Shown in pieces: positions 1 through 50,552 of a stretch of 50,552 nucleotides of DNA. How positions within the stretch are numbered: the first letter of the stretch is position 1; every line of letters starts with the position of its first letter. The notes under the pieces are model-generated. The model did not search any database. It was given only the letters and a program-made list of their open reading frames with translations, and had not been told where the DNA came from. Location: assembly GCA_003235575.1 (NCBI GenBank), contig QJVW01000051.1, positions 1 through 50,552 on the forward strand, given 5' to 3'. A program made the translations under genes and the position numbers. The stretch comes from Candidatus Eiseniibacteriota bacterium. GTDB taxonomy: Bacteria > Eisenbacteria > RBG-16-71-46 > SZUA-252.

Positions 1-1122
1 CTCTTCGCGGACGAGGCTCCTCCGCCCGGCTGGGGGCACGACGACCTGGCGTATGGCTACGGTGCGGTCGTGGGCCCCGTGCTGGCGAACGGAAACGCCG
101 TGCTGGTTCGCGCGGAGGAGTCCCGCGGGCGCATCCGCCTGACCCTGGATCCGCCGGAAGTGCCGCTTCGAGTTCGCGACGCGGGCATCAAGATCGGGCC
201 GCCCAGGGGCGGCGGCTGGCTGGTGCCGCGTTGGAACGGGGGTCGTACTACGGTCTTGCTGCGGGGCGTGGTTCCGCGCGGTGGAACCGTTCTTCGCAAC
301 GTGGCAATGGCCGATCCCGATTCCGCCGCGGCGGTGCTGTTTCTCGCGTCCTTGCGCCGAGAAGGTGTCGACGTGGGGAAGGTCTCGATCAAATTCCTAC
401 TCCCGAGCGAAGGGGATGACGACGTCGCGGCGCCGGAGAAGCGGAGCCACGCGCCCCAGCCGTTGGCTGGCGACTGGGACGCGGTCGCGACGATCGCTTC
501 GTGGGACTCCGTGGGCGCCGATCGTTACCGCATCGTCGGGACCCTGGAGTCGCCCACGCTGCGGCACGCCATCGCCGTCGTCGCGGCGCACAGCCTGAAC
601 GCCGAATCGGAGGGACTCCTTCGCCTCGCCGGTCCCGAGGCCAGACTCCGGACCCGCCACGACGGCATTCAGGAGGCGATGAGGCTCGCGGCCGAAGCCG
701 GGATCGACACGCTCGATCTCTCGCTCGTGGACGGCTCGGGGCTCTCCCCGTTCAATCTCGCCAGCCCGCGCGCCGTGGTTCGCTGGCTGGAGGTGCTGGA
801 ATCCGACTCGTTGACCCGGGGCGCCTTGCGGGAGGGGCTGCCGGAGCCCGGGAAGCCGGGGACGCTGGAGCACCGATTCGAGGCGTTCCCGCCCGGGGCC
901 TCGCTGCACGCGAAGACCGGCAGCCTGACGAACGTGACGGCGCTTTCCGGCTACGCCACGACGCTCGAGGGGGAAACCGTGATCTTTTCCATGCTGACCA
1001 ACGGCGCCCGTCGGACGGTTTCGTCGATGCGAAACGCGGAGGAGCGGTTGGTCGAGTTCCTGGCCCGCGTTCCACGCGACCGCCGGCCCCGGATCGATCC
1101 GCCGGGAGTGCCGCCGCGATGA
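1..1122 (+). CDS. dacB: D-alanyl-D-alanine carboxypeptidase/endopeptidase, PBP4 (peptidase S13) family, 5'-truncated by window
   Basis: The reading frame is open from base 1, so the N-terminal part with the SxxK nucleophile motif lies outside the window. The visible 373 residues hold the later marks of S13 penicillin-binding proteins: an SLN triad (SxN motif) in AHSLNAESEGLL, the DGSGLSPFN segment, and the KTG box in LHAKTGSLTNV. The early part DDLAYGYGAVVGP..NGN also matches PBP4 proteins. Family members are periplasmic enzymes that trim the terminal D-Ala of peptidoglycan stem peptides or cut cross-links. The stop overlaps the next start (ATGA at 1119), so it is translationally coupled to an LD-carboxypeptidase gene. 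That pairing supports a role in peptidoglycan turnover. Confidence 0.88.
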   Translation, partial: LFADEAPPPGWGHDDLAYGYGAVVGPVLANGNAVLVRAEESRGRIRLTLDPPEVPLRVRDAGIKIGPPRGGGWLVPRWNGGRTTVLLRGVVPRGGTVLRNVAMADPDSAAAVLFLASLRREGVDVGKVSIKFLLPSEGDDDVAAPEKRSHAPQPLAGDWDAVATIASWDSVGADRYRIVGTLESPTLRHAIAVVAAHSLNAESEGLLRLAGPEARLRTRHDGIQEAMRLAAEAGIDTLDLSLVDGSGLSPFNLASPRAVVRWLEVLESDSLTRGALREGLPEPGKPGTLEHRFEAFPPGASLHAKTGSLTNVTALSGYATTLEGETVIFSMLTNGARRTVSSMRNAEERLVEFLARVPRDRRPRIDPPGVPPR

Positions 1123-2060
1123 GCCGCCCTTCGTCCCCGGTTCGGCCGCGCGCGCTCCGTCGCGGCGACCGTATCGCGATCGTCGCGCCCTCGGGGCCCG
1201 TCGACCGCGCCCTCGTCACGAAAGGCGCCCGTGTTCTGGAGGACGCGGGGTACCGCGTCGTCTGGGGACGTCACGTTTTCGAGCGGCGTGGCCACCTCGC
1301 GGGGACCGACCGGGCCCGATTGGCCGACTTGAACCGCGCGCTGCGGGACCCCGCGATCCGGGCTGTCGTCATGGCGCGCGGCGGCTACGGCACGATGCGC
1401 CTGGGCCAGGGCGTGGATTGGAAGGCGATGAAGCGCGATCCGAAGGTATTCGCGGGCTTCTCCGACGCGACCTACCTGCACGCCCTATTCGCGATCAAAT
1501 CGGGTGTCCGCACCCTGCATGGCCCGAATATCCAGGGCTTCGGCGAGCGTTCCCGCAGGGAAGCGGGGCGATGGCTGGCGTGGATTACCGACCCGCGACC
1601 GGACCTCGCGCGAAGGACCCTCCGCGCGACGAAGCATCTTGCGGGGCCTCGGGCCATCGTTCGGGGCAGGGTATGGGGCGGGAACCTCGTCCTCGTTCAT
1701 TTCGCGGCCATGGCGGGGCTCCTGCCCGCCCTTCGGGGAGTCATCCTCTTCCTCGAGGAGGTGAACGAGGCTCCGTATCGCGTGGACAGTCTCCTCGCCT
1801 CGCTGCGCCAGGGGGGGCACCTGCGAGGGGTCCGCGGCGTCGTCCTGGGGGGCTTTACGGGATGCAGGCCGCTGCGACGGGGTCGGGAGCTGTCGCTGCG
1901 GGACGTCCTGCTGGACCACCTTGGACCGCTTGGCGTGCCCGTGCTCTCTGGGTTACCGGCCGGGCACGGTCGCCGGAACGCGCCGTTTCCACTGGGCGCC
2001 CGCGCCGTCCTCGACCCCCGGCATCGGACACTGGTCTTCGAGGAAGGGCTCGTTTCCTAG
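1119..2060 (+). CDS. ldcA: LD-carboxypeptidase (peptidase S66, LdcA/MccF family)
   Basis: The 313-residue protein has the S66 pattern: an N-terminal GDRIAIVAPSGP strand, the nucleophile Ser115 in GFSDAT, the acidic segment LEEVNEAPYRVD (Glu213-Glu217) and His283 in PAGHGRRN, giving the Ser-Glu-His triad expected of the family. S66 enzymes remove D-Ala from tetrapeptides during cytoplasmic recycling of murein. MccF relatives cleave microcin C-type acyl-sulfamoyl adenylates instead, and the sequence alone does not separate the two. The ATG lies inside the stop of the preceding PBP4 gene, so recycling is the more likely job. The gene converges on gdhA with only seven bases between the stop codons. 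Confidence 0.85.
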   Translation: MSRPSSPVRPRALRRGDRIAIVAPSGPVDRALVTKGARVLEDAGYRVVWGRHVFERRGHLAGTDRARLADLNRALRDPAIRAVVMARGGYGTMRLGQGVDWKAMKRDPKVFAGFSDATYLHALFAIKSGVRTLHGPNIQGFGERSRREAGRWLAWITDPRPDLARRTLRATKHLAGPRAIVRGRVWGGNLVLVHFAAMAGLLPALRGVILFLEEVNEAPYRVDSLLASLRQGGHLRGVRGVVLGGFTGCRPLRRGRELSLRDVLLDHLGPLGVPVLSGLPAGHGRRNAPFPLGARAVLDPRHRTLVFEEGLVS

Positions 2061-2067
2061 AATCGTG

Positions 2068-3369
2068 CTAGGCGTACACCCCGCGGAGCATGATCACGTC
2101 CACGACGCGCTTGATCGCGAGCATGAACGCGGCGACCCGGAACGATACCTTGTGCTCGTCCGCCATGTTCGCCACGTCGTGGAACGCGTCGACCATGATC
2201 TGCTCGAGCCTGGAGTTCACCTCGTCCTCGCGCCAGAAGAGCCCCTGACGATCTTGGACCCATTCGAAGTACGAGACCGTGACGCCCCCACTGTTGGCCA
2301 GGATGTCGGGGACGACCAGGACCCCGTTCTTATTGAGGATCTTGTCGGCCGGCGTGGTCGTCGGGCCGTTCGCCCCTTCGGCGACGATGCGCGCGTTGAT
2401 GCGGCCGGCGTTCGCCTGGGTGATCTGGTTTTCCAGCGCGGCCGGGATGAGGACGTCGCAGGGGATCTCGAGGAGCTTCTTGCCGTCGATGGGCTCCGCG
2501 CCGGGGAAACCCGCGACGGTGCGATGTTCGGCGACGTGCTTCTGAAGGGCCGGAATGTCCAGGCCGGAGGGGAGATGGATGCCCCCTCCGACGTCGCTGA
2601 CGGCGATGATTTTGGCGCCGTCCTTCGCCAACAGATCGGCCGCCACAGAGCCGACGTTCCCGAATCCCTGTATGACGACGGTCGCCTTGTCGAGGGCGAG
2701 TCCGATCCGCTTGGCCGCCTCGCGAACGCAGAAGAGAACCCCGCGGCCGGTCGCTTCGCGGCGGCCGGCGGACCCCCCGATCAGGAGCGGCTTGCCCGTG
2801 ACCACCGAGGTCACGGTGTGTCGCGCGTGCATCGAGTAGGTATCCATGATCCACGCCATCGTCTGCTCGTTGGTGTTCACGTCGGGGGCGGGCACGTCGC
2901 GCTCGGGGCCGAAGACGTCGATGAGATCCGCGACGTAGCGCCGCGTCAGACGCTCGAGTTCCGTCTTCGACAGGGTCGTCGGATCGCAGGAGATGCCGCC
3001 CTTTCCGCCGCCGAACGGAATGCCGACGACGGCGCACTTCCAGGTCATCCAAGCCGCCAGCGCCGTCACTTCTTCCAGCGTGACGTCGGGGTGGTAGCGG
3101 ATTCCTCCCTTGGCGGGTCCACGGACGATGGAGTGCTGCACGCGATATCCGGTGAAGACGCGGAAGGAGCCGTCATCCATATGGACCGGCAGCTTCACGA
3201 TGGTCGCGCGGCGGGGCTGCTTGATGATCTGGAGGATCGCGGGATCGAGCTTCAAGCGGGCGGCCGCTTCCTCGAACTGAATGTGGGCGTTCTCGAGGGG
3301 ATCGAGCTCCCGTTGAATGCCGGATCCCATGTCCATGCCGGTTGAGTCTGTCATGCTCTCGGTATCCAT
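2068..3369 (-). CDS. gdhA: glutamate dehydrogenase (Glu/Leu/Phe/Val dehydrogenase family)
   Basis: The gene encodes about 433 residues. The family signature with the catalytic lysine is [13 protein letters not shown], the upstream substrate-binding Lys is in MTWKCAVVG, and the C-terminal NAD(P) domain starts with [15 protein letters not shown]. The enzyme reversibly deaminates glutamate to 2-oxoglutarate; cofactor preference cannot be read here. I chose the ATG at 3369 because it gives the usual family length. ATG at 3354, with GAGAG just upstream, and GTG at 3426 are also in frame. A TAAAAT box at 3454-3449 could be its -10 element. The gene stands alone on the minus strand, divergent from the rhomboid gene. 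Confidence 0.9.
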
Positions 3370-3448
3370 TCTCGTCCTGGCCCGCCAGGGGCCCCCGTCG
3401 CCGGTGGGCCCGGCGGGGAAGTTCACCGTAAGTTACGAAAACGCTTCA

Positions 3449-3454
3449 ATTTTA
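3449..3454 (-). promoter_or_regulatory. possible -10 box for gdhA
   Basis: The minus strand reads TAAAAT here, in the 126-base AT-richer gap between gdhA and the divergent rhomboid gene. No convincing -35 box lies 16-18 bases upstream, so this is tentative. Nothing else stands out in the gap. Confidence 0.25.
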
Positions 3455-3495
3455 GGCCCGACGTAGTGTAGAGAAGTCCCCAGGAGCGATCAAGC

Positions 3496-4734
3496 GTGTA
3501 CTACTTCTATTGGCTTCCCATAGGGACCGACGCGAAGGTCCGGCGCATACCCTGGGTCACCGTGGCGATCGCGGTCGCCAACGGGGCGCTTTTCGCCGCC
3601 CTGCACTTGACCCCGGGGGCGGTCGCGGCGTCGTACGGCTGGGCGTTCAAGGCGGCGCATCCGACGGTCGGATCGGCGATCGCATCGCTGTTCCTCCACG
3701 CCGACCCGATGCACCTGATCGGGAACATGGTGTTCCTGGGCGTCTTCGGGCCGCCCCTGGAAACGCGGATCGGCGGGCTTCGCTTCGCGATCTGCTACCT
3801 CGCCTGCGGCTGGCTGTCCAACCTCGCGCAGGCCGCGACGATCCTCTCCCTGAGCCCCGGCCTGGCAGCCGCTCCGATCGTGGGGGCCTCCGGCGCGATT
3901 TCCGGTCTCATGGGGCTCTTCCTCGTCCGGCTTCACTTCGCCCACCTTCGGTTCGCGTCCGTCACGATGCTCCTCCTGCACGGCGTGGTGCGGCCGACGC
4001 GCTTCACCTTGCCGGCCACGGCGGGCATCGGGCTCTGGTTCGCGCTGACGATCGCGCAGGCGCTCGCGATCGAGGCGCCCGCGACCGCCTACGTCGCGCA
4101 CCTTGGGGGCGCGGCCCTGGGGGCTGTCTTCGGGTTGGCCATGGGGCTCGTCCCCGAGTCCCGACTGGAGCACCTGCTCACCAAGGGACGACGCTACGCC
4201 GAGCGGGGTGAGTGGTTCGCGGCCCTTGGCGAGCTCGAAGCGTATTTGGCCCGCGTTCCGGGAGACGCCGACGTCCTCGTGGAGGCGGCGCGGATCCAGC
4301 GCGTCACCCGGCAGGAACGCCAGGCCGCCGAGCGTTTCCGTGAAGCGATTCGACTCTGGTTGGAGGGGGGAGCCCGGCGCAAGGCGTGCGACGCGTACGA
4401 GGAGATGAAGCGGCTGCTGGGCCCCGATGCGGGGCTGCCTCCGACGGATCTGCTGCGCGTCGCGCGCGCCAACGAGGAACTGGGGAGGTCCGGGGACGCC
4501 AGCCGCGCCTACGAAGCGTACGGAAGGCGCTATCCGGAGCGTCACGCGGCCATCCTGGCCCTGCTCAAGTCCGCCGACATCGAGCGGAGGCTCCTGAACA
4601 ACCCCGGACGGGCGCGCTACCTGTACGAGGAGATCCTACGGCGGCCCCTGCGGGCCGACATCCGCGACGTGGCCGAAGCACGCCGCCGGGCCGCCGAGGA
4701 GCTCCTGGAGCGGCATGCCGCGGCCGCTGGATGA
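3496..4734 (+). CDS. rhomboid-family intramembrane serine protease with C-terminal TPR-like domain
   Basis: The protein has 412 residues starting at GTG 3496, with AGGAG nine bases upstream. Residues 1-225 are a hydrophobic six-segment rhomboid core: HADPMHLIGN (His68, His73, Asn77), the catalytic Ser132 in VGASGAISG, and the partner His202 in AHLGG. The start MYYFYWLPIGTD resembles a common bacterial rhomboid N-terminus. Residues about 225-412 are soluble, helical and TPR-like, with repeated small/large alternation such as RYAERGEWFAALGELEAYL. The protease would cut membrane proteins within the bilayer; the helical tail is probably a cytoplasmic protein-binding arm. Substrates are unknown. 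The gene converges on a small exported-protein gene. Confidence 0.85.
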   Translation: MYYFYWLPIGTDAKVRRIPWVTVAIAVANGALFAALHLTPGAVAASYGWAFKAAHPTVGSAIASLFLHADPMHLIGNMVFLGVFGPPLETRIGGLRFAICYLACGWLSNLAQAATILSLSPGLAAAPIVGASGAISGLMGLFLVRLHFAHLRFASVTMLLLHGVVRPTRFTLPATAGIGLWFALTIAQALAIEAPATAYVAHLGGAALGAVFGLAMGLVPESRLEHLLTKGRRYAERGEWFAALGELEAYLARVPGDADVLVEAARIQRVTRQERQAAERFREAIRLWLEGGARRKACDAYEEMKRLLGPDAGLPPTDLLRVARANEELGRSGDASRAYEAYGRRYPERHAAILALLKSADIERRLLNNPGRARYLYEEILRRPLRADIRDVAEARRRAAEELLERHAAAAG

Positions 4735-4750
4735 GCCCCGCCCCGGCGCC

Positions 4751-5299
4751 CTACCGGAGGCAGTCGAGTTCGGTGAGTTCCTTGTTTCGGTTCGCCGACC
4801 CGAATAGATAGATCCGGAACTGCCGGCCGGGCGTGTACGCCGTTCGCGGCACGCAGGGGGAAATCAGGTGATGCTCCTGGCTCGCCTTGCTCTCCCGCAG
4901 GACCACTTCCTTCGCGATGAGGTTGCGATCCGGCGCGATGAACCACAGGAGCGCGGTGTCGTCCGCATTCAGGTCGTAGATCGCCCGCAGCTGGTAAATT
5001 CCGTTCCCGTCCGTGCTGGCGGTGCCGACGAGGTTGCCGTCGACGATGAGCTTCACGAGCACGTTGGGGAGGGGGCGCTCCTTGATGTCGAGCACGACGC
5101 CCTCGAAGGTCGACACGGGGCGGGAGATGCCCAGCGATTGGAACTCGGCGGCCGCTCCGGAGCGTTCATCGAAGGGGGGGCGCGGGTCCGTGGTCGTGCC
5201 GGGGCCCGACGGCGGGGCGGCGGGGGCGGGGGCTGCGAACGCCACGAAGAGCGTTCCGGCGGCAAGAATGGCGAGACCTCTCAAGTTCCACCTGCTCAT
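4751..5299 (-). CDS. exported protein with carboxypeptidase-like regulatory (Ig-like) domain, function unknown
   Basis: The 182-residue product begins with a Sec signal (MSRWNLRGLAILAAGTLFVAF, cleavage probably after the APAPAA stretch). A proline-rich linker follows. Residues about 60-125 have the pattern of a carboxypeptidase regulatory-like domain (FEGVVLDIKERPLPNVLVKL ... STDGNGIYQLRAIYDL), a small beta-sandwich common in secreted and outer-membrane proteins. Two cysteines occur near the end. I start at the ATG at 5299 because GGAGG sits eight bases upstream; a longer frame to 5356 has no such site. A strong promoter lies at 5375-5347. No function can be assigned. It is divergent from mreB. 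Confidence 0.75.
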   Translation of the reverse strand: MSRWNLRGLAILAAGTLFVAFAAPAPAAPPSGPGTTTDPRPPFDERSGAAAEFQSLGISRPVSTFEGVVLDIKERPLPNVLVKLIVDGNLVGTASTDGNGIYQLRAIYDLNADDTALLWFIAPDRNLIAKEVVLRESKASQEHHLISPCVPRTAYTPGRQFRIYLFGSANRNKELTELDCLR

Positions 5300-5346
5300 G
5301 GACGATACCTCCGTTAAGGTCGTCGTCGAGGCCGAACTTCTACCCG

Positions 5347-5375
5347 ACGCTACCACCCGTATCTCGGCCTGTCAA
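5347..5375 (-). promoter_or_regulatory. sigma-70-type extended -10 promoter of the exported-protein gene
   Basis: Read on the minus strand: TTGACA (5375-5370), a 17-base spacer and TAGCGT (5352-5347), with TGG just before the -10 (extended -10 TGnTAnnnT). Transcription should begin near 5340, giving a leader of about 40 bases with a GGAGG ribosome site before the ATG at 5299. Confidence 0.8.
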
Positions 5376-5399
5376 CGCACCTTCCATAGGAGAATCGCC

Positions 5400-5429
5400 T
5401 TGCGAGCGTCGCGGGCCGTCTGGTACGGT
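5400..5429 (+). promoter_or_regulatory. sigma-70-type extended -10 promoter of the mreB operon
   Basis: TTGCGA (5400-5405), an 18-base spacer and TACGGT (5424-5429), preceded by TGG to form TGGTACGGT. The predicted start near 5436 gives a leader of about 55 bases with GAAAGGAG nine bases before the mreB ATG. It lies back-to-back with the minus-strand promoter at 5375-5347, so the 192-base gap is a compact divergent promoter region. Confidence 0.7.
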
Positions 5430-5491
5430 CCGCGGGCTCGGCCATCCGAGCTCGCGCATCCACCCGGGTGCGGCGAAAGGAGTCGCCCACC

Positions 5492-6559
5492 ATGTCTACC
5501 CAGGGAGTCCGGGAGGCGCGGATGTTTCTCGATCAAATGATGGGGGTTTTCTCGAACGACGTCGCCATCGACCTCGGGACGGCGAACACCCTCGTGTACC
5601 TTCGCGGCAAGGGGATCGTGCTCAACGAGCCCTCGGTCGTGGCCGTCGATCGCACCACGAACAAGGTGATCGCCGTCGGCAAGGAAGCGAAGAGCATGCT
5701 CGGCCGCACGCCCGACGAAATCGTGGCGGTCCGGCCCCTGAAGGACGGCGTCATCGCCGACTTCGAGAAGACGGAGGATCTCCTCCGGGAGTTGCTCCAC
5801 AAGGCCCTGCGTCGCCGCACGTGGGTGCGCCCGCGCATCATCATCTGCGTTCCCTCCGGCATCACCGAAGTGGAAAAGCGCGCCGTGCAGGACTCGGCCC
5901 AGCACGCCGGCGCCCGCGAGGTGCTGCTCGTCCCCGAACCGATCGCCGCCGCCATCGGCGTCGGCCTCCCCGTTGGAAAGCCGTCGGGGAACATGGTGAT
6001 CGACATCGGGGGCGGGACCACCGAGATCGCGGTGATGGCGCTCAACTCCATCGTGAATCAGCAGTCGATTCGGGTCGGCGGCGACGAGATGGACGAGGCG
6101 ATCGTCCAGTACGTCAAGAAGGCCTACAACCTCCTGATCGGCGAGCAGACGGCGGAGGTCATCAAGATCCGCATCGGCTCGGCCTTCCGCCTGGAGCAGG
6201 AGGAGGAAATGGAGATCAAGGGGCGCGACCTGGTGAACGGCATCCCGAAGACCATGAAGCTCTCTTCGGTGGAGGTCCGCGAGGCCCTGAACGAACCATT
6301 GCAGCAGATCGTGGAAGCCCTTCACCAGTCCCTGGAGAAGACGCCTCCCGAGCTCGCATCCGATATCGTCGACCGGGGCATCGTCATGACCGGCGGCGGG
6401 TCGCTGCTGCGCGGCATCGATATCCTGCTGCGCGAGTCGACCAATCTCCCGATCACCGTCGCCGAGGATCCGCTCTCCTGCGTGGTTCTTGGAACGGGCA
6501 AGATCCTCGACGACCCGACCCAGTACGAAAAGGTGCTCATGTCGGTAGTTCGCGACTGA
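5492..6559 (+). CDS. mreB: rod-shape-determining actin homologue MreB
   Basis: The product of 355 residues opens, after a short lead, with FSNDVAIDLGTANTLVYLRG, the MreB phosphate-1 loop. It also has the phosphate-2 loop (VIDIGGGTTEIAV) and the adenosine motif region (VMTGGGSLLRGID). MreB polymers on the inner face of the membrane guide the elongation complex. The ATG at 5492 is chosen over the upstream in-frame GTG at 5468 because GAAAGGAG precedes it at normal distance. It is the first gene of the mreB-mreC-mreD-mrdA-rodA cluster and follows its own extended -10 promoter. Confidence 0.97.
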   Translation: MSTQGVREARMFLDQMMGVFSNDVAIDLGTANTLVYLRGKGIVLNEPSVVAVDRTTNKVIAVGKEAKSMLGRTPDEIVAVRPLKDGVIADFEKTEDLLRELLHKALRRRTWVRPRIIICVPSGITEVEKRAVQDSAQHAGAREVLLVPEPIAAAIGVGLPVGKPSGNMVIDIGGGTTEIAVMALNSIVNQQSIRVGGDEMDEAIVQYVKKAYNLLIGEQTAEVIKIRIGSAFRLEQEEEMEIKGRDLVNGIPKTMKLSSVEVREALNEPLQQIVEALHQSLEKTPPELASDIVDRGIVMTGGGSLLRGIDILLRESTNLPITVAEDPLSCVVLGTGKILDDPTQYEKVLMSVVRD

Positions 6560-6578
6560 CGCACGGGGGTGAGCCCCG

Positions 6579-7478
6579 TTGTTCCGCTACCTCCTGACGC
6601 GGCGCACCGACTGGACGGTCTTCATCGTCGCAGTCATCATCTGCCTTAGCCTCATGTTCCTGGAGCGACGGGCTCAAGAGCGCGTCGCCTGGTTTCTGCA
6701 GCATACGGCCCTCGCCCCCGCCGGAGCCGTGGTCGGCTGGATCGACCGCGGTGTCGCCGTCTACTGGGACAATCAACGCCTGCGCCAGCGCGTGGCGTCC
6801 CTCCGCATCGAACTCGACGCCCTGCGCCGGGAGCGCGGCGAGAATGCGCGCTTGCGCCGGCTGCTCGACCTGGAGCAGCGCCATCCCGCCTCCCTGGTGC
6901 CGGCCGATGTTCGGGGACGGGGCCTTGATCGCCTGGGCGGGAGCCTGACCCTGAACAAGGGGGCCGCCGACGGCGTGGTGGCCAACATGGCCGTCCTCAC
7001 GCCGGATGGCCTCGTCGGTCGCGTCGAGCGAACCATTCCGCATCAGGCGCGGGTTCTGACCCTGCTGCATCATGACTGCGCCGTGGCCGTGCGGGTGGCA
7101 CGGACGCGCGTGGAAGGCGTGCTCCGCTGGGAATTCGGCAATCGGCCGCTCCTGCACCTTTACTACGTCTCGTCCCAGGAGGACGTGAAGCCGGGTGACC
7201 TGGTGTTCACGTCCGGCCTGGGCGGCATCTTTCCCGAGGGGCTGCGCATCGGGACGGTCACCCGGGTCGGAATCGAACCGAACGGCCTCATGAAGGAGAT
7301 CGAGGTTCGCCCCTCGGTCGACTTCCGGTCGGTGGAGCAGGTGCTCGTCTACACGCCCCTCGAAGCGGAAGCCGTCGCGCCCGAGGACCTGCTGGGGGAC
7401 GTGGCGCCGGTCGATTCGGTGGGTGCGGACGGGACCGTCCCGGCGACGGCGGACTCCGCGGCGGGAGTCGCTCCGTGA
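6579..7478 (+). CDS. mreC: rod-shape-determining protein MreC
   Basis: The 299-residue product has a short cytoplasmic start, one transmembrane segment (residues about 12-28), a coiled-coil stretch (LRQRVASLRIELDALRRE) and the two-lobed beta-barrel domain of MreC (LTPDGLVGRVERTIPHQARV; GDLVFTSGLGGIFPEG). The last 45 residues are a low-complexity Ala/Val/Asp tail. MreC is the periplasmic scaffold linking MreB/MreD to PBP2-RodA. The start is a TTG at 6579, the only one giving the N-terminal anchor, seven bases after GGGGGTGAG. Its stop overlaps the mreD start. Confidence 0.95.
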   Translation: MFRYLLTRRTDWTVFIVAVIICLSLMFLERRAQERVAWFLQHTALAPAGAVVGWIDRGVAVYWDNQRLRQRVASLRIELDALRRERGENARLRRLLDLEQRHPASLVPADVRGRGLDRLGGSLTLNKGAADGVVANMAVLTPDGLVGRVERTIPHQARVLTLLHHDCAVAVRVARTRVEGVLRWEFGNRPLLHLYYVSSQEDVKPGDLVFTSGLGGIFPEGLRIGTVTRVGIEPNGLMKEIEVRPSVDFRSVEQVLVYTPLEAEAVAPEDLLGDVAPVDSVGADGTVPATADSAAGVAP

Positions 7479-7969
7479 AGGGTCTCCGCGACGCGTTGAT
7501 CTTCATCCTGGTCCTGGTCCTCCAGTCGACTGTGCTCTATCGCATGGAGATCTCCGGAATCCGGCCGGACCTTCTGGTCGCGTTCGTGGTTTATTTCGGA
7601 TGGATGCGCGGGCCGACGGCGGGAGCCCTCGGCGGGTTCGGAATCGGTCTCGTCCAGGACCTGGACGCGGCGGGCCCCCTCGGGCTGAACGGCCTGGCGA
7701 AGACGGTCGTGGGCTTCCTCGTCGCGAAGGCGGGGTTCCGCGTGCACCGTTCGAACGTCGGCGTGCGCTTTTCCTTCTTCATGGTCGCGATGCTGCTGCA
7801 TGACTTCATCTACTTCGCGAGCATCACGGGAGGAGACGGCTCGGAGTTCATCCGTCAGATGGCCTTCGTGGCCTTCCCCTCGGCGCTCTACACCACCGTG
7901 GTGACCTTGGTCATTCTGTCGGTGGCGGAACGGTTCACGCACCGGCGAATTCTCGTCGACGAGGAGTAG
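7475..7969 (+). CDS. mreD: rod-shape-determining membrane protein MreD
   Basis: A 164-residue, very hydrophobic protein with five or six predicted membrane segments, starting at GTG 7475 inside the mreC stop (GTGA). The pattern near the N-terminus (LVLQSTVLYRMEISGIRPDLL) is that of MreD. MreD is an inner-membrane partner of MreC in the elongasome. Family sequence conservation is low, so the call leans on size, topology and position between mreC and the PBP2 gene. Confidence 0.9.
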   Translation: MKGLRDALIFILVLVLQSTVLYRMEISGIRPDLLVAFVVYFGWMRGPTAGALGGFGIGLVQDLDAAGPLGLNGLAKTVVGFLVAKAGFRVHRSNVGVRFSFFMVAMLLHDFIYFASITGGDGSEFIRQMAFVAFPSALYTTVVTLVILSVAERFTHRRILVDEE

Positions 7970-7971
7970 TC

Positions 7972-9870
7972 ATGGCGCCCGAAACCGGTCCCCTGCGTGG
8001 CTCGCTCCGGCGCGACCGGATCTTCACCTGGGCCGTCGTCGCGGTCTTCGGGTTGATTCTCCTGCGCCTGTTCACGATGCAGGTCCTTCAGGGCAGCCGC
8101 TACCGGGAGCTCTCGGAGGAGAATCGAATTCGCGTGGAGGTCCTCACCGCCCCGCGGGGCGAGATTCGCGACCGGAAGGGGCGCCTGCTCGCGGACAGCG
8201 TTCCATCGTTCACCGTGACCCTCGACCCGTTCGACCTGGCATACCAGGACGCCCCGGCCGAGCTCGATTCGACGATCGTTCGCCTCGCGGAAATCCTCGG
8301 GGAGGACCCCGGCGACCTGAAGGAGAAGGTGAAGCGGGAGCGCCGGCGATCCTTCACGCCGATCCGGTTGAAGCGCAACGTCGATCTGGCCGCCGTGGCG
8401 ATCGTGACGGAGCACAGCGCCTGGCTGCCCGGTGTCGACGTCGAATCCGAGCCGTTGCGGCGGTACCCGTTCGGCCCGATGGGGTCGCACCTACTAGGCT
8501 ATGTGGGGGAGATCTCCGACAAGGAACTGGAGGACGGCGACCACGACAACTACCTCCGCGGCGATCTGATCGGACGCATGGGGATCGAGCGCCAATACGA
8601 AACGTGGCTCCGCGGCGTCGACGGCAAGCGCTTCGTCGAAGTGAACGCCCTGGGGCGGAAGGCCGAGCTCCTCGGCGACAAGCGACCCATCCTGCCGAAG
8701 CGCGGGGCCGACCTCACGCTGTCGATCGATCTCGATCTGCAGCGTGCCGCGGAGGACGCGTTTGCGCCCGGACAGCGTGGCGCCGTCGTCGCCATCGATC
8801 CGCGAACCGGCGAAGTCCTGGCCATGGCGAGCCGCCCGAACTACAACCCGAACGAGTTTTCGAACGGCATCAGCCAGAAACGCTGGGATGAACTGAGCGA
8901 GGGAGGGAACTATCCCCTGTTCAATCGCGCCGTCCAGGCGACGTACCCGCCTGGCTCCACCATCAAGCCGCTCGTCGCCCTCTGCGGCCTGGCCAGCGGC
9001 GTCATCGCGCCGAGCACGACGTTCCGGGAGGCGTGCGACGGGGCGTTCCAATTCGGCCGGAGGGCGTTTCGCTGCTGGAATCCCAATGGGCACGGGGTTC
9101 AGGCGATGCGCGGGGCGATCGCGCAGTCGTGCGACGTCTACTTCTATCAACTGGGCATCCGACTCGGACTCGACCGGCTGGCGGGGTTCATGAAGGAGCT
9201 GGGGATGTCCGAGCGGAGCGGGATCGACGTGCCGCAGGAACGGCGAGGACTCTTTCCGGACGCGGCGTGGTACGACAAGCGCTTCGGCGCGGGCCGCTGG
9301 AGCCGCGGGCTCATTCTGAATCTCTCCATCGGCCAGGGGGAAATGTCCGTGACGCCGGTGAAGCTGGCACAGGTGACCGCGATGCTGGCGGACGGCGGGA
9401 CGCTGCGACAGCCGCGCGTGGTCCAGAGCATCGCGCGCGACGGCGTCCCCGTCCGCTTTCGCGCGGCGAACGCCGATACGATCTCGCGGCACCTCCCGTT
9501 CGCGGAAGCGCAGCTGGCGCGCGTTCGGGAGGCGATGGAAGCCGTGATGTACGACCCCCACGGGACCGGCTCGCTGGCGCGGATCGAGGGCGTGCGCGTC
9601 GCGGGGAAGACCGGGACGGCGCAGAACTCGCAAGGGGAGGACCACGCCCTCTTCGTGTGCTTCGCGCCGGCGGAGGCTCCGGAAATCTCGATCGCGGTGC
9701 TCGTGGAGAACGCGGGGCACGGCGGCTCCGAGGCCGCGCCGGTGGCGCAGAAGGTGATGCAGGCGTACTTCCACCCCGCCGAAGCGGAGAGTGCGCGCGT
9801 CGCGGCGGAAGCCGCCGCGGCGTTGGCGCCCCGATCGGACGCGACGGCATCCGGATCCGGTAGGGGCTGA
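7972..9870 (+). CDS. mrdA: penicillin-binding protein 2, elongation-specific peptidoglycan transpeptidase
   Basis: The product has 632 residues: an N-terminal membrane anchor (residues about 20-40), a PBP dimerisation/pedestal domain beginning near RGEIRDRKGRLLADS, and a transpeptidase domain. The active-site motifs are complete: Ser329 in PPGSTIKPL (SxxK), SCD at 386-388 (SxN-type) and KTGTAQ from Lys546. The enzyme cross-links peptidoglycan along the lateral wall together with RodA. The ATG lies two bases after the mreD stop and the gene ends one base before rodA. The C-terminal tail after residue 600 is Ala/Glu-rich and probably disordered. Confidence 0.96.
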   Translation: MAPETGPLRGSLRRDRIFTWAVVAVFGLILLRLFTMQVLQGSRYRELSEENRIRVEVLTAPRGEIRDRKGRLLADSVPSFTVTLDPFDLAYQDAPAELDSTIVRLAEILGEDPGDLKEKVKRERRRSFTPIRLKRNVDLAAVAIVTEHSAWLPGVDVESEPLRRYPFGPMGSHLLGYVGEISDKELEDGDHDNYLRGDLIGRMGIERQYETWLRGVDGKRFVEVNALGRKAELLGDKRPILPKRGADLTLSIDLDLQRAAEDAFAPGQRGAVVAIDPRTGEVLAMASRPNYNPNEFSNGISQKRWDELSEGGNYPLFNRAVQATYPPGSTIKPLVALCGLASGVIAPSTTFREACDGAFQFGRRAFRCWNPNGHGVQAMRGAIAQSCDVYFYQLGIRLGLDRLAGFMKELGMSERSGIDVPQERRGLFPDAAWYDKRFGAGRWSRGLILNLSIGQGEMSVTPVKLAQVTAMLADGGTLRQPRVVQSIARDGVPVRFRAANADTISRHLPFAEAQLARVREAMEAVMYDPHGTGSLARIEGVRVAGKTGTAQNSQGEDHALFVCFAPAEAPEISIAVLVENAGHGGSEAAPVAQKVMQAYFHPAEAESARVAAEAAAALAPRSDATASGSGRG

Positions 9871-9871
9871 C

Positions 9872-11101
9872 ATGGCGACCTCCAAGCTCGCCGGCGAGAT
9901 CGACCGCCCGCTCCTGATCGCCTCGATCCTCCTCGCGCTGATCGGCATCGTCTTCGTCTACAGCGCCACGGCCAGCGCGATCATGGAGGCGAAGCAGGGC
10001 CTCTACCTCAAACAACTCATCTGGCTCGGCATCGCCCTCGTCGGAGCGGGCGCCGTGGCGGCGGTCCCGTATCGCATCTACGAAGGGAAGAGCGCCTACC
10101 TCCTCTACGGCATCGGACTCGCGATGCTGGTGCTGACGATCTTCATCGGGCACGTCGGGCTGGGCGCCCAGCGATGGCTGGGCTGGGGCCCCGTGAAGTT
10201 CCAGCCTTCCGAACTGGCGAAGGTGGCGACGGTGCTGGTCTTGGCCACGGTGCTCGCCGACAGGAAGACCGACCTCAGCAAGGTGCGGTCGCTCGTGAAG
10301 CCGTGCCTGCTTGCCGCGATTCCGTTTGCCTTGGTCCTGAAGCAGCCGGACCTCGGCACGTCGGTTTCGTTCCTGGTGATCCTCATCACGATGCTCTTCT
10401 GGGGCGGGTTGCCGCCCCTCTACCTGTTCCTGCTCCTGACCCCGGTCATCAACGTCGTGCTCTCGTTCTTCCTGCCCCTCTGGATCCTCTTCGCGGCCAT
10501 TCTCGCGTTCGTGCTCTACCGATCCCGGCTTCGCCTCATGCCGATCCTGCTCGTCGTCGCCCTGAACCTCGTCGTCGGCGTCGTGACGCCCCAAGTGTGG
10601 AATCACCTCGAGCCCTACCAGCGGCAGCGCGTCACGACGTTCCTCGATCCGAACGGCGATCCCTACGGGGCGGGCTATCAGATCATCCAGTCGAAGATCG
10701 CGATCGGTTCGGGGCAGGTGTGGGGGAAGGGGCTGATGCACGGCACGCAAAAGGGATTGGCGTTCCTCCCGGAGCAGCACACCGACTTCATCTTCTCCGT
10801 CGTCGGGGAGGAAGCGGGCTTCCTCGGCGCCGGGCTGGTGACGGTGCTCTACCTCACGCTGATCGGGCGGGGCATCAAGATCGCGCACCACGCACGAAAT
10901 CGCTTCGCCAGCCTCCTCGCCATTGGCATGACCGGTATCTTCCTGTACCATATCCTCGTCAACCTGTTCATGACGCTGGGGCTCGCCCCCGTGACCGGCC
11001 TACCGCTGCCGCTCTTGAGTTATGGAGGCACGTCACTCCTCACGAGCTTCCTGCAGATCGGCCTGATCCAAAACGTCGCCATGCGATGGCGGGAGTACTG
11101 A
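9872..11101 (+). CDS. rodA: SEDS peptidoglycan glycosyltransferase RodA
   Basis: A 409-residue polytopic protein of about ten membrane segments. SEDS hallmarks are visible: IVFVYSATASA in the first segment, LGWGPVKFQPSELAKV, FLPEQHTDFIFSVVGEEAGFLGA and the C-terminal LPLLSYGGTSLLTSF. RodA polymerises lipid II into glycan strands and works as a pair with PBP2, encoded just upstream. I start at ATG 9872 rather than at the longer in-frame extension, which would lie inside mrdA. An unusually hydrophobic stretch near residues 170-240 suggests one or two extra membrane segments compared with E. coli RodA. Confidence 0.96.
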   Translation: MATSKLAGEIDRPLLIASILLALIGIVFVYSATASAIMEAKQGLYLKQLIWLGIALVGAGAVAAVPYRIYEGKSAYLLYGIGLAMLVLTIFIGHVGLGAQRWLGWGPVKFQPSELAKVATVLVLATVLADRKTDLSKVRSLVKPCLLAAIPFALVLKQPDLGTSVSFLVILITMLFWGGLPPLYLFLLLTPVINVVLSFFLPLWILFAAILAFVLYRSRLRLMPILLVVALNLVVGVVTPQVWNHLEPYQRQRVTTFLDPNGDPYGAGYQIIQSKIAIGSGQVWGKGLMHGTQKGLAFLPEQHTDFIFSVVGEEAGFLGAGLVTVLYLTLIGRGIKIAHHARNRFASLLAIGMTGIFLYHILVNLFMTLGLAPVTGLPLPLLSYGGTSLLTSFLQIGLIQNVAMRWREY

Positions 11102-11112
11102 GCCGAAACCAC

Positions 11113-11949
11113 GTGCATCCAACCCTTCTCAAGTTCCAGGGCATCGAGCTACACACCTACGGGCTGCTTCTCGCCATCGCGTTTCTCCTTGGCATTCAGC
11201 TCTTCGTCGCCCGCTCACGGGCGCGGGGCCTGCCCGAGGAGCCGATGCACACCCTGGCGCTCTGGCTGCTCCTCCTCGCCATCGCCGGCGGACGCGCGCT
11301 CTTCGTTCTGACGCATTGGTCGGACTACGCGCCCGACCCCCTCGCGATCTTCCGACTTTGGGAAGGCGGGCTGATGCTCTACGGGGGGTACATCCTCGCG
11401 ATCGCGGGCGGCATCGTCTACGTGCGCCGCGCCAAGATTCCCGTGTGGCGCGTCGCCGACGCCGTGGCTCCCAGCATGGCGCTGGGCGTCGGCATCGGGC
11501 GGCTGGGCTGCTTCATGAACGGCTGCTGCTACGGACTCCCGACGACGTTGCCCTGGGGCATTCACTTCCCGCCGGACAGCGCGCCCTCGTATCACTTCGG
11601 GGGTCTTCCGCTCCACCCGTCGCAGCTCTATCTTTCGGGGGCGGGGTTCCTGATCTTCGCCACGCTGCTGATGCTCGACCGCAGGCGGCGATTCGATGGA
11701 TGGCTATTCTGGAGCTACATCGCGATCGACGCCGGATTTCGATTCCTGATCGATTTCACTCGCTACTACGACCAGACGAGCGCGATCGGGTCGATCGGCC
11801 CACTCTCGTTCAACGTGAACCAGGTGCTGAGCGCGGGGCTGATCCTGACCGCGCTCGTGATGCTCCGCGTCCTGGCGCGCCGCCCGGCCCCCGCGGACCA
11901 GGGGCCGGCGAAGACCACCGACGCGGCGAGCCCGCTCGCGGCCCCCTAG
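11113..11949 (+). CDS. lgt: prolipoprotein diacylglyceryl transferase
   Basis: A 278-residue inner-membrane enzyme that transfers diacylglycerol from phosphatidylglycerol to the lipobox cysteine of prolipoproteins. The N-terminus MHPTLLKFQGIELHTYGLLL is typical, and the Lgt signature appears as GIGRLGCFMNGCCYG, the Cys-rich variant found outside Proteobacteria, followed by HPSQLY. I prefer the GTG at 11113, which fits the family N-terminus. An in-frame ATG at 11086 would overlap rodA; neither has a clear ribosome site. Lipoprotein substrates in this window include BamD and perhaps LptC. Confidence 0.93.
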   Translation: MHPTLLKFQGIELHTYGLLLAIAFLLGIQLFVARSRARGLPEEPMHTLALWLLLLAIAGGRALFVLTHWSDYAPDPLAIFRLWEGGLMLYGGYILAIAGGIVYVRRAKIPVWRVADAVAPSMALGVGIGRLGCFMNGCCYGLPTTLPWGIHFPPDSAPSYHFGGLPLHPSQLYLSGAGFLIFATLLMLDRRRRFDGWLFWSYIAIDAGFRFLIDFTRYYDQTSAIGSIGPLSFNVNQVLSAGLILTALVMLRVLARRPAPADQGPAKTTDAASPLAAP

Positions 11950-11953
11950 CACG

Positions 11954-12817
11954 GTGACCGCCGCGCCCGCCGATCCGCCTGCGGCCCCGGGACCGGCGCG
12001 CTACGCCCTCCTCGGATCCCCGGTAGTCCACTCGCTGTCGCCCGTCATGCAGCGCGCCGCGTTCACGGCCGAGGCGATCGCGGCGACCTATGAGTTGTTC
12101 GACGTCGCGCCCGACGCCTTGGCGACGACGCTGGCGGCGCTGCATCGCGAAGGGTACGCGGGCCTCAATCTGACCGCGCCGCTCAAGGAACGGGCCTGGC
12201 CCCATCTCGCGGACGCCACGCCGGAGGCGGAGCGCCTCCGATCGGTGAATACGCTGATCCGCTGCGATGCCGGCTGGCGGGGGGACGTCACCGATGGCGC
12301 TGGGTTCGCGGCCTGGGCGCGGGAAGCGGCGGTTCCGTTCCGCGGGGCCGCGGTGGCGCTTCTGGGATCCGGGGGCGCGGCGCGCGCCATCGCAGCCTAT
12401 ATGGGCTCGCTGGGCGCGGCCGCGGTTGTCGTAGGAGCGCGGCACGTCGGGCGCGCCGAGGCGCTGGTCGGGGCCGTGGCCGGCGGCGGCGCGGGTACCG
12501 AGTGGGGCGCGCGGCTCCTCTCCGATGGGCGCCCCGGGCGGACCATCACGGTTCTCGTGCGGGCGCTCTCGACGGGCGCGTTCCAGCCGGAGGAGTCGGC
12601 GTGGTGGGACGCCGTCGCGCCCGGGGGGATGGTCATCGATCTGAACTATGGCTCGCTCGCGGCCGCGACGCGGGCTCGAGCGGCGGCATCGGGGATACGC
12701 TTCGACGATGGGCGGGGCATGTTGCTTCACCAAGGCGCCCTGGCCTTCGAGCGATGGACGGGGAGGAAACCGCCGCTGGAGGCGATGCGGCGGGCGCTGG
12801 AGGCGGCGACGGCGTAA
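11954..12817 (+). CDS. aroE: shikimate dehydrogenase
   Basis: The 287-residue protein has the shikimate-binding start YALLGSPVVHSLSPVMQ, the catalytic-lysine segment as GLNLTAPLKE (family NVTxPxK), VNTLIR, the NADP-binding loop LLGSGGAARAIAAY and the C-terminal GMLLHQGALAFERWTG. AroE reduces 3-dehydroshikimate in aromatic amino-acid synthesis. The start is GTG 11954, four bases after lgt, with no strong ribosome site, so coupling to lgt is likely. The Leu and Ala changes in the NVTxP motif are mild. A general shikimate/quinate dehydrogenase cannot be excluded, but no other aro gene is nearby. Confidence 0.87.
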   Translation: MTAAPADPPAAPGPARYALLGSPVVHSLSPVMQRAAFTAEAIAATYELFDVAPDALATTLAALHREGYAGLNLTAPLKERAWPHLADATPEAERLRSVNTLIRCDAGWRGDVTDGAGFAAWAREAAVPFRGAAVALLGSGGAARAIAAYMGSLGAAAVVVGARHVGRAEALVGAVAGGGAGTEWGARLLSDGRPGRTITVLVRALSTGAFQPEESAWWDAVAPGGMVIDLNYGSLAAATRARAAASGIRFDDGRGMLLHQGALAFERWTGRKPPLEAMRRALEAATA

Positions 12818-12846
12818 CGAGCGCGGCGGTCGGGGAGGACGGGGTA

Positions 12847-13785
12847 GTGGGTGGAGGTCGACGCCCCGCCGGGGGCGGTTGGGCGCGCGCGCTGGCGGGC
12901 GATCTGCTGGACGCGCTGACCGACCGGCGATGCCCGGGATGCGAGGGGCCGCTGGAGCGGACGGAACTGGTGTGCGCCGCCTGCGACGCGGCCATCGATC
13001 GAAGCGGATCGGTGCTCTGCCTCGCCTGTCTCCGTGGAGATCCAGCAGACGCGGTTCCGGCGGCGGGCGCGCGAGGCTGCCCGCGGCACGGCTCACGAAC
13101 GCTCCTCCTCGCGGGACCGCCCCACGCCGCCCCCCTCGACGCCGTCGTGCGGCATTTCAAGTACGCCGGAGCGTCACGCCTGGGTCGCTGGCTGGCCTCG
13201 TTGGTGCCCGAGCCGCCCGGAGTATCGGAGCGCTTCGGGCGCGAGGCCGTGATCGTTCCCGTTCCGCTCCACGTTGCGCGGCGCGCCGCCCGGGGATTCG
13301 ATCAGGCGGCGCTTCTGGCGGAGCACGTCGGCGCCTGGTGGGGCGTGCCGGTGGTCCACGCCCTGCGCCGCGTGCGGGACACGGCCCCCCAGGCCCGCGG
13401 CGGCGCGGACGAGCGGCGGCGGAATGTTCGCGGCGCGTTCGCGCTGGCGGCGGACAAGCGTGAAGTCGTCCGGGGTCGAACCGTGCTGCTGATCGACGAC
13501 GTCGCCACCACGGGGTCCACGCTTCTCGAAGCGCACGAGGCCCTTGCGACCGCGCACCCGGCTTGGGTCCTGGCGCTCGCGGCGGCCCACGGAGGCGGCC
13601 CCGAGGGGCCGCAATTGACTTCCAATGATGACGTTGCGGGGGTTCCTGGCGTTGTGCTAGAGTCTCAGGCTTGGCAGATTGGGACGAAGCCGTCCTCAGT
13701 GCATCCATATCGTTCTATTTCCGAACCACTTGCAACGGATCGTCGCGATCGAGGAGAGGGGCATGGACAAGCTGCGTCTGCTTGA
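12847..13785 (+). CDS. comF: ComF-family phosphoribosyltransferase-like protein with unusual C-terminal extension
   Basis: The N-terminal part has Cys pairs of the ComF zinc-ribbon type (CPGCEGPL; CAAC; CLAC). The rest is a phosphoribosyltransferase fold with the PRPP loop VLLIDDVATTGSTL. ComF helps natural transformation in some bacteria; its biochemical role is poorly known. The GTG at 12847 follows GGGGAGGA at seven bases and is preferred to an upstream ATG inside aroE. The family fold should end near ALAAAH (about base 13590). The frame then continues for some 65 residues through a perfect hairpin and a promoter to a stop inside the next gene. This tail looks non-coding (see findings). 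Confidence 0.83.
   Translation: MGGGRRPAGGGWARALAGDLLDALTDRRCPGCEGPLERTELVCAACDAAIDRSGSVLCLACLRGDPADAVPAAGARGCPRHGSRTLLLAGPPHAAPLDAVVRHFKYAGASRLGRWLASLVPEPPGVSERFGREAVIVPVPLHVARRAARGFDQAALLAEHVGAWWGVPVVHALRRVRDTAPQARGGADERRRNVRGAFALAADKREVVRGRTVLLIDDVATTGSTLLEAHEALATAHPAWVLALAAAHGGGPEGPQLTSNDDVAGVPGVVLESQAWQIGTKPSSVHPYRSISEPLATDRRDRGEGHGQAASA
13595..13612 (+). terminator. perfect GC hairpin at the end of the comF domain
   Basis: GCGGCCCC (13595-13602) and GGGGCCGC (13605-13612) are a perfect 8-base inverted repeat around GA, effectively a 7-bp stem with a CGAG loop. AATTGACTTCC follows, without a T-run. It lies just upstream of the promoter at 13634-13663, as a terminator or attenuator between two units would. 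It is also in the open comF frame, so coding coincidence remains possible. Confidence 0.5.
13634..13663 (+). promoter_or_regulatory. internal extended -10 promoter for the radical SAM gene
   Basis: TTGCGG (13634-13639), an 18-base spacer and TAGAGT (13658-13663) preceded by TGC, giving TGCTAGAGT. The predicted start near 13670 leaves a leader of about 93 bases before the ATG at 13763. It overlaps the C-terminal extension of comF and would allow the radical SAM-rng-rplU-rpmA-mdh part to be expressed apart from the shape genes. Confidence 0.6.
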
Positions 13786-16774
13786 CGAAGCATACCTGCC
13801 GCTGGTGACCAAACCGAGCCGCTACTCGGGAAGTTTCTTGCACGCGGCCCGGAAGGACCCGGCGACGGCGAAGGTCCGGGTCCTGCTCTGTTTTCCCGAC
13901 CTCTACGAGATCGGGATGTCGTATCTCGGACTGAAGATCCTCTACCACATGGTGAACAACCGTCCGGACGGCGCCGCGGAGCTCTGCTTCACGCCTTGGG
14001 GGGACATGGAGCGGCTCATGCGCGCGGAGGGAATTCCCCTCTACTCGCTCGAGTCGCGGACCCCGGCGCGGGAATTCGACGTGATCGGCGTCTCCCTCCA
14101 GTACGAGCTCGCCTACACGAACATGCTCACGATGATCGACCTGGCCGGGATTCCCCTGCGTGCCAAGGATCGCCGGGAAGATGATCCGATCGTCGTCGCG
14201 GGCGGTCTCTGCACGGTGAACCCGGAGCCCTTCGCCCCGTTCGTCGACGCGGTGGTGGTCGGGGACGGGGAAGAAGTGATGATGGAGATCTGCGATCTGA
14301 TCGCCGAGCGCCGGGACGGGCGGATGTCGCGCGCGGAATTGCTCCGCCGCCTCGCGGCGCTCGAAGGGGTGTACGTCCCCGCGCTGTTCGCCGAGGTGAT
14401 GAACCCCTACGGCTTCGTGGCGCGGGAGGCGCTGCCCGACGCCGCGGTCGCCCGTCCGCGATTCCGGTGGGTGCCGGCGCTCGACCCGGCGTACTACCCG
14501 GAAAAGCCGCTGCTGTCGCCGACGGAGATCACGCACGACCGGCTGGGCGTCGAGGTGATGCGCGGCTGCACCCGCGGCTGCCGCTTCTGCCTGGCGGGCT
14601 ACATGAACCGCCCGCTGCGCGAGAAGCGCGCCGACCAAGTCGCCAAGGAAGTCCAGTGCGGCATCGTGCACGCCGGATGGGACGAGGTCTCGCTCCTGTC
14701 GCTTTCGACGACCGATTACAAGCAGCTCCCGGTGGTGCTCCATGAGCTCGACCGGTTCACGAACGAGTTCGGCGTCTCGGTCTCGCTGCCGTCGACGCGC
14801 GTCGGAACGCTGGCTCCGTCCGTGGCCGACAAGATCGGACAGGGGCGGAAGGGGAGCATCACGTTCGCGCCCGAGGCGGGAACCCAACGGATGCGCGACG
14901 TGATCAACAAGGGGATCGACGAGGCCGAGCTCGAGTACTCCGTCAAGCTGGCCCGCGACCAGGGGTGGGGCGGCATCAAGTTCTACTTCATGATCGGCCT
15001 GCCCACCGAGACGATGGAAGACATCGACGGGATCGCCGCGACGCTGCGCAAGGCGCAGGAGTGGGCGCGCGGGGGCAACAAGCGCATGCACTTCAACGTG
15101 GGGATCTCGCCGCACGTGCCGAAGTCGCACACGCCGTTCCAGTGGGAGATCCAGGACGATATGGAGACCCTGGCCGCGAAGATCGATCGCCTGAAGAAGG
15201 GCTTTCGCGGCATGGGCAACGTTCGGCTCAAGTGGCGCGATCCGAAGACGGCCTTCCTGGAGGGCGTCTTCGCGCGCGGCGACGCCCGGACGGCGGACGC
15301 GCTCGAGGCGGCCTGGAAGCTCGGCGCGCGCTTCGACGGCTGGTCCGAGTGCTTCGACTTCGGGCTCTGGATGCGCGCCTTCGAATCCGTCGGCGTCGAC
15401 CCCTCGATCTACCTGCGTCCGCGCGATCTCGACGAGCAGCTTCCGTGGGACCATATCCGCACGCCGGTCGTGAAGAAATTCCTGCTGGAGGAACGCGCGA
15501 AGGCCTACGCGGCCGCGCTGACCCCCGACTGCCGGGATCACGCCTGCTACCGGTGCGGCGCCCCCTGCTTCACGCCGAAGGCGCGGGAGGGACGGCGCCT
15601 GTCGCTTCAGCTGGCGCCGGGACAGGGGACCGACCCGACATCGTTGGCGTTCTCCGTGCCGCCGGACGTGACCACCGATGACATTCGGGCGCGCGTCGCG
15701 GAGTTGGAGGAGGCGCCGATCGATGCCCTCAAGGGAACGACCGCGCCGCCACCCAGCGCCGAGAAGACGACCGTGAACGGCAACGGCCATCGAAACGGAA
15801 ATGGAAACGGCAACGGCAACGGTGCGGGCAAGGGGAGCGGCGCCGCCGCCTCTCAGCACGCCGGGGCTCCGTCCGGGGCGGACGCCGCGGAAAGCCTCGT
15901 CGGGCGCACGTTCGGCCGCCGCCGCCGCGTCTGGCCGACCGCTTCGCGCGGCACGGAGGCGACGCGCTATCGCGTCGCCTACGAAAAGATCGGGCCGGCG
16001 CGCTTTACGTCGCACCTGGACCTCGTCCGGATCTTCGACCGCGCGCTCCGCGTCGCCAAGATCCCGATGGCGTACACGCAGGGTTTCAACCGGCACGCGA
16101 AGATCGCCTACGGACCGCCCCTCTCGCTGGGCGCGACGAGCCGGGCGGAATATTTCGATCTGGAATTGGCCCAGGCCGTCTCCTGGGACACGATCGCGGC
16201 CCTGAACTCGATCCTTCCGGAGGGTGTGCGCATCCTCGAGGGACGACCCTTCTCGCGAAACGTGGAATCGCTCATGTCGGTGATCACCCGCGCGGACTAC
16301 CGCGTGACGCTCACCGAATCGTTGATGGACCGACTCGCGCGCGGCGAAGACGTGCACCGCGTGCGACAGGAGCTGGAACGGAGCGCGCAGGCGTTCCGGG
16401 CGGCGGATTCCTGGCCGGTGCAGAAGCCGAGCCAGGGTGCGGCGAAGACCGTAAACGCGCGCCCCGCCGTCATTCTGCTGGAGCCGCTCGCCGAGGGATC
16501 GCTCCCCGGCGTGAAGGTGGCGTCGCGACTGCAGACGCAGGGATACGTGCGTCCCGATCTGCTGCTCCGCAGCCTGCTCCCGTCCTTCGAATTCGATTCC
16601 CGCCTCCTTCGCGTGAGCCGCGAGGCTCTGTCGGTGGAGCGGGGAACGACGCTCTTCACGCCTCTCGAGGCGCTGGAGGAGTCGTCGTTCTGGCGGGCCA
16701 TGCCCGTGGACCGCGACGGTGCGGCCACGACGGATGCGACCCTGGAGGTGGATGCGCCGAGAAATCATCATTAA
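13763..16774 (+). CDS. B12-binding-like radical SAM protein fused to a DUF2344 domain
   Basis: The 1003-residue protein begins with a B12-binding-like Rossmann region (VRVLLCFPDLYEIGMSYLGL). The radical SAM domain follows, with its [4Fe-4S] ligands Cys269, Cys273 and Cys276 in CTRGCRFC. A cysteine-containing segment lies at residues 593-606 (CRDHACYRCGAPC), then an Asn-Gly repeat linker (about 672-687), and from about residue 735 a DUF2344 domain (ARFTSHLDLVRIFDRAL ... YTQGFNRHAKIAYGP). In many bacteria the two halves are separate neighbouring genes upstream of rng-rplU-rpmA, exactly the context here. The reaction and substrate are unknown; the neighbours suggest RNA or ribosome modification, which is inference. 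GAGGAGAGG precedes the ATG; the 3' end overlaps rng. Confidence 0.85.
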   Translation: MDKLRLLDEAYLPLVTKPSRYSGSFLHAARKDPATAKVRVLLCFPDLYEIGMSYLGLKILYHMVNNRPDGAAELCFTPWGDMERLMRAEGIPLYSLESRTPAREFDVIGVSLQYELAYTNMLTMIDLAGIPLRAKDRREDDPIVVAGGLCTVNPEPFAPFVDAVVVGDGEEVMMEICDLIAERRDGRMSRAELLRRLAALEGVYVPALFAEVMNPYGFVAREALPDAAVARPRFRWVPALDPAYYPEKPLLSPTEITHDRLGVEVMRGCTRGCRFCLAGYMNRPLREKRADQVAKEVQCGIVHAGWDEVSLLSLSTTDYKQLPVVLHELDRFTNEFGVSVSLPSTRVGTLAPSVADKIGQGRKGSITFAPEAGTQRMRDVINKGIDEAELEYSVKLARDQGWGGIKFYFMIGLPTETMEDIDGIAATLRKAQEWARGGNKRMHFNVGISPHVPKSHTPFQWEIQDDMETLAAKIDRLKKGFRGMGNVRLKWRDPKTAFLEGVFARGDARTADALEAAWKLGARFDGWSECFDFGLWMRAFESVGVDPSIYLRPRDLDEQLPWDHIRTPVVKKFLLEERAKAYAAALTPDCRDHACYRCGAPCFTPKAREGRRLSLQLAPGQGTDPTSLAFSVPPDVTTDDIRARVAELEEAPIDALKGTTAPPPSAEKTTVNGNGHRNGNGNGNGNGAGKGSGAAASQHAGAPSGADAAESLVGRTFGRRRRVWPTASRGTEATRYRVAYEKIGPARFTSHLDLVRIFDRALRVAKIPMAYTQGFNRHAKIAYGPPLSLGATSRAEYFDLELAQAVSWDTIAALNSILPEGVRILEGRPFSRNVESLMSVITRADYRVTLTESLMDRLARGEDVHRVRQELERSAQAFRAADSWPVQKPSQGAAKTVNARPAVILLEPLAEGSLPGVKVASRLQTQGYVRPDLLLRSLLPSFEFDSRLLRVSREALSVERGTTLFTPLEALEESSFWRAMPVDRDGAATTDATLEVDAPRNHH
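15776..15823 (+). repeat. Asn-Gly codon repeat in the radical SAM protein linker
   Basis: Sixteen codons, built mainly from AACGGC, AACGGA and AATGGA units, encode an alternating Asn-Gly stretch broken once by His-Arg. It joins the radical SAM half to the DUF2344 half and should be a flexible tether. Such a hexameric repeat is prone to length change between strains. Confidence 0.85.
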
Positions 16775-18323
16775 TGCGACACCGCGCGAGACGCGGATTG
16801 CGATTCTCGAGGACAAGAACCTCGCCGAGATACTGGTGGAACGGCCGGAAGCCGTCCGCCGCGTGGGAGACATCTACAAGGGGCGTGTGAACGCCGTCCT
16901 GCCGGGAATGCAGGCCGCGTTCGTCGATCTGGGACTCGAGAAGAGCGCGTTTCTCCATGCTTCGGACCTGATGCCGCCGAGCGACGTCGACGAGTTGTTC
17001 GCCGAGGACGAGCCCGCGGTCGAGGAGCCGCGTCGCGGGGGCCGGGGGGGACGCGGGGGCCGGGGCGGCCGCCACGAGGAGGCGGCGCCGCGCATCGAGG
17101 ATGCGCTGCAAAAGGGGCAGGAGCTGCTGGTCCAGATCACGAAGGAGCCGATCGGGACCAAGGGTCCGCGCGTCACCACGCAGGTGTCGCTGCCGGGACG
17201 GTTCCTGGTCTACATGCCGGGCCATGAACACGTCGGCATTTCCCGGAAGATCGAGGAGCGGGGGGAGCGGCAGCGCCTGAAGGAGATCGCGCGCTCGATC
17301 CGCCCGCAAAACGCCGGGATCATCATTCGGACGGTGGGCCAGGAGCAGAGCGAGAAGGAGTTCGAGGCCGACGTTCGCGCGCTGGAACTGCTGTGGCAGA
17401 AGGTCGAAAAGCAGGCGCAAAAGTCGAAGGCGCCCGCCCTGCTGCATCAGGAAATGGACTTCACGACCGGACTGATTCGCGACATCTTCAACGAGGACGT
17501 CGATCAGCTGGTCATCGATTCGAAGGAGGAGCACCGGCAGATCCAGCAGTACCTGGCGACCTACGCTCCGGAGTTGAAGCCGCGCGTGAAGCTCTACCGC
17601 GGACGCGCGCCGATCTTCGACCACTTCGACATCGAGTCGGAGATCGAGAAGACCATGGAGCGTAAGGTGTGGCTCCGGAAGGGCGGCTACATCACGATCG
17701 ACCAGACCGAGGCGTTGGTCGCGATCGACGTGAACACCGGTCGGTTCGTCGGGAAGAAGAATCAAGAGGAGACGATCCTCAAGACGAATCTGGAGGCGGC
17801 GGCGGAGATCGCGCGGCAGCTCCGGCTTCGGGACCTGGGCGGCATCATCGTCCTCGACTTCATCGACATGGAGATCGAGGCGAACCGCCGTCAGGTCGCC
17901 GACACGCTGCGGCAGCACTTGAAGCGGGACCGGTCGCGCACGAAGGCATTCGCCGTCAGCGATCTCGGGTTGGTGGAGATGACGCGGCAACGCCAGCGGC
18001 CCAGTCTCCAGAATTACTTCACGGAGCCCTGTCCGAACTGTCAGGGCGCCGCCCGGGTGCTGTCGCTGTCGTCGGCGGCGCTCAAGATCGAGCGGATGCT
18101 GCACCGCGTCGGGCAGAAGGGCAAGGACAAGCAGATCATCCTGCGCGTCCATCCCGACGTGGCGGTCTATCTGGTGGAGCAGGAGGCCGGTCGCCTCGAG
18201 CGGCTGGAACGGCAGTATCGATTGTTGGTGGAGATTCGCGACGATCCGTCGCTCCGGCGCGACGAGATCCGTCTCTTTCGAGGCCGGACTTTCGAGGAAA
18301 TCACGAAGCAGTTCGAGCAGTAG
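16752..18323 (+). CDS. rng: ribonuclease E/G family endoribonuclease
   Basis: The 523-residue protein has the RNase E/G catalytic core: an S1 domain (DIYKGRVNAVLPGMQAAFVD), the metal-binding aspartates Asp326 in AIDVNTGRF and Asp369 in VLDFIDM (43 residues apart, as in E. coli RNase E), and the zinc-link cysteines in CPNCQG. There is no long C-terminal degradosome scaffold, so it is nearer RNase G in size. The enzyme cuts single-stranded AU-rich RNA in rRNA maturation and mRNA decay. An Arg-Gly-Gly repeat interrupts the S1 domain. The ATG at 16752 lies inside the preceding gene, with GGAGG close upstream. Confidence 0.93.
   Translation: MRREIIINATPRETRIAILEDKNLAEILVERPEAVRRVGDIYKGRVNAVLPGMQAAFVDLGLEKSAFLHASDLMPPSDVDELFAEDEPAVEEPRRGGRGGRGGRGGRHEEAAPRIEDALQKGQELLVQITKEPIGTKGPRVTTQVSLPGRFLVYMPGHEHVGISRKIEERGERQRLKEIARSIRPQNAGIIIRTVGQEQSEKEFEADVRALELLWQKVEKQAQKSKAPALLHQEMDFTTGLIRDIFNEDVDQLVIDSKEEHRQIQQYLATYAPELKPRVKLYRGRAPIFDHFDIESEIEKTMERKVWLRKGGYITIDQTEALVAIDVNTGRFVGKKNQEETILKTNLEAAAEIARQLRLRDLGGIIVLDFIDMEIEANRRQVADTLRQHLKRDRSRTKAFAVSDLGLVEMTRQRQRPSLQNYFTEPCPNCQGAARVLSLSSAALKIERMLHRVGQKGKDKQIILRVHPDVAVYLVEQEAGRLERLERQYRLLVEIRDDPSLRRDEIRLFRGRTFEEITKQFEQ
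17031..17072 (+). repeat. RGG repeat inside the RNase E/G S1 domain
   Basis: Fourteen codons give Arg-Arg followed by four Gly-Gly-Arg units (residues 94-107), directly after an acidic stretch (FAEDEPAVEEP). It falls in the S1-domain loop that varies in length among RNase E/G proteins. RGG tracts commonly bind RNA, so it may add contacts. Confidence 0.85.
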
Positions 18324-18365
18324 TTCCGGCATCGTCCGGGAGTCGTACGGAAAGGAAGGTTGGAG

Positions 18366-18689
18366 ATGGGCGAGTCGCAGTATGCTGTCATTCAGGCGGG
18401 TGGGCTGCAGCTCCGCGTGGCACCGCAGGAGGAGCACGTTCTGCCCAAGATGGACGTCAAGGCCGGCGCCAAGGTCACGTTCGACCGGGTTCTCCTGGTT
18501 TCGGACGGCAAAGGCGTGAAGTTCGGCCGCCCGACCGTGGAGGGCGCGACGGTGAGCGCCGAGGTCGTGGGCGACGAGAAGGGCAAGAAGATCACCGTGG
18601 GCGTGTACAAGCGGCGGAGCAAATACCGCCGGAAGATTGGATACCGGGATTCTCTCACTCGGGTGAGGATTCTGGACATCCGCGCGTAG
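18366..18689 (+). CDS. rplU: 50S ribosomal protein L21
   Basis: The 107-residue protein matches L21 along its length: YAVIQAGGLQLRVAP, FDRVLLVSD, a YKRRSKYRRKIGYRDSLTRVRI basic C-terminal part and no extension. It binds 23S rRNA domain V/VI near L20. I chose the ATG at 18366; an in-frame TTG two codons upstream is part of the purine-rich ribosome site (GGAAGGTTGGAG). It sits 42 bases after rng and 21 before rpmA, the usual L21-L27 pair. Confidence 0.96.
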   Translation: MGESQYAVIQAGGLQLRVAPQEEHVLPKMDVKAGAKVTFDRVLLVSDGKGVKFGRPTVEGATVSAEVVGDEKGKKITVGVYKRRSKYRRKIGYRDSLTRVRILDIRA

Positions 18690-18710
18690 GGGCGCGGAGA
18701 GGAAGGGACT

Positions 18711-18992
18711 ATGGCTCATAAAAAAGGCGTATCGAGTTCACGAAACGGCCGGGACTCCGCCGCCCAGCGGTTGGGGGTGAAGTGCTTCGGCGGGGAGAAG
18801 GTCCGGGCCGGAAACATCCTGATCCGCCAGCGCGGCACGGCCGTGCAGGCGGGGCTCAACGTGGGGCGCGGCAAGGACGACACCCTCTTCGCGCTCGCTG
18901 ACGGGTACGTTCAATTCAAGCGGCGGGGCCGGAGCGGTCTCCAGGTGTCCGTGGAACCGACGAGGTCCGCCTCCGAGGCGGCACATGCCTAA
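18711..18992 (+). CDS. rpmA: 50S ribosomal protein L27
   Basis: The 93-residue protein starts [16 protein letters not shown], the L27 N-terminus that reaches the peptidyl-transferase centre. There is no Firmicutes-type cleaved leader. The body ([20 protein letters not shown]) is canonical. GAGAGGAAGG precedes the ATG. The last eight bases overlap mdh in another frame, so the two are translationally linked. Confidence 0.97.
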
Positions 18993-19923
18993 GATTTCGG
19001 TCATCGGCGCCGGCAATGTCGGCGCCTCGGCCGCGCTCTACGCGGCCGAAAAGCAGTTGGGCGACGTCACCCTCATCGACATCGTCGAGGGGGTCGCCAA
19101 GGGAAAGGGACTCGACCTGCTCCAAGCCGGTCCCGTCCAAAAGTACGATACGTTCATCGAGGGAAGCGGCGACATCCGCGACGTGAAGGGGAGCGACCTC
19201 ATCATCGTCACGGCCGGCCTTCCCCGGAAGCCGGGCATGTCGCGGCTGGATCTCCTGAAGGCGAACGCCGACATCATCAAAGGCGTGGCCGAGGCCATCC
19301 GGGACAACGCCAAGAACGCGTTCGTCATCATGGTGACGAATCCCCTCGACGTCATGACCTACCTCATGTACCGGGTCACGGGCTTCCCGCGCGAGCGGGT
19401 GATGGGGATGGCGGGCGTGCTCGACTCCGCGCGTTTCCGGGCGTTCCTGGCCATGGAAGCGGGCGTTTCGGTGGAGGACATCCAGGCGATGGTGCTGGGG
19501 GGGCACGGCGATACGATGGTGCCGTTGCTCTCGTGCGCCACGGTGTCGGGCATCCCGATCACCGAGTTCGTCAAGAAGGAGCGCCTCGCCGAGATCGTCC
19601 AGCGGACGCGTGACGGCGGCGCCGAGATCGTGAAGCTCCTGCAGACGGGAAGCGCCTTCTACGCGCCGGCTTCCTCGGCGGTGCTCATGGCGGAGTCGAT
19701 CCTCCGCGACCGGAAGCGCGTCGTGCCCTGCGCGGCTCATCTGAAGGGCGAGTACGGCTTCAAGGATATCTACCTCGGCGTGCCGTGCGTGCTCGGCGCG
19801 AAGGGCGTGGAGAAGATCGTGGATGTGCCGCTGAGCGCCGAGGAAAAGGCCGCACTGGCGAATTCGGCGGAAGAGGTTCGGAAGGGGATCGCGGACTTGG
19901 CGCTGGAGCCCGTCGCGCGGTAG
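18985..19923 (+). CDS. mdh: malate dehydrogenase (LDH-like type)
   Basis: The 312-residue protein has the NAD loop [16 protein letters not shown], the substrate-specificity loop [13 protein letters not shown] (the Arg that selects dicarboxylates and the catalytic-loop Arg), [11 protein letters not shown], and the catalytic His in [10 protein letters not shown]. These mark the tetrameric, LDH-like malate dehydrogenases rather than the E. coli type. It oxidises malate to oxaloacetate in the TCA cycle. It starts within the end of rpmA and is followed by a strong hairpin, making it the last gene of the mreB unit. Confidence 0.94.
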
Positions 19924-19943
19924 CCGCCTTCCAGGAGAACAGC

Positions 19944-19978
19944 GAGGGGCCCCGGGCGCGCGACGATCCGGGGCCCTC
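19944..19978 (+). terminator. GC-rich hairpin after mdh
   Basis: GAGGGGCCCCGG (19944-19955) pairs with CCGGGGCCCTC (19968-19978) across a 12-base loop, giving a 10-11 bp almost pure GC stem with one unpaired G. It begins 21 bases after the mdh stop. No T-run follows (GTACGTCC), so termination would rely on the stem alone or on Rho. Confidence 0.7.
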
Positions 19979-20013
19979 GTACGTCCAGCCCTGTCCGGAG
20001 GCGACGCGCGACC

Positions 20014-20679
20014 GTGTTTCTAGGCCACTTCGCGGTAGCCCTCGCCGCCAAGAAGGCGGCGCCCAAGAGTTCGCTCGGGACGATGGTCGCCGCCTGTCAG
20101 GCGCTGGACCTCCTCTGGCCCATCCTCGTCCTGGCCGGCATCGAGTCGTTCCGGATCGACCCGGGCAACACCGCGCTGACTCCCCTCGCGTTCGACTCCT
20201 ATCCCTGGTCCCACAGCCTCCTCGGGACCCTCGTGCTGGGAGTCGTCTTCGGGTGGTTCGTCGCGTGGTGGGGCGGGGGGCTTCGATCGGGCGTCGTGGC
20301 CGGATCCGTGGTCGCCTCGCATTGGCTTCTCGACTACGTGACGCACCGGCCCGACCTCCAGTGGGCGCCGTGGCTCGAGCAGCGGGTCGGCCTGGGATTA
20401 TGGAACGCACCCGCGGCGGCGATCGCGGTGGAGGGAGGGCTCTACCTACTGGGAGCCGGTCTCTACGTCGCCACGACGCGGGCGCGGGACCGGATCGGAA
20501 GCGTCGGACTCTGGGCGTTCCTCGCGCTGCTCGCCGTGCTCTACGCAGTCAACCTCTCCTCGCCGCCGCCACCGAACACGCAGGCCGTCGCCGTCGTCGC
20601 CCTGGCGATCTGGATCTTCGTGGCGTGGGCCGCCTGGGTCGACCGGCACCGCGAGCGATCACGCCTGCGTCGCGACTGA
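20014..20679 (+). CDS. YdjM-like integral membrane protein, putative metal-dependent hydrolase
   Basis: A 221-residue membrane protein with about six hydrophobic segments. The histidine/aspartate pattern of the YdjM (DUF457) family is visible: GHFAVALA at the start, the ALDLLWP Asp, YPWSHSLLGT, and SHWLLDYVTHRPD in the middle. These could bind a metal at the membrane surface. No reaction is known for close relatives; YdjM of E. coli is annotated as a LexA-regulated inner-membrane protein. The start is GTG 20014, with CGGAGG upstream. It lies after the mdh hairpin and converges with the next gene, eight bases apart, so it is probably monocistronic. No clear promoter was found. Confidence 0.75.
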   Translation: MFLGHFAVALAAKKAAPKSSLGTMVAACQALDLLWPILVLAGIESFRIDPGNTALTPLAFDSYPWSHSLLGTLVLGVVFGWFVAWWGGGLRSGVVAGSVVASHWLLDYVTHRPDLQWAPWLEQRVGLGLWNAPAAAIAVEGGLYLLGAGLYVATTRARDRIGSVGLWAFLALLAVLYAVNLSSPPPPNTQAVAVVALAIWIFVAWAAWVDRHRERSRLRRD

Positions 20680-20687
20680 TCCCCGAC

Positions 20688-21518
20688 TCACTCCCGGACC
20701 ACCTCGCGGTTATGGGACATCGTCCGCGGCCCCGCGACCGCGACGACGCCGACCGCCCACATCATCAAGAGCATCCCCAGCACCGCCAGCACTCTCGGCG
20801 GCGCGCCGTCCCAGACGAACGCGACGTTGATCGTTCCGTGGAAGGCGACCAGGGCCAGCGTGCTGCCGCGGGAGGAGTTGAAGAGCCAGGTCAGGAGAAC
20901 GGCCCCGCCGAACAGGCTGAACAGCCATCCCAGCGCGCCGCCGACGCCCAGTCCCATGTAGCCGGGCCGGTACAGGAAGGCGGGGAGATGCCATCCCGCC
21001 CAGATCAGCGTCAGAAGCGCCGTGGCGGCGAGGGCGGTGTGGCGGCGCTGAAGGCGGGGCAGGGCGAACGCGCGCCAGCCGGTCTCCTCACCGACGCCGA
21101 ATGTGAGCGCGTGGAACAGGAACGCCGTGACACCGGCCATCCACGGGATCTCCGCGGTCCTTCCCACACGCGACCAGTCGACTCCGTAGCCGCCAAGGGC
21201 GCGGTCCGCCATCGACGCGGCCGCCAGCAGCGCGAGGGGCACGACCAGGGCGACCGCGATCCAAACAAGCCTGCCGCGCCACGCCGCGAGACGTGCGAGC
21301 AGCCGGCGCGGGCCGGCGGAGCCATCGAGCAGCGCGGAGACCGCCAGCGCCGACGCGATCGGCCCGATGCATCCGACGTAGTGCCACCAGGAGGGGAACC
21401 TCGTGATCCGACCGAGGAGGGCCGGCAGCCAGAGCGGCGACCAGACAAGCCACGTGAGGATGTACGCACCGGCGGCGAATGCGGCCAGCGGCCAACGCCG
21501 GATCCAGTCGAACGGCAT
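20688..21518 (-). CDS. CPBP-family (CAAX-like) intramembrane metalloprotease
   Basis: The 276-residue polytopic protein carries the CPBP/Abi motifs on membrane helices: the EExxxR site in GEETGWRAFALPRL, the His of IWAGWHLPAFLY, and the late His/Asn of VAFHGTINVAF. In the Rce1-like family these form a di-glutamate/histidine metal site. Bacterial members have roles ranging from bacteriocin self-immunity to unknown processing. No bacteriocin gene is near, so no role is claimed. The ATG at 21518 follows GAGGAGG. It is the only minus-strand gene between the two long plus-strand units and is divergent from kdsB. Confidence 0.85.
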   Translation of the reverse strand: MPFDWIRRWPLAAFAAGAYILTWLVWSPLWLPALLGRITRFPSWWHYVGCIGPIASALAVSALLDGSAGPRRLLARLAAWRGRLVWIAVALVVPLALLAAASMADRALGGYGVDWSRVGRTAEIPWMAGVTAFLFHALTFGVGEETGWRAFALPRLQRRHTALAATALLTLIWAGWHLPAFLYRPGYMGLGVGGALGWLFSLFGGAVLLTWLFNSSRGSTLALVAFHGTINVAFVWDGAPPRVLAVLGMLLMMWAVGVVAVAGPRTMSHNREVVRE

Positions 21519-21640
21519 CGAACCTCCTCGGGATTCTGTGCGTGACGACGTCGACGCCGATCGTACGCGGGTAGCCGACGCCGGAGGAGGGTACTTTGGA
21601 CGCAGGGGTACCGATTGGCATTCCGAGGCGCGTCGGATGC

Positions 21641-21669
21641 TTGACTCACCCCGCGCCCGTTGCTAGCAT
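21641..21669 (+). promoter_or_regulatory. promoter of the kdsB-led gene run, placed for a leaderless transcript
   Basis: TTGACT (21641-21646), a 17-base spacer and TAGCAT (21664-21669), preceded by TGC (extended -10). The -10 ends five bases before the kdsB GTG at 21675, so the predicted start site falls on the start codon. The rest of the 156-base divergent gap up to 21519 shows no second clear promoter. Confidence 0.85.
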
Positions 21670-21674
21670 GACTC

Positions 21675-22484
21675 GTGCACCGTCTATCGGCCCCCGCCGA
21701 GGCGCGCGAAGCGCCTGCCAGGCCGCGCCTCCGTGCCCTGGGGATCATCCCAGCCCGGCTCCATTCCACCAGACTCCCCGAAAAGCCCTTACAGGACCTC
21801 TGCGGCAAGCCCCTGATCGTTCGCGTGCTCGAGCGCGCGCGTCTGGCGACCTCGCTTCGCGACGTCCTGGTCGCGACGGATAGCGATCGAATCGCCGAGG
21901 CCGTCCGCGGCGCCGGAGGCAGGGTGGAGATGACCCGCGCGGACCACCGGTCGGGTCTCGAGCGCGTGGCCGAGGTGGTTTCGCGGTTCGATGGCGCTCC
22001 CGACGCCGATGCGGAGACCACCTTCGTCAATATTCAGGGGGACGAACCGTTCCTCGATCCATCGGCCGTGGACACGCTCGTTCACCTCTTCGAGCGGCCG
22101 GGCGTTCGGATGGCGACCCTGGCGGCGCCCCTGGCGAGCGAGGACGTGAACAATCCGAACCGCGTGAAGGTCGTGCTCGATCGGGAGGCGCGCGCCCTCT
22201 ATTTCTCGCGCGCCCCGATTCCGTTCGGCGCCGGCGACGGGGGCCAGGCCCCCGGACTCCTCCACCTCGGCGTCTACGCCTACCGGCGGGACACGCTCCT
22301 CGCGCTCGCGCGGCTCCCGGAGGGGCCGCTCGAACGCGCCGAGCGGCTCGAACAGCTCCGCGCGCTCTGGCACGGCATTCCGATCCACGTCGCCGTCGGC
22401 AACTGGCACGCCGTCGGCATCGACACACCCGAGGATCTCGCTCGGGCCCGTTCCCTGTTCCAGGAAGAGAGAGGGGCCACATGA
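21675..22484 (+). CDS. kdsB: 3-deoxy-manno-octulosonate cytidylyltransferase (CMP-Kdo synthetase)
   Basis: The 269-residue enzyme activates Kdo with CTP for transfer to lipid A. Diagnostic parts are [38 protein letters not shown] and a C-terminal VGIDTPEDL. An 18-residue Ala/Pro/Arg-rich extension precedes the fold. The start is fixed: a TGA in frame at 21669 excludes anything upstream of GTG 21675, and no ATG, GTG or TTG follows in frame before the conserved core. There is no ribosome-binding site, and the GTG lies five bases after the -10 box, so translation is probably from a leaderless mRNA. The stop overlaps pyrG (ATGA). Confidence 0.94.
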
Positions 22485-24142
22485 CCAAATTCGTATTCGT
22501 CACGGGCGGCGTGGTTTCGTCGCTGGGAAAGGGGATCGCCGCGTCCTCCATCGGGACGCTCTTGAAAAGTCGCGGCCTCCAGGTCTCGCTGCAAAAGCTG
22601 GATCCCTACCTGAACGTCGACCCCGGGACGATGAGCCCCTATCAGCACGGCGAGGTGTACGTCACGGACGACGGCGCCGAGACCGACCTCGACGTGGGAC
22701 ACTACGAGCGGTTCCTCCACGTTTCGATGGGGAAGGCGAACAGCGTCACGGCCGGACAGATCTACGACGCCATCATTCAGAAGGAGCGGCGCGGCGATTA
22801 CCTCGGCCGCACGGTGCAGGTCATTCCGCACGTCACCGACGAGATCAAGGCGCGGATGCTCGCGCCGACGCGTCGTCAGCAGGTGGATGTCGCGATCGTC
22901 GAGATCGGGGGCACGGTGGGCGACATCGAAAGCCTTCCGTTCCTGGAAGCCATTCGGCAAATGCGCCTCGAGTACACGCGACTCAATACGATGTTCGTTC
23001 ACGTCACCCTCGTGCCGCACCTCGGCGCGGCGCGCGAGATCAAGACCAAGCCCACCCAGCACTCGGTGAAGGAACTGCGCGAGATCGGCATTCAGCCCGA
23101 TATTCTCCTGTGCCGGTGCGAGGTGCCGCTTCCGCAGGAAGTGAAGGAGAAGATCGGCCTCTTCTGCAACGTATCCACCGAGTCGGTGATCGAGGCGATC
23201 GACGTCTCCTCGATCTACGAGGTGCCGCTGGCGTTCCACCGGGGCGGCCTCGATCAGTTGATCGTCCAGACGCTCCACATCGAGGCCGGGCCGCCCGATC
23301 TGCGGGCGTGGCAGGCATTCTCGGATCGCATGCGCGCCGCCCGGGAGACGGTCACGATCGCCGTGGTGGGCAAGTACACGCACCTGCGCGACGCGTACAA
23401 GAGCATCCAGGAGGCGATCACGCACGGTGGCGTCGCCAACGGGGTGAACGTGAAGGTGGAGTGGGTCGAGTCGGAACGCGTGGAGTTGGACGGCGCCGAG
23501 GCCCTTCTGGCCGGGGCGCACGGCATCCTCATCCCCGGCGGATTCGGCGAGCGCGGGATCGAGGGGATGGTCCAGGCGGCGCGATTCGCGCGCGATCGGA
23601 AGATTCCATTTCTGGGGATCTGCCTCGGCATGCAGTGCGCCGTGATCGATTTCGCGCGGCACGTGGCGAAGCTCGAGAATGCGGACTCCTCGGAATTCCA
23701 TGCCGGAACACCCCACCCCGTCATCGATCTGCTTCCCGACCAGCATGGCGTCGACAAGAAGGGCGGAACGATGCGGCTGGGCGCCTACACGTGCGCCATC
23801 GAGAACGGCAGCCGTGCGCGCGAGGCGTACGGCGTCGCGACGGTGGCCGAGCGCCATCGCCATCGCTACGAGTTCAACAACGCGTACCGCGAGCGGCTGG
23901 AAGCCGCGGGGCTGCAGGTGACGGGGCTCTACCCCGAGAAGTCGCTGGTGGAGATCGTGGAGTTCCCCGACCACCCCTGGTTCGTCGGCGTACAGTTCCA
24001 CCCCGAGCTTCGGTCGCGGCCATCCGATCCCCACCCGCTCTTCCGCGGCTTTGTCCGGGCGACGAACGCGGAGCGGACGCGGCGGGAAGGGGGCGGCGCG
24101 CCATCGCCCCCGGATCGCGCCCCCAGCGCGACACGGGCGTAG
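22481..24142 (+). CDS. pyrG: CTP synthase
   Basis: The 553-residue protein joins an amidoligase domain ([19 protein letters not shown], the ATP loop; [17 protein letters not shown]) to a class I glutamine amidotransferase domain with the nucleophile Cys381 in [10 protein letters not shown] and the His-Pro-Glu of QFHPEL. It makes CTP from UTP, ATP and glutamine. The ATG sits in the kdsB stop, which fits CTP being the KdsB substrate. The pyrG-kdsA neighbourhood is common in Gram-negative genomes. The C-terminal 30 residues are a low-complexity Arg/Ala tail. Confidence 0.97.
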
Positions 24143-24150
24143 GGGGCGAC

Positions 24151-25005
24151 ATGCCCGCGCCACGCTCCTTTCCGCCCGTCGTCGTGGGATCGGCGCGCTT
24201 CGACTCGGAGCGGCTCTCGCTGATCGCGGGACCGTGCGTTCTCGAAGACGAGGCGATGGTTTTGGAAACGGCGACCGAGTTGAAGCGCCTGGCGACCGAC
24301 CTCGGAATCCCCTTCGTCTTCAAGGCGTCCTATTCCAAGGCGAACCGCTCGGCGGGGGATTCGTTCCGCGGGCCGGGCCTGACGGCCGGGCTGGCGGTTC
24401 TGAGCCGCATCCGGGACGCCTTGGGCGTCCCCGTGACGAGCGATGTCCATGAAGTCGCCGAGGTGGGCGAGGCGGCCGCCACGCTCGACCTCCTCCAAAT
24501 CCCGGCGTTCCTCTGCCGTCAGACGGCGTTGATCGAGGCGGCCGCGCAAACGGGGAAGCCGATACACGTGAAGAAGGGCCAGTTCCTATCGCCGGACTCG
24601 ATGCGCCACGTCGTAGAGAAGGCAAGGGCTGCGGGCGCGAGGGGCGTGATCGTGACGGAGCGGGGAACCACCTTCGGGCATGGGGATCTCGTCGTCGATT
24701 TCCGGGGTATCGCGGTGATGGCGGCGAACCGTTGTCCGGTATTCTTCGACGCGACCCACTCGGTCCAGCGCCCCGGCGGGCGCGAAACCGCGGGGGAGCG
24801 CGCGTTCATACCGATCCTCGCGCGCGCGGCGGTGGCGGCGGGGGCTGACGGGATCTTCCTGGAAGCGCACCCGGACCCGTCGAAGGCCCGTTCGGACCGC
24901 GACAGCCAGTTGCCCCTCGGGGAAGTGGGGCCCTTGCTCCGCTCCCTCCTGAAGATCCGGGCCGCCCTGGCCGATACCGTCAACACGGAGGGGCAACGAG
25001 CGTGA
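24151..25005 (+). CDS. kdsA: 3-deoxy-8-phosphooctulonate synthase, metal-dependent (cysteine) class
   Basis: A 284-residue barrel enzyme that condenses arabinose-5-phosphate with phosphoenolpyruvate to Kdo-8-phosphate. Typical segments are FKASYSKANRS, RGPGL, SDVHE and LEAHPDP. Cys29 in IAGPCVLE, the His in DATHSVQ, the Glu of LEAHP and an Asp in the SDRDSQLPL region are the four metal ligands of the Aquifex-type enzymes. E. coli KdsA has Asn at the cysteine position and needs no metal. The ATG at 24151 is eight bases after pyrG. The GTG of kdsD overlaps its stop, so supply of arabinose-5-phosphate and its use are coupled. Confidence 0.95.
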   Translation: MPAPRSFPPVVVGSARFDSERLSLIAGPCVLEDEAMVLETATELKRLATDLGIPFVFKASYSKANRSAGDSFRGPGLTAGLAVLSRIRDALGVPVTSDVHEVAEVGEAAATLDLLQIPAFLCRQTALIEAAAQTGKPIHVKKGQFLSPDSMRHVVEKARAAGARGVIVTERGTTFGHGDLVVDFRGIAVMAANRCPVFFDATHSVQRPGGRETAGERAFIPILARAAVAAGADGIFLEAHPDPSKARSDRDSQLPLGEVGPLLRSLLKIRAALADTVNTEGQRA

Positions 25006-26045
25006 CCCGACAGAGCCCCGCCTCCGGGAAGCCCGCGATCAGGGCCCGTACTCCCGGAGACGTGTCCGCAGAGCAACCGGTGCTCGAATGGGGCCGGGAG
25101 GTGGTGCTGCTCGAATTGCGGGCGTTGGAGATCCTCAAAGACAAAATTGACAATGCGTTCGGGCGTGCGGTTCACCTGTTGGCCGAAGTAAAGGGGCAGG
25201 TTTTGGCCAGCGGCGTGGGCAAATCGGGGCTGGTGGCGAAGAAGATCTCGGCGACGCTTACCAGCACGGGCACGCCCTCGACGTTCGTCCACCCGGTGGA
25301 CGCCGCGCACGGCGACCTGGGGATCGTGACCGGGCGCGACGCGGTATTGCTCCTATCCAAGAGCGGCGAGACGGTCGAGCTGCTCGACTTGCTCCCCACG
25401 TTTCGGCGACGGGGGGTGCCGGTCATCGCCATGACGTGCGCCCCGGGGTCCACGCTGGGTCGGGAGGCGGACGTGACGCTGGACCTGGGGCGGTCGCGCG
25501 AGGCCTGTCCGGACGATCTGGTGCCGACGTCGAGCACGACGGCCGCGCTGGCGATGGGGGATGCCGTCGCCGTGGCCCTGATGCGGTTGAAGGGATTCAC
25601 GCGGGAGGACTTCGCCGTCCTTCACCCGGGCGGCGTGCTCGGGGAGATCGCCGCGAGGCGCGTCGAGGAAAGGATGCGTCGCGGGGAGGACGTTCCGCGC
25701 GTCGCCGCGACGGCCTCCCTGCACGAGGCGCTTCTCGAGATTCTGCGCAAGCGGATCGGAATGACCACCGTCGTGGACGCGGACGGTCGGCTCGGCGGGG
25801 TGCTGACGGACGGCGACTTGAAGCGGATTCTCCTCGCCGGCGCGTTCGATCCGTCGCAGCCGGTGGCCTCGGTGATGTCCCGATCGCCGAAGACCATCGA
25901 GGCCGACGCGCTCATCGCCCACGCGGTGCGGCGCATGGAGGAGAACGAGGGGGGCGCGATCACGTCGCTTGTCGTACTCGATGCCGCGGGAGCCCCTGCC
26001 GGCGTGCTGCACCTGCACGACTGCCTGGGACTCCGCAACCGGTAA
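25002..26045 (+). CDS. kdsD: arabinose-5-phosphate isomerase (KpsF/GutQ family)
   Basis: The 347-residue protein has an SIS isomerase domain (ASGVGKSGLVAKKISATLTS; LLLSKSGETVELLDLLP) and two CBS domains in the C-terminal third (MRRGEDVPRVAATASLHEALL; ASVMSRSPKTIEADALIAHA). It converts ribulose-5-phosphate to arabinose-5-phosphate, the first step to Kdo. A 30-residue extension precedes the usual start. GTG 25002 lies in the kdsA stop. The Kdo-8-phosphate phosphatase gene (kdsC), often next in order, is not here; lptC follows directly. Confidence 0.94.
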   Translation: MTRQSPASGKPAIRARTPGDVSAEQPVLEWGREVVLLELRALEILKDKIDNAFGRAVHLLAEVKGQVLASGVGKSGLVAKKISATLTSTGTPSTFVHPVDAAHGDLGIVTGRDAVLLLSKSGETVELLDLLPTFRRRGVPVIAMTCAPGSTLGREADVTLDLGRSREACPDDLVPTSSTTAALAMGDAVAVALMRLKGFTREDFAVLHPGGVLGEIAARRVEERMRRGEDVPRVAATASLHEALLEILRKRIGMTTVVDADGRLGGVLTDGDLKRILLAGAFDPSQPVASVMSRSPKTIEADALIAHAVRRMEENEGGAITSLVVLDAAGAPAGVLHLHDCLGLRNR

Positions 26046-26049
26046 CGTT

Positions 26050-26679
26050 ATGAAACGTAGAAGGTTTGACCCGTGCGAAGAGGGTCTGGTAGTTTTTGCG
26101 TCGGGAACGCGCCGCGGAGCGGCACGCCTCCTGCTGGCGGGCGCTCTGGCGATCGCCAGCATGGGTGGTGCGACAGGATGCCAGGGAAACCGCACGCCCG
26201 TGGCGGCTCGGGAGGACGTCCGACTGCCGGACCAGGAGGCGCGCGATTTCACGCTGACGGAGAGCGCGGCGGGGACGAAGAACTGGACGCTGCGCGCGGA
26301 GTACGCGGCGATGTACAACCGCGAGCAGCGCGTCGACGCAACGACCGTGCAGATCGATTTCTTCGATCGGGAGGGAGTCCTCTATTCGACCCTTCTCGCC
26401 GATCGGGGCACCGTCCATCAACGGACCAATGACCTGGAGGCGCGGGGAAACGTGCGCGTCACGACCAAGAACGACGTACGAATGGAAACCGACTCGCTCC
26501 GGTTCATCAACCAGACGGGCATGATCGAGTCGGACGGGTTCGTGCGCGTCACCCGCAACGGGGACGTCCTGACCGGCTACGGGTTCGACAGCGACGCGAC
26601 GCTCGAGCATTTCCGGCTGCGGCGCGAGGTCCGCGCCGAAGTGCGAAGCGCGGGCGGGGAAGACGGATTCGGACCGTGA
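26050..26679 (+). CDS. lptC: LPS export protein LptC, possibly lipid-anchored
   Basis: The 209-residue product carries one hydrophobic N-terminal segment (residues about 27-42) ending in GATGC, a weak lipobox with Cys44, then an OstA/LptC-like beta-jellyroll: DFTLTESAAGTKNWTLRAEYA, LLADRGTVHQRTNDLEARGNV and GYGFDSDATLEHFRL. LptC docks on the LptBFG complex and passes LPS to LptA. Position before lptB supports the call. The start is uncertain: ATG 26050 leaves 26 residues before the hydrophobic segment and has no ribosome site, but no better in-frame codon exists. No separate lptA lies between it and lptB, so it might cover both periplasmic roles. Confidence 0.78.
   Translation: MKRRRFDPCEEGLVVFASGTRRGAARLLLAGALAIASMGGATGCQGNRTPVAAREDVRLPDQEARDFTLTESAAGTKNWTLRAEYAAMYNREQRVDATTVQIDFFDREGVLYSTLLADRGTVHQRTNDLEARGNVRVTTKNDVRMETDSLRFINQTGMIESDGFVRVTRNGDVLTGYGFDSDATLEHFRLRREVRAEVRSAGGEDGFGP
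26066..26095 (+). promoter_or_regulatory. possible extended -10 promoter inside the start of lptC
   Basis: TTGACC (26066-26071), an 18-base spacer and TAGTTT (26090-26095), preceded by TGG. The boxes are good, but they lie within the first codons of lptC as called, and the expected start near 26102 has no in-frame start codon before the hydrophobic segment. It may serve lptB-rpoN and later genes, or be chance. Confidence 0.4.
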
Positions 26680-27410
26680 CCGAGAACGGCGGATTGATCG
26701 CGAGCGACCTCGAGCGGTACTACGGCCAGTGGAAGGTGGTCGACGGCGTCACGATCGAAGTCCGTCGCGGCGAAGTGGTGGGTCTTCTGGGCCCGAACGG
26801 GGCCGGCAAGACAACCACGTTCTATCTGATCGTCGGTCTCCTGCGGGGAGACGCCGGGACGATCCGGGTCGATGGCCAGGAAATCACGCGCATGCCGATG
26901 CACCAGCGGGCGCGCCTGGGGATTGGCTACCTGCAGCAGGAGCCGTCGATTTTCCGCCGGCTGACGGTGCGGGAGAACATCCTGGCGATCCTGGAGACGT
27001 TGCCGATGAGCCGCGCGGAGCGGTCGGAACGCCTCGATCAGCTCTTGGAGGAGTTGAACATCAGCCACTTGGCCGATCGTAAGGGTTACCATCTTTCGGG
27101 AGGGGAGCGGAGGCGGGTCGAGATCACGCGCGCGCTGGTGGCGCGGCCCGGGTACCTGCTCCTGGACGAGCCGTTCGTCGGCATCGATCCCATCGCGGTC
27201 GCCGAGATCCAGGACATCGTCGGGCGCTTGCGCGCGAAGGGCCTGGGCATTCTGATCACCGACCACAACGTGCGCGAGACCTTGAGCACCACAGACCGGG
27301 CGTACATCATGTTCGAGGGTCGCATCCTGCTTCAGGGGACGAGCCAGGAACTGGCGCAGGATCCGGTGGCGCGCCAAATCTATCTGGGCGAGCGATTCCG
27401 GCTCGACTGA
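26676..27410 (+). CDS. lptB: LPS export ABC transporter ATP-binding protein LptB
   Basis: A 244-residue ABC ATPase with Walker A GPNGAGKTT (residues 39-47), the signature LSGGERRRVEI, Walker B LLLDEPFVGIDPIA and the switch His in ITDHNVRET. The DEPFVGIDPIAVAEIQ form is diagnostic of LptB. It powers LPS extraction from the inner membrane with LptF and LptG, which are not in the window. The GTG start lies in the lptC stop. rpoN follows after 12 bases, the lptB-rpoN-hpf order known from many Gram-negatives. Confidence 0.96.
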   Translation: MTENGGLIASDLERYYGQWKVVDGVTIEVRRGEVVGLLGPNGAGKTTTFYLIVGLLRGDAGTIRVDGQEITRMPMHQRARLGIGYLQQEPSIFRRLTVRENILAILETLPMSRAERSERLDQLLEELNISHLADRKGYHLSGGERRRVEITRALVARPGYLLLDEPFVGIDPIAVAEIQDIVGRLRAKGLGILITDHNVRETLSTTDRAYIMFEGRILLQGTSQELAQDPVARQIYLGERFRLD

Positions 27411-27422
27411 GGACCGATCGTC

Positions 27423-28835
27423 ATGGAAATGAAGCACGGCCTCATCCAAACGCAGCGACAGCAGCTGATCATCACGCAGCGGCTGCAGCAGGCGCTGAAG
27501 CTGCTGCAGATGCCGACCCTGGAGCTGCAGCAGGCGCTGAAGGCCGAACTGATGTCCAATCCCATGCTCGAGGAAGTCGACGAGGTCGATGATGAGCGGG
27601 AGACCCCGGACCCGGCCCCCGAGGCCGAGGAAGCCGCGCCGGCCGAGAAGAGCGAGGAGCAGGAGGTGAACTGGGACGACTACTGGCCCGACGCCTTCGA
27701 TGCCCCCACGGCCCCCCGAACCAGCGACCCCGACGCCGAATTCTACGAACGCGTGCCCGTCACCGTGACCAGCCTTGGCGACCACCTCTTGGAGCAGCTG
27801 CGCTTCGGCGACCGCAGTGAGGAAGAGATCCTGATCGGGGAGTACCTCATCGGCTCGATCGACGAAAACGGCTTCCTGCAGACCACCGTCGACGAGGTGG
27901 CCGAGGCCCTGGCGGTCGCCCCGGAGCGTGTGGAAGAGGTCCTCGCCATGATCCAGACGTTCGAGCCGCCGGGGGTCGGGGCGCGCAACCTACAAGAATG
28001 CCTCTGGATCCAATTGGTCCAGCGGAAGGAGCAGGATTCCCTGGCCGCGCGCATCATTCAGGAGCAGTTCGATCACTTCGTGAACCGCCGCTTCGGCGAG
28101 GTCGCCCGCCATCTCAAGGTGACGACCGAGGCGGTGCAGGCGGCGGGGGACCTCATCGCGACGCTGGACCCGAAGCCGGGTCAGGTCATCGCGGTGGAGG
28201 AGACGAAGTACGTCGTGCCCGATCTGGTCGTGGAGCGTGTCGGCGAGGACTACGTCGTGACGCTCAACGACCGCAACGTGCCGCGGCTGCGCATCTCGAG
28301 CGCGTATGCGGGCGCGATGCGCAAGGACTCCGGAAACGCGGAGGCGCGGACCTTCATCAAGGACAAGTTGAGCGCGGCGAAGTGGCTGATCGGCACGATC
28401 GAGCAGCGACGCAAGACCATGGTCAAGGTGATGCGCCGGATCGTGGAGGAGCAGCGCGATTTCTTCGACCGCGGCGTCCAGGGGCTGAAGCCGCTCACGC
28501 TGCAGCAGATCGCCAACCAGATCGGCATGCACGAGTCGACGGTCAGCCGCGTCACGACGCAAAAGTACGTGCAGACGCCGCGCGGCGTCTTCGAGTTGAA
28601 GTACTTCTTCTCGAGCGGTCTCCAGACCGAGGACGGCGACGACGTCTCGGCGAAGGTTGCCAAGGACAACATCCTCACGCTGGTGAACGGAGAGGACAAG
28701 CGCGAGCCGCTTAGCGATCAGCGGATCGCGGAGTTGCTGAAGGACCAGGGGTTGAAGATCGCCCGGCGCACCGTGGCGAAGTACCGCGAGGCGCTCCGCA
28801 TCCTGCCGGCGCGATCGCGCCGCCGCTACGACTAG
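27423..28835 (+). CDS. rpoN: RNA polymerase sigma-54 factor
   Basis: The 470-residue protein has the Gln/Leu-rich activator-binding region I (LIITQRLQQALKLLQMPTLE), an acidic region II (residues about 55-85), a core-binding domain with FEPPGVGARNLQECL, the HTH segment (LQQIANQIGMHESTVSR) and the RpoN box ARRTVAKYRE (447-456). Sigma-54 needs AAA+ activators to open -24/-12 promoters; no such activator gene is in the window. ATG 27423 gives the canonical N-terminus. The gene is followed by hpf and hprK, so nitrogen/carbon regulation and PTS signalling are physically linked. Confidence 0.97.
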   Translation: MEMKHGLIQTQRQQLIITQRLQQALKLLQMPTLELQQALKAELMSNPMLEEVDEVDDERETPDPAPEAEEAAPAEKSEEQEVNWDDYWPDAFDAPTAPRTSDPDAEFYERVPVTVTSLGDHLLEQLRFGDRSEEEILIGEYLIGSIDENGFLQTTVDEVAEALAVAPERVEEVLAMIQTFEPPGVGARNLQECLWIQLVQRKEQDSLAARIIQEQFDHFVNRRFGEVARHLKVTTEAVQAAGDLIATLDPKPGQVIAVEETKYVVPDLVVERVGEDYVVTLNDRNVPRLRISSAYAGAMRKDSGNAEARTFIKDKLSAAKWLIGTIEQRRKTMVKVMRRIVEEQRDFFDRGVQGLKPLTLQQIANQIGMHESTVSRVTTQKYVQTPRGVFELKYFFSSGLQTEDGDDVSAKVAKDNILTLVNGEDKREPLSDQRIAELLKDQGLKIARRTVAKYREALRILPARSRRRYD

Positions 28836-28858
28836 CACCCCGAGTGCGGGGAGGTATG

Positions 28859-29395
28859 ATGGACGTGACGATCAAGGGGCGGCACTGGTCTCCCGGCACC
28901 ACCTTCCGGGAGTTCGCCACGAAACGCATGCAGAAGCTCCCGCGGATCTTCCCGTCGCTGATCCGCGCCGAGATGACCCTGACGCGGGAAGGACATCGCC
29001 ATCAGGCGGAACTCCGCGTGCACGGAAACGGCGTCGACCTCCTGACGAAGGGGGTGGACGTCGATCCGCGCACCGCCGTCGACACGGTGGTCGAGAAGGC
29101 GGAGCGCGCGCTGGAGCGACGGAAGGATCGCCTGAAGGACCGCAAGAAGCGCGCGGGCGCGCGCGGGCAGGCCCGCCCGGCGCCGGTGGCGGAACTTCCA
29201 CCGCTCCCTCGGACGCGCGCGACGGTCACCGTGGTGCGCGAGGCCGCCAAGCGTCCGGTCCTCTCCGCGAACGCGGCCGCCACGTCGCTGCTGCGCGGCC
29301 GGAAGCCGTTCCTGGTCTTTACCGAGCCGAGCGGCGAGGTGCGCGTCGCGTATCGACGCGGCGAACGCGAGGTGGGAATCCTTGAACTCGATTAA
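28859..29395 (+). CDS. hpf: ribosome hibernation promoting factor, long form
   Basis: The 178-residue protein has an N-terminal sigma-54-modulation/RaiA domain (MDVTIKGRHWSPG ... AERALERRKDRLKDRKKR) and, after a basic linker, a C-terminal piece of about 50 residues (RPVLSANAAATSLL ... FTEPSGEVRVAYRRGEREVGI) that matches the dimerisation domain of long HPFs. Long HPFs bind 30S subunits and pair two 70S ribosomes into inactive 100S dimers in stationary phase. ATG 28859, just after GGGGAGG, gives the best spacing; ATG 28856 and GTG 28844 are alternatives. The end overlaps hprK by 14 bases. Confidence 0.9.
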   Translation: MDVTIKGRHWSPGTTFREFATKRMQKLPRIFPSLIRAEMTLTREGHRHQAELRVHGNGVDLLTKGVDVDPRTAVDTVVEKAERALERRKDRLKDRKKRAGARGQARPAPVAELPPLPRTRATVTVVREAAKRPVLSANAAATSLLRGRKPFLVFTEPSGEVRVAYRRGEREVGILELD

Positions 29396-30365
29396 GCCGC
29401 CGCCGCTTGGCGTCGACCAGTTCTACGAACAGCAGCGCGAGCAACTCTCGCTGGAGCTGCTCTCGGCCGGCCTCGAGTCGCGCATTCCGATCACCCTGAG
29501 CGACATCCACCGCCCGGGCATGGCGCTCATGGGGTTCACCGAGAATTTCCTGGCGGATCGTATTCAAATCTTCGGCCGGACCGAGGTGGCGTATCTCGCC
29601 ACGCTGAGCGAAGCGGACCGCCAGGCGGCGCTCGACCGCCTGTTCCGCTTCCAGGTTCCGTGCATCATCGTCGCGAAGGGTCTGGAGATTCCGTCGGGGT
29701 TCTTGGAGCGGGCGAACGAGCACACGATCCCGGTGCTGCGCACGCCGCAGGACACCACGCCCTTCATTCACCAGCTGACCGCCTATCTGGACTTCGTCTT
29801 CGCCCCCGCCATTTCGGTGCATGCGTCGCTGGTCGACGTCTACGGCGTCGGCCTTCTGTTCACGGGGCGAAGCGGGATCGGGAAGAGCGAAACGGCGCTG
29901 GACCTCGTCGAGCGCGGCCACCGTCTCGTCGCCGATGACGTGGTTCGCATCACGCGGCGGCACGGCGACATGCTGATCGGCGCGGGGAACGAGGTGCTGA
30001 AGCACACGATGGAGATCCGCGGGTTGGGCATCATCGACGTGCAGGCGATCTTCGGCATCCGGGCCATACGCGGGCAGAAGCGCGTCGAGGTGGAGGTGCA
30101 TCTCACGGATTGGAGCGACGCCCGCGACTATGAGCGCGTCGGACTGGACGACGCGACCGTGAAACACCTCGACGTGGAGATTCCGCTCATCACGATTCCG
30201 ATCTTTCCCGGCAAGAACATCACCGTCATCGCGGAAGTCGTCGCCCTGAACCACCTCGTGAAGGTCTACGGCTATCATCCGGCCCGCGCGCTGAACGAGC
30301 GCCTCCTCGAAAGCATGCGCATGAAGCTCTTGGCGAGCCCGATGGTGCGGGACGACACGGAGTAG
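29382..30365 (+). CDS. hprK: HPr kinase/phosphorylase
   Basis: The 327-residue protein has an N-terminal regulatory domain and a C-terminal kinase domain with the P-loop GRSGIGKS (162-169) and the HprK signature EIRGLGIIDVQAIFG. HprK phosphorylates Ser46 of HPr with ATP or pyrophosphate and removes the phosphate again, tying PTS activity to energy state. It starts at a TTG inside hpf. Ser46 is conserved in the HPr encoded 2.5 kb downstream, so the pair should be functional. Outside Firmicutes it often has regulatory rather than catabolite-repression roles; which applies here is unknown. Confidence 0.95.
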   Translation: MNSIKPPPLGVDQFYEQQREQLSLELLSAGLESRIPITLSDIHRPGMALMGFTENFLADRIQIFGRTEVAYLATLSEADRQAALDRLFRFQVPCIIVAKGLEIPSGFLERANEHTIPVLRTPQDTTPFIHQLTAYLDFVFAPAISVHASLVDVYGVGLLFTGRSGIGKSETALDLVERGHRLVADDVVRITRRHGDMLIGAGNEVLKHTMEIRGLGIIDVQAIFGIRAIRGQKRVEVEVHLTDWSDARDYERVGLDDATVKHLDVEIPLITIPIFPGKNITVIAEVVALNHLVKVYGYHPARALNERLLESMRMKLLASPMVRDDTE

Positions 30366-30368
30366 CCG

Positions 30369-30761
30369 GTGTCCGAGCCCCGCCCCGCCGCGCTGATTCT
30401 CACGCACGGTGCCCTCGGCCAGGAGCTGTTGGGCACGGTGGAGCGCATCTTGGGAGCCCAGACGGACGCCCACAATCTCAGCAACGAAGGGCTGTCGGCC
30501 GAGGGTCTCGTCGCCGCCGTCGAGGCGCGCCTTGCCGCGCTGGCGCCCGGCCAGGGCGTCGTGATCTTCAGCGACCTCGCGGCGGGCTCGTGCGGCCTCG
30601 CGGCCCGCCGCGCCCGTTCCGACGACCGTGTCGTGCGGCGCATCAGCGGCACCAATCTTCCGATGCTCCTCGAGTTTTTCCACTATCGCGATTCGGTCCC
30701 CCTCGACGACCTCCTGCCGCGCATGGAAGCGAAAGGGCGCGCGGGGATCGCCGCCTCGTAG
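30369..30761 (+). CDS. PTS mannose-family EIIA component
   Basis: A 130-residue protein with the EIIA-Man fold: ALILTHGALGQELL carries the phosphorylatable His13, and VVIFSDLAAGSCG forms the following loop. It takes phosphate from HPr and passes it to EIIB. The start is GTG 30369, three bases after hprK, and EIIB begins one base after its stop. EIIA and EIIB are separate polypeptides here, unlike the fused E. coli ManX. Confidence 0.9.
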   Translation: MSEPRPAALILTHGALGQELLGTVERILGAQTDAHNLSNEGLSAEGLVAAVEARLAALAPGQGVVIFSDLAAGSCGLAARRARSDDRVVRRISGTNLPMLLEFFHYRDSVPLDDLLPRMEAKGRAGIAAS

Positions 30762-30762
30762 C

Positions 30763-31245
30763 GTGCCGATCCTTCTGGCGCGCGTCGATGATCGCCTGAT
30801 CCACGGACAGGTCGTGCATGGGTGGGGCCGCGGACTGCGGGCCAGCCGATACGTCATCGTGTCGGACGCGCTGCGCGCCGAGCCCGCGCACGCCGAGCTC
30901 TACCTCCTGGCGGTTCCCGAGGACGCGCGCGGCCTCGTCGTCTCCGAGGAAGAGCTGCGGGACGCGGTCCTGGGCGAGGAGTTGGCGCGCGAGCGGACGA
31001 TTCTCCTCTTCGCGGACCTCGGCACGCCGCTGCGGTTGGTCGAGGCAGGCTATCCGCTGCCGGAGCTGAATCTCGGGGGCCTCCATCACGCACCGGGGAA
31101 AGGGGCGGTGCTTCCGTATCTCTTCCTGGACGCGGAAGACCGCTCCCGTCTCGCCGCGCTCACGGCGCGGGGCGTGCGCGTGACGGCGCAGGACCTGCCC
31201 GGCAACCCCGCCCACGGCGCCGACACGATCCAGGAGTCGCCGTGA
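30763..31245 (+). CDS. PTS mannose/fructose/sorbose-family EIIB component
   Basis: The 160-residue protein starts MPILLARVDDRLIHGQVVHGW, the EIIB-Man signature with His14 as phosphate carrier. Later segments (DLGTPLRLVEAGYPLPELNLGG) match the family. It would phosphorylate the sugar brought in by EIIC/EIID. GTG 30763 lies one base after the EIIA stop, and the stop overlaps EIIC (GTGA). The substrate cannot be read from sequence. Confidence 0.92.
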   Translation: MPILLARVDDRLIHGQVVHGWGRGLRASRYVIVSDALRAEPAHAELYLLAVPEDARGLVVSEEELRDAVLGEELARERTILLFADLGTPLRLVEAGYPLPELNLGGLHHAPGKGAVLPYLFLDAEDRSRLAALTARGVRVTAQDLPGNPAHGADTIQESP

Positions 31246-31997
31246 TCGTCGATTTCCTCCGCCTCGCGTTCCTGGGCGGCATTCTCTCGATCGATCGGTC
31301 GGCCGGCTGGAACCTGATGCTCAGCCAACCGCTCGTGGGCGCCTGCCTCGCGGGCGCGTTGGTCCATCCGGGGAACGAATGGGAGCTCTGGGCGCTGCGG
31401 CTCCCGATCGCCGTCGGGGCGCTGCTCCAACTGCTCCTGACCAACCCGGCCTTGCCGGCCTCCCAACGCCCGCACGATACGGCGACCGCCGGTCCGATCG
31501 GCGGGGCGGTCGCCGTGCTGGGGATGGCCCACCTCCACGCCGCCGTGCCCTCGTCGTCGGGGGGCCTCCTGTGGGTGCTGCTCGGGGTAGGCTCCGGCCT
31601 CCTGGCCGCCGTCGTGGGCGGTTGGATTCACAGGCTTCATGGACACGCGTCGCGGCTCGACACGCGGCGCGCGGCGACGCTGGCCGCGGCGGGGGACGTC
31701 GGCGCTCTGGAGCGGCTGCACCTCGGCGCGTTGTGGCGCATCTTCACGCTGGGCGCCCTGTGGACATGGTGCGGGACGCTCCTTTTCCTGGCCGCATCCC
31801 TCGCCCTGCTGCCGCGGGTCATCGAGTACGCCAGCGCGCGCCGCGTGGGGTTCGTTTTCGCGCTGCTCCTCGGCGCCGCGCTCGCCGCCGCGTACGAGAC
31901 GCACGTGCGCGGCGTTCGGCGCGGATGGCGGTGGAGCGCCGCCGGCGCCGCCGCCACGGCCGCCCTTCTGATCTCGCTCGGCCGGGAGGGCGCGTGA
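31242..31997 (+). CDS. PTS mannose-family EIIC membrane component
   Basis: A 251-residue protein with about six to eight hydrophobic segments. It is called EIIC from the order EIIB-EIIC-EIID, size and the start of the fold (FLGGILSIDRSAGWNLMLSQPLVGACLAGAL). The conserved EIIC motif is weak compared with ManY, so transport ability is not certain. GTG 31242 overlaps the EIIB stop and the end overlaps EIID. Confidence 0.8.
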   Translation: MIVDFLRLAFLGGILSIDRSAGWNLMLSQPLVGACLAGALVHPGNEWELWALRLPIAVGALLQLLLTNPALPASQRPHDTATAGPIGGAVAVLGMAHLHAAVPSSSGGLLWVLLGVGSGLLAAVVGGWIHRLHGHASRLDTRRAATLAAAGDVGALERLHLGALWRIFTLGALWTWCGTLLFLAASLALLPRVIEYASARRVGFVFALLLGAALAAAYETHVRGVRRGWRWSAAGAAATAALLISLGREGA

Positions 31998-32875
31998 ACG
32001 ACGGCAGGCCGGAGGGAGCGCCGGACGTCGATCGGCGGGAGCCGGCCGAGCCGCCGCCCCGGCCGCCATTGCCCCTTCGGCGGCGGGATTTCGGGGCTGC
32101 CGCGGCGCGTCTGCTCCACGTGCAGGCGCTCCTCACCCCCGAGCGCATGCAGGGGCCCGGGTTCGCCTACGCCTTCGAGCCGATCCTCCGTCGACTCTAC
32201 CCCGATCGGGGCCGGCTGGCGGAGGCGCACGAACGGCATGCGGCCTACGTCGCGACGCACCCGGTCATGACGGGGTACCTCCTCGGGGCGGCGGCGCGCC
32301 TGGAGGAGGAACGGGCTCGGGGCGGGGACATGGACGCCTCGAGGATCGAAGCGCTCAAGCGCGCGCTGGCGAGTTCGCTGGCCGCGATGGCCGATCCGCT
32401 CTTCTGGGTCGTCCTGCGCCCGCTGGCCGGCCTCGTCGGGGTGCTCGGGATCGCGCTGTTCGGGCCCGCGGATCCGCTGTTGCCGGATGTCCGCGTCCTG
32501 CTGTGTCCGCTGCTCCTCCTTTTGACGTACAATGCCGTGGCGTTGCCCATTCGTTGGCGCGGCATTCGCGCCGGCTACGCGCGCGCGGGATCGCCGGGCG
32601 ACATCCTCCGGTCGCTTCGCCTCGCGGACTGGCGTGACGTGTTGGAACGCGGCGGCGCGCTGCTCTATGGCGTGCTGGTGATGGCGGTGCTGGCGGGCCT
32701 GGTCATGGCCACGCGGGCGCCGGCGTTGGGGCCGGGCCCACTGGTCTGGGCGATGGCGCCCCTGGCGCTCGGGTTCCTCATCGCCCGGGCGTTGTTGCGC
32801 CGCGCGCCGAGCGCGAGCGTGGAAACGAGCCTCGTGGTGCTGCTCCTCGCCGCCGCGGCGTCGCTCGTGCTCTGA
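31994..32875 (+). CDS. PTS mannose-family EIID membrane component
   Basis: The 293-residue protein has a soluble N-terminal part with the EIID pattern ERMQGPGFAYAFEPILRRLY and HERHAAYVATHPVMTGYLLG, followed by hydrophobic segments. An extra 35-residue Pro/Arg-rich leader precedes it. GTG 31994 lies in the EIIC stop. With EIIA, EIIB and EIIC this completes a mannose-type permease. EIID partners EIIC in the membrane. Confidence 0.87.
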   Translation: MNDGRPEGAPDVDRREPAEPPPRPPLPLRRRDFGAAAARLLHVQALLTPERMQGPGFAYAFEPILRRLYPDRGRLAEAHERHAAYVATHPVMTGYLLGAAARLEEERARGGDMDASRIEALKRALASSLAAMADPLFWVVLRPLAGLVGVLGIALFGPADPLLPDVRVLLCPLLLLLTYNAVALPIRWRGIRAGYARAGSPGDILRSLRLADWRDVLERGGALLYGVLVMAVLAGLVMATRAPALGPGPLVWAMAPLALGFLIARALLRRAPSASVETSLVVLLLAAAASLVL

Positions 32876-32902
32876 TTGTCGCGGAGGTCCTCGACACCGT
32901 CC

Positions 32903-33169
32903 ATGTTGGAACAACAAGTTGTCATCCAGAACCGCCTCGGGTTGCACGCGCGCGCGTGCTCGGTCTTCGTGAAAGAGGCGGCGAAATACGCTTCGCACAT
33001 CACGCTGGCGCGCGACGGTCTCGAAGTGAATGGGAAGAGCATCCTCGGCGTCATGATGCTCGCCGCCGAGCGGGGCGCAGAGCTCCTGCTTCGCGCCGAC
33101 GGCGCGGACGAGGATGCCGCGCTCGCGGCGCTCGTCGGCGTCGTGAACGACAAATTCGGAGAGGAATGA
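32903..33169 (+). CDS. ptsH: phosphocarrier protein HPr
   Basis: An 88-residue HPr with both regulatory sites in canonical numbering: His15 in GLHARAC, the phosphate carrier fed by EI, and Ser46 in NGKSILGVMML, the HprK target. Pro18, usual after HAR, is Ala here, as in a number of non-enteric HPr proteins. ATG 32903 gives the standard N-terminus; GCGGAGG lies rather far upstream (15 bases). The stop overlaps ptsI. Confidence 0.94.
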   Translation: MLEQQVVIQNRLGLHARACSVFVKEAAKYASHITLARDGLEVNGKSILGVMMLAAERGAELLLRADGADEDAALAALVGVVNDKFGEE

Positions 33170-34911
33170 CCACGCTCACCGGCATCGCCGCCTCGCCCGG
33201 AATCGGCATCGGCCCGGTCCACCTCGTGGAGTCCCACGAGGCGGACGTGAACGACGGCGTGCTGCAGCCCGAAGCCGTCGCCGGCGAACAGGAGCGCTTC
33301 CGCGCGGCGATCGCCGCGTGCCGGGAATCGGTCCGAAAGCTGCGCGATACGATCGCGCTGGAAACCGGGGAAGAGCACGCCCGGATCTTCGACACGCAGA
33401 TCGCCATCCTGCAGGATCCGGAGGCCATGGAGCAGACCCTGGCCGCCATCGCCACGGAGCGCCGAAGCGCGGGTTACTGCTACCGTCGGATTCTGACCGC
33501 CGTGGCCAGCCGCCTCGAGGAGGCGGACGACGAGTACTACCGGGAGCGCGCGCTCGACGTGCGGGACGTGAAGCGCCGCGTGCTGGCCCACCTTTCGGGC
33601 GTCACGCCACGCGGTCTTCGCGATCTCACGGTTCCCTCGCTGATCGTCGCGGCGGATCTGCCGCCGAGCGAAATGGCGCTCGCTCCCCGCGACAAGATTC
33701 TCGGTTTCGCCACCGACTTGGGCGGTCGCACGTCGCACACGGCCATCATGGCGCGGGCGCGCGGCATTCCGGCGGTCGTCGGCCTGAAGGAGGCGACGGA
33801 GGCCGCGCGGCAGGGCGCCGTGGGATTGGTGGACGGCACGCGCGGCGTGGTCGTCTTCGATCCGGACGAGGAGGTCCTGGAGGACCATCGTCGCAAGCAG
33901 CGGCGGTTCGAAGAGGTGGACGCCACCCGCGCGGCCCTCAAGGATCAGCGCTGCGTCACCCACGATGGCGTCGTGGTGCGCCTCGGCGCGAACCTCGAAA
34001 TCCCCGAAGAGCTTCCGGGGATCCAGGACCACGGCGCGGACGGCATCGGGCTCTACCGGACGGAATTCTTCTACCTGTCTCGCCAAACGCTTCCCACGGA
34101 GGACGCGCAATACAACGCGTACCGTTCGGTCGTGGAATCCATGGCGCCGAAGCCCGTCGTCATCCGCACGCTCGACGTGGGCGGGGACAAGTTCGCCTCG
34201 TACCTGGGCACGCCGGAGGAGCGGAACCCCTTCCTCGGACTGCGGGGGATTCGATTCTCGCTGCAGCGCGAGGACCTGTTCCGCACGCAGCTGCGGGCCA
34301 TCCTGCGCGCGGCGGCGTTCGGAAACGTGAACATCATGTTCCCGATGGTGCTGGGTCTGGAGGATTTCCGTCGGGCGAAGGTCATCGTGGCCGAAGTCGA
34401 GGCAGCGCTTCGGAACGAGGGGGTCGCGATCCCCGACCACGTTCCGCTCGGCGCGATGGTCGAGACCCCCTCGTCGGTCTTCGCGATCGACCTGCTGGCG
34501 CGCGAGGTCGACTTCGTCAGCATCGGGACCAACGATCTCATCCAGTACACGCTCGCCGTCGATCGAGGCAACGAGGCGATCGCGGAGATCTACGAGCCGC
34601 TCCATCCCGCGGTCCTGCGCGCGATCCACGCGGTGGTGAACGCCGGGAAGCAGCATGGAATCCGAGTGGGGATCTGCGGCGAGATGGCCGGTGAGCCCCT
34701 CTACGCCGTATTGCTGCTGGGTCTCGGGCTCAAGGATTTCAGCCTGAGTCCCTACCTCATTCCGGAGATCAAGACGATCCTTCGCGCCTGTGATTCGGCG
34801 GAGGCAGCCTCCCTGGCGGAGGAGTGCCTCGCGCTGGGCACCCCGGCGGACGTGCGCGAGCAGGTGACCGAGTTCATGCACCGTCGATTCCCGGAGCACT
34901 TCCTCGCGTGA
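33166..34911 (+). CDS. ptsI: PTS enzyme I (phosphoenolpyruvate-protein phosphotransferase)
   Basis: The 581-residue protein has the HPr-binding N-terminal domain, the phospho-histidine swivel with His191 in GGRTSHTAIMAR, and the PEP-binding barrel with DGIGLYRTEFFY, FPMVLGLED and FVSIGTNDLIQYTLAVDR. It starts the phosphate relay PEP-EI-HPr-EIIA-EIIB. There is no GAF domain, so it is the sugar-PTS type rather than PtsP of the nitrogen branch. ATG 33166 is in the HPr stop region (GGAATGA). Confidence 0.97.
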   Translation: MTTLTGIAASPGIGIGPVHLVESHEADVNDGVLQPEAVAGEQERFRAAIAACRESVRKLRDTIALETGEEHARIFDTQIAILQDPEAMEQTLAAIATERRSAGYCYRRILTAVASRLEEADDEYYRERALDVRDVKRRVLAHLSGVTPRGLRDLTVPSLIVAADLPPSEMALAPRDKILGFATDLGGRTSHTAIMARARGIPAVVGLKEATEAARQGAVGLVDGTRGVVVFDPDEEVLEDHRRKQRRFEEVDATRAALKDQRCVTHDGVVVRLGANLEIPEELPGIQDHGADGIGLYRTEFFYLSRQTLPTEDAQYNAYRSVVESMAPKPVVIRTLDVGGDKFASYLGTPEERNPFLGLRGIRFSLQREDLFRTQLRAILRAAAFGNVNIMFPMVLGLEDFRRAKVIVAEVEAALRNEGVAIPDHVPLGAMVETPSSVFAIDLLAREVDFVSIGTNDLIQYTLAVDRGNEAIAEIYEPLHPAVLRAIHAVVNAGKQHGIRVGICGEMAGEPLYAVLLLGLGLKDFSLSPYLIPEIKTILRACDSAEAASLAEECLALGTPADVREQVTEFMHRRFPEHFLA

Positions 34912-36005
34912 GCCCGTCCCGCCGTCCCTCGTCATCGTCCCGGGGCCGAACCGCGTCCCGGCGTCGTGACCCCGACCGGCTCGACCGCGGCGGGATGGGC
35001 GCGCGCATCGAGGGGCTGGCGACCCAGTTGCGATCGGGAGCCGCGCTGGCCCGTCCGCTCGTGGAGGCCCTCGCTCCGGATCGGCCGCGGCGGATCGTGC
35101 TCTTCGGGATGGGGGGCTCGGCGATCGCGGGGGAACTGCTGGGATCACTGATCGAGCGCGAAGGCGCCTTCCCCCTGGAGGTCGTGCGGCACTATGAGCC
35201 ACCGGGATGGTTGACGCCGGACGACCTGCTTCTCTTCTCCTCCTACTCGGGCGAGACCGAGGAGACGCTGGCGGCCTATCGAGCCCTTCGGTCCCTGGGC
35301 GCCGCCCGCGCGGTCGTCACGACCGGGGGCACGCTCGCGGCGCTGGCGCGCGAGGACGGCGTCCCCGCGGCCCTGTTGCCCCCGGGACATCCCCCCCGAG
35401 CCGCGCTCGGCTACTCGTTTTCCACGCTCGCCCACCTGGCGGAGCACGTTGGGGTCCTGGCCGAGGGAGGGCGGAGGGTTCACGCCGCGGCCGCGGAGGT
35501 GGAGCGGGTCGCTTCCACCTGCGGCCGCAACGTGTTACCATCGCGCAACCCCGCCAACGCGTTGGCGATACGGCTCTCGGGACGCGCGGTGCTTCTGATG
35601 GCGAACAGCAAGACGCTGTTGCCCGCCGCCATCCGTTGGAAGGGGCAGTTCAACGAAAACGCCAAGCATCTAGCCTGGGTCTCGGGACTTCCGGAGGCGA
35701 ATCACAATGAAGTGGACGGATTCGTTCATCCCCCGTCGGTCCTGGGAAGGCTTGTCGCCGTATTCCTCCGGGATCCGGAGGACCACCCGCGCATCGTGCG
35801 ACGGTTCGAGTGGCTGGGGCGCTATCTTCGCCGCAAGGGGATCCGCGTCGAGACGGTGACGCCCGAGGGGGACGACCGCATGGCCCGGGTCCTTTCGTGC
35901 GTTTCCATGGGGGACTTCGTGAGTTACTACCTCGCGCTGAGGCACGCCACCGATCCCAGTGCGCTACCCGGCGTCGAATCGTTGAAGCGGACCCTTAGCC
36001 GGTGA
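34908..36005 (+). CDS. bifunctional phosphoglucose/phosphomannose isomerase family protein
   Basis: The 365-residue protein has a Ser/Arg-rich start, an SIS domain (VLFGMGGSAIAGELLG; SSYSGETEETLAAYRAL) and a second SIS-like part carrying FNENAKHLAW and LPEANHNEVDG, the catalytic Glu/His segments of the archaeal-type Pgi/Pmi enzymes. These interconvert fructose-6-phosphate with glucose-6- or mannose-6-phosphate. Its place after the mannose-type PTS and before a sugar nucleotidyltransferase fits hexose-phosphate handling. GTG 34908 overlaps ptsI. Which substrate dominates is not readable. Confidence 0.88.
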   Translation: MSPSRRPSSSSRGRTASRRRDPDRLDRGGMGARIEGLATQLRSGAALARPLVEALAPDRPRRIVLFGMGGSAIAGELLGSLIEREGAFPLEVVRHYEPPGWLTPDDLLLFSSYSGETEETLAAYRALRSLGAARAVVTTGGTLAALAREDGVPAALLPPGHPPRAALGYSFSTLAHLAEHVGVLAEGGRRVHAAAAEVERVASTCGRNVLPSRNPANALAIRLSGRAVLLMANSKTLLPAAIRWKGQFNENAKHLAWVSGLPEANHNEVDGFVHPPSVLGRLVAVFLRDPEDHPRIVRRFEWLGRYLRRKGIRVETVTPEGDDRMARVLSCVSMGDFVSYYLALRHATDPSALPGVESLKRTLSR

Positions 36006-36985
36006 GGCCCGTCGCGATCATTCCCGCGGCCGGCGCGGGATCGCGGCTGCGGCCACACACGCATACCACGCCGAAACCGCTCCTTTCCGTCGCGGGAAAG
36101 CCGATTCTGGCGCATATCCTGGACCGCGTGGCCCGCGCGCGCCCGGAGCGCGTCGCGCTGATCATCGGCCCCGGGCCCCATGGAGAGCGGCTTCGCGCGT
36201 TCGCTTCCGCCCGGACGGATCTGGAGATCACCTGTGTCGTGCAGGATGAACCGCTGGGATTGGGGCACGCGGTGCTGCAGGCGAAGGATGTCGTCGGATC
36301 GTCGCCGGTCCTCATCGTGCTGGGCGACACCATCGTGGAGGCGCCGCTCGACGAACTGACCTCAGGGGGGTCCTGGATCGGCGTGAAGGAGGTCGACGAC
36401 CCCCGCCGGTTCGGCGTGGCCGCGGTGCACGACGGCAAGATCACGGCCCTGGTGGAGAAGCCGGAGAAGCCGATCTCCCACTGGGCCGTCGTCGGACTCT
36501 ACGCCCTGGCGAACGCACGTCTCCTCTTCGACTCGCTGGAGGGTCTGGAGAAGGGGGGCACGCGGACGCGCGGGGAACTGCAGCTGACGGATGCGCTCCA
36601 GCGGATGCTGCACGAGGGGGAGGAACTCCGCCCCTTTCCGGTAGAAGGTTGGTATGATTGCGGCAAGACCGAGGCGCTCCTGGAGGCGAACCGGGCGCTC
36701 CTCGACATCCAGGCGTTTCCCGCGAACCGGGAGGGCGTCGTCGTCCTGCCGCCTGTCGCGCTCGATCCGGGCGCCGACGTGTTGCACGCCGTGATTGGGC
36801 CCCACGCCTCGATCGGCGCGGGTGTGCGGATTCGCCGTTCCATCATTCGGAATTCAATCATCAACGAGGGCGCCACCGTGGAGGACGCGATGCTCGACCA
36901 GTCGGTGCTTGGCGAGCGCGCGGTCGTTCGCGGAACCATGCAGCGTCTGAACGTCGGGGACTCATCGGAGGTCGAGCGTACATGA
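36002..36985 (+). CDS. sugar-phosphate nucleotidyltransferase with left-handed beta-helix tail
   Basis: The 327-residue protein begins with the nucleotidyltransferase loop [35 protein letters not shown] holds the metal-binding Asp and [16 protein letters not shown] the nucleotide region. From about residue 245 there are hexapeptide-type turns ([23 protein letters not shown]). It resembles glucose-1-phosphate thymidylyl- or uridylyl-transferases and GlmU-like enzymes; the sugar and base are not clear. With the upstream isomerase it could make a nucleotide sugar for surface polysaccharide. GTG 36002 overlaps the isomerase stop, and its own stop overlaps metK. Confidence 0.88.
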
Positions 36986-38178
36986 AGGCAGAAGCGACCC
37001 AGGCCAAACCGAAGCCGAGCAGGACATCCACTGCCGCGAACGCCGTGCTCTTTACGTCGGAGTCCGTAACGGAAGGACACCCGGACAAGGTCGCGGACCA
37101 GATTTCCGACGCCGTGCTCGATTCCATCATGGCGCAGGACCCCTTCGGTCGCGTCGCGTGCGAGACGCTGGTCACGACCGGCCTCGCCCTGGTTTCCGGC
37201 GAGATTTCCACGAAGTGCTACGTCGACATTCCGCGCATCGTGCGCGAGACCATTCGGACGATCGGCTACGACGATCCGAAGTACGGCTTCGATCACGAGA
37301 CCTGCTCCGTCCTGACGTCGATCGACGAGCAGTCGGGCGACATCGCGCTCGGCGTCGACCGGCGCGGCGCCGGCGATCAGGGCCTGATGTTCGGGTACGC
37401 GGTGCGGGAAACGCCGGAGTTGATGCCGCTCCCGATCACGCTGGCCCACCGGCTGTCGCGTGGGCTCTCGGACGCGCGCCGCTCGGGGAAGTTCCCGGAG
37501 CTGCGTCCCGACGGAAAGTCCCAGGTCACGGTCCTCTACGAGGGAGGACAGCCGCGGCGCATCGATACGGTGGTCCTGTCGACCCAGCACGCCGACATGA
37601 GCGACCGCGAACTCGACGCGTTTCGCGCGCGGCTGATCACCGAGGTGATCACGCCGGTGCTGCCCAAGGAACTGACGGAAAAGGAGCCGACTTACCACAT
37701 CAATCCCACGGGACGCTTCGTGCTCGGCGGACCGCGGGCCGACACCGGGCTCACCGGCCGGAAGATCATCGTCGACACCTACGGCGGATTCGGCGGTCAC
37801 GGCGGCGGCGCCTTCAGCGGAAAGGATCCGACGAAGGTCGACCGGTCCGCCTCCTACGCGGCGCGCCACGTGGCGAAGAACATCGTCGGGGCCGGATTGG
37901 CGGAGCGCTGCACGGTGCAACTGGCGTACGCCATCGGCGTGGAGGAACCGGTCTCCGTGATGGTGGATAGCCACGGCACCGGCACCGTTCCCGACAGCCG
38001 TATCTCCGAGTTGGTGCGGAAGCACTGGGATCTGCGTCCGCACGCGATCATCCACGCGCTGGATCTACGGAAACCGATCTTCAGGCGGACCGCCGCCTAC
38101 GGACACTTTGGACGCGAGAACGAGGGGTTCCGCTGGGAGCTGCTCGATCGCGTGGAGGACCTGAAACGTGACGCCTGA
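36982..38178 (+). CDS. metK: S-adenosylmethionine synthetase
   Basis: The 398-residue protein has all main MetK parts: [20 protein letters not shown], the [12 protein letters not shown] hexapeptide region, and [20 protein letters not shown]. It makes S-adenosylmethionine from methionine and ATP. An N-terminal 20-residue Lys/Thr extension precedes the fold. ATG 36982 overlaps the previous stop (ATGA), and the end overlaps ahcY by 11 bases. The product feeds the radical SAM enzymes and methyltransferases, including RimO downstream. Confidence 0.97.
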
Positions 38179-39451
38179 GACTGCCACGATGACCGCCAAA
38201 GGACATGTCGCCGACGCGGGCCTTGCCGCCAGCGGCGTGAACCGAATCAACTGGGCCGAGAAGGAGATGCCGGTCCTCCGCCAGATCCGCGCTCGCTTCG
38301 AGAAGGAGAAGCCGTTGCAGGGCAAGCGGATCGCAGCGTGCCTTCATGTGACGACGGAAACCGCCAACCTCATGCTGACCCTGAAGGCCGGGGGCGCGGA
38401 CGTGGCGCTCTGCGCCTCGAATCCGCTCTCGACGCAGGACGATGTCGCCGCGGCGTTGGCGCACACCTATTCCATCCCCACGTTCGCCATCAAGGGGGAG
38501 GATGACGGCACCTACTACAAGCACATCGCCGCCGTGCTCGACACCAAGCCCGAGATCACCATGGACGATGGCGCGGACCTCGTGTCGGTGCTCCACAAGG
38601 AGCGCGCGGAGCAGGCCAAGGCCGTCATCGGCGGGACGGAGGAGACCACGACGGGCGTGATCCGTCTCAAGAGCATGGCGCGCGAAGGCGCCCTGCGGTA
38701 TCCGATCCTGGCCGTGAACGACGCCAAGACGAAGTACCTGTTCGACAATCGCTACGGGACGGGGCAGAGCACGCTCGACGGCATTCTCCGCGCGACGAAC
38801 CGGCTCCTGGCCGGGTCCACGTTCGTCGTGGTCGGGTACGGATGGTGCGGGAAGGGCCTGGCGACACGCGCGCGCGGCATGGGCGCGAAGGTCGTCGTGA
38901 CCGAGGTCGACGCGCTTCCCGCGCTCGAGGCGGTCATGGACGGATTCCAGGTCATGCCTGCGGCCGACGTCGTACCGATCGGGGACTTCTTCGTGACCGT
39001 CACGGGGAACATCAACGTCCTGCGACTCGAGCACTTCAAGGCGATGAAGGACGGGGCGATCGTCGCGAATTCCGGTCACTTCAACGTCGAGCTCGATCTC
39101 GCCAGCCTGGCGAAGGCCGCGAAGGCGCGCCGCGCGGTGCGTCCGTTCGTCGAAGAGTTCACGCTCGACGGAGGGAAGAAGGTGTTCATCCTGGGCGAGG
39201 GGCGCCTCATCAACCTGGCGTCCGCCGAAGGGCACCCCGCTTCCGTCATGGACATGAGCTTCGCCAATCAGGCGCTGGGGTCGGAGTGGATCATCGCGAA
39301 CGCGAAGACCCTGAAGCCCGACGTGTTCCCGATCCCGCAGGCGCTCGACGAGCAGATCGCGCGCCTGAAGCTGGAGGCGCTGGGCGTGCGCATCGACACC
39401 CTGACGACCGAGCAGGTCGCCTATCTCGCCTCCTGGCAGCACGGGACGTAA
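38168..39451 (+). CDS. ahcY: adenosylhomocysteinase
   Basis: The 427-residue enzyme hydrolyses S-adenosylhomocysteine to adenosine and homocysteine, relieving product inhibition of methyltransferases. It shows [33 protein letters not shown] and the NAD loop [12 protein letters not shown]. At this length it lacks the roughly 40-residue insertion of many bacterial enzymes and resembles the archaeal/thermophile form. GTG 38168 is used; ATG 38189 is a reasonable alternative. It is coupled to metK, so synthesis and clearing of the methyl donor are co-regulated. Confidence 0.96.
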
Positions 39452-39467
39452 GGTCGGAAGCGATCCG

Positions 39468-41849
39468 ATGGAGCTCCTAGGCCGGATCTCGCTCCGGCGC
39501 AAGCACCAGATCCTTGGGCTTTGCCTCCTGACGATCGCGCTCTTTCTCGCGCTCGCGCTGGCGACGCGCGACGCGCGCGACACGGCGGCGGATCTCTTCG
39601 CCACCGGGGCCGTCCGCAACCAGGCCGGCGTGCTGGGGGCGCTCGCGGCCACGGGTCTCGTCCGGTTTCTCGGAACGCTCGGCTCGTGGTGCATCCCGCT
39701 CGCGCTCTTGGCATGGGGGTGGAACCGCCTACGCCTACGGGCCCCATCCGATCTCGCCTATCGCACGGCGCTCGCCGCGGCGGTGGTGTGGCTGGGCCTC
39801 GGCCTTCTCTATCTCGCCGGTGGCGGCAATCGGGTCTGGGCCGGCGCCCTGGGGGAGTGGATCGGCGCCGGTTCGGCGCGCCTCCTGGGCCGCATCGGAG
39901 CCCAGCTCGTCCTCGGCACGGCGTTGATCGTGGTGACCGCGGTCGCCTTCGAATTGGGAGCCGCCTCACCGCTCCGCCGGATGCTGTCGGGAGTTCTGTC
40001 GCGCTTCGGTCCCGAGCCGAAGCGTAGGCGCCGCGCCGCGGTCGATCCCGCCGACGCCGAAGCGGACGCGATCGAGCCGCCCCCGACGAAGGCCCGTCGA
40101 CGCCGCGCGCCGGCGGAGGAAGAGGCCGCGCTCGCCTCGGCATTCGCCCCCGAACCGGAGTCCGCGCGGCGCGAATCGCGCACGCCGGCGTCGAGCGGTC
40201 CAAAGATCATGGGCCGCACACCGGCGGACGCGAAAGCCGAGCCGCTGGCGATTCCGTTCCCGGCATCGTCGCCCGAGGGTGTGGCGGGGGCGGCGCCGAC
40301 CGTGGGCCGCGCCCCGCAGCCCCTGCCGGGACGCGGGGAGAAGCCGCGGGGCTCGGCGGGAAGCGAGGGGGCGGGTCTCCAGCTGGGCTCGGCCACCGCG
40401 CCGGAGACGGCGCTCCCACCGCTCGATCTGCTCGACGCCCATGAATCGAGCCAAGTGCCGATCGCCGAGGAGGAGCTCTTCGAGCTCTCCCGCGTGCTGG
40501 AGCGCACGCTCTCCGATTTCGGGGTGGCGGGAAAGGTGTCCGAGGTCCACCCGGGACCGGTGATCACCCTGTTCGAGTACGAGCCCGCGCCGGGTGTGAA
40601 GGTGAATCAAATCCTCAACCGGCAGGACGACCTCGCGCTTGCGTTGCGCGCGCAGCGCATTCGCATCGTCGCCCCCATCCCCGGCAAGGCGGCGGTCGGG
40701 ATCGAGATACCCAACCGGGTGAAGCAGATCGTCTCGTTCCGCGAAATCGTCGCGTCGCCGCTCTTCCAGGGAGGAAAGGACGCGCTGCCGATCGCGCTGG
40801 GGAAGGACGTGTCGGGCGCGCCGTTCACGACGTCCCTGGAGCGGATGCCGCACCTGCTCGTCGCGGGCGCGACGGGGTCCGGAAAGAGCGTGTCGGTCAA
40901 CGTGCTCATCATGAGTCTCCTGATGCGGCGCACCCCCTCGGAATTGCGGCTCATCCTGATCGACCCCAAGATGCTGGAGCTGACGCCCTACAACGGCATC
41001 CCGCACTTGCGCATGCCGGTGGTGACCGATCCGAAGAAGGCGGCGCAGGCGCTCCGATTCTGCGTCAAGGAAATGGAGCGTCGGTACCAGATCCTCGCCA
41101 AGCACGGCGCGCGGCACATCGAGGGCTACAACCGTCTCGGCATCGATCCCGCCGAGGAAGAGGACGCCAAGCTCCCCTACCTGGTCGTGATCGTGGACGA
41201 ACTCGCCGACCTCATGGCGCTTCTTCCCGCGGAGATCGAAGAGCCGATCGGACGGCTGGCCCAGATGGCGCGCGCCGTCGGCATCCATCTGGTGCTCGCG
41301 ACGCAGCGCCCGTCGGTGGACGTCATCACCGGACTCATCAAGGCCAACTTCCCGTCGCGCCTGGCGTTTCAGGTGGCCAGCCGCACCGACTCGCGCGTGA
41401 TCCTGGACATGAACGGCGCCGAGAGCCTGCTGGGCCATGGCGACTCGCTGTACCTTCCGGCGGGGAAGCCGGAGCCGTTCCGGATCCACGGCGCCTACGT
41501 TTCCGGTGAAGAGATCGAACGGGTGGTCACGTTCCTGAAGGATCAGGGCGCGCCGACGGTCGAGGACGATTCGGTCCTCGAGACGGTCGCCAACCTCGAC
41601 ACGGAGGCGGAGGACGAGCTGTTCGAGGAGGCGATGCGTTTGATCGTGCTGCACCAGCAGGCATCGACGTCGATGCTGCAGCGCCGGCTGAAGGTCGGGT
41701 ACTCCCGTGCCGCGCGGCTGCTGGACCTCCTGGAGGAGCGCGGCATCGTCGGGCCCTCCGAGGGCGCGAAGGGGCGCGAGGTCCTGGTGACCGAGCACGA
41801 GCTCGCGGAACGCCGCGCGGGCGCGCCGCATGTCGGATCCGAGTCGTGA
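39468..41849 (+). CDS. ftsK: DNA translocase FtsK/SpoIIIE
   Basis: The 793-residue protein has four hydrophobic segments in the first 170 residues, a Pro/Ala-rich linker (about 180-320), the alpha-beta motor with Walker A GATGSGKS (from residue 467) and Walker B VVIVDELADLM, and a C-terminal winged-helix gamma domain (STSMLQRRLKVGYSRAARLLDLL). FtsK pumps chromosomes through the septum towards dif and helps XerCD; the gamma domain reads polar sequence motifs. ATG 39468 lies 16 bases after ahcY. The linker is much shorter than in E. coli. Confidence 0.96.
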   Translation: MELLGRISLRRKHQILGLCLLTIALFLALALATRDARDTAADLFATGAVRNQAGVLGALAATGLVRFLGTLGSWCIPLALLAWGWNRLRLRAPSDLAYRTALAAAVVWLGLGLLYLAGGGNRVWAGALGEWIGAGSARLLGRIGAQLVLGTALIVVTAVAFELGAASPLRRMLSGVLSRFGPEPKRRRRAAVDPADAEADAIEPPPTKARRRRAPAEEEAALASAFAPEPESARRESRTPASSGPKIMGRTPADAKAEPLAIPFPASSPEGVAGAAPTVGRAPQPLPGRGEKPRGSAGSEGAGLQLGSATAPETALPPLDLLDAHESSQVPIAEEELFELSRVLERTLSDFGVAGKVSEVHPGPVITLFEYEPAPGVKVNQILNRQDDLALALRAQRIRIVAPIPGKAAVGIEIPNRVKQIVSFREIVASPLFQGGKDALPIALGKDVSGAPFTTSLERMPHLLVAGATGSGKSVSVNVLIMSLLMRRTPSELRLILIDPKMLELTPYNGIPHLRMPVVTDPKKAAQALRFCVKEMERRYQILAKHGARHIEGYNRLGIDPAEEEDAKLPYLVVIVDELADLMALLPAEIEEPIGRLAQMARAVGIHLVLATQRPSVDVITGLIKANFPSRLAFQVASRTDSRVILDMNGAESLLGHGDSLYLPAGKPEPFRIHGAYVSGEEIERVVTFLKDQGAPTVEDDSVLETVANLDTEAEDELFEEAMRLIVLHQQASTSMLQRRLKVGYSRAARLLDLLEERGIVGPSEGAKGREVLVTEHELAERRAGAPHVGSES

Positions 41850-43243
41850 CCCACCCCGTACCGCTCGTGCTGCCGCCCGTCCGAACCGATGCCGCCCCGC
41901 CATCGCGCGTGGCGCTCGTGACGCTGGGATGCGCCAAGAACCTCGTCGACTCGGAGATCATGGCGGGACTCCTCGCGCGCGGCGGCTTCGCGATGAGTGG
42001 AAGCGTCGCGGACGCGGACGTCGCGATCGTGAACACCTGCGCGTTCATCGGCCCATCGCAGAAGGAATCGATCGATCGCATCCTGGAGCTCGCATCGCTC
42101 AAGCGGGAGGGCTTGCTCCGCGGCATCGTCGTGGCCGGCTGCATGGCGCAGCGGTACGAGCGTGAGCTGCTGCGGGAGATTCCGGAAATCGACGCCGTCG
42201 TCGGCACCGGCCAGGTGGACGCGATCGTTCGCGTCGCCCACCGCGTGCACCGCGGCGTGTCGGAGCCGATCGTCGAGGTGGGGCCGCCGGGCACGGCGAT
42301 CGATCTCGCCACGCACCGCGCGGTGTCGACCCCGCGCCATCTCGCGTACCTTCGCATCGCCGACGGGTGCGACTTTCGATGCACGTTTTGCATCATTCCG
42401 GCGCTCCGCGGCGACCTGCGGAGCCGCTCCCTCGAGTCGATCGTCGAGGAGGCGCGGCGTCTGGCGGGCGCGGGCGTGCGGGAGCTGCACCTGATCGCGC
42501 AGGACTCCACCTCGTACGGCGAGGACCTCTACGGGGCCTCGCGCCTGCCGGAGCTGTTGCGGGCGCTGGCGGGCGTCGAGGGCATCGCGTGGATTCGTGT
42601 TCACTACACGCATCCAAAGACGTGGAGCGAATCGCTCGTGCGGGTGTTCGAGGAGGAGGAGAAGGTCTGCCCCTACGTCGACATCCCGCTTCAACATCTG
42701 ACCGATCGCATGCTGCGCCGGATGCGGCGCGAGGTGAATCGAGCCGAGATGGAACGTCTGTTCGGGACCCTGCGGTCGCGGATCCCCCACGTGGCGATCC
42801 GAACCCACTTCATCGTCGGGTTTCCCGGGGAGACCGAGGAGGACTTCGAGGCGCTGCTGGAGTCGGTGGAGCGATCGGATTTCGACCACGTGGGATGTTT
42901 CGCCTACTCGCGCGAGGACGGCACGCCCGCGGCACGCATGAAGGACCAGGTTCCGGAGCGCGTGAAACTGCAGCGGCGGCGCCGGCTCATGGAGGCGCAG
43001 CGGCAGGCGGCGACGCGGGTGTGGAGTCGATGGGTGGGGCGGACCGCGGACGTTCTGATCGACGCGCCGGACGGAACCCGTCCGGGACGTTGGGTGGGAC
43101 GATTGGCGCAGCAGGGGTACGACGTCGACGGTGTGACCCATGTGCGGGCGAAGGGCGCGCTGGCGCTCCGGCCCGGGGACCTGGCGCGGGTGAGGATCAC
43201 GAAAGCCCGGCACTACGATCTCGAAGGGGAGGTGGTCGCGTGA
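41846..43243 (+). CDS. rimO: ribosomal protein S12 methylthiotransferase RimO
   Basis: The 465-residue protein has an N-terminal UPF0004 domain with LGCAKNLVDSEIM, a radical SAM domain with Cys175, Cys179 and Cys182 in CDFRCTFC, and a C-terminal TRAM domain. LGCxKNxVDSE and the following IIPALRGDLRSR favour RimO over the tRNA enzymes MiaB and MtaB. It adds a methylthio group to an Asp of ribosomal protein S12 using SAM. GTG 41846 overlaps the ftsK stop; ftsK-rimO is a recurrent neighbourhood. Confidence 0.93.
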   Translation: MTHPVPLVLPPVRTDAAPPSRVALVTLGCAKNLVDSEIMAGLLARGGFAMSGSVADADVAIVNTCAFIGPSQKESIDRILELASLKREGLLRGIVVAGCMAQRYERELLREIPEIDAVVGTGQVDAIVRVAHRVHRGVSEPIVEVGPPGTAIDLATHRAVSTPRHLAYLRIADGCDFRCTFCIIPALRGDLRSRSLESIVEEARRLAGAGVRELHLIAQDSTSYGEDLYGASRLPELLRALAGVEGIAWIRVHYTHPKTWSESLVRVFEEEEKVCPYVDIPLQHLTDRMLRRMRREVNRAEMERLFGTLRSRIPHVAIRTHFIVGFPGETEEDFEALLESVERSDFDHVGCFAYSREDGTPAARMKDQVPERVKLQRRRRLMEAQRQAATRVWSRWVGRTADVLIDAPDGTRPGRWVGRLAQQGYDVDGVTHVRAKGALALRPGDLARVRITKARHYDLEGEVVA

Positions 43244-43947
43244 TGGGCGCGAGGGTGAGCATGCTTGGCGTTCTGGTCGTCGGTTTGGCGTGGGGGGCCG
43301 CCTCGTCGCCCCGGACCGTCGCGGCGGCGCCGACGGCGCCGACGCACGTCGCGGTCTTCGATTCCATCGCCGGCCGCGTGGCCGATCAGTTGGTGCCGCC
43401 GGGATCCATCCCGCCGGGCCGGACGCTCGATTTGAAGATTCCGCTTCCCGGCGACACGCTGTCGCTTCTGGAGCAGCGGCTCCTGCAGCGGCTGAAGGAC
43501 CGCGGCGTCACGGTGCGGCTGTCTCGATCCGAGGATGCCGCCGCGATCGATCCGATCACCGGGGAGCCCGCGATGGGCGCGCCGGCCCCCGACGGCGGTC
43601 CGGCGCCGCTCCACCTGGAGGCGCGCATCGAGTCGCGAAGCATCGTGTACCTGCGCCGGGTGGGCCGGTTCCCCTTCGGAACGAAGGGCATCGAACGCCT
43701 CGTGACGCTCCAGGCGCAGTCGCGACTCGTGGATGGAGCGTCCGGGGAGGTCGTCTGGGCGCACACGGGGTCCGGTCGCGCGCTGGACATGGTGCCGTCC
43801 CGCGACGTGGAGGCCGTCGCCTCCTCCGGGTTCGGCATGTTCCGTCCCGGCGTGCCGCCGCGCCGGGGGCTCCGGTTCCTGGAGCCGGTGATCGTGGCGG
43901 GCGTCGTGATAGGGTTGGTCGTTCTTTTCTATTCGAACAGGACCTGA
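43243..43947 (+). CDS. exported, C-terminally membrane-anchored protein of unknown function
   Basis: The 234-residue product has a signal or anchor at residues 1-30, a compact alpha/beta region (LLEQRLLQRLKDRGVTVRL; LHLEARIESRSIVYLRR; TLQAQSRLVDGASGEVVWAH) and a final membrane segment (LEPVIVAGVVIGLVVLFYSN). The middle reads like the small domains that assemble on outer-membrane lipoproteins of CsgG/LpoB type, but I cannot support a family. ATG 43243 follows GGGGAGG and shares one base with the rimO stop. It begins a sub-cluster of envelope-type genes (this gene, TPR protein, bamD). Confidence 0.65.
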   Translation: MGARVSMLGVLVVGLAWGAASSPRTVAAAPTAPTHVAVFDSIAGRVADQLVPPGSIPPGRTLDLKIPLPGDTLSLLEQRLLQRLKDRGVTVRLSRSEDAAAIDPITGEPAMGAPAPDGGPAPLHLEARIESRSIVYLRRVGRFPFGTKGIERLVTLQAQSRLVDGASGEVVWAHTGSGRALDMVPSRDVEAVASSGFGMFRPGVPPRRGLRFLEPVIVAGVVIGLVVLFYSNRT

Positions 43948-43984
43948 GGGAAGCACGATCCTCGGGGCTTCAAGGAGGGGTTCG

Positions 43985-44725
43985 ATGGCGACGGGAATGA
44001 CGCTCGCGGCGCGCCAGCGGTGGGTGCTCGGCCGGGACGCATTCGATCGGGGTCGGTACGACGAGGCGATCGAGGAATTGGAGAAGGCGATCGAGCTCGC
44101 CCCCGACTTTCCGGACCTGCACAACCTGTTGGGGTTGGCGCTCGGCCTCACCGGTGATCGGGAGCGGGCGGCCGCGGCCTTTCAGCGCGCGCTCCAGCTG
44201 AATCCGCGCTACGTCGAGGCGCGGATGAACCTCGCGATCGTGTACAACGAATTGGGTCGGTATGACGAGGCGCTTCAGGAATTCCGAGCGGAGCAGCCTC
44301 GCGACCCGGATCACGGAAACCTCTCGCCCGACGTCCGATCCTATCTGGCCGAGTCGCACGGCTTGCTCGGCGACACGTATCGGAACCTGGGCCTGCACGC
44401 CGATGCCGCCCAGGAGTACCGCAAGGCGCTGAAGGCCGCCCCCCAGTTCCTGGACATCAAGAACAAGCTGGCCTCCGCGCTGGGGGAGATGGGCCTTCAT
44501 GAAGACGCGGAAGCCGAACTGGAATCGACCCTCAAACAGAATCCGCGGTACGTCGACGCGCGTGTGACGCTCGGCATCGTGTACTACCGCGCCGGCCGGC
44601 GGCATCGTGCCCGGGAGGAGTGGGAAGAGTGCCTGCGTCACCAACCGGATCACGTTCGCGCGAAGGCGTATCTGGAACTCCTCGACCGCGAATCGGAGAC
44701 CGCGGAGGATCCGCGTCCGCGATGA
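43985..44725 (+). CDS. tetratricopeptide-repeat protein
   Basis: The 246-residue protein consists of about six TPR units, for example GRDAFDRGRYDEAIEELEKA, AFQRALQLNPRYVEARMNLA and EYRKALKAAPQFLDI. No signal peptide is visible, so it is probably cytoplasmic. TPR folds hold partner proteins; no partner can be named. AAGGAGGGG precedes the ATG, one of the strongest ribosome sites here, after a 37-base gap. The stop overlaps bamD. Similar TPR genes sit before bamD in several diderm groups, so a link to envelope assembly is possible. Confidence 0.85.
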   Translation: MATGMTLAARQRWVLGRDAFDRGRYDEAIEELEKAIELAPDFPDLHNLLGLALGLTGDRERAAAAFQRALQLNPRYVEARMNLAIVYNELGRYDEALQEFRAEQPRDPDHGNLSPDVRSYLAESHGLLGDTYRNLGLHADAAQEYRKALKAAPQFLDIKNKLASALGEMGLHEDAEAELESTLKQNPRYVDARVTLGIVYYRAGRRHRAREEWEECLRHQPDHVRAKAYLELLDRESETAEDPRPR

Positions 44726-45483
44726 GGAGCGCGCGGGGATTCGTAGCGGCGACTGCCCTGTTGTTGCTGGTGGGCTGCGGGGGGACGATCGGGGAGCAAA
44801 CCGGCGGGGTCGCGGACTTCGAGCGGGGCAAGCGTCTCTATGACGAAGGTCGCTGGGTCGACGCCATCCTCGACTTGAAAGCGTTCGTCGAAGCGTACCC
44901 GGGAACGGAGCGGACCGACGACGCCCTCTTCTACCTGGGCAACGCCTACTTCCAAACCAAGGACTACGCGCTGGCGTCGGGGCAGTTCGACCGGCTCCTG
45001 CGCGACTTCCCGGGCACGCTGTTCGAATCGGACGCGCGATTCCTGCTCGCCCGCTGCGACGACCTGCAATCGCACAGCGCCCTCCTGGACCAGACGGAGA
45101 CCGAGCGCAGCATCGGGCGGTATCGCGTATTCCTCGAGCTCTACCCGGATCACCCGCGTGCCGCCGAGGCGCGCGAGCGCGTCAGGGCGCTGACGAACCG
45201 GCTGGCGGAGAAACGCTTCAAGAACGGCAGGCTCTACGTCCGGCTCCACGAGTACCGTGCGGCGGAGATCTACCTACGATCCGTGCTGACGGACTACCCG
45301 GATTCGCCGTGGGCCACGGAGGCCGCGCTGCTCCTCGTCGACGTGCTCACCAAGCAGGGGAAGCGTGACGGGGCGCTGGAGGTTCTGAAGTCCGTCCCTC
45401 CCGCCGACGGCGTCGAGGAGGACACCCGCCAGAAACTGGAGGAGCGCCGCCGCGAGTTGGAGGGAGGCAGCGCATCGCGGTGA
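44722..45483 (+). CDS. bamD: outer membrane protein assembly factor BamD (lipoprotein)
   Basis: The 253-residue product has a lipoprotein signal with the lipobox LLVGC (Cys19) and five TPR-like repeats: FERGKRLYDEGRWVDAILDL, DDALFYLGNAYFQTKDYALA and RYRVFLELYPDHPRA. This is the BamD/YfiO pattern, with a spacing of about 37 residues. BamD works under BamA to insert beta-barrel proteins into the outer membrane. ATG 44722 overlaps the TPR gene stop. A paralogous tol-pal TPR protein (YbgF/CpoB) is the main alternative, but the lipobox argues against it. Confidence 0.88.
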   Translation: MRSARGFVAATALLLLVGCGGTIGEQTGGVADFERGKRLYDEGRWVDAILDLKAFVEAYPGTERTDDALFYLGNAYFQTKDYALASGQFDRLLRDFPGTLFESDARFLLARCDDLQSHSALLDQTETERSIGRYRVFLELYPDHPRAAEARERVRALTNRLAEKRFKNGRLYVRLHEYRAAEIYLRSVLTDYPDSPWATEAALLLVDVLTKQGKRDGALEVLKSVPPADGVEEDTRQKLEERRRELEGGSASR

Positions 45484-46067
45484 GGCGTCTCGGAATCTAC
45501 GGCGGCACGTTCGATCCGGTCCACGTGGGACACCTGATCATGGCGCAGGAGGCCGTCGCGCGCCTTCGCCTGGATCGACTCCTGTTTCTGCCGACGGGCC
45601 GGCCCGCGCACAAGCGTTCCCGGCACATCACGCCCGCCAACCATCGCGTGGCGATGCTACGTCTGGCGCTGCGGGGAAACCCGCGTTTCGGAATCTCCCG
45701 TCTCGAGGCGGATCGCGACGCCGTCGCCTTCACCGCGGTCACGCTGGAGCACCTCGCACGGACCGAAAAGGCGGAGCTCTACTTCCTGATGGGCCAGGAC
45801 AGCCTGGAGGAGTTCCGGACATGGCGGGATCCCGACCGCATCCTGTCGCTCGCGCGGCTGGTCGTCGCGCCACGCGGTGACGGGATGCTGGGCAGTCTGG
45901 ACCCCGCGACGCGCCGGCGCGTCATCTTTTTGAAGCCTCCGCGCATCGACATCGCGGCATCGGAAATCCGTCGCCGTCTCCGCCGTGGGAGCACCGTGCG
46001 ATACTGGGTTCCCGACGCCGTCCTCGCCTACATTCGCCGTCATGGCCTCTACCGATCACCCCGATAG
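45480..46067 (+). CDS. nadD: nicotinate-nucleotide adenylyltransferase
   Basis: The 195-residue enzyme has the nucleotidyltransferase start GIYGGTFDPVHVGHLIMAQE with the HxGH motif, LYFLMGQDSLEEF in the middle, and the C-terminal DIAASEIRRRLRRG (ISxTxxR-like) motif. It adenylates nicotinate mononucleotide in NAD synthesis. GTG 45480 lies in the bamD stop; the last 26 bases overlap polA in another frame. Confidence 0.95.
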   Translation: MRRLGIYGGTFDPVHVGHLIMAQEAVARLRLDRLLFLPTGRPAHKRSRHITPANHRVAMLRLALRGNPRFGISRLEADRDAVAFTAVTLEHLARTEKAELYFLMGQDSLEEFRTWRDPDRILSLARLVVAPRGDGMLGSLDPATRRRVIFLKPPRIDIAASEIRRRLRRGSTVRYWVPDAVLAYIRRHGLYRSPR

Positions 46068-48828
46068 CGGCGCGTCGCTGCTCCTCGTCGACGGTTCCGC
46101 GCTTCTCTATCGGGCGCACTTCGCCTTCATCCGGAATCCGCTTCGCGCCGCCAGCGGCGAGGTGACCAGCGCGACGTTCGGCGTCCTGCAGACGCTGCTT
46201 CCCGTGTTGGACCAGCGGCGTCCCGACCGCGTCGCGATCGTCTTCGACACGTCGGCCCCGACGTTTCGTCACCGCGCGTATCCCGACTACAAGGCGCACC
46301 GCCCGCCGATGCCCGACGATCTGGCCGGGCAGATTCCGCGCGTTCGGGAGGTCATGCGGCTTCTGGGCCTGCCCCTCGTGGAGCAGGAGGGTGTGGAGGC
46401 GGACGACTTGATCGGAGCCCTGGCGCGGGAAGCCGAGCGCGACGGCGCCACCGTTTGGATCCATACGGGGGACAAGGATTTCTATCAACTCGTCTCCGAT
46501 CATGTGCTGCTGCTCTCACCGAGGGGCCGCGGCGCGGAGCTGGTCACGGTGGACCGCGCGGGCGTGCGGGAGCGCTACGGCGTGGCGCCGGAGGAGATGA
46601 TCGACCTTCTTGCGCTCATGGGCGACGCCTCGGACAACGTTCCCGGCGTGCCCGGGGTCGGCGAGAAGACGGCCGCCAAGCTGATCCAGACGTTCCATAC
46701 GATGGATCGTCTCTACGCCTCGCTCGATTCCGTCGAGCGGGCGTCGCTACGGGAAAAGCTGCGCGCGAACGAGGATCGCGCGCGCCTGAGCCGCACGTTG
46801 GTCACGATTCGCACGGATTTGCCGCTCGACCGGCACTGGTGGGAGCTGCGCCGGGAGCCGGTCGATTACCCCCGCCTGTTGCAGGTCCTCCAGGACCTCG
46901 AACTCCGAGCGCACCACAAGCGCTTCGCCATCGCGGCGGCGGAGCAAGCGGCGGCGGCCGATCCGAAGGAGCCGATCGGAGATCTCTTTCCGGCGACGGT
47001 CGCGCCGGCGGCGGAGCGTCCGCCGCTCGGTCGCTACACGATCGTCCGCGACGCGAAGGCGCTGGCGGCGTTCGCGTCCGCGCTGTCGAAGGCATCCGGC
47101 CCCGTCGCCTTCGACACCGAAACGACAGGACTCGATCCGCAGCAGGCGGAGCTGGTCGGCATCGGCATGGCGCTCGCCGAAGGCGAGGCGTACTACCTGC
47201 CCCTGGGACACGCCGCGGGACCGAATCTCGACGCCGAGGCCGTGCGGGCGGTGCTGCGGCCGTTCTTCGACGATGCGCGGGCGCGCCGCGTCGCCCAGAA
47301 CGCCAAGTACGACTGGTTGGTCCTGGAGCGCTTCGGGGTGCCGGTCCGCGACATCGCGGGCGACACGCTGGTGGCGGCCTATCTGGTGGATCCCGATCGA
47401 CCCAAGAACCTCGATGCGCTGGCAGCATCCCGCCTCGGGATCGAGAAGATCTCCACGGAGTCGCTGATCGGTCCGCGGGGACGGAGCCAGAAGACGATGG
47501 CGCAGCTTCCCGTGGAGCAGGTGGGGGTGTACTGCTGCGAGGATGCCGACGTCGTGCTGCGGCTCCTTCCCATCCTCGAGGGAGAGGTGGAGAAGGCGCA
47601 GGCGGGAGCGCTGTACCGGGACGTGGAAGTCCCGCTGGTCGGTGTCTTGGCCCGGATGGAGCGGGCGGGCATGAAAGTCGATACGGCCGTCCTGGAGGAG
47701 TTGTCGATCTCCCTGGGCGAGACGATGGCGCAGGCGGAACAGGCGATCCAGGAATCGGCCGGGGTCCCCTTCAACGTGAAGTCGCCGCGCCAGGTGGCGG
47801 AGGTTCTGTTCGGAAGGCTGAAGCTGCCGAAGGGCAAGCGAACGAAGGACGGGTACTCGACCGACGAGGAGGTGCTCGAATCGCTTGCGTCGCTCCATCC
47901 GCTTCCGCGCCTGCTCCTCGAGTACCGGCAGGCGCAAAAGCTCAAATCGGCGTACGTGGACGCGCTCCCGAAACTCGTCCATCCCGACACCGGGCGCGTG
48001 CACGCGACGTTCCACCAGACGATCGCGTCGACCGGACGCTTGAGCGCCAGCGACCCCTCGCTGCAGAACATTCCGATCCGTACGGAAGCGGGCCGCCAGA
48101 TCCGCCGCGCGTTCGTCGCCGAGGGCGAGCGCGGGTTGCTTGCGTCCTTCGACTATTCCCAGGTCGAGCTCCGGCTCCTGGCGCACGTTTCCCACGATCC
48201 GGTGCTGACCGAGGCGTTCCGCGTCGGCGCGGACGTTCATGCCGCGACGGCGGCCCGCCTCTTCGGGGTGCCCCTCGCGGAGGTCACGCCGGCGCAACGG
48301 GCGCAGGCGAAGACCGTCAATTTCGGGATCCTCTACGGAATGGGCGCCGCACGGCTCGCGCGCGAGCTATCGCTTTCACGTCCTCTGGCCGCCGCCTTCA
48401 TCGACGAGTACAAGAGGACCCACGCCGGTGTGGCCGCGACGATGGCCCAATTGCTGGCCGACGCCAGAGAGCGGGGATACTCGGAGACGATCCTCCGCCG
48501 CCGCCGTCCGCTTCCCGCGCTGCACGACACGCACGAAGGGCGCCGCGCCGAAGCCGAGCGCGCGGCCATCAACTCGCCGATCCAAGGCTCCGCAGCCGAC
48601 TTGGTCAAAGTGGCCATGGTGAAGATCGACGGCCTCCTCCGCGCGAAGGGATTCCGGTCGCGCCTCATTCTTCAAATCCACGACGAGCTCCTGTTCGAGT
48701 CCGACGAGGAGGAGATCGACGCGCTGGCCGCGCTCGCCACCGATGTGATGGAGCATGCCCTTCCGCTCCGTGTTCCGCTCGTCGTCCACCAGGGCCGGGG
48801 AAAGTCCTGGGCGGACGCCCACGCCTAG
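46042..48828 (+). CDS. polA: DNA polymerase I with intact proofreading domain
   Basis: The 928-residue protein has three domains in order: a 5'-3' flap nuclease (LLLVDGSALLYRAHFAF; VEADDLIGALA), a 3'-5' exonuclease with Asp358 and Glu360 in FDTETTGLDP, NAKYD and the YCCEDAD third motif, and a family A polymerase with motif A FDYSQVELR (Asp704), the O-helix RAQAKTVNFGILYGMG and motif C IHDELLFE (Asp881). All acidic residues for proofreading are kept, unlike in some bacterial PolA proteins. It fills gaps and removes RNA primers. ATG 46042 lies within nadD; it is the last gene of the long run. Confidence 0.97.
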   Translation: MASTDHPDSGASLLLVDGSALLYRAHFAFIRNPLRAASGEVTSATFGVLQTLLPVLDQRRPDRVAIVFDTSAPTFRHRAYPDYKAHRPPMPDDLAGQIPRVREVMRLLGLPLVEQEGVEADDLIGALAREAERDGATVWIHTGDKDFYQLVSDHVLLLSPRGRGAELVTVDRAGVRERYGVAPEEMIDLLALMGDASDNVPGVPGVGEKTAAKLIQTFHTMDRLYASLDSVERASLREKLRANEDRARLSRTLVTIRTDLPLDRHWWELRREPVDYPRLLQVLQDLELRAHHKRFAIAAAEQAAAADPKEPIGDLFPATVAPAAERPPLGRYTIVRDAKALAAFASALSKASGPVAFDTETTGLDPQQAELVGIGMALAEGEAYYLPLGHAAGPNLDAEAVRAVLRPFFDDARARRVAQNAKYDWLVLERFGVPVRDIAGDTLVAAYLVDPDRPKNLDALAASRLGIEKISTESLIGPRGRSQKTMAQLPVEQVGVYCCEDADVVLRLLPILEGEVEKAQAGALYRDVEVPLVGVLARMERAGMKVDTAVLEELSISLGETMAQAEQAIQESAGVPFNVKSPRQVAEVLFGRLKLPKGKRTKDGYSTDEEVLESLASLHPLPRLLLEYRQAQKLKSAYVDALPKLVHPDTGRVHATFHQTIASTGRLSASDPSLQNIPIRTEAGRQIRRAFVAEGERGLLASFDYSQVELRLLAHVSHDPVLTEAFRVGADVHAATAARLFGVPLAEVTPAQRAQAKTVNFGILYGMGAARLARELSLSRPLAAAFIDEYKRTHAGVAATMAQLLADARERGYSETILRRRRPLPALHDTHEGRRAEAERAAINSPIQGSAADLVKVAMVKIDGLLRAKGFRSRLILQIHDELLFESDEEEIDALAALATDVMEHALPLRVPLVVHQGRGKSWADAHA

Positions 48829-48860
48829 TCCCTCGCCGGTCATGAAACCTCGCCGCGGCC

Positions 48861-48889
48861 TTGACGCGCCGCGTGGCGAACCCTAGGGT
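48861..48889 (+). promoter_or_regulatory. coaE promoter, placed for a leaderless transcript
   Basis: TTGACG (48861-48866), a 17-base spacer and TAGGGT (48884-48889), with no extended -10 TG. It lies in the 67-base gap after polA, the widest gap in the second gene block. The coaE GTG is only six bases after the -10, where transcription should start. A short inverted repeat (CGCGGC/GCCGCG, 48854-48873) overlaps the -35. Confidence 0.75.
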
Positions 48890-48895
48890 GCGGGG

Positions 48896-49483
48896 GTGCC
48901 GCACATCGGGGTTTTCGGGCTCATGGCCTCCGGCAAGTCGACGGTGTCACGCTGGTTCCGCGATTGGGGGGCCGCGCTCGTCGAGGGGGATGCGCTCGGG
49001 TGGGAGGTTCTTCGCGAGCCGGATGTGACGCGGCGGCTGGTGGAGGTGTTCGGCCCCGGCCTCCTCGACGCCACCGGGGCGGTCGATCGCGGCCGGCTGG
49101 GGAGGCGCGTGTTTCTCGACGAAGGAGCGATGCGGCACCTGAATGATATCGTGCAACCGGCGCTCCTACAGCGCGTTCGGGAGGCCATGGCGGAATCCAC
49201 GGCAACCACGACCGTACTGGACGCCGCGATGCTGACGACGTGGGGACTGGATCGCGAGTTGGACGGCGTCCTGGAGATCCGGTCGTCGGAAGCGGCGCGC
49301 GCCGAGCGGTTGATGAGCGCCCGCGGATTTTCGCGGGACGAGGCGCTGGAGCGCATCCGTGGCCAGCGGCTTCCGGCGGTATCGCGCGCGAAGCGGCACT
49401 GGGTGCTGGAAAACAACGACGATCTGACCGCGTTGCGCCGCGGCGCGGAGGCGGTTTGGAACGAAATCAGCGCCTTGCCCTGA
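48896..49483 (+). CDS. coaE: dephospho-CoA kinase
   Basis: The 195-residue P-loop kinase opens IGVFGLMASGKSTVSRWF, and continues with a DRGRLGRRVF segment and LNDIVQPALL, the CoaE order. It phosphorylates dephospho-CoA in the last step of CoA synthesis. Two family features are altered: the usual DAD after strand 2 is VEGDALG, and the usual HP of LNxIxHP is QP. Fold and length still fit CoaE. The start is fixed at GTG 48896, because an in-frame TAG at 48884 lies within the -10 box. There is no ribosome site, which suggests leaderless translation. Confidence 0.85.
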   Translation: MPHIGVFGLMASGKSTVSRWFRDWGAALVEGDALGWEVLREPDVTRRLVEVFGPGLLDATGAVDRGRLGRRVFLDEGAMRHLNDIVQPALLQRVREAMAESTATTTVLDAAMLTTWGLDRELDGVLEIRSSEAARAERLMSARGFSRDEALERIRGQRLPAVSRAKRHWVLENNDDLTALRRGAEAVWNEISALP

Positions 49484-49516
49484 CGGGCGGGGCCGCGTGA
49501 CCGCAAGGAGGCAGCG

Positions 49517-50552
49517 ATGGATTTAGCGGAGGCCCAGAAGCAACTCGAGGAGGGACGCCAGATACTGGCACAACTCCGGAGTTTTCTTTGACGTACCGGG
49601 CCGAGAAGTGCGCGCCGCGGCGCTGGAGGAGCAGATGGCCGCGCCGGGATTTTGGGACGACCCGGCGGCCGCGCAATCCCTCCTGGTCGAGCTGAAGAGC
49701 GTCAAGCGGACGCTCGACGCCTTTCGCGACCTCGAGCGGGAGGTTTCCGATACGCAGGGAATCGCCGCACTCCTCGAGGCCGAGCCGGATGAGTCCATGG
49801 CCCGGGAACTGGAGGAGCAGGCTGCTCGCCTCCTGCCGCGCATCCAGCAACTGGAGCTCCAAAGTCTGCTCAGCGAGCCGAGCGACGCCCACGGCGCGAT
49901 CATCACCATTCATCCGGGCGCGGGCGGTACGGAATCCCAGGATTGGGCGCAGATGCTCTACCGCATGTATGTTCGTTACGCCGAGCGGAACGGCTACCAG
50001 GTGGGTATCCTCGATCTGCAGCCGGGTGACGAGGCCGGCGTCAAGGACGCCACGATCCAGATCGACGGGGACAACGCCTACGGGTTCTTGAAATCCGAAC
50101 ACGGCATTCACCGGCTCGTTCGCATTTCGCCGTTCGACGCGCAGAAGCGTCGCCATACGTCGTTCGCGTCGGTATTCGTCTATCCCCAGGTGGGGGAGGA
50201 CGCCCCGATCGACGTGAAGGACGCCGACATTCGCATCGACACGTACCGCGCCGGGGGCGCCGGTGGGCAGCACGTGAACAAGACCGAGTCGGCGGTGCGG
50301 ATCACGCACCTCCCGAGCGGTCTGGTCGTTCAGTGCCAGAATGAACGCTCGCAGCACCGGAATCGCGACGCCGCCATGAAGGTTCTGATGGCGCGGCTCT
50401 ATGCCCTGCGCCTGGAGGAGGATCGGGCGAAGCGGGACGCGATCGGGGGAGGCAAGAAGGACATATCCTGGGGGAACCAGATTCGCTCGTACGTCTTTCA
50501 GCCGTACACCCAGGTGAAGGACCATCGCACCGAGGTCGTCGTCACGGACGTG
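49517..50552 (+). CDS. prfB: peptide chain release factor 2 with programmed +1 frameshift, 3'-truncated by window
   Basis: ATG 49517 follows AAGGAGG and opens a 24-codon frame ending at TGA 49589-49591. Shifting one base forward at CTT-TGA-C continues the protein to the window end. The second frame has the RF2 features: [26 protein letters not shown], the SPF stop-recognition tripeptide in RISPFD, and the GGQ loop in [17 protein letters not shown]2 reads UGA and UAA; low RF2 lets the ribosome slip past its own UGA, so the protein regulates itself. The last about 25-30 residues are beyond the window. Confidence 0.96.
49578..49592 (+). promoter_or_regulatory. RF2 programmed +1 frameshift site
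   Basis: GGAG (49578-49581), four T bases, then CTTTGAC with the in-frame TGA at 49589-49591. This matches the known prfB arrangement of an internal Shine-Dalgarno-like element a few bases before CUU-UGA-C. In E. coli the spacing is three bases; here it is four and the element is shorter. Confidence 0.93.

Follow-up and report, generated by a model that had tools for sequence, protein, structure and literature searches.

A radical SAM family carrying a predicted, catalytically dead TruA-type fold: a candidate RNA-modifying enzyme

MiaB and RimO are radical SAM enzymes with a TRAM domain at their C-terminus. The TRAM domain of MiaB, which modifies RNA, is basic, while that of RimO, which has a protein substrate, shows the opposite polarity (PMC5352715). 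The family studied here joins or pairs a radical SAM protein with a DUF2344 domain. It is widespread among bacteria and has never been functionally studied. NCBIfam already catalogues the family as well as the fusion, the respective model TIGR03960 being named 'rSAM_fuse_unch' without a function, such that the fusion as such has been described before. The first-pass annotation of the locus knew of no reaction, and we likewise found neither a reaction nor a function in the literature on DUF2344, TIGR03960, PF10105 and COG5011. A study of Pfam clans lists 'PseudoU_synth_1+DUF2344' as one form of a split pseudouridine synthase domain (PMC7955657), i.e., the kinship of DUF2344 and pseudouridine synthases has already been noted at clan level. 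We found no paper that draws a functional conclusion from this kinship. In TruA, the loop GRTDxG holds the catalytic Asp, which is essential in the known pseudouridine synthases.

We studied the family starting from a window of 50,552 nt, i.e., the whole analysed stretch of a Candidatus Eiseniibacteriota contig (QJVW01000051.1). The coordinates of all features are provided in Table 1. The fusion ORF is directly preceded by a good ribosome-binding site (AGGAGAGG), and it overlaps rng by 23 nt, with the rng ATG at 16752. This overlap and the rplU/rpmA context are thus as first annotated. The upstream ComF-like gene is also tightly packed against the fusion ORF. That is, the 3' end of this phosphoribosyltransferase ORF (window 12502-13785, + strand) lies 23 nt within the start of the fusion ORF, and its true start is internal to the listed frame.

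Table 1. Features of the fusion ORF and its 3' neighbours (window positions; residues refer to the fusion protein).
Feature	Position	Strand	Basis
B12-type radical SAM/DUF2344 fusion, complete ORF, 1003 aa	13763..16774	+	uninterrupted, ATG 13763, stop 16774
TIGR03960 radical SAM half, residues 12-603	13796..15571	+	661 bits; Foldseek neighbours MgmA, TsrM, CysS, OxsB, MtaB, MiaB
Cobalamin-binding-like Rossmann domain (Radical_SAM_N2), residues 56-206	13928..14380	+	Pfam PF19864, 206 bits
CxxxCxxC motif (C269, C273, C276), radical SAM [4Fe-4S] cluster	14567..14590	+	invariant in homologues
Second Cys cluster CRDHACYRCGAPC, residues 590-602 (C590, C595, C598, C602)	15530..15568	+	conservation in homologues
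Predicted disordered linker (residues 607-729); Asn-Gly repeat, residues 672-687	15581..15949	+	pLDDT < 50 over most
DUF2344/TIGR03936 domain, residues 735-975, predicted TruA-type pseudouridine synthase fold	15965..16687	+	model, Foldseek, profile match 1vs3
GPPL(S/P)LG, residues 784-790, predicted equivalent of TruA loop GRTDxG	16112..16132	+	profile-alignment register
rng (RNase E/G), 3' neighbour of the fusion ORF	16752..18323	+	Pfam PF10150, 365 bits; start context
rplU (L21), neighbour	18366..18689	+	Pfam PF00829
rpmA (L27), neighbour	18711..18992	+	Pfam PF01016

The architecture given by the first-pass annotation, i.e., a 1003-residue polypeptide with a B12-binding-like domain, a CxxxCxxC radical SAM domain, a Cys-rich segment, an Asn-Gly repeat and DUF2344, is recovered in full. 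The B12-binding-like domain is identified via PF19864, with the match of the N-terminal half to PF02310 (B12-binding) staying below threshold (28.9 bits, cut-off 32.1). Membership in TIGR03960 is borne out by a score above the curated cut-off (661.1 bits vs. 462.3, E 1.6e-198) across the full model (positions 4-600 of 605). PF04055 (radical SAM) matches with 64 bits, and the CxxxCxxC motif lies within a radical SAM barrel, which places the protein in the radical SAM superfamily. All three cysteines of the motif are invariant, both in 69 full-length and in 110 radical-half sequences.

For the full-length structure model (pLDDT 84.3, pTM 0.83), Foldseek orders the neighbours of the radical half as MgmA, TsrM, MtaB, CysS, MiaB, OxsB, AprD4 and RimO, i.e., MgmA is its best structural match. 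The three N-terminal cysteines of the MiaB/RimO type (UPF0004) are absent from the 110 homologues, where only C150 is conserved in this region (74%). We rejected a MiaB-type methylthiotransferase because of these missing cysteines. The Asn-Gly repeat was rejected as a functional feature as well, given that it is part of a predicted disordered and lineage-specific linker, which is missing or different beyond close relatives.

Further TIGR03960-like proteins occur in some genomes. Four genomes from the class of the window's genome (G013, G014, G015, G017) encode a second, divergent one beside the fused protein (268-304 bits), with frames of 538-594 aa that are too short for a fused DUF2344. A Deltaproteobacteria bin shows two tandem TIGR03960 copies (L107:9968-13698), the second of which is truncated where the locus ends.

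The C-terminal domain is matched by TIGR03936/DUF2344 (residues 735-956; 161.3 bits, cut-off 71.9, E 2.6e-47) and by Pfam's DUF2344 (PF10105; 148.5 bits, cut-off 23.8). We modelled its structure with AlphaFold2 from a 95-sequence alignment, which resulted in a confident model (pLDDT 91.4, pTM 0.85). Using Foldseek, each of the top 26 PDB matches of this model is either a pseudouridine synthase or a TruA-like protein (E from 6.8e-8, probability 1.00). They include TruA, human PUS3, human and yeast PUS1, mitoribosome TruA-like proteins as well as one Cbf5 complex. With TM-scores of no more than about 0.5 against TruA, DUF2344 is a distant relative; the identity in the structural alignments is mostly 10-14%.

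The relation is also visible at profile level. A profile search with DUF2344 leads to Thermus TruA (1vs3) with an E-value of 4.7e-4. Aligning DUF2344 and TruA with hhalign yields a score of 29.9, compared to a maximum of 20.5 for 60 column shuffles and to 9.9-22.0 for unrelated families, and the register is that of the profile search. None of the 95 DUF2344 members is matched by a pseudouridine synthase Pfam model, i.e., the link to TruA is beyond the reach of single-sequence HMM searches. Within this register, residue 788 takes the position of the catalytic Asp. Among the 95 homologues, it is P, S, A, G, Q, T or R and never D or E. That is, the TruA fold is found in DUF2344 while the catalytic Asp of the GRTD motif is not. 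Fold and missing Asp, both computed, describe DUF2344 as a predicted catalytically dead TruA fold. This TruA fold was absent from the first-pass annotation and is what is new here.

We found no TruA gene in the window's genome (G000, 94.8% complete). Since TruA is present in 8/8 other searched members of the genome's family, this absence is probably an assembly gap, and we rejected DUF2344 as a TruA replacement in this genome.

Next to the domain content, we studied how the two halves are distributed. A TIGR03960 match is present in 44/47 genomes of the window's phylum, with 41 above the cut-off. DUF2344 is encoded in the same frame at 28 of the 30 loci read in the phylum, while the remaining two (L002, L017) run off the contig end. 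Among 80 named relatives, the fused form is observed in Desulfobacterota, Myxococcota, Calditrichota, Nitrospirota, Planctomycetota, Eisenbacteria and others; in Bacillota and Chloroflexota, the halves are encoded by two neighbouring genes. Synechococcus elongatus also has matches to both halves. A single state change on a tree of 110 accounts for this distribution. The fusion is thus the usual state in its half of the tree and not peculiar to the window's genome, such that we rejected it as a rare invention.

We also evaluated the co-occurrence of the halves in 147 Clostridia genomes, of which 126 encode the radical half and 21 do not. DUF2344 is found in 124/126 genomes with and in 0/21 genomes without the radical half (p=2e-23, with shared ancestry ignored in this and all following Clostridia counts). 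The two exceptions are a genome with a truncated radical half (G156) and G150. Three genomes (G122, G167, G209) retain both halves though they are located on different contigs. Overall, about 85% of the sampled Clostridia have the pair. MtaB, i.e., a different radical SAM enzyme, was found in 142/147 genomes, and genomes without the gene are therefore not generally short of radical SAM enzymes. The co-occurrence of the two halves supports that they form one functional unit. Two earlier statements are thus upheld, namely that the halves are separate neighbouring genes in other bacteria and that they work together.

Based on these results, we think there is a reasonable chance, somewhat better than even, that the protein is a cobalamin-type radical SAM enzyme that modifies RNA, with its tRNA or rRNA substrate gripped by the catalytically dead TruA fold. 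The main argument for an RNA substrate is the TruA fold of DUF2344, compared to which gene adjacency is weaker. Given the structure model, RNA binding by DUF2344 is most likely and RNA is the likely substrate of the whole enzyme, which would probably put an undiscovered chemical mark on rRNA or tRNA. In such an enzyme, the CxxxCxxC cluster would cleave SAM, and the Rossmann domain would most likely hold a corrinoid as methyl donor for an unactivated carbon. DUF2344, having lost the catalytic Asp, would be the RNA-binding subunit. It would present one tRNA or rRNA nucleotide to the radical half, much like the basic TRAM domain in MiaB, and the radical half would alter a carbon of this nucleotide. 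We chose methylation as the putative reaction since it is the commonest outcome of the cobalamin-type radical SAM class; other radical reactions are possible. With regard to the type of RNA, the hints point both ways: TruA and its kin bind tRNA, and mitoribosome assembly intermediates contain TruA-like proteins. Several points count against this reading, such as the distant relation of DUF2344 to TruA. A dead enzyme fold can be reused for protein contacts, and, to our knowledge, the characterised B12-type radical SAM enzymes have small molecules or proteins as substrates.

The gene's neighbourhood could also be read differently, i.e., the product may be a metabolite or cofactor that has nothing to do with translation, with the ribosomal context being merely a conserved operon. 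The wider neighbourhood is ordered mreB, mreC, pbp2, rodA, minC, minD, minE, M50 protease, rng, rplU, prp, rpmA, obg, that is, the locus is the ancient mre-min-rodA-rng-rplU-rpmA-obg cluster. Because this cluster is old and its members have different jobs, adjacency to rng, rplU and rpmA is weak evidence for a role in translation. Furthermore, the pair does not require rng. RNase E/G is present in 71/126 pair-bearing and 7/21 other Clostridia, which is not a significant association (p=0.06), and 55/126 pair-bearing genomes are without a match. Among 23 named relatives, most of which have no rng beside the gene, 11 lack an RNase E/G match genome-wide. We thus rejected a functional coupling to RNase E/G as a requirement. 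The first-pass annotation had proposed this tie, with a phylogenetic profile as a check, and had taken the overlap with rng to suggest RNA or ribosome modification. The tie is not supported and neither is the reliance on rng, while the direction towards RNA is supported by the TruA fold. CysS and OxsB, both structural matches of the radical half, act on small molecules, which also fits a metabolite. On the other hand, it is not obvious what a small-molecule enzyme would need a TruA-fold partner for, and this partner is kept even where the halves are unlinked; we consider such a product unlikely.

The same operon raises the question of a protein substrate, i.e., a ribosomal or other translation protein (e.g., L21 or L27) for which DUF2344 would be the docking domain. 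MgmA, which ranks first among the structures similar to the radical half, is a protein methylase, and both RimO and MgmA are precedents for protein modification. In addition, rplU and rpmA come next in the operon and at some loci (L088, L101) directly follow the pair, without an RNase E/G gene in between. In L101's genome, RNase E/G is located elsewhere; in L088's genome, it was not found. However, TruA-type folds bind RNA, and the conserved columns of DUF2344 are biased towards basic residues, with 10 basic (Lys/Arg) vs. 3 acidic (Asp/Glu) columns and a median pI of 8.8 in 95 homologues. By analogy with the basic TRAM domain of MiaB and the opposite polarity in RimO, this bias would fit RNA rather than protein. 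A protein substrate therefore appears quite unlikely to us.

If RNA is the substrate, its modification might still be free of cobalamin. The radical reaction would then be a methylthiolation, dehydrogenation or ring chemistry, and the second Cys cluster would serve as an auxiliary Fe-S site. This cluster is indeed conserved (C590 100%, C595 and C598 94% of 110 homologues), and it may be a Zn or auxiliary Fe-S site. MtaB, MiaB and AprD4 are among the structural matches, and 5/126 pair-bearing Clostridia have neither a cobalamin riboswitch nor the corrinoid-protein domain PF02607, such that cobalamin is possibly not obligatory. Against this stand the absence of MiaB-type UPF0004 cysteines from the N-terminal domain and a strong co-occurrence with cobalamin riboswitches, which are present in 114/126 pair-bearing vs. 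5/21 other Clostridia (p=4e-10, uncorrected for shared ancestry). Either B12 marker is present in 121/126 vs. 10/21 genomes. For rng vs. cobalamin riboswitches, which served as control, we find p=0.14 in the 147 Clostridia. We also found one cobalamin riboswitch in the window's genome. Given this uncorrected co-occurrence, cobalamin use by the radical half is likely, and we deem a cobalamin-free reaction on RNA improbable.

Four homologues from Krumholzibacteriia, planctomycetes and myxobacteria (L069, L072, L079, L094) show an insertion in the second Cys cluster between C590 and the next CY motif; C590 is kept nevertheless.

Finally, DUF2344 might still be active as a pseudouridine synthase, with its catalytic residue relocated and its reaction coupled to a radical step at the same RNA site. 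We rejected this as highly improbable since the GRTD-loop Asp is missing in 95/95 homologues, even though D/E753 (99% acidic) and E796 (100%) are conserved and Tyr 846, in the segment aligned with TruA's RYxY motif, is kept in 83/95.

Returning to the RNA-modifying enzyme, we only tentatively suggest its most specific form, which has rather less than an even chance. In this form, the protein would be the first radical SAM enzyme to use cobalamin on RNA. It would methylate a carbon of an rRNA or tRNA nucleotide that is sp3 or unreactive for other reasons, with a retired pseudouridine synthase as its substrate-binding subunit. With respect to products, we dropped N-330, a nucleoside located at 16S C1404 in Thermotoga and also present in Haloferax volcanii, because the latter has neither a TIGR03960 nor a TIGR03936 match. 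A methylated dihydrouridine, reportedly found at 23S position 2449 of Clostridium sporogenes, may be a candidate product. The presence of dihydrouridine in the 23S rRNA of this species is confirmed by a review (PMC9176250).

With DUF2344 as a dead TruA fold, an anonymous radical SAM enzyme becomes a specific and cheaply testable proposal, i.e., a missing RNA modification in organisms with hardly mapped RNA. If true, radical SAM chemistry would gain a new route to RNA, and this route may be the first to involve vitamin B12. What we add to a catalogued, uncharacterised family is a structural argument for an RNA substrate.

Compared to the known families, both halves exceed the curated cut-offs of TIGR03960 and TIGR03936/PF10105 by a wide margin, the family name already mentions the fusion, and the architecture differs only by the longer Asn-Gly linker of the window's lineage. 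The cobalamin-dependent radical SAM enzymes MgmA, TsrM, CysS and OxsB belong to the structures that resemble the radical half best; we know of none among them with an RNA-binding fold. With MiaB, MtaB and RimO, the fusion protein shares the order of Rossmann domain, radical SAM barrel and C-terminal domain (RNA-binding in MiaB, PMC5352715). In contrast to them, it is without the three-Cys N-terminal auxiliary cluster, and the predicted TruA fold replaces TRAM. TruA, Pus1 and Pus3 resemble DUF2344 in fold, in the order of helices and strands and in the register around the active-site loop, but DUF2344 is without the catalytic Asp and comes with a radical SAM enzyme, either fused or as a separate partner. 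Also scoring close to DUF2344 are the TruA-like proteins of a trypanosome mitoribosome assembly intermediate (6sga, chains FB and FC). They are a parallel for TruA folds serving ribosome assembly and, unlike DUF2344, are without an attached radical enzyme.
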